IMG/VR virus record: IMGVR_UViG_3300021077_000044
Span: 1 to 31,433 of that record
DNA length: 31,433 nt
Direction: 5' to 3' (one strand)
DNA from: a virus
Below the pieces are notes generated by a model. That model was not told the DNA's origin. It searched no databases and saw only the letters and a list, made by a program, of their open reading frames with translations. Below, in pieces: positions 1 through 31,433 of this stretch. The translations under genes were made by a program, and so were the position numbers. How positions within the stretch are numbered: position 1 is the first letter of the stretch; every line of letters begins with the position of its first letter.

Positions 1-321
1 TCCCTCGGCACTGGTGAGCGAGCTGAGGTCGTAATTCAGTGGTCTGCCATCTTCAACCATCTGCCGGATGCACTCATTGATGCAATCGATACGACGAGGA
101 TATTTGGCCAGGATTGCGGATTTGAAGATGGTGACATCCTCACCAGAGAGAACACGGACATCAAGCGACGCTCCGATATCCTCTCGGGTCCATTCAAACT
201 CACGGTAGGTTTCGGGCTTGCGGCTGAGCAAGTCAATAGTTCGGTCGTGGCTAGTGAGATCGCGGCAGAGCACCTTTGGATGTTTGGCTATGGTGACGAT
301 GGCGGAAAGGAATTGGCACAT
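1..321 (-). CDS. MCQFL-type phage protein of unknown function, 3' end cut by window edge
   Basis: Reading leftward from 321, the frame is open to base 1 and gives 107 residues with no stop, so the C-terminus lies outside the window. It begins MCQFLSAIVTIAKHPKVLC and contains ETYREFEWTRED and ECIRQM. The gene at 29976-30329 is a clear paralogue: by hand about 70 of 105 aligned residues are identical. The start at 321 matches the paralogue start and has GGAG nine bases upstream. An in-frame GTG further upstream could add an N-terminal extension, but that part is not shared. Small phage proteins beginning MCQF are familiar to me as a family without known function; some end in pentapeptide-like repeats. 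It is soluble, with no membrane segment. The coding call is strong because of the paralogue; the function is unknown. Confidence 0.85.
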   Translation of the reverse strand, partial: MCQFLSAIVTIAKHPKVLCRDLTSHDRTIDLLSRKPETYREFEWTREDIGASLDVRVLSGEDVTIFKSAILAKYPRRIDCINECIRQMVEDGRPLNYDLSSLTSAEG

Positions 322-531
322 TTGATGTGTCTCCATGTGGTTTTGGATAGAGCTATCGCTCACCCCTGCCCGGGGAGCGGTTTATTTGATACCCATGCCA
401 TCTGCGTCCAGATGGCGATACCTGTTAATTCAGGTCGCGTGTTGAGCATGCATAGCAGAGGCCTGCGGGTGACCTTGATTTGGTGCCCCGCGCCGTGTGA
501 GTGCTACAGCGGGGTTATGCGGGGCATGGTT

Positions 532-762
532 TTAGGCTATATGTCTGAGAGCAGGGAAGGAAGTTTGTTCGAGCCGCATCGACTCAAAAAGGTCAGGAAT
601 GGGTTTCGTAAGTTCCTCGATCTGCCGCTCGAGTTCCTTGATGCGCTCTTTCAGCTTCTGCTCTGCGTAGTAGTGCCGGTTGCCTTCGTCGATCTGAATC
701 TCTGCGCATTTGTCGCAGATCTCGAATCCGTGTTCGCAGATTTCGGTTGCGTCTTCGCTCAT
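532..762 (-). CDS. Small Cys-rich, coiled-coil protein (76 aa)
   Basis: The start at 762 is chosen because AGGGAG lies seven bases upstream. The frame stays open further upstream, but that extension is low-complexity and rich in Arg, Thr and Pro. Residues 9-19 hold C-x-H-x4-C-x2-C (CEHGFEICDKC), a plausible one-metal zinc knuckle. Residues 30-55 are charged and heptad-like (EQKLKERIKELERQIEEL), so a short coiled coil is likely. It belongs to the leftward accessory genes. I do not recognise a named family. Small zinc-knuckle plus coiled-coil proteins are common in phage accessory operons, often with unknown targets. Confidence 0.7.
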   Translation of the reverse strand: MSEDATEICEHGFEICDKCAEIQIDEGNRHYYAEQKLKERIKELERQIEELTKPIPDLFESMRLEQTSFPALRHIA

Positions 763-866
763 GATTTTCTCCCTGCGGGTGAGGTTGCGAGGCATGCAGT
801 TGGCGGGTTTCCCCTCCTTTCGGCTTGGACTTGCCATCGTTGCCTTGGTGGCGTGGCCATCTGCAT
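759..866 (-). CDS. Possible 35-aa ORF coupled to the next gene
   Basis: An ATG at 866 opens a 35-residue frame (MQMATPPRQRWQ...) whose TGA overlaps the ATG of the 532-762 gene in an ATGA junction. A GAGG lies nine bases upstream. The overlap is the only real argument for it. The product is basic and Pro-rich, with no domain I know. The 224 bases between the genes at 987-1148 and 532-762 hold nothing else convincing. Confidence 0.3.
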   Translation of the reverse strand: MQMATPPRQRWQVQAERRGNPPTACLATSPAGRKS

Positions 867-986
867 GTCTCGGAGCCTCACCGGCTCCGTCCGGGCTCTC
901 CCCGGTGGTTCGCTGGACTCGCTCCAGCTGGGTTCGCCTCCCCCGTGTGGAGTTCATTCAAATGTCAAAGACCTACTCCGAGCGCC

Positions 987-1148
987 TCAACGCTCGAAAA
1001 CGGTGCCGCAGCATTCCTGGAGGATTTCCGACTGCGGAAGGCTCCTCGCCAGGTCAGCGATGGTGGAGCACAGCTCATTCAACGACCGATCTGGATGTCT
1101 GCGCTTGGCTGATTCCAGCTCTGCGTCTGTCCAGGGGTTGGTGGTCAT
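987..1148 (-). CDS. Small HTH-like protein (53 aa), first leftward gene
   Basis: The start at 1148 is preceded by GGAG at six bases spacing; in-frame sequence further upstream runs into the control region and looks non-coding. The peptide begins MTTNPWTDAELESAKRRHPDRS and continues LNELCSTIADLARSLPQS. The P-W-T-D/E-x-E-L opening resembles Myb/SANT- or GcrA-type helical DNA-binding segments, but it is too short for firm assignment. It is the gene nearest the divergent control region, so it is probably the first product of leftward transcription. Its stop codon lies in the loop of a six-base-pair hairpin (979-996) that has no U tract. Function is unknown; a DNA-binding role is a guess. Confidence 0.65.
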   Translation of the reverse strand: MTTNPWTDAELESAKRRHPDRSLNELCSTIADLARSLPQSEILQECCGTVFER

Positions 1149-1179
1149 GGGGGGGCTCCGGGGTGGCTGACAGATACAG

Positions 1180-1196
1180 GTTACTCCGGCAGTAAC
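1180..1196. promoter_or_regulatory. Inverted repeat in the divergent control region
   Basis: GTTACT and AGTAAC are perfect six-base arms around a five-base centre (CCGGC), 31 bases upstream of the 1148 start. A related nine-base block (GGAGTTACC, one mismatch) occurs at 1339-1347 just inside the first rightward gene. The position fits an operator for a phage regulator such as the adjacent HTH protein, but no promoter elements can be firmly tied to it. Confidence 0.4.
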
Positions 1197-1216
1197 AAAA
1201 AGCAAGGGGGTAGATT

Positions 1217-1247
1217 AAAAAAATTGCCCCAGCCGGAGCTAGGGCAA
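1217..1247 (-). terminator. Intrinsic terminator or attenuator, leftward
   Basis: On the minus strand TTGCCC-T-AGC, loop TCCG, GCT-G-GGGCAA form a nine-pair stem with one mismatch, followed by seven U (bases 1223 down to 1217). This is the layout of a Rho-independent terminator. It lies upstream of the first leftward gene, so it could act as an attenuator if leftward transcription starts to its right. Otherwise it would block antisense transcripts from the early operon. Confidence 0.6.
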
Positions 1248-1286
1248 AAAGGCATGAGATGAAATAAGTTAGTCGATGTCGACCAT

Positions 1287-1315
1287 CTGACCATTCGAGG
1301 ATTTTTTTAGATTAT
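1287..1315 (+). promoter_or_regulatory. Candidate early rightward promoter
   Basis: CTGACC and GATTAT are separated by exactly 17 bases and each match the sigma70 consensus at four of six positions. Transcription would start about 1322, only a few bases before the ATG at 1327. That would make a nearly leaderless message, or favour the internal ATG at 1357. The prediction is weak because the matches are partial. Confidence 0.3.
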
Positions 1316-1326
1316 GTGGGGTTGAC

Positions 1327-1584
1327 ATGATTACCCCAGGAGTTACCTTTATTGCTATGGATCTCTTCGCCCTACTTCCTCGCGGAACATCCGCCAAACT
1401 GGCCAAAAAGACCGGAATATCTAAGGTCACGATTGGTCGGGCGCTGCATTTGCAGCAATGTGGACCTGAAACCGCCATCGCCATCGAAAAGGCAACGGCT
1501 GGACGTATCAGCACTAGATGGCTCATGAAATGGGATCCCGTCCCAGACCGCATTGAAAAAATCGATTTCGATTCAGCCGCCTGA
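1327..1584 (+). CDS. YdaS/Cro-like HTH regulator
   Basis: The 85-residue protein has a compact helix-turn-helix: LLPRGTSAKLAKKTGISKVT followed by a recognition segment and PETAIAIEKATAGRISTRWLM. The closing EKAT-G-RIST pattern is typical of YdaS/Cro-type phage proteins, which bind operators and act as early switches. Family members often start just before the LLPRG segment, so the internal ATG at 1357 (MDLFALLPRG) may be the real start. The ATG at 1327 has a weak GGGG five bases upstream, and an AGGAG lies rather far from 1357. It is the first rightward gene, facing the leftward genes across the control region, the usual place for Cro. The stop overlaps the next start (TGATG). No CI-type repressor was found, so it may be the main switch protein. 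Confidence 0.8.
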   Translation: MITPGVTFIAMDLFALLPRGTSAKLAKKTGISKVTIGRALHLQQCGPETAIAIEKATAGRISTRWLMKWDPVPDRIEKIDFDSAA

Positions 1585-2054
1585 TGCCCGTCTCATCCCT
1601 TCCCCCGGTCAAGTGCCACGACCTCTCCAGCACCCGTCACCGGGTGCCAAGTTTTGTAGGCTTCTTCCGCCGCCGACTCAAGAGAACTCTATCTCTAGAG
1701 ATCCATTCCATCGGCGTTCCACGGAAGGCGCTTGCTGATGAAATCGGCTGGGATGAGCCGAAAATGAGCCGGATCCTTTCGGATTCGTGCCCGGACGAAC
1801 CCCCTATGTCGTCGCTGCCTGCCCTCACGGCGACTCTGGGGCCTGGCTTGCTCAAGTGGCTCAACGCGCAATGCGGGGACGGGGCGGCCCAGAGCCCCAT
1901 CCCCACCGATGAAATCCCCATCCTCGCCGCCCGCCTGGCGGGGCTCGCCGGATCTGCCACCAGCGAAATTCTCAGCGGGCGCGATCCCCTCAAAAATCTC
2001 CAGGCCCTCCGGCATACCGTCGAGGGCCTGATTTCTCGTTTGGATCATCCATGA
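1584..2054 (+). CDS. CII-like phage regulatory protein
   Basis: The 156-residue product follows the Cro-like gene with a TGATG overlap, the same place CII occupies after Cro in lambdoid phages. Residues about 40-75 (HSIGVPRKALADEIGWDEPK then MSRILSD) read as an HTH: a helix that docks, a turn at IGWDE, and a recognition helix with MSRIL. The C-terminal half has an SATSEILSGRDPLKNL segment and a final helix that may oligomerise. CII proteins activate lysogenic promoters. Here the assignment rests on position and the HTH pattern, not on sequence recognition. The first 35 residues are Pro/Arg-rich and could be untranslated if an internal start is used. Confidence 0.6.
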   Translation: MPVSSLPPVKCHDLSSTRHRVPSFVGFFRRRLKRTLSLEIHSIGVPRKALADEIGWDEPKMSRILSDSCPDEPPMSSLPALTATLGPGLLKWLNAQCGDGAAQSPIPTDEIPILAARLAGLAGSATSEILSGRDPLKNLQALRHTVEGLISRLDHP

Positions 2055-2140
2055 AAAAGATCATCGCTCTGATGCTGGCGTCTGCCCTCTTCGGCTTCTC
2101 CCTCTCCTGGCTCCTGGCTTGGATGGACGGTGCCCGATGA
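2051..2140 (+). CDS. Tiny membrane peptide (29 aa)
   Basis: ATGA overlaps join it to both the CII-like gene and the next ORF. The peptide MKKIIALMLASALFGFSLSW plus nine more residues is a Lys-Lys start followed by a single hydrophobic helix, either a membrane peptide or a signal-like sequence. Its place in a tightly coupled operon supports translation. No family is recognised. Confidence 0.55.
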   Translation: MKKIIALMLASALFGFSLSWLLAWMDGAR

Positions 2141-2250
2141 CCGGCCTAATCATCCTCGCGTTTCTCTTTTCCGGCCTGCTGCTCTGCGAGGACAACAGCG
2201 AAAAGGCACGGATGGCGCGGCTCCATAAGGGGCAGGGGGGGCGTAAATGA
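2137..2250 (+). CDS. Tiny membrane-anchored peptide (37 aa)
   Basis: It is linked by ATGA overlaps to the gene before and the ParB-like gene after. MTGLIILAFLFSGLLLCEDN is a hydrophobic N-terminal helix, followed by a basic tail (SEKARMARLHKGQGGRK). A single-pass inner-membrane peptide with a cytoplasmic basic tail is the simplest reading. The gene also supplies the GGGG-rich region serving as ribosome binding site for the next start. Function is unknown. Confidence 0.5.
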   Translation: MTGLIILAFLFSGLLLCEDNSEKARMARLHKGQGGRK

Positions 2251-3128
2251 AACGGCATCCCCTCTCAGCGCTTTTCTCCCGCTATGACCTGACCGGAGAA
2301 GACCTCCAGGCCATGGCCGATGACATCAAGGCCAACGGCCAGTTCAGCCCAATCACCCTACTGGACGGGCAGATCCTGGACGGCTGGAACCGATACCAGG
2401 CCTGCCGATTGGCCAAGACCAAGCCCGTCACGATCAAGCTGGCCCCCGGCGTCGATCCCTGGGAATTCGTCAAGGGCAGCAACATGCTGCGCCGACACAT
2501 GAGCCCTGCCGAGCGCGTGGCCGTGATGCTGCTGAAGATGCAGATGATTAAATCTGCAGATGATCATATGGTCAATAATGACCAACCAAAAGAGTCAACT
2601 AATCCGACTGTCCGCGAAATCCAAAAAGACCTAGAAGTTAGTAAGGGCGTAGCAGTCAAGGCCGCTCAGGTGGCGAGGGCGAATGACCCTGAACTGAATC
2701 AAGCTCTGGCCGAAAAGCGAATTGGTCTCGATGAGGCTTCAAAGATTTCCCGGCTTCCAGAACCGGAGCGCAAGGCCGCGCTGGAGTCACCGAAGCCCGC
2801 ACCAGCACCAAAGCCATCGCCCGCCACCGGTTGCGAATGTGAAGCACTCCGCACCCGGGTGGCGGAACTCGAAGGACAGAACTCTGAGTTGGTGGCGCTG
2901 ATGACGGGGCTCCAAGAGGAGCTGGAGGCTGCCAGCCGCGTCCTCGATGCCGAAGACCTACTCACGCAATTCAACAAGGAAATCAAACGCGCCCAGGAGC
3001 AGGCCAGGATCGTGCAGTCACGAAATAACGGGTTGATGAATGAAAACAGCGATCTCAAGGGGCGGCTGAAATCGGCGCTGCGGAAGATTGAAAGGCTGAA
3101 AAAGGATCTCGCCGGGAGGGCCGCATGA
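2247..3128 (+). CDS. ParB/Srx-fold protein with C-terminal coiled coil
   Basis: The N-terminal 90 residues fit the ParB N-domain fold: LTGEDLQAMADDIKANGQFS, then ITLLDGQILDGWNRYQACR (about 35-54), the DG-x-x-R-Y box that binds CTP or phosphate in ParB relatives. Residues about 117-150 (TVREIQKDLEVSKGVAVKAA) look like an HTH. Residues 195-290 are a long charged coiled coil with SRNNGLMNENSDLKGRLKSA. ParB-fold phage proteins can bind DNA, nick it or regulate genes; which applies here is not visible. Its place directly before a helicase and primase suggests a replication-linked DNA-binding role. A short AT-rich patch at about 2540-2600 encodes a polar linker and contains a palindrome. Confidence 0.85.
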   Translation: MKRHPLSALFSRYDLTGEDLQAMADDIKANGQFSPITLLDGQILDGWNRYQACRLAKTKPVTIKLAPGVDPWEFVKGSNMLRRHMSPAERVAVMLLKMQMIKSADDHMVNNDQPKESTNPTVREIQKDLEVSKGVAVKAAQVARANDPELNQALAEKRIGLDEASKISRLPEPERKAALESPKPAPAPKPSPATGCECEALRTRVAELEGQNSELVALMTGLQEELEAASRVLDAEDLLTQFNKEIKRAQEQARIVQSRNNGLMNENSDLKGRLKSALRKIERLKKDLAGRAA

Positions 3129-4627
3129 GCAGCCTTTTCGGGGGAGAATTCCCCCCTCTTCGCCCCTTCCAGATTTCGACGCATGAGGCCATTCGGAAAG
3201 CGGCGCGTGAAGGGCACCGACGAATCCTTGTAAGCGCCCCGACCGGCGCAGGGAAGACAATCCAGGCGCTGAACACGATCCGGGAGACCGTTGGCAAGGG
3301 TAACCGGGCCATGTTCCTAGCTGATCGGAAGACGCTCATCTCGCAGACATCCAACGTAGCGCTTGACCTTGGCCTGGGCCATCACGGGATCATTCAAGCC
3401 GATAACCCGATGCTGGATCTGACGCGGCCATTCCAGATTGCGAGCTGCCAGACGCTCATGCGGCGCGGGTGGCCCAGCTCTGATGTGCTGATCGTCGACG
3501 AGGCCCACACCATGTATAAAACGTGGGTGGATTACGTTCAGTCCGACGAATGCAAAGCCTTTGTCATCGGATTGACGGCTACCCCATTCAGCAAAGGGCT
3601 CGGGAAAATCTTCACCAAACTCATCAATGCTGCGACCATGGCGGAACTCACCAATGAAGGCACGCTGGTGCCCATGCGTGTTTTCTCATGCCGGAAGCCC
3701 GACATGAGCGCTGCCGTGGCCAAGCCCGGCGATGAATGGTCTGACGAATCGGCGGCAACGGCTGAGATGGCCATCATTGGCGACGTGCTTTCCGAGTGGA
3801 ATCGGCTGGCCAGCGACCGGAAAACCATCATCTTTGGCCCCACCATCGCCTATTGCGAGGAACTGGCCAAGCAGTTCAACGATGCTGGTATCCCTGTGGC
3901 GGTGTTCTGTTCTGATACCCCTGACGATGTGCGCGTGCGCATCACGGGCGATTTTGCCTTTGGGTTGATCCGCGTCCTGATCTCAGTGGAGGCCCTGGCT
4001 AAGGGATTCGATCAGAAGGATGTGGGCTGTGTCTGCGACTGTCGCCCGCTCCGGAAGAGCCTTTCCACCGCTATCCAGATGTGGGGGCGTGGTCTGAGAT
4101 CCAGCCCCGAGACTGGCAAAAAAGACTGCCTGCTCCTTGATTTCAGCGGGAACATCATCCGCTTCTGGGATGACTTCGAGCGCGTGTACCACGAAGGCGT
4201 AGGCCGCCTGGACGAGGGAGAGAAGCTCGACAGGACCATCCGGAAAGACAAGGACGAAGAACCCAGGGCATGCCCCAAGTGCGGGCATACGCCCTTTGGC
4301 CGAAAGTGCGTCCAGTGCGGATTCGAGGTTGAGCGGAAATCCTTGGTGGAAGGACGGCCCGGCGAGATGCAGGAAATCCGCATCGGGAAAAAGGTGCTGG
4401 CCCACGATCACGCGGAACTCTGGGCACAGATCGCCACCTACTCGAAGACGCACAGCTCACCCGAAAAACAACAGGGCAGGGCGGCCCATCTCTACAAGGA
4501 CATCGTAGGCCACTGGCCGCCCCGTGAATTCCAAGTCGAGACGGCGCCGCACATGGAGCCTACCGCCGCGACGTCCGGGAAGATCCGATCCCTCTACATC
4601 GCCTTCAGCAAGCGGAGGGTGGCATGA
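3125..4627 (+). CDS. Superfamily 2 DEAD/DEAH-type helicase with zinc ribbon
   Basis: The 500-residue protein has the SF2 motifs in order: Walker A SAPTGAGKT (37-45), DEAH (125-128), TATP (151-154), and motif VI QMWGRGLR (318-325). These define an ATP-driven nucleic acid translocase. A four-cysteine ribbon follows, CPKC (383-386) and CVQC (395-398), then a basic tail probably helping to hold DNA. It sits between the ParB-like and primase genes with four-base overlaps on both sides, so it is most likely the phage replication helicase or an accessory one. It is not a hexameric DnaB-type helicase, and none is present in the window. The host replicative helicase may therefore be recruited. Family assignment is firm; the exact role is inferred. 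Confidence 0.93.
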   Translation: MSSLFGGEFPPLRPFQISTHEAIRKAAREGHRRILVSAPTGAGKTIQALNTIRETVGKGNRAMFLADRKTLISQTSNVALDLGLGHHGIIQADNPMLDLTRPFQIASCQTLMRRGWPSSDVLIVDEAHTMYKTWVDYVQSDECKAFVIGLTATPFSKGLGKIFTKLINAATMAELTNEGTLVPMRVFSCRKPDMSAAVAKPGDEWSDESAATAEMAIIGDVLSEWNRLASDRKTIIFGPTIAYCEELAKQFNDAGIPVAVFCSDTPDDVRVRITGDFAFGLIRVLISVEALAKGFDQKDVGCVCDCRPLRKSLSTAIQMWGRGLRSSPETGKKDCLLLDFSGNIIRFWDDFERVYHEGVGRLDEGEKLDRTIRKDKDEEPRACPKCGHTPFGRKCVQCGFEVERKSLVEGRPGEMQEIRIGKKVLAHDHAELWAQIATYSKTHSSPEKQQGRAAHLYKDIVGHWPPREFQVETAPHMEPTAATSGKIRSLYIAFSKRRVA

Positions 4628-5544
4628 ACACGATGGATACCGCTAACGCCGCCCGGGGCCGCTGGACAGGCGTCCTTTCCGCCCTCGGGATTGATTCAAA
4701 ATTCCTCCGTAATGTCCACGGCCCGTGCCCAATTTGCAACGGTGGGAAGGACCGGTGGAGGTTCGATGACAAGCTGAATGGAAACTTCTTCTGCTCACAT
4801 TGCGGGTCCGGAGACGGCTTCGTGCTGCTCCAGAAGTTCCACGGCTGGGACTTCAAGCGTGCCGCCGCCGAGGTAGACAAGATCGTCGGCACTATCCCCG
4901 AAACTACCGAGAAGAAGCCAGAACGCACCGAAGAGGACAAGCGGGCCTACATGAAGAAGCTCTGGAAGGAAAGCATGCCCGTCACTCCTGGAGATCCGGT
5001 ATGGCTCTACCTGGAGCGGCGATGCGGGGACCCGTCCGGCGTACGGCAGGATATTCGGTTCCACCCTGCGCTCAAGCATTCCGTGGATGGGGGCCTTCAC
5101 CCGGCCATGCTCGCCATGATGGGCTGGGATGGCAAACGGTACTCCGGCATCCATCGCACATACCTAGACGCGAACGGCCAGAAGGCCCAGGTTGATCCGG
5201 TTCGCATGTCCTATGGTGATGTGGGCGCCGTCAGGCTCGGACCCGTCCTGGAACGCCTGGGCATCGCGGAGGGCATCGAGACGGCGGCGTGTGCCTCGAA
5301 GATTTTCGGCCTGCCGGTCTGGTCGGCCATCTGCGCCAACGGGCTCATCGCCTGGGAACCACCCGAGGGGGTGAAGAGCGTAGTTGTGTTCGGCGACAAC
5401 GACGATAACTATACCGGCCAAGCTGCGGCCTTCGCATTAGCGAAACGATTGCGCATTTCTGGGCTCGAAGTCGAGGTTCAGATCCCTGGAACGGTGGGCA
5501 CCGACTGGGCCGATTGCATGACGCAGCACCAGGAGGTGGCTTAA
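4624..5544 (+). CDS. DNA primase (zinc ribbon plus TOPRIM)
   Basis: The 306-residue protein makes RNA primers for replication by family logic. It has the P4-type primase zinc ribbon (Cys35, 38, 57, 60 in CPIC and CSHC), a linker, and a TOPRIM domain with IAEGIET (Glu216) and the acidic VFGDNDD (258-261). The last part (IPGTVGTDWADCM) is the usual TOPRIM C-terminal strand and helix. P4 alpha-type proteins fuse primase to a helicase; this one stops after TOPRIM, while an unrelated SF2 helicase is encoded just upstream. It overlaps the previous stop by four bases and the next start by one. The ribosome binding site of the following gene lies inside its last codons. Confidence 0.93.
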   Translation: MNTMDTANAARGRWTGVLSALGIDSKFLRNVHGPCPICNGGKDRWRFDDKLNGNFFCSHCGSGDGFVLLQKFHGWDFKRAAAEVDKIVGTIPETTEKKPERTEEDKRAYMKKLWKESMPVTPGDPVWLYLERRCGDPSGVRQDIRFHPALKHSVDGGLHPAMLAMMGWDGKRYSGIHRTYLDANGQKAQVDPVRMSYGDVGAVRLGPVLERLGIAEGIETAACASKIFGLPVWSAICANGLIAWEPPEGVKSVVVFGDNDDNYTGQAAAFALAKRLRISGLEVEVQIPGTVGTDWADCMTQHQEVA

Positions 5545-5912
5545 TGGCCGGCGGATACGCGAAACTCTCATCATCGATCACCACCAGTTCCATCTGGTGC
5601 GAGGACGACCGAACATTCAAGCTCTGGATAGGGATGCTCGCGAATGCTGACGCTCGCGGGCACGTGGATGGATCTGTCCCGGGTCTGGCTCGGATGTTGG
5701 GTTGTACGATCCCAGAGGCTGGTTCCAGCCTCGAAAAGTTGCTGGCACCAGATCCCTACAGCCGGACCGAGGACCACGAAGGCCGGCGGCTTCTCCAGGA
5801 GCCTGGCGGTTGGTTCGTTGTCAACTACAGCCTCTATCGCAACCAAGGGCAGACGAAAGACGGAAGCCGTGCCGAGTATTTCCGCAACTACCGAAAGCGG
5901 AGGGCGTCATGA
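5544..5912 (+). CDS. Phage replication winged-helix protein, probably truncated
   Basis: The start at 5544 has AGGAGG (5531-5536) at ideal spacing and shares one base with the primase stop. The 122 residues begin MAGGYAKLSSSITTSSIWCE and contain GSVPGLARMLGCTIPEAGSS, DPYSRTEDHEGRR and GWFVVNYSLYRN. This is the N-terminal winged helix of a common phage replication family often annotated as replication protein, comparable in position to lambda O. Relatives I recall continue with a variable C-terminal part after the basic YFRNYRKRRAS segment; here a TGA follows directly. The missing part seems to persist in other frames downstream, next to repeats that look like initiator-binding sites. Role in origin recognition is inferred. 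Confidence 0.8.
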   Translation: MAGGYAKLSSSITTSSIWCEDDRTFKLWIGMLANADARGHVDGSVPGLARMLGCTIPEAGSSLEKLLAPDPYSRTEDHEGRRLLQEPGGWFVVNYSLYRNQGQTKDGSRAEYFRNYRKRRAS

Positions 5913-5913
5913 T

Positions 5914-6040
5914 GTTGCGCAACATACCGCAACAGTTGCGCAACCGTGTGGGTGTTGCGTGTAACGTTGCACTACCCTTCCCTGCTTATGCTTATGCTTA
6001 TGCTTATGTTCTCCCTACCAAGGAAAGAACTAAGTTGGAA
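5914..6040. other. Probable replication origin (iterons plus unwinding region)
   Basis: GTTGCGCAAC occurs at 5914-5923 and 5935-5944, start points 21 bases apart, about two helical turns. Related half sites follow: GCAAC at 5929-5933, GTTGCG at 5954-5959 and GTTGC at 5966-5970. They are followed by four GCTTAT hexamers and an AT-richer stretch to about 6040. Iterons beside an easily melted region, placed in or just after the initiator gene, match lambda ori inside gene O. The likely binder is the winged-helix protein encoded immediately upstream. Confidence 0.5.
5984..6007. repeat. Hexamer tandem repeat (GCTTAT)4
   Basis: Four perfect copies of GCTTAT, encoding Ala-Tyr repeats in the 5909 frame. 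Gain or loss of a unit would keep any frame. It directly follows the iteron-like repeats and may serve as part of the origin melting region. Confidence 0.9.
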
Positions 6041-6063
6041 CCTAGTAGGTCAGGGGGTGCAGC

Positions 6064-6567
6064 ATGATCACCCTCGAAGACCTCCCACTCACCTACGTTC
6101 TCCAGCCCCTTGAGGACAACCCATCTCGCCGGAACTGCTGGGAGGCCATCAAACAACTCCCCGATGGCGTGGTGGTGGAGCTCAAGGAAGAGACCCGCAC
6201 CATCGAGCAGAACCGGCTCATGTGGCCGATCCTCACCCTGTGGGCCAAGAACCAGTCCGCATGCGTGAACGGCCAGATGATCCCAATCACGGCAGACGGA
6301 TGGAAGTCCATCCACCTGGCAGATTTCCAGCAGGAGGAGGGCGAGGCGGCCCAGTTCGTGCTGACGCCCCGCGGGCAGTTGATGCCCCTGGCAACCAGGA
6401 CCCACAACTTGGGGAAGCGGAAGTTCGCCCGACTCCTGACCTACCTCCTGGCAGAGACCGGGGACCGCGGCATGGAACTCCCTCCCCGCGCGAAGGAAGA
6501 GTGCATCGGTTACATCCGCAAGTATTCCAAGGATATGGAGCCCACCGGCTGGCAGGCGGCATCATGA
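6064..6567 (+). CDS. ninB: NinB-like recombination protein
   Basis: The 167-residue protein carries the NinB/Orf hallmark: LPDGVVVELKEETRTIEQNR then LMWPILTLWAKN, a basic helix after an acidic turn. Lambda NinB (Orf) binds single-stranded DNA and SSB and helps load phage recombinases in place of RecFOR. The middle segment (GWKSIHLADF) and the C-terminal part (LATRTHNLGKRKFARLLTYL) also fit. The start overlaps the preceding stop (ATGA), so it is the last gene of the rightward replication block before the leftward cassette. No recombinase of Beta, Erf or RecT type is visible, so it probably works with host RecA. Confidence 0.9.
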   Translation: MITLEDLPLTYVLQPLEDNPSRRNCWEAIKQLPDGVVVELKEETRTIEQNRLMWPILTLWAKNQSACVNGQMIPITADGWKSIHLADFQQEEGEAAQFVLTPRGQLMPLATRTHNLGKRKFARLLTYLLAETGDRGMELPPRAKEECIGYIRKYSKDMEPTGWQAAS

Positions 6568-6574
6568 GCGAGAC

Positions 6575-6598
6575 AAAAAAAGCCCCCATCACGGGGGC
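6575..6598 (-). terminator. Intrinsic terminator of the leftward HTH/ParB-like cassette
   Basis: On the minus strand GCCCCC, loop GTGAT, GGGGGC are followed by seven U (6581 down to 6575), a textbook Rho-independent terminator. The stop codon of the HTH gene (6589-6591) falls in the loop. It ends the leftward transcript before it reaches ninB. Confidence 0.85.
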
Positions 6599-6786
6599 GT
6601 CAAACCGGCCTGACGAAACGCCGCATGGATCCATTCGAGGGCTCTGCGGTCGGGTTGGGTCTCACCGTTGGCCCACCGCCGCACGGTCCTCACGTCGCAC
6701 AGGAGGACATCGGCCAGGGCCTGGACCCCTCCCAACTTCTCAGCCAGGAGGGACCACGGGGCGGGGAGAGTGGTTGGGCGGCCCAC
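6589..6786 (-). CDS. HTH (XRE-like) regulator of the leftward cassette
   Basis: The 65-residue protein is almost entirely one helix-turn-helix: WSLLAEKLGGVQALADVLLC, then DVRTVRRWANGETQPDRRAL and a final helix. TVRRWANGE is a recognition helix and turn of XRE/Cro type. The start is GTG at 6786 and shares a base with the upstream TAG stop (TAGTG), so it is translationally coupled to the ParB-like gene. It is encoded against all neighbouring genes, between its own promoter/operator and terminator. By analogy with small repressor cassettes it probably binds the palindrome at 7143-7165 and regulates its own operon. That link is inferred from layout. Confidence 0.8.
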   Translation of the reverse strand: MGRPTTLPAPWSLLAEKLGGVQALADVLLCDVRTVRRWANGETQPDRRALEWIHAAFRQAGLTPP

Positions 6787-7100
6787 TACTCAACCTCAAA
6801 CGTCAGGGTCTCACAGCGGTGGGCACCGTCACAAACCTGCTCAATGCTGTAGTCATCCTCAGCATCGATACCCAGGTCACTCAACATCGTTTCGGTGCTG
6901 TATTCAACGGCCTCAATCTCAGGTGTAATACCGAGAGCGTGGGCGGCCCGCAGGCGGTGGCAACCCTCAAGCGCAACCCAGGAATCCCAGCAATCCATCC
7001 ACACAGCCTTGATCGTGGGGGCTCCCAGGGTATTCATCTCAGCCTTGACCTCATCCAGGTGCTCAACGTCGAAGTGATTGTGGAAAAGGATGACGCGCAT
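6786..7100 (-). CDS. Small ParB/Srx-fold protein
   Basis: The 104-residue protein holds VALEGCHRLRAAHALGITPE, which is the ParB-box pattern (G-x-H-R-x-x-A/A-H) of the ParB N-domain. Before it, residues 1-40 form the expected beta-alpha unit (VILFHNHFDVEHLDEVKAEM). The tail is acidic with a Cys-x5-Cys pair (CDGAHRC). There is no HTH domain of the type found in chromosomal ParB, so it is a stand-alone member. Such proteins are widespread in phages and plasmids, with few characterised. It is first in a two-gene leftward operon with the HTH regulator. The start ATG at 7100 has AGGGAG nearby. A second ParB-fold protein is encoded at 2247-3128, but the two share only the box. Confidence 0.8.
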   Translation of the reverse strand: MRVILFHNHFDVEHLDEVKAEMNTLGAPTIKAVWMDCWDSWVALEGCHRLRAAHALGITPEIEAVEYSTETMLSDLGIDAEDDYSIEQVCDGAHRCETLTFEVE

Positions 7101-7141
7101 CGTGGCTCCCTGTGGTTGCGGGGTTCGTTCCCCATGAAGAT

Positions 7142-7170
7142 AGTATCGGGCAGGCTGTCCGATACGTCAA
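7142..7170 (-). promoter_or_regulatory. Promoter with overlapping operator palindrome
   Basis: On the minus strand TTGACG (7170-7165) and GATACT (7147-7142) are separated by 17 bases. A 23-base near-perfect palindrome (7143-7165) with seven-base perfect outer arms GTATCGG and CCGATAC fills the spacer. Only the centre base and one symmetric pair break the symmetry. An operator between -35 and -10 is the classic arrangement for repression, most likely by the HTH protein of the same operon. Confidence 0.7.
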
Positions 7171-7254
7171 GGGGGAATCGGAAATATTTTTTCGCTGCTG
7201 AAAAATTCCTAGTTGAGTTCACGACGCGCGAGCATACGGACGGGAGGATGGCGC

Positions 7255-7575
7255 ATGAGTGACCTCGAAAACGCTCTCGCCATGCAGATCAAATGGGCCA
7301 AGCTCCCAGAGCCAGAGCGGGAATTCTGCCGAGCAATACCTGGTAGGAAATTCAGATTCGATTTCGCGTGGCCAGAATTTAGGCTCTTGGTTGAGGTGCA
7401 GGGAGGAACCTGGATCAATGGAGGCCATTCCTCGGGCTCTGGCATAGCTAGGGACTGCGAAAAAGGCAACCTCGCTACGTTGGCAGGGTGGAAGGTGCTC
7501 CACGTAACTGGTGACCAAATACGCTCAGGAATCGCTATTCAGTTTTTGCAGACGTTTTTTGAGGAGGCGTCATGA
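7255..7575 (+). CDS. PD-(D/E)XK-type endonuclease
   Basis: The start at 7255 follows GGGAGG at good spacing; the longer frame to 7213 lacks this and crosses non-conserved sequence. The 106-residue protein has Asp36 (FRFDFAWP), then EVQ (Glu47, Gln49) in LLVEVQGGTW, followed by GHSSGSGIARDCEKGNLATL and GWKVLHVTGDQI. The D, E-x-Q/K, then H-x-T pattern is the PD-(D/E)XK nuclease core of Vsr/DUF559-like and many small phage nucleases. It probably cuts or repairs branched or mismatched DNA during replication or recombination. It restarts the rightward strand after the leftward cassette. Fold assignment is good; substrate is unknown. Confidence 0.8.
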   Translation: MSDLENALAMQIKWAKLPEPEREFCRAIPGRKFRFDFAWPEFRLLVEVQGGTWINGGHSSGSGIARDCEKGNLATLAGWKVLHVTGDQIRSGIAIQFLQTFFEEAS

Positions 7576-7715
7576 GCCCCCAGAAGACCCCCTACACGGT
7601 CGCCGGCATCCGCCCTCAAGTGCTTCCGATGGCCAGCCCGCAGTCCACCAATGGCAGATCTGCTCGAACGGGAATGTATACCGTCCCCTCTGCCTCGCCA
7701 GTAGGTTTTTTTTGA
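7572..7715 (+). CDS. Small ORF of unknown function (47 aa)
   Basis: ATGA couples it to the nuclease gene, and AGGAGG precedes the start. The peptide is rich in Ser, Pro and Gln with no clear hydrophobic or charged domain, ending SPVGFF at an eight-T tract. No family is recognised. Overlap and a strong ribosome binding site are the only support. Confidence 0.45.
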   Translation: MSPQKTPYTVAGIRPQVLPMASPQSTNGRSARTGMYTVPSASPVGFF

Positions 7716-7751
7716 GGCCCCAAAACTCACCCACTTCAGGGAGGCAGCATA

Positions 7752-7928
7752 ATGCCTATCTACCTCTACAGGTGCCCACTCTGCGGATATCAGGACGAGC
7801 GTATAGAGCCCGTCACCGCTCCGCCTGTCCATCTCTGCGGCACATGCCAAGCGCCCATGCCTCGCGTCCAGTATCCAGGATGCTCCGTAAGGCCCAACGG
7901 CATCCCCCGCGACCCTGGGGTGAGCTAA
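7752..7928 (+). CDS. FmdB-type zinc ribbon protein
   Basis: GGGAGG eight bases upstream fixes the ATG at 7752. The 58 residues begin MPIYLYRCPLCGYQDERIEP and then CGTCQAPMPRVQYPG. The opening P-I-Y-x-Y-x-C-x2-C-G, with a second C-x2-C about 20 residues on, is the signature of the FmdB family, a small zinc ribbon whose members are often called regulatory proteins. The role in phages is unknown. It lies just before the small terminase and may affect late transcription or DNA binding by the packaging machinery, but that is a guess. The stop overlaps an eight-codon ORF (7928-7954) that reaches the terminase start. Confidence 0.75.
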   Translation: MPIYLYRCPLCGYQDERIEPVTAPPVHLCGTCQAPMPRVQYPGCSVRPNGIPRDPGVS

Positions 7929-7953
7929 TGCGCGACTACAAGGGGCAGGAGTG

Positions 7954-8493
7954 ATGGGGCGACCATCGAAACTCTCAGATCCGCAATGGGCAGAGGTTAT
8001 CCGGCGTAAAATCGCTGGTGAAAAGGGGTCCGATCTCGCAAGAGATTACAACGTCGATCCCGCACAGATAACCAGGAGAGTAACGCAACATGCGAAACTC
8101 ATCGAATCCGTTGCGCATCAAGTAGCCGACGCAGAAACGGCCTTTGAAAATCTACCCGTTTCGCAACAGGCTTGCGCAAGGACTTTGGCAGACCAGCTCA
8201 AGGGGATCCAGGCTAACTACGCACGGAGCGCTGCTGCTGGCGCTGAGGTATCCGCCATCCTCCAGGAGCGGAGTCTAGGCATGGCCAGGAACCTGCCGAA
8301 GGACGTATACCCTGACGATCTGCGCCCCATCGCTGCACTAGCAGACACGGCGGCTCGATCGCTACAGCCGGCCACGGCTCTGATTACAGCCAAGGTCCAC
8401 CCTGCACAGCAAGAGAGCAACGCGGTTGATCTTCGGCGGCTGTCAGATGCGGAGCTAAGGGCAAGGGCCAAGGCACTGTTGGAGGGGGCATGA
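7954..8493 (+). CDS. Terminase small subunit
   Basis: The 179-residue protein begins MGRPSKLSDPQWAEVIRRKI and then GSDLARDYNVDPAQITRRVTQ, an N-terminal HTH with a resolvase-like turn, as expected for small terminases that recognise the packaging site. The rest is helical and Ala-rich (residues 60-150), suited to ring formation. It lies directly before the large subunit with a four-base overlap, the usual arrangement. ATG at 7954 is chosen over the GTG one codon earlier because AAGGGG is eight bases upstream. The pac or cos site is not visible but is often in or near this gene. Confidence 0.85.
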   Translation: MGRPSKLSDPQWAEVIRRKIAGEKGSDLARDYNVDPAQITRRVTQHAKLIESVAHQVADAETAFENLPVSQQACARTLADQLKGIQANYARSAAAGAEVSAILQERSLGMARNLPKDVYPDDLRPIAALADTAARSLQPATALITAKVHPAQQESNAVDLRRLSDAELRARAKALLEGA

Positions 8494-10007
8494 CAGACCT
8501 GATAGACCTGGTAACAGAGATGGAGCGGCGTAAGGCCCGGTGGAAGCCGTTCACCGGACCGCAGCAGTGGGCGATGGACTCTCAGGCGGACATCCTGTTT
8601 TATGGCGGCGCCGCCGGCGGAGGTAAAACGGATCTGCTCCTAGGTCTCCCACGCTATCAGCACAACACGAGCCTGATCCTGAGGCGTGTCTATCCGAGCT
8701 TGACGGCCATAATCGACCGATCCAAACAGATTTACTCGCAATGCGATGGGACGCTGGACGACTACCGGAGCGGCGAAAAGCGATGGCATTTCGGGGATGG
8801 ACGGTCTGTCCGATTCGCTTCGGTGCAATACGAGCAGGATGTAACCGACTTCCAGGGCAACCCACATGATTACTATGGGTTTGATGAAATTCCCGAGTTT
8901 TCAGAGAAGCAATTCCGGTTCATCATCGGCTGGAACCGCTCAACCATACCTGGACAGCGGTGCCGCGTGGTCTGCACTGGCAACCCCCCCACTGATGCCG
9001 AGGGGGAATGGGTCATCCGTTTCTGGGCTCCATGGCTGGACGACAACCATCCCAACCCGGCCAGGCCTGGAGAGCTGCGATGGTTCACGACCATAGGCGG
9101 GAAGGATGTCGAATGTCCTAGTCCGGACCCAATCGAAATAGATGGCGAGACTGTCTATCCACGATCTAGGACGTTCATCCCGGCGAAGGTGCAGGATAAC
9201 CCCACGCTGATGGCGAGCGGGTATATAGCAACACTTATGGCCCTTCCGGAGCCCCTCCGCTCCAAAATGCTCTACGGTGATTTCAAAGCAGGTCGCGAGG
9301 ATAACGCCTATCAGGTCATACCATCGGCATGGGTTGACGCAGCAATGGCGAGATGGGAGGCACGTGCTGAGCCACAGGTGCCAGTTGATGCGCTTGGCGT
9401 GGATGTGGCCAGGGGGGGCAAAGACAAGACCTGTTTAGCCCCCAGGCGCGGGAAATGGTTTGCTCGCGTGCATGCCGTTCCGGGCACACAGACCCCGGAT
9501 GGCCAATCTGTTGCTGCCCTGGCGGTGTTGCACGCGAAAAACAAATGCATGGTGACAGTGGATGTGATTGGTGTTGGGGCCTCAGCCTATGATTTTCTAA
9601 GGGAATCGGGGAACATCCGGTGTAGAGCGTTCAACGGGGCGAACAAGAGCAATCGCACAGACAAGAGCGGACAACTGAGATTTGTGAACCGCCGCGCTGA
9701 ATCCTATTGGCTGTTTCGAGAATCGCTGGACCCAGCCAGCGGGGAAGAGCAAGTCTGCCTTCCGCTTGACCCAGAGTTAAAGGCTGATCTCTGCGCCCCT
9801 ACGTGGCGGATGACCCCCAGCGGCATTCAGGTGGAGGCAAAGGAAGACCTAGCTAAACGTATTGGACGCAGTCCAGACAAGGGCGACGCCGTTGTTATGG
9901 CAGCACTAGATGTAGTACCAGCACAACCAGAAGAAGATCCAGGCGATATCGAAACCATGCTCCTGCGCCGTGCTGGTGGCGCGTCAGAGCATTCGTGGAT
10001 GGGATGA
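8490..10007 (+). CDS. Terminase large subunit
   Basis: This 505-residue ATPase-nuclease drives DNA packaging. Walker A is GGAAGGGKT (39-47), Walker B ends YYGFDE (128-133), and motif III follows at VVCTGNPP (160-167). The C-terminal RNase H-like nuclease has Asp305 (ALGVDVARGG), Asp358 (VTVDVIGVGASAYD) and Asp463/466 (SPDKGDAVVMA). Length and order are complete. The nuclease suggests a terminase that cuts and packages concatemers. I cannot tell headful from cos packaging from the protein alone; the P22-type virion makes headful likely. Confidence 0.97.
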   Translation: MTDLIDLVTEMERRKARWKPFTGPQQWAMDSQADILFYGGAAGGGKTDLLLGLPRYQHNTSLILRRVYPSLTAIIDRSKQIYSQCDGTLDDYRSGEKRWHFGDGRSVRFASVQYEQDVTDFQGNPHDYYGFDEIPEFSEKQFRFIIGWNRSTIPGQRCRVVCTGNPPTDAEGEWVIRFWAPWLDDNHPNPARPGELRWFTTIGGKDVECPSPDPIEIDGETVYPRSRTFIPAKVQDNPTLMASGYIATLMALPEPLRSKMLYGDFKAGREDNAYQVIPSAWVDAAMARWEARAEPQVPVDALGVDVARGGKDKTCLAPRRGKWFARVHAVPGTQTPDGQSVAALAVLHAKNKCMVTVDVIGVGASAYDFLRESGNIRCRAFNGANKSNRTDKSGQLRFVNRRAESYWLFRESLDPASGEEQVCLPLDPELKADLCAPTWRMTPSGIQVEAKEDLAKRIGRSPDKGDAVVMAALDVVPAQPEEDPGDIETMLLRRAGGASEHSWMG

Positions 10008-10010
10008 GAC

Positions 10011-10235
10011 ATGACCATTAATTTGATCGCAGAGAAAGGATCTGGCCATGCGCTCGTTGAGGATGCCCTGTTGTTAATTTTCCTGATTGTTACCGCCCTA
10101 TCGCTGATGTTGATCACCGGCTGCGCGGTAATCGCCTCGCAAGCCGAGCGGATTACGTCCTACATATTTATGTGGGAGACCAGCGACGGCTCTATTCATC
10201 GGAGCTCGAGCGGCCCTCAGAAGAGGAAGAAGTGA
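10011..10235 (+). CDS. Small membrane protein with a lipobox-like site (74 aa)
   Basis: The peptide has one long hydrophobic segment (about 17-43: LVEDALLLIFLIVTALSLML followed by ITGCAVIA) and a polar basic tail. The sequence I-T-G-C fits a lipobox, so it could be a lipoprotein with a long N-region, or a plain single-pass membrane protein. GGATGAG in the end of the terminase gene is a weak ribosome binding site. The gene follows terminase by three bases. As a lipoprotein it could be the outer-membrane partner of the spanin-like protein at 11483, but nothing proves it. Confidence 0.55.
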   Translation: MTINLIAEKGSGHALVEDALLLIFLIVTALSLMLITGCAVIASQAERITSYIFMWETSDGSIHRSSSGPQKRKK

Positions 10236-10242
10236 GCACGAT

Positions 10243-10482
10243 ATGATCCACGCGCTTGAATCCATCCTCCGAGACGTTTTCAGGGCTGAAGGACTAGCCG
10301 ATGCCGATGGTCTTGCTGCACGGGCCATGAGGGACATCGAGCTATCGAGACAACACCAGGAAATATACGAAATGCGGGCACACATGACAGTTCAGCAGAT
10401 CCATGAGCGCACAGGGTATAGCATCCAGCACATCAAAAAGATTCAGCGCGATCAGGTCATGATTAGGCGCAATGTCGCATAA
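10243..10482 (+). CDS. Small HTH protein (79 aa)
   Basis: The C-terminal half is an HTH: MTVQQIHERTGYSIQHIKKI, with an Ile/Arg-rich second helix, resembling the C-terminal part of Mor/resolvase-type regulators. The N-terminal half (LRDVFRAEGLADADGLAARA) is helical and likely dimerises. It lies after terminase at the end of a gene run and before a structured gap, a good place for a late regulator. No named family can be assigned with certainty. Confidence 0.65.
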   Translation: MIHALESILRDVFRAEGLADADGLAARAMRDIELSRQHQEIYEMRAHMTVQQIHERTGYSIQHIKKIQRDQVMIRRNVA

Positions 10483-10512
10483 CGTCTTTTGCTGATAAGA
10501 CCATAACGCAAC

Positions 10513-10601
10513 GACCTTGGGGGCTGGAGAGCCCCACCGTGGATCTCACGCACGAAGGTCAAAAGGCGGACCAGGCGGAAGGGGCGACACAAGCCCCTTC
10601 C
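10513..10601 (+). other. Gap with multi-branch RNA-fold potential
   Basis: Outer arms GACCTT (10513-10518) and AAGGTC (10555-10560) enclose two hairpins, GGGGCT/AGCCCC with loop GGAG (10520-10535) and CGTG/CACG with loop GATCT (10538-10550), a three-way junction. A third, perfect nine-pair hairpin GGAAGGGGC/GCCCCTTCC (10577-10601) follows, without a U tract. It lies in the 169-base gap before the endolysin gene. It could be a leader, a processing or termination signal, or a small RNA. I match it to no known RNA family. Confidence 0.35.
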
Positions 10602-10651
10602 ATACTTATGTATTCGCAGAGTGGTGGCGTATCTGGCATCTGGGGTGCTTC

Positions 10652-11134
10652 ATGCAATTGAGCCCCCATTTCACCCTTGAAGCCCTTTGCAGTGTGGGTC
10701 CTCATGGCGGCATCAAAAACGTGCCCACGGTAGAGATCGACGAGAACCTACTGAAGGTTGCGGAGAAGCTTGAGGAGACGCAGGAGATCCTTGGCGTGGA
10801 TCTGCGTCCATCCTACGGATACCGCTGCCCTGCGCTCAATCAGACCGTGGGCGGTAGCACCACAAGCGCACACCTGTTGGGGCTGGCTGTTGATTTTGTC
10901 CCGCAGGGGGTGGAACTTCGACCCGCCTGGGAGCGCCTCGCCGAGCATCCTACCTACATGCAGGACGTAGACCAGCTCATCATCGAGCGTGGTTGCATTC
11001 ACATCGGGCTCGCCCTTCCCGCGCACGACAATGTTCCCCGCCGCGAGCTGCGTCTGGATGGAAATGCCCCGGATGGGCACCGCGTTTACCCGCTCTACGG
11101 CCACTGGACGCCCAAGGGGGTGATCCGTGGGTGA
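10652..11134 (+). CDS. M15-type peptidoglycan peptidase (endolysin)
   Basis: The start at 10652 is chosen because GGGGTG lies just upstream and the sequence before it is the structured gap. The 160-residue protein has the zinc peptidase M15 pattern: PSYGYRCPALNQTVGG, SAHLLGLAVDF (His74, Asp81) and CIHIGL (His117). These three residues are the likely zinc ligands. Such enzymes cut peptide bonds in the cell wall cross-link. No signal peptide is present, so export would need the holin. It is followed by holin- and spanin-like genes with overlaps, forming a lysis block between terminase and portal. The C-terminal part (GHRVYPLYGHWTPKG) is less conserved. Confidence 0.92.
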   Translation: MQLSPHFTLEALCSVGPHGGIKNVPTVEIDENLLKVAEKLEETQEILGVDLRPSYGYRCPALNQTVGGSTTSAHLLGLAVDFVPQGVELRPAWERLAEHPTYMQDVDQLIIERGCIHIGLALPAHDNVPRRELRLDGNAPDGHRVYPLYGHWTPKGVIRG

Positions 11135-11486
11135 GGTGACACAGTGCAAGCCTTCGACCCTCTCTGGCCTATTCCAACGGCTGATCAGATCGGACAGCCC
11201 AGAAAGCCCGAAGGCACTGGTGCTCTACCAGAGCGCGTCGGGCCTCCTCGTTATTGCTCTGACCCTGACTGCTACCTCTGCCATCACCATCTGGGAAACC
11301 CATGACCTAGGCTCAGGCGCGGTGACCGCTCTGCTTGGATCATTGGGTTTCCTGGCTGGCCTCGCCGGTTTCCACCGGCAGGCTGACCCCATCCCCCCTG
11401 TTGAGAGCATCCCCGGAGCATCGCGCTCCGTCTCGCCGTCTGTGGATTGTGCTGATCCAGGCCAGGCGCAGGGGGGCCAATCATGA
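11127..11486 (+). CDS. Holin-like membrane protein
   Basis: The GTG start overlaps the endolysin stop. Two hydrophobic helices, residues 31-56 and 63-81, are joined by a short turn (ETHDLGSG), with both ends polar. The hairpin topology, size (119 aa) and place after the endolysin point to a class II-type holin that makes the inner membrane leak to the peptidase. There is no sequence recognition, so other small membrane roles are possible. The last 35 residues are Pro/Ser-rich. Confidence 0.65.
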   Translation: MGEVTQCKPSTLSGLFQRLIRSDSPESPKALVLYQSASGLLVIALTLTATSAITIWETHDLGSGAVTALLGSLGFLAGLAGFHRQADPIPPVESIPGASRSVSPSVDCADPGQAQGGQS

Positions 11487-12073
11487 TTCTGAAGATTGCC
11501 GCTTACGGGCTCGCCGTCCTCATCGTGGCTGGGGGGATTGGATACCCCCTGCTAGGACTCAGACATTCCGTCATCTCGGCTACGACTCAGGTCCAGGCGC
11601 TCCAGACCCAGGCAGCGGAAGCAAAGGGGAAAGAGGATGCAGCGAAAGCCGAGGCTGAGTCAGCATCAGCGCAATCTCAGGCATGGGCAGACCGGGCTTT
11701 GGATGCGGGAAAGCGTATTGAAGACCTCAAGGCGAAGCTGGAATCCATCAAGCCTTCGGGTCCGTCCACCACTCAGAGCCTCCCTCCTGTGGCTCCCGTG
11801 GTGGATGGACCTGATACCGAAGTGGTTTTACTGCGAGAACTGACGCAGGCCCAGGACGTGAAGATCACGGCTCTTGAAGGCCAAGTATCGGCGCAGAAGA
11901 CCGAGATTGTAGGGCTCCGGAAGGCGTTGAAGCTGGCAGATCTGAGAGCCGATATCCAGGCGCAGGCCAGCAAGGCCGCGTTAGAGGGGATCAAAAAGTC
12001 TCGATGGCTCGGGCGGTGCGAAGGGTTCGCGGTCGGCGCGGCTGTTGGTTACGCCGGGGGGCGATTCCGATGA
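11483..12073 (+). CDS. Spanin-like protein (Rz-type inner-membrane spanin)
   Basis: Residues 5-25 form an N-terminal membrane helix (IAAYGLAVLIVAGGIGYPLL). Residues 30-160 are a long coiled-coil region rich in Ala, Gln, Glu and Lys, broken by a Pro-rich linker at about 92-110. This is the build of an inner-membrane spanin such as lambda Rz, which helps fuse inner and outer membranes at the end of lysis. The C-terminal FAVGAAVGYAGGRFR is Gly-rich, which is unusual for Rz. No overlapping Rz1-type lipoprotein frame was seen in the gene, so the outer partner is missing or is the lipobox ORF at 10011. It is joined to its neighbours by ATGA overlaps. Confidence 0.65.
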   Translation: MILKIAAYGLAVLIVAGGIGYPLLGLRHSVISATTQVQALQTQAAEAKGKEDAAKAEAESASAQSQAWADRALDAGKRIEDLKAKLESIKPSGPSTTQSLPPVAPVVDGPDTEVVLLRELTQAQDVKITALEGQVSAQKTEIVGLRKALKLADLRADIQAQASKAALEGIKKSRWLGRCEGFAVGAAVGYAGGRFR

Positions 12074-12393
12074 CAGCAGGCGAATGGATCACTCTCGCTA
12101 TAGCCATCATGGCTTTCATCGGAGGCGTCTGGAGCGCTGCCAAGTGGGTGATTGATCGCCTAGACAGTCGTTTCGCAGAGTCTCGTGAGCGCCAGGATGA
12201 GGTTAGAGATTTGATCCTTGGCCGGGTGAAGCGGGTTGAAGATGACACGGAAGAACTCAAGGCGATCACATCCGACCTCAAAGCAGACTTCAGGGCGCTG
12301 AAGGCGACCTGTAAGGTCATACACGGCCTGCCGGACAGCACAGACCCATCCAACCCGCCACACGTCTCCCAGTTGCGCAGGGGGGTGGCATGA
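12070..12393 (+). CDS. Single-pass membrane protein, possible second lysis protein
   Basis: The 107-residue protein begins MTAGEWITLAIAIMAFIGGV with one membrane helix, then a highly charged helical region (RLDSRFAESRERQDEVRDLI and VKRVEDDTEELKAI). The layout is reminiscent of XhlA-type hemolysin or holin accessory proteins. It overlaps the spanin-like gene by four bases and the portal by four bases, so it is the last gene of the lysis block. Assignment to lysis rests on this context. A structural role is also possible. Confidence 0.55.
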   Translation: MTAGEWITLAIAIMAFIGGVWSAAKWVIDRLDSRFAESRERQDEVRDLILGRVKRVEDDTEELKAITSDLKADFRALKATCKVIHGLPDSTDPSNPPHVSQLRRGVA

Positions 12394-14495
12394 GCGCTGC
12401 AGACAAGGACAAGGACAAGGGCATCCTTGATCGCATCCGCAAGCGGCGGGACTTCGCGTATGAGTATTTCAACGACTACCGAACGAAAGCGCTTGAGGAT
12501 CTGAAGTTCTGCAACCCCGAGAACCAATGGCCCGATGCCGAGAAGGCGAAGCGCAAGCAGCAGGGTCGCCCATGCTTGACCATTGACCGAACAAATCCGT
12601 TCATTGACCAACTCGTGAACGATGAGCGTCAGAACCGGCCAGCAATCAAAACCAGCCCAATCAATGACGGTGCAGACGAGGATATTGCTGATATCTATCA
12701 GGGATATATTCGGCACGTCGAGCGCACATCGAACGCTGATTACGCATATGACCGGGCCAGCGAAGCCCAGAAGCGGTGCGGGTTCGGGTTTATGCGGCTC
12801 GGGACTGACTACATCGACGAAGACACATTCGATCAGGACATAAAGATCCTGTCTGTTCCTAACCCGTTCATGTATTACATCGATCCAGAGAGCACAGAAC
12901 CAGACGGATCAGATGCAAAATGGGGATTCTGCGAAGGCGATATCGTTCGGGAGACGTTCAAAGAACAATATCCCGACGCAATGCTGGCGGAGGCTTCATC
13001 TTCCGATTGGAAATCGGTGGGAGATGATGCGCCCGGGTGGGTTTCGGCTGACGGCAAGTCCTTGCGCATCGTGGAGTATTACGAGTTGGACCACATGCCT
13101 ATCACGCTATGCCTTCTGGATGGTAACAAGTCAGTTCCGAAGGATAAGGTTCCGAAGGGCACCAAGATACTGAAAGAGCGCCAGTCCAACAAGATCACGC
13201 TGAAGTGGTATAAGGTCTGTGCCAATCAGATTCTCGACCGGCGTGACTGTCCTGGGAAATACATCCCAATAGTTCCGGTCTACGGCAAAGAAATGATCAT
13301 CAACAACGAGCGTGATTACCTCGGTATCGTGCGCGGGATGAAGGATGTGCAGCGGATGATTCACGTCTGGAAGTCTGCACAGACGGAGGCTATTGGATTG
13401 GCTCCAAGAGCCCCGTGGATTGTAGCTCTCGGGGCTCTTCCAGCGTGCGATAAAACTTGGTCTACAGCCAACACGACCAATTATTCAGCACTTTTCTACA
13501 ACGCATGGGATACAGATGGGCGGCAAATGCCGCCACCGACGCGCAATGTTCAGGAACCGGCCATTCAGGCTATTACTGTAGCGCTCCAGGGCACCGAAGA
13601 GGACCTAAAGGCAGTTACCGGTCTCTATGACCCTTCTCGTGGGCTGTCGGATAACGCGAATCAATCAGGTATTGCCATCAAGAGCCTCCAACGGCAGGGG
13701 CTGACATCCAATTTCCATTTCACGGACAATTTCAACCGCTCGCTTCGGCACCTGGGCAGGATCTTGATCTCTTGGATTCCCCAGATCGTGGATTCGGAGC
13801 GCTTGATTCGCATCATCGGCCCGGATGGCGCTGAAAAGCTCGTTCGGGTGAACACGTCAGAACCTGTGCCCCATCACAATGGGACAGGTCAGCCGCGCAT
13901 CTATGATATGACCATTGGCAAATATGATGTCGATGTAGACTCCGGACCGTCCTATGCCACCAAGAGGCAGGAAAACGCTGATGCACTGACCAACCTAGCC
14001 AAGATGCTTCCCACAGTGCAGCAGCTGGGCGCGGATATTTTGGTTCGACAGCTCGATTTCCCCGAAGCAAAAGAACTGGCTGAGCGCGTCCAGCCGCCCC
14101 AGTTCAAAAAGCAGAACGAGAACCAGCCTCAGATCCCGCCCGAAGTGCAGCAGCAGATTCAACATCAGATGCAGATGATTCAGCTGCTCACCTCTGAACT
14201 GCATGCGGTTCATGACCAGTTCGACAAAGACCGAGCGGAGCTGGAACTCAAAAAATACATCGCTGAACTAAACGCAAAAACTCAGGTTGAAGTCGCAAGG
14301 GCGAAGATCGCAAGCGGAGATATGCAGGCGGTCTTAGACCACGATCTTACGGCAACGATGGCCGAAGCAGACCGAAGCCAGGAGATTTTTGAACAAATGA
14401 TGAATTCAGATCAAAACAGCGCTGGCGGATCTCCTGCCGGTGCGAATGGGGCTCAAATGAGCGCTGGCGCTACCGCTGGCACGGAGGAAGTATGA
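12390..14495 (+). CDS. P22-type portal protein
   Basis: The 701-residue protein is close in length to the P22 portal gp1 (about 725). It contains the family pattern VNDERQNRPAIKTSPINDGA, an ADYAYDRASEAQKRCGFGF segment and KILSVPNPFMYYIDPEST, which in P22-type portals line the wing and crown. The C-terminal 100 residues are helical and Gln-rich (about 570-670), fitting the barrel seen in P22. Twelve copies form the DNA entry ring at one capsid vertex. Its start overlaps the previous gene and its end overlaps the scaffold gene, the expected head order. Confidence 0.95.
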   Translation: MSAADKDKDKGILDRIRKRRDFAYEYFNDYRTKALEDLKFCNPENQWPDAEKAKRKQQGRPCLTIDRTNPFIDQLVNDERQNRPAIKTSPINDGADEDIADIYQGYIRHVERTSNADYAYDRASEAQKRCGFGFMRLGTDYIDEDTFDQDIKILSVPNPFMYYIDPESTEPDGSDAKWGFCEGDIVRETFKEQYPDAMLAEASSSDWKSVGDDAPGWVSADGKSLRIVEYYELDHMPITLCLLDGNKSVPKDKVPKGTKILKERQSNKITLKWYKVCANQILDRRDCPGKYIPIVPVYGKEMIINNERDYLGIVRGMKDVQRMIHVWKSAQTEAIGLAPRAPWIVALGALPACDKTWSTANTTNYSALFYNAWDTDGRQMPPPTRNVQEPAIQAITVALQGTEEDLKAVTGLYDPSRGLSDNANQSGIAIKSLQRQGLTSNFHFTDNFNRSLRHLGRILISWIPQIVDSERLIRIIGPDGAEKLVRVNTSEPVPHHNGTGQPRIYDMTIGKYDVDVDSGPSYATKRQENADALTNLAKMLPTVQQLGADILVRQLDFPEAKELAERVQPPQFKKQNENQPQIPPEVQQQIQHQMQMIQLLTSELHAVHDQFDKDRAELELKKYIAELNAKTQVEVARAKIASGDMQAVLDHDLTATMAEADRSQEIFEQMMNSDQNSAGGSPAGANGAQMSAGATAGTEEV

Positions 14496-15316
14496 ACTTG
14501 GAAGACCGCTACGAAGTATTTGGTGCACCTCCGGAACCGGAAGTCGTGCCACCGACGCAGGAAGCTGCACCCACTGAAACACCTGTTGAAACTTCGACCG
14601 AAACCGAGGGGGAAGAAGGGCTTGAAGCTGGCTCTGAGGAGTTGGCTGAAGGAGCGAATGAAGACCCTTCCGAGAAGGACGAGAAGAAAAAGACGGGTTC
14701 CCAGAGGGCGCGCGAAGCCCTGCAGCGCGAGCGGGAAGAGCGGATCCGCCTTGAGACTGAAAACAAGCTTCTGCGGGAGATGCGGGAGAACAAGCCGCAA
14801 GTTCCCGAAGTTCCAATTCAGGCAACTGAAGAGCGCGAACCGAACCAGGATGATTTCCCTGATTTTATGACCTACACGAAGGCTGTGGCACGTTGGGAAA
14901 TCAGGCAGGAGATGAAGGCCCAGGAAAACCAGCGAATCCAGCAGGCACGGCGCGGTGTTTGGGAACAAAAGGTTGAGGAAGGAAAGGGCAAGTATGATAA
15001 CTTTGAAGCCCTTTTCCAGACTGCCGAGATCCCGCCCAAGCCCATCGCTGATCTGATCTGTGGCCCGAAAGTCCCTGTGGAAGTGGTGCATTACCTTCTG
15101 ACGCACCCCGAAAAACAGCGGGAAATCAACCGCATGTCTATAGACGACGCGGCCTTTGAATTGGGTGCTCTGAAAATCAGTCTTTCAGCACCTGCGAAGC
15201 CCGAACCACCCAAACCAAGAACAACGCAAGCGCCTGCGCCTGTGGCCCCTCTGACTTCGGTTTCGCCCGTGGTTCCGAAGGCTCATAGGTCTGAATCCTA
15301 CGTGGTCGTGCAGTAG
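14492..15316 (+). CDS. Scaffolding protein
   Basis: The 274-residue product lies between portal and coat, the place of P22 gp8. Residues 1-65 are very acidic and Pro/Glu-rich, residues 75-105 are a charged coiled coil (ALQREREERIRLETENKLL), and the C-terminal third is helical with a basic and Pro-rich end. Scaffolds guide coat assembly and then leave the head. The usual basic C-terminal hook is less clear here. Sequence similarity is weak, as is common for scaffolds, so context carries most of the call. The ATGA overlap with the portal supports co-translation. Confidence 0.85.
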   Translation: MNLEDRYEVFGAPPEPEVVPPTQEAAPTETPVETSTETEGEEGLEAGSEELAEGANEDPSEKDEKKKTGSQRAREALQREREERIRLETENKLLREMRENKPQVPEVPIQATEEREPNQDDFPDFMTYTKAVARWEIRQEMKAQENQRIQQARRGVWEQKVEEGKGKYDNFEALFQTAEIPPKPIADLICGPKVPVEVVHYLLTHPEKQREINRMSIDDAAFELGALKISLSAPAKPEPPKPRTTQAPAPVAPLTSVSPVVPKAHRSESYVVVQ

Positions 15317-15328
15317 CTTGCCTCCTTT

Positions 15329-15345
15329 GCCGGATAAATACCGGC
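15329..15345 (+). promoter_or_regulatory. Hairpin before the coat gene
   Basis: GCCGG and CCGGC enclose the seven-base loop ATAAATA, just upstream of the coat ribosome binding site (GGAG, then ATG at 15359). It may protect or insulate the coat message, which must be very abundant. The stem is only five pairs, so it is weak. Confidence 0.3.
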
Positions 15346-15358
15346 CCGGAGAAGAATA

Positions 15359-16570
15359 ATGGCAACGAATACTTACACTAATGCAGTAAAGATTACCATG
15401 GCGGCGGCTGCGGTAATCGAGGGAAACGGAACCCTTCTGAAGAACGTCCGGCGCGATGACAAAGAATTTGCACAGGACGGGACGGCACAGGCCGGGGCCA
15501 CGCGGAATATCCGCATCCCTGGCTACGGAACCTGGCGTGAGGGCAAGGTCGCGCAGCCTGGCGCGATCCAGGACGCCTATATCCCAGTAACCGTCCAGCA
15601 GGGCGGAACGGATTTCGTGGTCAGCAGCGCAGAACTAGCCCTCAACATCGATGATCTCCAGCAGATCATCCGTCCTCGTATCTCCACAGTGGTCTCGCAG
15701 CTTGATTATGAACTGTGGGCGCTCGTCAAGACCATCCCAATCATCTGTGGAACGGGCGTCACCAATACGCTCCCCAGCAAGACCAGCGCCTTTGCTAAAG
15801 CCAAGGCACTGACCCATCTGGTGGGAGGTGTGCCGAAGGATGGCCAGCATGGTGCCATTCTGCACGAGTTGGCGATGGCTTCCGTCATCGATGGCAGTTC
15901 CACACTCTTCAATCCCGTCTCCGAGATCAGCAAGCAGTATAGCGAAGGCAATATGGGCTATGCAGCTGGTATGAAGTGGAGCACCGACCGAAACGCGCAG
16001 ACGCATGTTGCTGGCGTGTGGACTGGCTCACCCGTGATGTCTGGATCTACGGCTGATGGTGCCAATCAGTTCGTGACTACTACGTGGGGCACATCTCCCG
16101 CTGAGTCGATCATGAACGCTGGTGATGCCTATACCGTGGATGGCGTCTACTCTGTGGACCCCGTGACCAAAAAGAGCACCGGAATTCCCAAGCAGTGGTG
16201 CGTGAAGACTACGGTGCAGTCGTCCAGCTCCACGATGACCATCGTGAATACGGAACCCGCCGTTTTGTCCGGCCCTTTCCAAAACATCGACGCGCTTCCC
16301 CAGGCGTCCGCCCGCGTTCGCCCCTTCTACGCTTCCGGTGCCGTCGCGCAGGAATCCCTCGTTCTGCATCCCGACGGTCTGATCTTCGCGTCCGCGATGC
16401 TTCCCGACATGGGCGAGAACTGCGCCCGCTTGAAGTTGCCTGACATGAACCTGAGCGTGCGTTGCTACCAGTACACGGACGGACGCTCTGACGAAAAGCT
16501 CTGGCGTCTAGATGTCATGCGCGGTGTTGCCCTCGGTCGTATGGGCTTCGCGGCTCGCGTCGTCGGCTAA
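15359..16570 (+). CDS. Major coat protein, P22 gp5 family
   Basis: The 403-residue protein (P22 gp5 has about 430) starts MATNTYTNAVKITMAAAAVI and contains VNTVFNSF-free, family-like segments RNIRIPGYGTWREGKVAQPG and DAYIPVTVQQGGTDFVVSSA, typical of the P22 coat N-arm and HK97-fold core. Several hundred copies form the icosahedral shell around the scaffold. GGAG upstream sets the start. It is the first gene after a 42-base gap containing a hairpin. Length and gene order fit well. Confidence 0.93.
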   Translation: MATNTYTNAVKITMAAAAVIEGNGTLLKNVRRDDKEFAQDGTAQAGATRNIRIPGYGTWREGKVAQPGAIQDAYIPVTVQQGGTDFVVSSAELALNIDDLQQIIRPRISTVVSQLDYELWALVKTIPIICGTGVTNTLPSKTSAFAKAKALTHLVGGVPKDGQHGAILHELAMASVIDGSSTLFNPVSEISKQYSEGNMGYAAGMKWSTDRNAQTHVAGVWTGSPVMSGSTADGANQFVTTTWGTSPAESIMNAGDAYTVDGVYSVDPVTKKSTGIPKQWCVKTTVQSSSSTMTIVNTEPAVLSGPFQNIDALPQASARVRPFYASGAVAQESLVLHPDGLIFASAMLPDMGENCARLKLPDMNLSVRCYQYTDGRSDEKLWRLDVMRGVALGRMGFAARVVG

Positions 16571-16601
16571 CCCATAACCCATCCGAGAAAGGAAAAACAT
16601 C

Positions 16602-16808
16602 ATGGCTGGGACTCCTCAGACTGTAACCGTGACCGGCAATCTTCCGCTGGCAAGTGCGGATCAGGCTGTATTCACCGACACCATCACCAACTCGAACCCG
16701 TTCGGGTTCAGCACCAAGGCCAAGGGCGACGCCCTGATTGCTGAGGTGAACGCACTTCGAGCCACGCTTGTTGCTGCCGGGTTCATCGTTGGTGGTTCTA
16801 CCTACTAA
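16602..16808 (+). CDS. Small virion-linked protein (68 aa)
   Basis: AAAGGA precedes the ATG. The peptide begins MAGTPQTVTVTGNLPLASAD and has a helix at the C-terminus (GDALIAEVNALRATLVAAGF). Beta-rich N-terminus and position right after the coat gene suggest a small head protein, such as a decoration protein, but I recognise no family. Its stop overlaps the next start by one base. Confidence 0.65.
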   Translation: MAGTPQTVTVTGNLPLASADQAVFTDTITNSNPFGFSTKAKGDALIAEVNALRATLVAAGFIVGGSTY

Positions 16809-17611
16809 TGGCCAAAGTCTCCGTTTTCCTCCCGACCTTCAACCGGCCCAAGATGCTGGCTGAATCCGTGGCGTCCGTCCTTTTGCAAGAAGGGGTGGAC
16901 TTCGAACTGCTGATTCTGGATAACGGGTCAGAGCGGGAGACTGGCGACTTTCTGAGCACGATCAATGACCCACGGGTGAGCGTTTTCAGGTTCGAGAAGA
17001 ACGCACACCCCTGGGAATTCCTATTCAATCAGTCCACAGGCGATTACTTCGTGCTGTGGACCGATGACGATGTGATGGAGACCTGGAATCTTGCAGCTAA
17101 GGCTTCCATGTTGGACGCAAACCCAGAAATGGGGTGCGTGTTCTCGCCCGTCACGGTGATCAATCCAGATGGAGAACCCTTCGGCCCCCAGAATGATGGC
17201 GTGGTCGATGGCGAAGTGACGTTCTCGAGCCTGTTCCGACACAACGTCATCCCAATGCCGTCTGCGATGACCAGGCGGGGCATGTTCCCGGCGTTCTGGA
17301 TGGAATCTCTGCAATTCAAGGAGTGGGCAGACTGGGCGTTCTGGCTCAACGTGGCCAAATGCTCTCGGATTGGATATATCCCCGAGCGTTTAGGCAGGCT
17401 CCGCATCCATACCGGTTCAGAAACGGTATCCCTTGGTATCCGAGCAGGCCATTTCCTTCCTCTTTACCCCAGAATCTGGAGTCACTGGATCCAGCGTGGC
17501 CATTCTCCATCGCAAGAGGACTGGGAGGAGATGCGGCGCGTTTATTTGGTTCTAGCTGATGCCACGTTCGAAGCGCTGAAAGGAGGGCGTTTTGTCTCGG
17601 TTGATGCTTAA
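16808..17611 (+). CDS. GT2-family glycosyltransferase
   Basis: The 267-residue protein opens SVFLPTFNRPKMLAESVASV and LLILDNGS (Asp38), then FVLWTDDDVM (Asp86-88). This is the nucleotide-sugar site and DxD metal motif of family 2 glycosyltransferases (GT-A fold). The acceptor-side region includes KEWADWAFWLNVAKC, with the acidic residue and Trp pattern of the GT2 catalytic helix. No membrane segment is seen, so it is soluble. It lies inside the head genes between coat and gp4-like, where P22 has none. It may glycosylate a virion protein or host surface sugars. Both its ends overlap or abut neighbours, so it is expressed with late genes. Confidence 0.9.
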   Translation: MAKVSVFLPTFNRPKMLAESVASVLLQEGVDFELLILDNGSERETGDFLSTINDPRVSVFRFEKNAHPWEFLFNQSTGDYFVLWTDDDVMETWNLAAKASMLDANPEMGCVFSPVTVINPDGEPFGPQNDGVVDGEVTFSSLFRHNVIPMPSAMTRRGMFPAFWMESLQFKEWADWAFWLNVAKCSRIGYIPERLGRLRIHTGSETVSLGIRAGHFLPLYPRIWSHWIQRGHSPSQEDWEEMRRVYLVLADATFEALKGGRFVSVDA

Positions 17612-17813
17612 TTTCGGCGTATTCCCATGCTGGCGTCATAGCAAACACGGTGAATCGGTATTGATCCACTCTGAAGCCGAATGCGAAGCGCTCGGTGATG
17701 ATTGGGCGGATACTCCGGCGGCTTTTGACATCGAAAAGCAAGAAGAGAAGCAGAAAGAAGACACTAAGCCTGAGAGGAAGAAGCCAGGCAGGAAGCCCAA
17801 GGTGCACCAATGA
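17592..17813 (+). CDS. Small basic-tailed protein (73 aa), TTG start
   Basis: AGGAGG (17581-17586) lies five bases before TTG at 17592, so this start beats the ATG at 17604. The start falls inside the end of the glycosyltransferase gene. The N-terminal half is MSRLMLNFGVFPCWRHSKHG with Cys and His; the C-terminal half is highly charged and ends with KPERKKPGRKPKVHQ, an AT-hook-like Gly-Arg-Lys-Pro. A nucleic acid-binding or capsid-lining role is possible. No family is known to me. Its end overlaps the gp4-like start by four bases. Confidence 0.65.
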   Translation: MSRLMLNFGVFPCWRHSKHGESVLIHSEAECEALGDDWADTPAAFDIEKQEEKQKEDTKPERKKPGRKPKVHQ

Positions 17814-18541
17814 GCACCGTTCTTGATCTTCTAGAGGATTCCGCTCTTCTCTTGGGCGCTCTGGATGTCACGGAGTCTTTAGATGCGAATATCGCTAAGA
17901 AGATGTTTCGCCGTCTAAAGTCCATGCTTGATTCGTGGAGCACGGAAGGGCTGATGGTCTATACATTCAGCCGGAATGTATATCCCCTCACCATTGGCAA
18001 GGCCAGCTATACGCTTGGCCCGGGAGGAGATTTCAACGCTACAAGGCCAATCTGGATCGATCGCGCTAGTGTCATTCCAACCGCATCGGCCCCGACCCTT
18101 GAGATTCCTGTGGACATTTTGAGTGATCAGGAGTGGCAAGGCGTCACGATCAAGTCAATCCAGAGCAATTTCCCGGTGCAAATTCATCCAAGAGGGGACT
18201 ATCCGCAAAACACCATCGATGTTTGGCCCATTCCTACTGCGTCTGCATCGCTAGTTTTATATGTCCCTTCGGCCTTGCAGATCCTAACTAATCTCTCTGA
18301 TACCATTTCGCTTCCTCCAGGATATGAAGAAGCAATCGTGAACAATCTGGCTTGCAATTGTTCATCTATGTATGGGACTCAACCTGCACCAACCGTAATG
18401 AAGGCTGCACAGGCTGGAAAAGACCTCATCAGGTCTCAAAACCTTGTTGTTGAAACGATTCAGTGTGATTCATCCATGTGCGGATATGGGAACGGCCCGA
18501 CCGAACAGGCGATTAGATCCAAGGGTTATGTCGTTGATTAA
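17810..18541 (+). CDS. gp4-like head-completion/tail accessory protein
   Basis: The 243-residue protein has KKMFRRLKSMLDSWSTEGL followed by a Tyr-Thr-rich strand region and LPPGYEEAIVNNLACN, the pattern of the P22 gp4 family that plugs the portal ring and starts tail assembly. P22 gp4 is shorter (about 166), so there is extra sequence, mainly at 90-170. Gene order (before gp10-like) agrees. The C-terminal part has CDSSMCGYGNGPTEQ. AT content is higher from this gene on. Confidence 0.85.
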   Translation: MSTVLDLLEDSALLLGALDVTESLDANIAKKMFRRLKSMLDSWSTEGLMVYTFSRNVYPLTIGKASYTLGPGGDFNATRPIWIDRASVIPTASAPTLEIPVDILSDQEWQGVTIKSIQSNFPVQIHPRGDYPQNTIDVWPIPTASASLVLYVPSALQILTNLSDTISLPPGYEEAIVNNLACNCSSMYGTQPAPTVMKAAQAGKDLIRSQNLVVETIQCDSSMCGYGNGPTEQAIRSKGYVVD

Positions 18542-18552
18542 GGAGGCCATAT

Positions 18553-18681
18553 ATGGCTAAGGAAATTGGGATCAAGAAAAATGCTTCCAAGAAAGCAAAG
18601 TCCTATGACGATAAGCAGGACAAAAAGAAGGGATTGAAAGAAGGATCTGTTTCCGATTTGAAGGCAACCGAGCGGCTATGA
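18553..18681 (+). CDS. Small Lys-rich protein (42 aa)
   Basis: AGGAGG seven bases before ATG gives strong support. The peptide (MAKEIGIKKNASKKAKSYDD, then KQDKKKGLKEGSVSDLKATE) has about one-third Lys. It lies between gp4- and gp10-like genes. A ten-codon ORF (18678-18710) overlaps its stop and abuts the next ATG. A capsid or DNA-binding role is possible; no family is known. Confidence 0.65.
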   Translation: MAKEIGIKKNASKKAKSYDDKQDKKKGLKEGSVSDLKATERL

Positions 18682-18710
18682 AGCGATTCCCCACGAAGAA
18701 GAGAAAGTAA

Positions 18711-20129
18711 ATGCTCTATCCTGGGTTCACGGGTCCTACTTACCCGCTTGCCTACAAAAAGGCAGCGTGTGAGAGGGCTGTGAACTGTTTCAATGAGATC
18801 ATAGAATCAGGTAATGGCCCAGATGGAGCAGTGAAGGTTCTGCGATCTATCTATGGTCTAAAACTTGCAACAACTCTAGGAACTGGCCCAATTCGAGGTA
18901 TTTATACGGCCTCAACAGGCGTAGTGTTTGTTGCGAGTGGAAATAAAGTTTACATGGTCACAGCAAGTTATACATATGCATCCATTGGAACGATTGGAAC
19001 ATATTACGGTCCTGTTAGTTTTGCAGACAATGGGACTCAACTAATGATCGTAGATGGTGAATCCGGCTGGATATATACATTAATATCAGGTGATTTCACT
19101 GAAATAACAAACGAAAACTTTACAAAGGCAGATGTGGTTATTTTCCAGGATGGGTATTTCCTGGTTAACAACTCTGGAACTGGGCAATTTGCTATTTCAG
19201 CACTTTATGATGGTCTTTCCTGGAATGGGCTTGACTATGGAACAGCCGAAGGGAATCCGGATAATCTGATTTCGATCATCTCTTACAGGCATCTTGTTTG
19301 GCTTTTCGGAGCTAAGACGATAGAGGTTTACTGGAACTCTGGAAACTCTGATTTTCCGTTTTCTCGTGTAGATGGTGCTTATTCAGAGGTTGGATGTGCT
19401 GGTCCTCATGCAATAGCCAAAGTGGGAACATCCATGATGTGGGTTACAGACAAAGGTAATGTGGCTGTTGCTAATGGGTATGAACCTGTTCGTATTTCAT
19501 CGCATGCCGTTGAGCAGGCAATTAATAAAACTGCGGATCTGTCTTCGATTCAGGCTTATTCATATACCCAAGATGGTCATTACTTTTTCTGCCTTCAGAT
19601 GTCGGATGCTTCTTCCCAGTGGGTTTATGACCTAGCCACAAAAGAATGGCACGAGCGTTGTGATTTGGTTGATGGCCAGTTCGATCGTTTCCGTGGTGTT
19701 TGGTATACAAATGCTACTCAAGACGTTATTTGTGGGGACAAAGACAACGGGAATATCTATATCCTAGACAAGGATACGAATGATCTGAATGGGGATGTCC
19801 TGGTTCGTGAGCGAACGGCCAGTCACCTAATCAATGAAATGCGCCGTGTTTTTATTGATCGTTTCGAAGTTCTGATAGAAACGGGGGTCGGGACAAGCTT
19901 AGGGCAGGGACAAAACCCGCAGATGATGCTCTCTATCTCGGTGGATGGAGGGTATACATGGGGGCCTGAGCGATGGAAGCCTATTGGTAAAATAGGAGCA
20001 TTTAAGAGCCGCGCCATCTGGAGAATGTGTGGCAGCGGTAGGGATTTAGTCTATAAAATCAGAATGACTGACCCGGTTCCATTTGCCGTGACTGGTGCCT
20101 CTCTCGATCTTCGAATGGGGGTGAGTTGA
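18711..20129 (+). CDS. gp10-like tail hub protein
   Basis: The 472-residue protein matches P22 gp10 in length (about 472) and place after gp4. The opening MLYPGFTGPTYPLAYKKAAC and the long run of Gly-, Tyr- and Asn-rich beta blades (STGVVFVASGNKVYMVTASY; WVTDKGNVAVANGYEP; WVYDLATKEWHERCDL) fit a propeller-like hub that joins the portal/gp4 ring to the needle and tailspikes. The region is AT-rich compared with early genes. Its final TGA shares a base with the fibre start. Confidence 0.88.
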   Translation: MLYPGFTGPTYPLAYKKAACERAVNCFNEIIESGNGPDGAVKVLRSIYGLKLATTLGTGPIRGIYTASTGVVFVASGNKVYMVTASYTYASIGTIGTYYGPVSFADNGTQLMIVDGESGWIYTLISGDFTEITNENFTKADVVIFQDGYFLVNNSGTGQFAISALYDGLSWNGLDYGTAEGNPDNLISIISYRHLVWLFGAKTIEVYWNSGNSDFPFSRVDGAYSEVGCAGPHAIAKVGTSMMWVTDKGNVAVANGYEPVRISSHAVEQAINKTADLSSIQAYSYTQDGHYFFCLQMSDASSQWVYDLATKEWHERCDLVDGQFDRFRGVWYTNATQDVICGDKDNGNIYILDKDTNDLNGDVLVRERTASHLINEMRRVFIDRFEVLIETGVGTSLGQGQNPQMMLSISVDGGYTWGPERWKPIGKIGAFKSRAIWRMCGSGRDLVYKIRMTDPVPFAVTGASLDLRMGVS

Positions 20130-22258
20130 TGCGCCCCCTACTCCAGATAGTAAATGAGAATGGATCCGTTTCGGTAGATCGAAGCGCATATCAATATCAG
20201 GGTGGGCAATCTGGACCTTCGCTTCAAAGTTCTACACAAACATCACAAGTCGCGAATGAACAACAGCGAGCTTCTATCGCGACTGTGACGATGCAGCCTC
20301 CCCCTATTTCATCGCCTATGGTTGATCTAAATGGATCGGTAACCCGTTCTTGGTCCATTTGGTTCCAAAAAGGGTGGCAAAAATTGGGAGGCAGCGAATC
20401 GCAGGATGTTTCCAGCCTTGAAAAACTTTTGGCTTTGGGCGGATCTGACGAAGTTTCCATGATTAGGATGCAACTGGATGAGCTGGAAACGCTTGTCCAC
20501 GTCTTATCAACGCCAACCAATGGCGAGATAGGCCTAGGGAATGTGGAAAATACACGTTTATCCACATGGGTTGGCAGCACAAATATCACAACGCTTGGAA
20601 CAATCACAACCGGGACGTGGCACGGATCCGCGATTGGCGATTCGTATATTTCCAGTGCGGCCACATGGAACGCGAAACAGGCCGCGTTTACGATCCTTAC
20701 CACGTTCGGTAATCTGGCCAACGCTTCCGGTTGGTTGAAGAATGACGGATCTGGGAACCTGTCTTATTCGACTCCCAGTAAGTCAGATATTGGACTCTCA
20801 AACGTCGAAAACACGGCGCTTTCCACCTGGGTAGGAACCTCGAATATCGCCACCGTGGGCACGATTACCACGGGAGTTTGGCATAGTACTGCTATAGCAG
20901 ATGCTTACATCGCAAGCGCAGCGACATGGAACGCGAAGGCACCCACGGCCAGCCCGACATTCACAGGAACGGCTCCGGTGATTCCCATCGCACCTTCGGC
21001 CAATTCCAGCGCGATCAGTAGAGCCTACGCATTATCCAGAGGGATGAACCTTCTGACCAATGGGCAAGGTTCCATCCTCACGAATTACAACTTCCCATCA
21101 CTTACATTCGATCAAACCGACCTTCACGGCGGATTAGGAATGTTCACAGCTACGAGTTATGTGGCCGGTATCAGTTCAGAGTTGATCCCCGTCGATATAA
21201 CAAGAACCTATCGCCTTTCCGGATGGGTAAAACTCTTAGTAGATGCTAGTAAAACCTTTTTTGCGGGTGTTGTCCCGTATGATGTCGACGGAAATTCCAT
21301 CGATTCCGTCTATTACGTGCGAGTGGCGAGCACCAATACAACCCTTTCCGCTCCACTGAAGCCTGGCGATACGACGATCAGTCTAACTAGTGCCGTGAAC
21401 TGGTCCACAAGCATTTATGCCGGGTACCGCCATATCGTCATCTATGGGTACCAGAATTCACTTGGCTTCACATATCCAGATTACACATACAGTCGCATCA
21501 CCAGCAAAAATTATGCAAACTACAGCACCAATGGAACTTGGTCAACCTCTGGAATCAGCGGGAACACAATCACGCTGACTGAAGCATGGCCCGCGACGAT
21601 AATTCCGGCAACGCATAGGACGGGCGCTTCTGAGCCCACTTGGCCCACCAGCGGCGGAGGCACGGTCTACGACGGGAATATCCTATGGACTGAAAACGGT
21701 GTACCTGCAGGCGGAGAGGCATCATGGTCGGCTAGCACCACGAAAGCTGCAAATAATATCGTGGTTCCTACCGTTGCGAACGGTCACAAATATATAGCCA
21801 CCAGTGTTAACGTGTTCCCGGCTGGGACTTCTGTTGCCAATGCAAACGCCAATCTTGGAACCTATAAATACTGTTCTGCGAATGGAATTACTCCAACGTC
21901 TTCTTGGACTAAATTCGACGGGTATATAGGCGGCGGGTATGACACGGCAGGGGCAGGAACGGTATCGCTTTTCCCGTATGGAACAACATTTATATCCCCA
22001 GTGTTTATTATGAATTACAACGGAGCATCTGCCTCAAAGATGGGTATTTCAGATCTGTGGTTATCCGAGATGCATGGAGACAATATCCAGTTTGTTAACC
22101 CTCCAGTGCTTCCAAGTTTCACGGTATCCACTGTTCCGGCTGCAGCTTCTTGGACAAGGGGAATGATCTACGTTTCTAACGAATCAGGAGGCGCAACGCC
22201 CGCTTTTTCTGATGGCACGAATTGGCGTCGTGTGGCTGACAGGGCAATTATTTCTTAG
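20129..22258 (+). CDS. Large tail fibre-like protein at the tail needle position
   Basis: The 709-residue protein lies after gp10-like, where P22 has the tail needle gp26 (about 233 aa). Residues 1-110 include PPPISSPMVDLNGSVTRSWS, a motif common near the N-terminus of phage fibres. Residues about 134-188 and 220-272 are a duplicated unit (NVENT, LSTWVG, TLGTITTGTWH, AATWNAK), typical of trimeric fibre shafts. The C-terminal 400 residues are beta-rich, with WSASTTKAANNIVVPTVANG and HGDNIQFVNPP, and probably bind a receptor or sugar. The ATG at 20129 is chosen over TTG one codon upstream. It may combine needle and fibre roles. Confidence 0.8.
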   Translation: MRPLLQIVNENGSVSVDRSAYQYQGGQSGPSLQSSTQTSQVANEQQRASIATVTMQPPPISSPMVDLNGSVTRSWSIWFQKGWQKLGGSESQDVSSLEKLLALGGSDEVSMIRMQLDELETLVHVLSTPTNGEIGLGNVENTRLSTWVGSTNITTLGTITTGTWHGSAIGDSYISSAATWNAKQAAFTILTTFGNLANASGWLKNDGSGNLSYSTPSKSDIGLSNVENTALSTWVGTSNIATVGTITTGVWHSTAIADAYIASAATWNAKAPTASPTFTGTAPVIPIAPSANSSAISRAYALSRGMNLLTNGQGSILTNYNFPSLTFDQTDLHGGLGMFTATSYVAGISSELIPVDITRTYRLSGWVKLLVDASKTFFAGVVPYDVDGNSIDSVYYVRVASTNTTLSAPLKPGDTTISLTSAVNWSTSIYAGYRHIVIYGYQNSLGFTYPDYTYSRITSKNYANYSTNGTWSTSGISGNTITLTEAWPATIIPATHRTGASEPTWPTSGGGTVYDGNILWTENGVPAGGEASWSASTTKAANNIVVPTVANGHKYIATSVNVFPAGTSVANANANLGTYKYCSANGITPTSSWTKFDGYIGGGYDTAGAGTVSLFPYGTTFISPVFIMNYNGASASKMGISDLWLSEMHGDNIQFVNPPVLPSFTVSTVPAAASWTRGMIYVSNESGGATPAFSDGTNWRRVADRAIIS

Positions 22259-22266
22259 GGTGTAAA

Positions 22267-22602
22267 ATGTCAACAAAACTGAAAGAAATCTCCCCAACGT
22301 CTCTGATTACGAATGCGGCGGTCACTTACTACACATGCCCTACTAACCTTACCGCCAAAATCAATAGCGCTTGGGCATGCAACACCAGCGCATCCCCTAG
22401 GACGATCACGGCTTATTTGGTCCCTACTAATGGCACGGCAGGGGCTGCAAACATGGTTGTTAATGCCCGTGCGATTGCGGCTGGAGATTCGATACCGCTT
22501 CCGGATATATGCCAAAGCATGGTGGCAGGGACTACGCTCCAGCTTCTATCTGATGCGGGGTCTGCGGTGTCCTTTCGTGGAACGGCTGTGGAGATCGCCT
22601 AA
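22267..22602 (+). CDS. Small virion-linked beta-rich protein (111 aa)
   Basis: The peptide has LTAKINSAWACNTSASPRTI then TAYLVPTNGTAGAANMVV, a beta-sandwich-like repeat of strands, and ends VSFRGTAVEIA. Small proteins of this type in tail-gene clusters of other phages are of unknown role. It is between the fibre and gp14-like genes. AGGGTG upstream of the ATG is its ribosome binding site. Confidence 0.7.
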   Translation: MSTKLKEISPTSLITNAAVTYYTCPTNLTAKINSAWACNTSASPRTITAYLVPTNGTAGAANMVVNARAIAAGDSIPLPDICQSMVAGTTLQLLSDAGSAVSFRGTAVEIA

Positions 22603-23066
22603 TGATCACAGTTGGAAGAATCTTCGATGTTGACCTGATTCGTCAGGCGATGACGCATCCGAAGATTTGGGCCGCAGCTACGGATGATGCAGCTGGTAAA
22701 CCTGAAGATTTCGAACCAGTGATTCATCCTGGGCTTATTTACCTGGGCGTGTTTGAAGATGGTGAATTCCGGGGTTTATTCCTTTTCGTCCGCCAAAATG
22801 CTGTCCTTTGGGAAGTCCATACACGAATTCTGCCTGAATTGTGGGGTGAGAAAGCCTTAGTGGCAACGAAAGAAGCTAGGGCATGGATGTGGAAGGCGGG
22901 TGCGTGGCGAATTTTCACCACTATCCCTTCACTCAACTCAAAAGCTGTCCAGTTCGCGATCAAGTCTGGGATGGAGTTTTGCGGGGTCAACAAAGACTCC
23001 TGGGGAAAAGACGGGAAGCTTCAGGACCTTTTTATTTTAGGCGTTTCTAGGCCTTTGGAGGTGTGA
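22602..23066 (+). CDS. gp14-like head assembly protein with GNAT fold
   Basis: The 154-residue protein shows a GNAT acetyltransferase-like layout: GVFEDGEFRGLFLFVRQNAV, WEVHTRILPELWGEKALVAT and TIPSLNSKAVQFAIKSGMEF. The N-aligned SLNSKAVQFAIKSGM is the usual acetyl-CoA region. P22 gp14 is a similar-size protein at the same gene position, needed for assembly, and belongs to a family with this fold in my memory. Whether it binds acetyl-CoA is not clear: the pyrophosphate loop Q/R-x-x-G-x-G/A is replaced by WGEKA. The start overlaps the previous stop. Confidence 0.75.
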   Translation: MITVGRIFDVDLIRQAMTHPKIWAAATDDAAGKPEDFEPVIHPGLIYLGVFEDGEFRGLFLFVRQNAVLWEVHTRILPELWGEKALVATKEARAWMWKAGAWRIFTTIPSLNSKAVQFAIKSGMEFCGVNKDSWGKDGKLQDLFILGVSRPLEV

Positions 23067-23067
23067 T

Positions 23068-23922
23068 ATGGGCGGTGGTGGTGGGAATCCTTGGGGCTCA
23101 ACGATCGATTCAGTTTCTGCTGGGCTTGAAGCGGTAGAAGGTAATCAGGCGTATGCGAATGCCCGTGGATATACAAACCAGGGATATGAGAACGCGGCTG
23201 GAACCAGGACGCAGCAATATGGCCAGACTCAGCAATATCTTCAGCCCTATTCTCAAACTGGAGTGGATGCCTTGGCCCGCGCCAATGCAATGACGGGCGG
23301 GAACTATAACTCATGGTCACCCGGCGCGAACCCAAACCAGACACCGAATAAGAGCGGGCAGAATACACTCTCGCTAGGACTGTTTGACAATGGTCACGGC
23401 GCAATAAAGATAACCCCGAATACAACCCCTGCAGCCTATGGGGACGGCCCGACAACTGGTGGAATGGGTTCTAATACAGGAACTCCAACTTCTGGAACCG
23501 ATGGGGCGACCAACACGCCTTACTCTTTCTCGTCTTCTGATCCTAGCTATGCCTGGCGGATGCAGCAGGGGCAGCAGGCTCTTGAGCGGTCAGCAGCGGC
23601 AAGAGGGCAGCTTCTCAGTGGGGGTCATCTTAAAGACCTCACAAACTACTCCCAGGGCCTTGCAAGCACTGAATATGGGAACCAATTCAACCGTTTGATG
23701 GGCATCGCCAGCATGGGAGAAAATGCGGCCGGCCAACAGGCTGGATACAGCAATAGCTATGGAAACGCCTTGGCCAACCAGCAGATTGACCAGGGGCAAG
23801 CTAATGCTGCTGCATCCCTAGGGACTTATCGGAACTGGCAGACGCAAGACGCACGAGCTGCAGGCGATTGGAACGCCTACTTCAGCGGGGGCGGATTTTC
23901 TGCTGCAACGGGAGGTAAGTGA
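23068..23922 (+). CDS. gp7-like DNA ejection protein
   Basis: GGAGG upstream sets the ATG. The 284-residue protein is Gly-, Gln-, Asn- and Ala-rich: MGGGGGNPWGSTIDSVSAGL at the start, then a flexible Gly/Thr-rich middle (about 85-150), then SYAWRMQQGQQALERSAAAR and GQLLSGGHLKDLTNYSQGLA. The AWRMQQG...RSAAARG pattern recurs in phage ejection proteins. P22 gp7 (about 229) leaves the virion first and helps DNA cross the envelope. It is followed by gp20- and gp16-like genes in P22 order. Confidence 0.85.
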   Translation: MGGGGGNPWGSTIDSVSAGLEAVEGNQAYANARGYTNQGYENAAGTRTQQYGQTQQYLQPYSQTGVDALARANAMTGGNYNSWSPGANPNQTPNKSGQNTLSLGLFDNGHGAIKITPNTTPAAYGDGPTTGGMGSNTGTPTSGTDGATNTPYSFSSSDPSYAWRMQQGQQALERSAAARGQLLSGGHLKDLTNYSQGLASTEYGNQFNRLMGIASMGENAAGQQAGYSNSYGNALANQQIDQGQANAAASLGTYRNWQTQDARAAGDWNAYFSGGGFSAATGGK

Positions 23923-25340
23923 TGGCAGATTGGGGGATGTTTTTTGCAGGGGCACCGGCTAACGAGCCTAGCTACAAATATGCCAATGCCCAGATGAACC
24001 TCATGAATGAGGGGCTGCAATACCAACAGAATAGCCAAAGGATGCAAGACGACCAGGCCCTTCGAAAGGCCATGGTCGTCAATCCTGATGGGTCCGTGGA
24101 CCGGCAGGCTACGCTTCGCAACCTGTCTGGGCATGCTAACCCAATGCTTGCGGCACAGCTCCAACAGCAGTGGTCAAAAAGTGACCTAGAGCAGGCTCAG
24201 ATGAAAAAAAACATGGCCATCGCTGACATGCAGATGACGAATGAACAGAGGGCAAAAGCTACGCAAGAGTCCCAAGATATTGCAAAGGTAGCCCCGATCA
24301 TTCGTCAGCATCCTAATCCTCCCGCAGCATGGGATATGTCTGTTACCCAGATGGGATATCCCGATCTGAAGGGGAAATATACCCCTGATAGTCTGAACAT
24401 GTATGAAGCCCAGGCTAACAACTGGATTGAAATGCAGAAGGCGAGGGAAGCGCAAGAGCTGGAGAAGATCAAAGCGGAAAAGGGTGCCGGGATACATCCC
24501 GCCCTTGGCCCTGACGGCAAGCCTGGAATGTTCCAGATTACCGGAACTGGTGAGGCCCGACAGATCCCAGGGCTTAAGCCTATTCCAGCAGCGTCAGCGA
24601 TCATGATGGGCGCTAATACAACCCTCACACCAGAAGCCAAAGCAATGCTGGTTGACAAATACCGAAAAACAGGTGTTCTCGACTCTGACTTAAGCGCCAG
24701 GATGCCAGGGCTTCGTGCTGAAATCATCAACGCAGCAGCTGCGGCAGATAAGGCGGAAGGTAAAACGACTGATTTGGCGGGTGCAAAAGCCGATTATGCC
24801 TCAAACCAGTCTTCTCTCAAGGATGCACAGAAGCGGCATGACCAGCTTGTTACCTTCGAAAAGACGGCTCTGGCAAACTCTGATGTATTCCTGGAAAAGG
24901 CTAAGAACATCATTGATAGCGGATCTCCCGCGTTGAATGCTCCTTTACGAAAAGTCGCATCCGGGGCGTTCGGGAGTGAAGCACAAGCCGCCGCAAATAC
25001 CGCACTTCAAACAATCGTGCCTGAATTCGCAAAGATAAACAGTGGCTCATTTTCTGGAGTTCTGAGCGATCACGCCCGTCAGGAAGCCTCAAAACTGCTA
25101 CCCGAAAGCGCAACACTCGGACAATACATTGCTGCAATCAATGTCCTAAAGCAGGATGCCGCCAATCGGCACCATTTTATGGACCAAACCATCTCAGATA
25201 TTAAAGGCAGGATTTCAGGCAAGCCTAACGGTTCTAGCCCTTCAATGGCTATACCTGTCTCGGATAAGGCTAGTTATGATGCCGTCCCATCTGGATCCTA
25301 TTACAGGGCAAAGGATGGAAGTATAGGGAGGAAGCCATAA
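23922..25340 (+). CDS. gp20-like DNA ejection protein
   Basis: GGAGG at 23911-23915 is six bases before ATG 23922; the GTG one codon earlier is less likely. The 472-residue length is close to P22 gp20 (about 471). The sequence is helical with coiled-coil stretches (QMNLMNEGLQYQQNSQRMQD; QKAREAQELEKIKAEKGAG) and Ala/Lys-rich parts, as in ejection proteins. The C-terminal part has SFSGVLSDHARQEASKLLPE. It is ejected with gp7- and gp16-like proteins to form a trans-envelope channel. Confidence 0.82.
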   Translation: MADWGMFFAGAPANEPSYKYANAQMNLMNEGLQYQQNSQRMQDDQALRKAMVVNPDGSVDRQATLRNLSGHANPMLAAQLQQQWSKSDLEQAQMKKNMAIADMQMTNEQRAKATQESQDIAKVAPIIRQHPNPPAAWDMSVTQMGYPDLKGKYTPDSLNMYEAQANNWIEMQKAREAQELEKIKAEKGAGIHPALGPDGKPGMFQITGTGEARQIPGLKPIPAASAIMMGANTTLTPEAKAMLVDKYRKTGVLDSDLSARMPGLRAEIINAAAAADKAEGKTTDLAGAKADYASNQSSLKDAQKRHDQLVTFEKTALANSDVFLEKAKNIIDSGSPALNAPLRKVASGAFGSEAQAAANTALQTIVPEFAKINSGSFSGVLSDHARQEASKLLPESATLGQYIAAINVLKQDAANRHHFMDQTISDIKGRISGKPNGSSPSMAIPVSDKASYDAVPSGSYYRAKDGSIGRKP

Positions 25341-27625
25341 TGCCGAACCCCTGGGAATCCGCACCCGCAGAACATCAAGTTTCAGAAGCATCTCCCTGGG
25401 AATCTGCTCCATTGGAACACCAGGAACAATCGCCCCAACTTGCCGACTGGCAGAAACAGACGAAGCCCTATACCCTCTCCAACGGATCCCAAGCTACCCT
25501 AAGACCCCAGGATAACGCGGTTTATATCAACCCACAGCAGAACGGGCAGCAACGGGGCGTGGATGCGTCCGGGTGGTATAGGTGGGATCAAAGCGCTAAA
25601 TCATGGCAGAAAGCCCCAGATGCTCCATCAGAACCAGGATGGGCACAAAAGAACATCGTCAACCCGTTAGCCAATCTTGGACGAGACTTGCAGCAGGGCG
25701 TTTCTAAAGTAGCAGATGCCGCCATAGGGGAGCCTGTGGCATGGGCTGCAGAAAAACTGGGAGCGAATGACTGGGCCAGCCAACAGAGACAAGGATTCCA
25801 GGCCAGGCGAGAAGAGATGGCGCAACAGGCTAAAGATGGGGGCATTGCGACAAAGGCTAACCAAGTAATTGGAGAGGCTATCCCCGTGACACTTGCCATG
25901 ATGATGGGCCAGCCCGAAGTATCGGCGGGATCTGGCATCGCGGCAAGGATTGGCGCTAATGCTCTCCCTGCGATGGGAACAGCGTTTATGTCAACTCCAG
26001 GCGATATAAAAGAACGTGCTCAAGCTGCAAATGTAGCAGGTATTGCCACTCCAGTTGTTCAAGTAGGTCTTGAAAAGATCGCGGTTCCGATTGCTCAAAG
26101 AATAGCTTCGGCTTTGTCTAAGGAAACATCTCCTGCAGTAAATGAAATTAGGGATCTTGGGGAAAGGTTTGGAGTCAGAACTAGCGCGGCGGATGAAGGA
26201 TATGGAAGTCGAAAGATGGAGGCTTTTGCTAATGACACTCCATTTACAGGTATGAATTCATGGCTCAAAGGTCAGAAACAAGAGGCAGCACAAGCCGCTA
26301 AAGGTGTTCTTGGTGATTTGAATGAAGCTATGAAGGAAAAAGGGTGGCAAGGATTAGACGAAGTTGTATCGCAGGCAAAAGGATCAGGGCCAAGGGCAAA
26401 AGAGGCACAGGCGGTCCTTAGCGCAATCAATAAGGCGGATGGGAGTGGGGATTGGTCAACAATTCTACAGACATCTGGAGGATTGAAAGTTTTTCAAAAT
26501 AAGATTCAATCAGATGCTCTTTACTCGCAAGCGGAGCAATTAGCACCCAAGACCCGCATGCCGTTCCCTCAGACACTACAAAAGGTCAACGATTTGAAGC
26601 AGGGTCTGACACAAACCGTTGGAAGTGAGGGGCAAAATAAAGCCTTGCTCGGGTATCTTGATTCTTTGGAAAACGATCTTAATTATACAAAATCTCAGAA
26701 GGATTTGACATACTCAGGATTTTCACGGCTTCGATCTGCCCTTAGAAGTATGAAATCTGATTCTCAAATGGGTGCAGGGCAGCTCGTGGGGAATGAATCA
26801 TCCGCAGCACTAGGCCAACTCCAAAGTGCCGTCGAAAAAGATATGCAGGATTTCGCCGAGTATAATGGTGGTAAATTTGCACAAGCAAGGAAGAGCGCGG
26901 ATCAATTCTATGTTCAAAATGTTGTTCCATACAAAGATAAAGCGATTGTAAACGCACTAAGAAACGCTCCTCCTGATGAAGTTTTTCAAAAGTTTATCCT
27001 GAAGGGAGATCTAAAGGATAGGGCTTCAGAATTTTACAGCATGCTAGATCCAAAAGGCCAGGCCGCTGTACGCGTTGGGCTTGTTAGTCGAGCAATGGAT
27101 GAAGCAACGAAGAGTGGCAACTTTAGCCCAGATGTTTTTTCAAATCAGATGACGGCATACCGAGGGGCAAAAGGCGCTATTTTCAGCGGGGAAGATGCCT
27201 GGCAACTTGATGGGTTCTCTAAGCTCATGAAAGCCATAAGCGGAAGCGCTGCATTCAATCAAGCATCAGCTAATGGGAGATCGTTGATACCTCACATGAT
27301 GGCTACAGAGGTAGGTGGAGGCTTAGTTGGTGCTGCAATGGGTCACCCTTCAGCGCTCGCCCCGGCAGCGGGGCAATATGGGATAGCATTACTTGCTAAA
27401 AATTTGTTCACAACAACTGTGGGTAAAAATCTTCTCTTAGCGGCATCCACCGAGAAAATGGGTTCTTCTGCACTGCAAAAACTAGTTGAAGAGCAATTAC
27501 CAAAGGTAATAGGCGCTTCAGTTGCAGAAGAGACGCCAAAAAATATTACACCTAGCAGTAATACAACCAAGGTCGCTGAAGACAACACGAACCCTCCATC
27601 CATGCCTCTTGGCATCCTCCAGTAA
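25340..27625 (+). CDS. gp16-like DNA ejection protein
   Basis: The 761-residue protein (P22 gp16 about 609) follows gp20-like with a one-base overlap. Residues 4-13 and 19-28 repeat P-W-E-S-A-P-x-E-H-Q. Residues about 110-240 have amphipathic helices and hydrophobic stretches (AIPVTLAMMMGQPEVSAGSG; VAGIATPVVQVGLEKIAVPI), suitable for membrane insertion. The rest is helical, with a final Gly/Ala hydrophobic region (about 650-700). No lytic transglycosylase motif is visible. AT content rises after about 25990. It is probably the largest internal virion protein. Confidence 0.8.
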   Translation: MPNPWESAPAEHQVSEASPWESAPLEHQEQSPQLADWQKQTKPYTLSNGSQATLRPQDNAVYINPQQNGQQRGVDASGWYRWDQSAKSWQKAPDAPSEPGWAQKNIVNPLANLGRDLQQGVSKVADAAIGEPVAWAAEKLGANDWASQQRQGFQARREEMAQQAKDGGIATKANQVIGEAIPVTLAMMMGQPEVSAGSGIAARIGANALPAMGTAFMSTPGDIKERAQAANVAGIATPVVQVGLEKIAVPIAQRIASALSKETSPAVNEIRDLGERFGVRTSAADEGYGSRKMEAFANDTPFTGMNSWLKGQKQEAAQAAKGVLGDLNEAMKEKGWQGLDEVVSQAKGSGPRAKEAQAVLSAINKADGSGDWSTILQTSGGLKVFQNKIQSDALYSQAEQLAPKTRMPFPQTLQKVNDLKQGLTQTVGSEGQNKALLGYLDSLENDLNYTKSQKDLTYSGFSRLRSALRSMKSDSQMGAGQLVGNESSAALGQLQSAVEKDMQDFAEYNGGKFAQARKSADQFYVQNVVPYKDKAIVNALRNAPPDEVFQKFILKGDLKDRASEFYSMLDPKGQAAVRVGLVSRAMDEATKSGNFSPDVFSNQMTAYRGAKGAIFSGEDAWQLDGFSKLMKAISGSAAFNQASANGRSLIPHMMATEVGGGLVGAAMGHPSALAPAAGQYGIALLAKNLFTTTVGKNLLLAASTEKMGSSALQKLVEEQLPKVIGASVAEETPKNITPSSNTTKVAEDNTNPPSMPLGILQ

Positions 27626-27639
27626 ACCAGGAGTAAAAT

Positions 27640-29580
27640 ATGCCCTATATGCTAACGCCTGTTCCTGTGCTCAAGTTCACTGCTTCGGATGGTTCACCCC
27701 TGGCTGGGGGTCTTCTTTCAACCTTCATTGCTGGGACCAGTACGCCATCTGCAACATATGCGGATTCAATTGGAACTGAAAACACGAATCCTATCGTTTT
27801 GGATTCAAATGGCGAGTGCACAATTTTTGTCGACCCAACCGTGTCATATAAATTTAATTTGACAGATTCCGATGGAGCACAAATACAAAATTACCCGAAG
27901 GATAATATCAACGTTGGTCAGGAATACCTATTAAGTTCTGCGGTTAACACCGTATTCAATAGCTTTTCTTCTTTCCAGATAGCGGATGTTAAAGCCGGAT
28001 ATTTGGGCTATGATGTAACAGGGGCAATACAGGATGCAATTGGCAAGCTTCATCTAAACTATGCTAATACAGGTATCCTTTCACCTCGAGGATTTTCTAA
28101 CGGAGGGACAATTGTTTTACCGGCAGGAATGTATAAGGTCACAAGCCCTATTGTTTTGAAAAGAGGCGTAAGAATTGTAGGGCAGGGACGAGAATCAACC
28201 CAAATCATCAATTATGGGACTGGTAGTGTTTTCCAGTATCAAGACGCTGGAAGAGATGTTCAGGACGAAATTGTAATCAAAGATCTTTCAATATGGCAAG
28301 CAAGCACGGTTACACCAACAAACGGTGCTGCAATCGATCTTTTTTTTGGAGATGCATCAAATCAGTCTATAGGTGTTTCCATTGAAAACTGTCTGATCGT
28401 CGGAACGTATCAAGGTGTTCGCATTGGGGCGGCAATATGGTCGACATTCAAGAACGTAGATGTGTCTGCATGCGTAAGTAATGGTTTTCATCTTCAGTAT
28501 ACCAAGGAAATACTTGGCCAAAATACGCAGACAACAAGCACTACTTTCCAAAACTGCTATGCAAACCAGTGCGCCATAGGTTACTACCTGGAACAGGCGA
28601 ATTATTGTTCTTTGGTTTCTTGCGCTTGCGATAGCAACTCGCAATACGGCTATGTCGTTGATGGTGGAATATGTGTTACATTTACTGCATGTGGAGCGGA
28701 AAGAAACGCAACTGCTGGGATGCACGTAAAAAATGGAGCGCAAGGGACCGTTATTAACGCATACCTTCTTTTTGCGACCGCAGGTTCTCCCCATGGTGTT
28801 ATTCTTGAAAACACAAACAACACTACGTTCATTGGCGGGTCAATTTCCGCCATCGTTGCTAGTGGTGGGTATGGGATTCACACAGTTGGTAGTAATGGAT
28901 ATATAACTATTATTGGCACTGTATTCGCGGGTAATTTCGTAGGGAATGAAATCGATACTACAACAGAAGTCTTCTGGCCAACTCCTGGTGGTGCTAATGG
29001 ACTTCTGGGCAGGAAGGATCATCTGAGCTTTGGATCCGCATCCACTCCTACAACTAGTAGATGGAATGTATCTGGCATCGCTGATGCCACTACTAACATG
29101 GGTGCTCTGCATGACGTGACACACACCGTCGCTAATGGAATGATTAACGCTCAAACTGTTTCAGTATTCAAGTCGGCGGATACCGTCCAGACCTATTGGC
29201 TCGCGGTCGCGCATTGGGCTAAAAACTCCGTAAAAGGCGCATCGGCAACCCATGCATGTGTTGCCGGATACTATGCCGAAGAGCAAACGACAGGAGTAAC
29301 GGCCAACGCCAACTATTTCTCCGCTCCTGCTGGCAGCACTATCACCGCTGGGGCGTGGGACTGGTTCTCACTTAGCACAAGAGCGTCCTACTGGAAGAGC
29401 GGATATTTCAAGTTCCTATCCACCACAGACGGCCCGATTGAGAAGTGGGGAACAGGATCCCCGGAGGGTGCTGTCACCGCTGCTGTGGGATCAGTGTTCC
29501 ATCGGACAGATGGAGGCGCAGGGACGTGCCTGTATATCAAGGAGTCGGGGACTGGGGGCACGGGATGGGTTGGGAAATAG
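27640..29580 (+). CDS. Tailspike with pectate-lyase-like beta-helix
   Basis: The 646-residue length is close to the P22 tailspike (about 666). Residues 1-110 form an N-terminal virion-binding part (VPVLKFTASDGSPLAGGLLS; FNLTDSDGAQIQNYPKDNIN). Then GGTIVLPAGMYKVTSPIVLK and GVRIVGQGRESTQI open a right-handed beta-helix of about 300 residues, with repeated short strands. Such spikes bind and often cleave surface polysaccharide. The C-terminal part has GTGSPEGAVTAAVGSVFHRT then DGGAGTCLYIKESGTG, a recurring fibre/tailspike end. The AT-rich beta-helix and GC-richer end suggest domain exchange. AGGAG precedes the ATG. Confidence 0.9.
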   Translation: MPYMLTPVPVLKFTASDGSPLAGGLLSTFIAGTSTPSATYADSIGTENTNPIVLDSNGECTIFVDPTVSYKFNLTDSDGAQIQNYPKDNINVGQEYLLSSAVNTVFNSFSSFQIADVKAGYLGYDVTGAIQDAIGKLHLNYANTGILSPRGFSNGGTIVLPAGMYKVTSPIVLKRGVRIVGQGRESTQIINYGTGSVFQYQDAGRDVQDEIVIKDLSIWQASTVTPTNGAAIDLFFGDASNQSIGVSIENCLIVGTYQGVRIGAAIWSTFKNVDVSACVSNGFHLQYTKEILGQNTQTTSTTFQNCYANQCAIGYYLEQANYCSLVSCACDSNSQYGYVVDGGICVTFTACGAERNATAGMHVKNGAQGTVINAYLLFATAGSPHGVILENTNNTTFIGGSISAIVASGGYGIHTVGSNGYITIIGTVFAGNFVGNEIDTTTEVFWPTPGGANGLLGRKDHLSFGSASTPTTSRWNVSGIADATTNMGALHDVTHTVANGMINAQTVSVFKSADTVQTYWLAVAHWAKNSVKGASATHACVAGYYAEEQTTGVTANANYFSAPAGSTITAGAWDWFSLSTRASYWKSGYFKFLSTTDGPIEKWGTGSPEGAVTAAVGSVFHRTDGGAGTCLYIKESGTGGTGWVGK

Positions 29581-29598
29581 ATCTAGCGCGGTTCTAGC

Positions 29599-29685
29599 TC
29601 ACTTTTCGTCTGCCCGGTTTCGTGCTTCTGTGACCTGAACAATGTGCCCGATTTTGTAGTGATCTTTGACTGCCTTCCAGCCCAT
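29599..29685 (-). pseudogene. Truncated N-terminal fragment of a phage protein (28 aa)
   Basis: An AGGAG precedes the ATG at 29685. The peptide MGWKAVKDHYKIGHIVQVTE matches the start of a phage protein I recall with the opening MGWKAVKEHYRIGHIVQVT, which is normally more than 100 residues long. Here it diverges and stops after eight more residues. So the rest was probably lost next to the tailspike end. It is the last leftward gene and converges on the tailspike. Confidence 0.5.
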
Positions 29686-29724
29686 GGCGGGGCTCCTATG
29701 AATGGGTCTTGCAGATGGACAGCC

Positions 29725-29934
29725 TCATTCGGGCTGCGTTAATTGGTTGACGATGCCACGGGCGAGGCTCTTCGCCCGCTCGATGGCTCCCCATTCGGTG
29801 CCATCGACAACATTGTTGTCGGACCTTATGACAACAGCCGAAACGAGGTATTTACCCGGAGTGAAGGCAGACTCCTCAACACGCCAGGAGACGGGTCCGA
29901 TAGACCCACGAGCAATAACTTTCCGTTCGTTCAT
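29725..29934 (-). CDS. Small protein of unknown function (69 aa)
   Basis: The start at 29934 (MNERKVIARGSIGPVSWRVE) leaves a compact alpha/beta protein. An ATG at 29961 would add residues encoded by the duplicated boundary sequence, so it is rejected. The protein has SAFTPGKYLVSAVVIRSDNN and IERAKSLARGIVNQLTQPE. No family is recognised. It is part of the leftward operon, just after the MCQFL-type gene. Confidence 0.6.
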   Translation of the reverse strand: MNERKVIARGSIGPVSWRVEESAFTPGKYLVSAVVIRSDNNVVDGTEWGAIERAKSLARGIVNQLTQPE

Positions 29935-29938
29935 TGTC

Positions 29939-29978
29939 GTTCTACAGGGTGGAAGGGTCATGGGGATGGACAGGATTA
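29939..29978. repeat. Gene-boundary repeat, copy 1
   Basis: A 40-base block that matches 30332-30372 at 38 of 41 aligned positions. Read leftward, it begins with the TAA stop of the upstream gene and ends just before the start of the 29725-29934 gene. Inserted or lost single bases shift the frame between copies, so it is not conserved as protein. Confidence 0.9.
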
Positions 29979-30329
29979 CTTGATGGCTCGAACGCCCGTG
30001 GGCAGGGTGATGCCCTTCAGGTCGCAGCCGCGGAGGTCGAAATCGAGTTCCCTGCCATTCTCAGACATCTGGCGGATGCACTCAATCAAGCAATCCTTGC
30101 GGGTGGGGAACTGGGCCAGGATGGCGCTTTTGAATTCGCTGCGGTCCTCTTCAGGAAGACAGCGGATATCCAGGGATTCTCCGGAATCCTCGCGGGTCCA
30201 CTCGAATTCTCGGTAGGTCTCCGCTTTGCGGTTGAGGAGTTGGATGGTTTCGTTGTGGTTTTTGAGGTCGAGGCAGAGCACCTTCGGGTGCTTCTCGATG
30301 GTCACGATAGCGGAAAGGAACTGGCACAT
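29976..30329 (-). CDS. MCQFL-type phage protein of unknown function, full length
   Basis: The 117-residue protein begins MCQFLSAIVTIEKHPKVLCL with GGAG nine bases upstream. The frame is open further upstream, but that part overlaps a different gene and is not shared with the paralogue at 1-321. Shared blocks include ETYREFEWTRED, FKSAILA and ECIRQM. It ends DLRGCDLKGITLPTGVRAIK, which looks like one pentapeptide-repeat turn (A/C-D/N-L-x-G). The overall identity to the paralogue is about two-thirds. Function is unknown. It lies in a leftward operon with the methyltransferase. Confidence 0.88.
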   Translation of the reverse strand: MCQFLSAIVTIEKHPKVLCLDLKNHNETIQLLNRKAETYREFEWTREDSGESLDIRCLPEEDRSEFKSAILAQFPTRKDCLIECIRQMSENGRELDFDLRGCDLKGITLPTGVRAIK

Positions 30330-30331
30330 AT

Positions 30332-30372
30332 GTTCTCCAGGGTTGGAAGGGTCATGTGGATGGACAGGATTA
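30332..30372. repeat. Gene-boundary repeat, copy 2
   Basis: A 41-base block, nearly identical to 29939-29978. Read leftward, it starts at the TAA of the 30370-30501 gene and reaches the GGAG ribosome binding site of the 29976-30329 gene. The shared core reads TAATCCTGTCCATCC then CATGACCCTTCCA. Both copies lie between stop and start codons of different genes. Confidence 0.9.
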
Positions 30373-30501
30373 GGAAATGACGCGGACGAACTTCTCTTCG
30401 TGCAGCCCGTGGATGTCTCGCGCCGCCTCATCGCACGGAACGCAGTCACACGGGAACCAGTTACTCCCCGCAAAATTGGCGTAGATGCGAGGGTTCAGCA
30501 T
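30370..30501 (-). CDS. Small Cys-rich protein (43 aa), possibly amber-truncated
   Basis: The frame encodes MLNPRIYANFAGSNWFPCDC then VPCDEAARDIHGLHEEKFVR and ends VIS. Cys at C-D-C-x2-C suggests a metal site. Upstream in the same frame are five codons, a TAG (30517-30519) and a twelve-codon ORF with a good ribosome binding site. So the original gene may have been 61 codons, now broken by amber, or the short ORF may be a leader. The start at 30501 has GGAG at 11 bases, rather far. No family is recognised. Confidence 0.55.
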   Translation of the reverse strand: MLNPRIYANFAGSNWFPCDCVPCDEAARDIHGLHEEKFVRVIS

Positions 30502-30516
30502 GTTGAGCCCAGCTCC

Positions 30517-30555
30517 CTATCCGTCCCAGATCAAGATCCAATATCCGTTTCCCAT
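30517..30555 (-). CDS. Twelve-codon ORF in frame with the next gene
   Basis: AAAGGA six bases before the ATG at 30555 is a strong site. The peptide MGNGYWILIWDG ends at TAG and is in frame with the 43-aa protein five codons later. It is either a leader peptide or the N-terminus of a broken gene. A single base change would join the two. Confidence 0.4.
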   Translation of the reverse strand: MGNGYWILIWDG

Positions 30556-30588
30556 TTCGTTCCTTTCGATTGGCTTGGTTGTGGACAG

Positions 30589-30852
30589 TTACGGTTTCGA
30601 GTTGTAGGGGAGGTGGGCATCTGGGAAGGGCGACGATGGGCGCTCCCTTGCCCGGGACCTATTTAGTTCGGACTCCAAGACTCGGATTCGCGCTGCCATG
30701 ATGCGGACCTGATTCGCCAGCACGGCAGCAGTCGGACGCCACCCGATCATCTGCATGGAATCGCCGTCAGGCAAGTTCTGCGCCCAGCGCTCGGCATCCT
30801 CCAGATGATGTTCCAGAGTCCGTTTAAGGGTTGAAGGATCGCAGTCATTCAA
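30589..30852 (-). CDS. Helical protein of unknown function (87 aa), TTG start
   Basis: The TTG at 30852 has AGGAG about eight bases upstream, and the methyltransferase stop is 21 bases before it. The protein contains LKRTLEHHLEDAERWAQNLP, GWRPTAAVLANQVRIMAARI and RVLESELNRSRARERPSS, a mainly helical product with a possible coiled coil at 55-75. No family is recognised. It is the second visible gene of the right-end leftward operon. Confidence 0.7.
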   Translation of the reverse strand: MNDCDPSTLKRTLEHHLEDAERWAQNLPDGDSMQMIGWRPTAAVLANQVRIMAARIRVLESELNRSRARERPSSPFPDAHLPYNSKP

Positions 30853-30873
30853 GGGTCACTCTCCTGGACAAGA

Positions 30874-31433
30874 TCAACCAGCGAGGTCGATCTGATTAAA
30901 AAGCGGTTGATGGGATGCCTCTTTAGATGGCTGGATGCAATGGCGACTGAACCAGATCCGCTCCTTACTGGCGTTATCGCGCCCCCTGGTTTCTCCCTGG
31001 GATCCATACCCTCCACGCGCCTTCCATTCCAGGCACGTCCACCCGTTGGGGAGTTCGTGCTCGCCCTGGTATCCACAAAGCGCGATACGAAGAAGCGGGT
31101 TGTCACCGTTGGCAATGGCCCATTCCCGAACGTCGTGGGCCACAGTGGATGAATCGACGCTGTAGAGGTCTTCCTGCCGGTCTGCGGTGTCCGCATAGGG
31201 AGGATCAAGGAAAACGCCCGTGATGCCGTGTTTGATTGTCACCGAATCGCCCATAACGCGAGTCCAGTCGCCACAGCACACACGGACATTCCGTAGCCGG
31301 TCCGCCAGCTCCATGAATGCGGACAGGATGGCATCACCCCTCCCAGCATCCCCAAGGTGGGGGAGCTGGCGGTTCACGCCCCTCCCAGCATCCCCAAGGT
31401 GGGGGAGCTGGCGGTTCACGCCCCTCCCAGCAT
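30874..31433 (-). CDS. D12-type N6-adenine DNA methyltransferase, 5' part beyond window
   Basis: The frame runs from the window edge to the stop at 30874, giving about 186 residues. DPPY (31206-31195) is motif IV of the amino-methyltransferase class, followed by DLYSVDSSTVAHDVREWAIA, LLRIALCGYQGEHELPNGW and GYGSQGETRGRDNASKERIW. The SAM-binding FxGxG motif would lie upstream, out of the window. Before DPPY there is VRVCCGDWTRVM and, at the edge, tandem units NRQLPHLGDAGRGV. In phage relatives I recall similar repeats in the region before motif IV, which should belong to the target-recognition part. Methylation may protect phage DNA against restriction. Confidence 0.85.
   Translation of the reverse strand, partial: AGRGVNRQLPHLGDAGRGVNRQLPHLGDAGRGDAILSAFMELADRLRNVRVCCGDWTRVMGDSVTIKHGITGVFLDPPYADTADRQEDLYSVDSSTVAHDVREWAIANGDNPLLRIALCGYQGEHELPNGWTCLEWKARGGYGSQGETRGRDNASKERIWFSRHCIQPSKEASHQPLFNQIDLAG
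31337..31433. repeat. 42-bp in-frame tandem repeat in the methyltransferase gene
   Basis: Two identical 42-base units (31337-31378 and 31379-31420) plus the first 13 bases of a third. Each unit encodes 14 residues (NRQLPHLGDAGRGV), so copy number can change without a frameshift. The array runs off the window end, so the true copy number is not known. Confidence 0.95.

Follow-up and report, generated by a model that had tools for sequence, protein, structure and literature searches.

The two-gene minus-strand unit at positions 6575-7170 of the window (the whole IMG/VR virus record analysed, 31.4 kb) is probably an autoregulated phage cargo (moron) cassette resembling the acr-aca operons. Comparison with related loci (numbered with an L prefix below) showed that the constant part is the regulator with its predicted promoter switch, and that the cargo gene is exchangeable. 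The unit was complete between ninB and a phrog_503 endonuclease-like gene, and both flanks were directed rightward. Its features were as follows.

6064-6567, plus strand: ninB, left neighbour.
6575..6598, minus strand: intrinsic terminator, comprising a stem at 6582-6598 and a T run.
6589..6786, minus strand: small HTH (Cro-like) regulator of 65 aa, MGRPTTLP family, GTG start.
6786..7100, minus strand: cargo gene encoding a ParB_N-like protein of 104 aa with an EGCHR motif.
7106..7111, minus strand: ribosome-binding site AGGGAG in the leader CAACCACAGGGAG, which is common to L003 and, less exactly, to L125.
7142..7147, minus strand: -10 box GATACT, also part of the right operator half-site CCGATA[CT]T.
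7143..7165, minus strand: 23-bp operator GTATCGGACAGCCTGCCCGATAC, an imperfect palindrome (10/11 arm pairs) with a leave-one-out score above all 1000 shuffles.
7165..7170, minus strand: -35 box TTGACG; most related loci carry TTGAC or TTG at this fixed position ahead of the operator.
About 7255-7575, plus strand: phrog_503 endonuclease-like gene, right neighbour.

The sequence-only reading had described a leftward unit inside a rightward region, with a sigma70-like promoter and palindrome, coupled genes and a terminator holding the last stop in its loop. Each of these was present. The promoter TTGACG-17-GATACT (minus strand, 7170-7142) was the sole match in 3 kb, with 1.0 expected by chance, and is therefore weak when taken alone. 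The palindrome lies between the boxes and extends onto them; TATCGG-N9-CCGATA had one exact match in the window, at 7143-7165 (0.07 expected with up to one mismatch). Promoter and palindrome are both secure because comparison with relatives supports them. The cargo stop and the GTG start of the HTH gene overlap as TAGTG, giving coupled open reading frames. The terminator folded with -13.8 kcal/mol over 36 nt and carried the TGA stop of the HTH gene in its loop, an arrangement also found in L003. On codon statistics alone, the minus frame could not be told from its plus-strand mirror frame. Comparison resolved the strand, as differences to relatives concentrated at minus-frame third positions, both in the HTH gene (12/6/20 and 8/8/20) and in the ParB-like gene (12/12/30 and 22/17/40).

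Single-sequence and profile scans of viral contigs yielded members of the HTH family in five further IMG/VR contigs, at L002, L003 and L004 and then at L124/L126 and L125. The cassette comparison therefore comprised a small sample of six phage-type loci. The L002 and L003 HTH proteins were 71-72% identical to that of the window, the L004 protein about 40%. The HTH gene was the last in a small operon at every viral locus, and the operon ran opposite to both neighbours in the window, L002, L003, L004 and L125. The first genes were as follows.

Window: ParB-like, 104 aa.
L003: 80 aa, unrelated, followed by a ParB-like gene shortened to 56 aa.
L002: 101 aa.
L004: 70 aa.
L125: 56 aa.
L124/L126: 90 aa.

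Between the window and L003, promoter and leader were alike up to the start codon and the genes beyond were unrelated; the shortened L003 copy behind a new gene looks like cargo turnover. In L125, the cassette was inverted and convergent with ninB as in the window, but carried other cargo. It was located between ninB (49% identical to the window NinB) and terS (35%), and the terminase large subunit of this contig was unrelated to that of the window. In L126, the whole promoter-cargo-HTH unit was located between attC-like sites GCCTAAC...GTTAGGC and, judged by these sites, is an integron gene cassette. A functional pairing of the ParB-like and HTH proteins had been proposed. The HTH gene and operator recurred with many unrelated partners, the ParB-like/HTH pair recurred only in L003, and ParB-like genes stood in two other phages without the HTH; for these reasons the pair is not a conserved unit, and the proposed functional pairing is not supported. 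The layout does bear out the description of a self-contained cassette of moron type, separately regulated and equipped with an operator and terminator of its own; an anti-host function is plausible.

Further observations were made on these contigs. In L124/L126 (IMGVR_UViG_3300038549_000019), attC-like repeats surrounded gene cassettes in the manner of an integron, and one stretch was present at two distant places (11.8-20 kb and 47-55 kb). Instead of a virus, this record may represent a bacterial integron or a duplication made in assembly. The L003 contig encoded a second, longer HTH relative ending in GWPW (6269-6649, minus strand) in a co-directional gene cluster and without an operator of its own, and the L004 HTH protein had the same C-terminal extension. 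The L002 cargo (4696-5001, plus strand) contained the pattern CHWTD...VYLTNDPEAAKHYGG, which recalls ADP-ribosyltransferase/Tpt1-like proteins. This assignment stays a guess because the AlphaFold model was of very low confidence, as was that of the ParB-like protein (pLDDT 42-43).

For the operator search, a weight matrix was built from the six phage-type sites and each was tested with itself left out; 200 bp upstream of the first gene was scanned against 1000 dinucleotide shuffles per locus. The sites were aligned by hand with L004 shifted by one base, so exact scores depend on the choice of alignment. The score exceeded all 1000 shuffles in the window, L002, L003, L004, L124, L125, L100 and L103, and was reached by 1/1000 in L105 (HicAB) and L104 (IS1595). 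In this leave-one-out scan, 10/13 loci were at or below 1/1000. L108 (19/1000) and L102 (27/1000) were marginal, and L101 was negative over the same 200 bp and 1000 shuffles; no convincing operator was found for the HTH relatives L101 and L102 of Holophagae. TTG, mostly TTGAC, directly preceded the operator in nearly all loci, and the right half CCGATA[CT]T doubled as the -10 box. The first genes downstream were unrelated, with products of 101, 80, 70, 56 and 90 aa, AbiEii, HicAB and an IS1595 passenger. As judged from these alignments, what is conserved is the HTH gene together with a 23-bp operator at a set place between TTGAC and the -10 box, and the palindrome is a candidate binding site of the HTH protein. 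In Aca systems, the HTH protein binds inverted repeats overlapping the -35 and -10 boxes and represses (PMC8434428, PMC9410906), and IR1 always lies within the core promoter (PMC9410906).

A scan of viral contigs with the operator alone returned 22 stretches, nearly all attributable to chance; apart from L003/L019 and a Cro-like gene in L025, none was relevant. The HTH family itself is a distant Cro/carph-isopro relative by profile score. Carph-isopro (NF046037) was the best NCBIfam match of most members, at 17-26 bits; the window protein reached 17.2 bits and the scored relatives 15-26 bits, all below the curated cut-off of 38 bits. The resemblance extends to P22 Cro-like HTH proteins. In contrast to the cassette proteins, true carph-isopro members sampled in Alphaproteobacteria were mostly in large open frames and lacked the operator. 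General use of the cassette operator by carph-isopro proteins was discarded (0/32 loci, mostly alphaproteobacterial). In L127, a Cro-type carph-isopro protein was located opposite a CI-like gene, with the operator TATCGGACAAATTATCCGATA, very similar to the cassette operator.

The window terminase was BPP-1/AP1-like and the portal P22-like. Among bacterial genomes, the closest terminase was that of an Acidobacteria MAG (60% over almost the whole length), the class of which we take to be Holophagae. The HTH profile matched 9/93 genomes of that class and, at a stricter cut-off, 6/396 genomes across the phylum, five of them already found in the class. The phage host is probably in Holophagae, given the terminase match and the places where HTH relatives occur. 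In Holophagae genomes, more distant HTH members adjoined AbiEii in L100 and L103 (E 3e-15 and 2e-12), and one followed HicA-HicB (E 1e-19 and 2e-16) as the third gene of L105. In the latter (3795-4537, minus strand), the small HTH gene came third after hicA-hicB, and a cassette-type operator was located upstream. Some members adjoined NUDIX proteins or were fused to them. Others were carried, alongside a Bro-N protein, as passengers of IS1595-type transposons. Transposons of this type, with inverted ends GATTATCGGCGAGCCTCAGCCT, were seen in L104, L108 and L019; the HTH relative and Bro-N passengers were present in L104 and L108, and only the inverted ends in L019.

The label ParB-like is weak. 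The window protein had no ParB match in Pfam or PHROG; only its 53%-identical relative in L118 reached ParB_N of Pfam (E 0.04), and this relative also touched a ParB family of PHROG (E 0.03), each time in the right register. These matches make the label a fair lead to a putative ParB_N membership, the similarity to ParB being weak. Relatives over most of the length were found in two phages, L118 (53%) and L120 (44%), neither with the cassette HTH gene beside it. There was also a partial match in an uncultured huge phage and a remote relative on a Pararoseomonas plasmid. A Sinorhizobium plasmid match was spurious, being within a response-regulator-like open reading frame. The profile gave no convincing homologue in the 93 Holophagae genomes, and its sole weak match, L109, looked by eye like an undecaprenyl-diphosphate-synthase-type protein. 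The L118 gene was located among tiny genes with near-consensus promoters, a setting we infer to be typical of early anti-host genes. Pfam, PHROGs, NCBIfam and PADLOC identified no Acr among the cargos of the window, L002, L003 and L004, and none of these resembled a family with a known role against CRISPR or other defences. That the ParB-like cargo acts against the host or its defences is plausible, at a confidence clearly lower than for the cassette itself and somewhat below even.

The operon would be expected to work as follows. On entry, host RNA polymerase would read the strong leftward sigma70 promoter; the cargo protein would be made first, and the HTH protein by coupled translation. The HTH protein would then bind the 23-bp palindrome filling the spacer and overlapping the -10 box, and shut the promoter. 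With the promoter shut, the cargo would be made in a pulse and then kept low, for example in a lysogen. The terminator would insulate the oppositely directed ninB and late genes. DNA binding, repression and pulse timing are proposed by analogy; the layout, the conserved HTH family, the conserved operator fixed within the promoter, the exchange of cargo (also beside ninB) and the occurrence in other mobile settings were observed.

In the window and its relatives, as in acr-aca operons, the HTH gene is last after variable small genes, and the core promoter contains an inverted repeat that members of the HTH family have in common and that overlaps the -35 and -10 boxes. Besides phages, the acr-aca systems are found on other mobile elements, and some come with known acr genes and some without (PMC9410906, PMC8434428); anti-defence genes defined by their regulator follow the same logic of constant regulator and exchanged cargo (PMC11065993). 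The cassette differs in that the literature examined describes neither its HTH family nor its operator, no cargo of the window, L002, L003 and L004 is a known Acr, and the host group is probably Holophagae. An NCBIfam scan of the cassette HTH proteins gave no Aca match. The unit also shares with phage morons its own promoter and terminator, an orientation opposite to its neighbours and a position that varies between phages; in contrast to these, a dedicated regulator links otherwise unrelated cassettes. That AbiEii and HicAB operons also contain this regulator family points to an autorepressor of general purpose, not one specific to anti-CRISPR genes and, since some relatives are in toxin-antitoxin operons, the family is not specific to anti-defence.

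These same operons, together with the promoter-bearing integron cassette in L126, invite a toxin-antitoxin interpretation, in which the ParB-like protein would be the toxin, with the HTH protein serving as both cognate antitoxin and autorepressor. Relatives of the cassette HTH gene and operator accompany AbiE operons (L100, L103) and HicAB (L105), and AbiEi likewise autorepresses through inverted repeats (PMC3985639). The window cassette differs from them in having no recognisable toxin, and its HTH protein is too short for the C-terminal antitoxin domain of AbiEi. In L105, HicB is already the antitoxin, and the ParB-like relatives in L118 and L120 have no HTH partner. HTH proteins 71-72% identical accompany unrelated first proteins, not all of which a protein-binding antitoxin could neutralise. 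Among the loci compared, no toxin family stayed together with one antitoxin family. A dedicated pairing of this kind, which had been raised as one role for the unit, is unlikely because the partners are exchanged.

A unit for lysogeny or superinfection immunity, with the HTH protein controlling other phage promoters and the ParB-like protein as a helper, is slightly less probable still. The HTH protein does resemble Cro-like regulators, and the Cro-type protein of L127 faces a CI-like gene at a similar operator; but the sole occurrence of the operator in the window is at its own promoter, the cargo varies, and other repressor-like genes are present at 1327-2054. Least credible of all, and very improbable, is a role of the ParB-like gene in partition or as an accessory to DNA replication, its separate regulation being coincidental. 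This reading would draw on the weak ParB_N similarity and on a larger ParB-like protein in the same phage (2247-3128). Against this, 104 aa leaves no room for the HTH and dimerisation domain of ParB: neither the central HTH nor the C-terminal dimerisation domain was matched in this protein, and no ParA partner was found among the neighbours scanned.

The autoregulated cargo cassette remains the preferred explanation. A bolder extension of it is speculative: HTH gene and operator might form a portable control module that repeatedly captures new genes for host takeover, anti-defence or toxins and carries them between the phages, integrons and IS1595-type transposons of Holophagae, with the ParB_N-like protein as a new early anti-defence class. 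Aca-type regulators are among the best baits for anti-defence genes, and to our knowledge no anti-defence genes have been described in Holophagae. Operator and HTH gene together provide a handle for listing candidate anti-host genes from sequence alone. The occurrence of one regulator family with phage cargo, in toxin-antitoxin operons and in an integron cassette bears on the sharing of control modules by mobile elements.

Several other features of the window were recorded. The larger ParB-like gene at 2247-3128 (phrog_4715) was without ParA and was followed by helicase- and primase-like genes; its best match was the Acidovorax phage AP1 gene before helicase and primase, in the same gene order. 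Positions 1327-2054 contained a pair of small HTH genes, of which one was YdaS-like (Pfam E 2e-6); this is likely to be the repressor/Cro region of the phage itself. An open reading frame at 16808-17611, among the structural genes, resembled by eye a family-2 glycosyltransferase. The very end of the contig (31337-31433) comprised 2.3 perfect copies of a 42-bp repeat.
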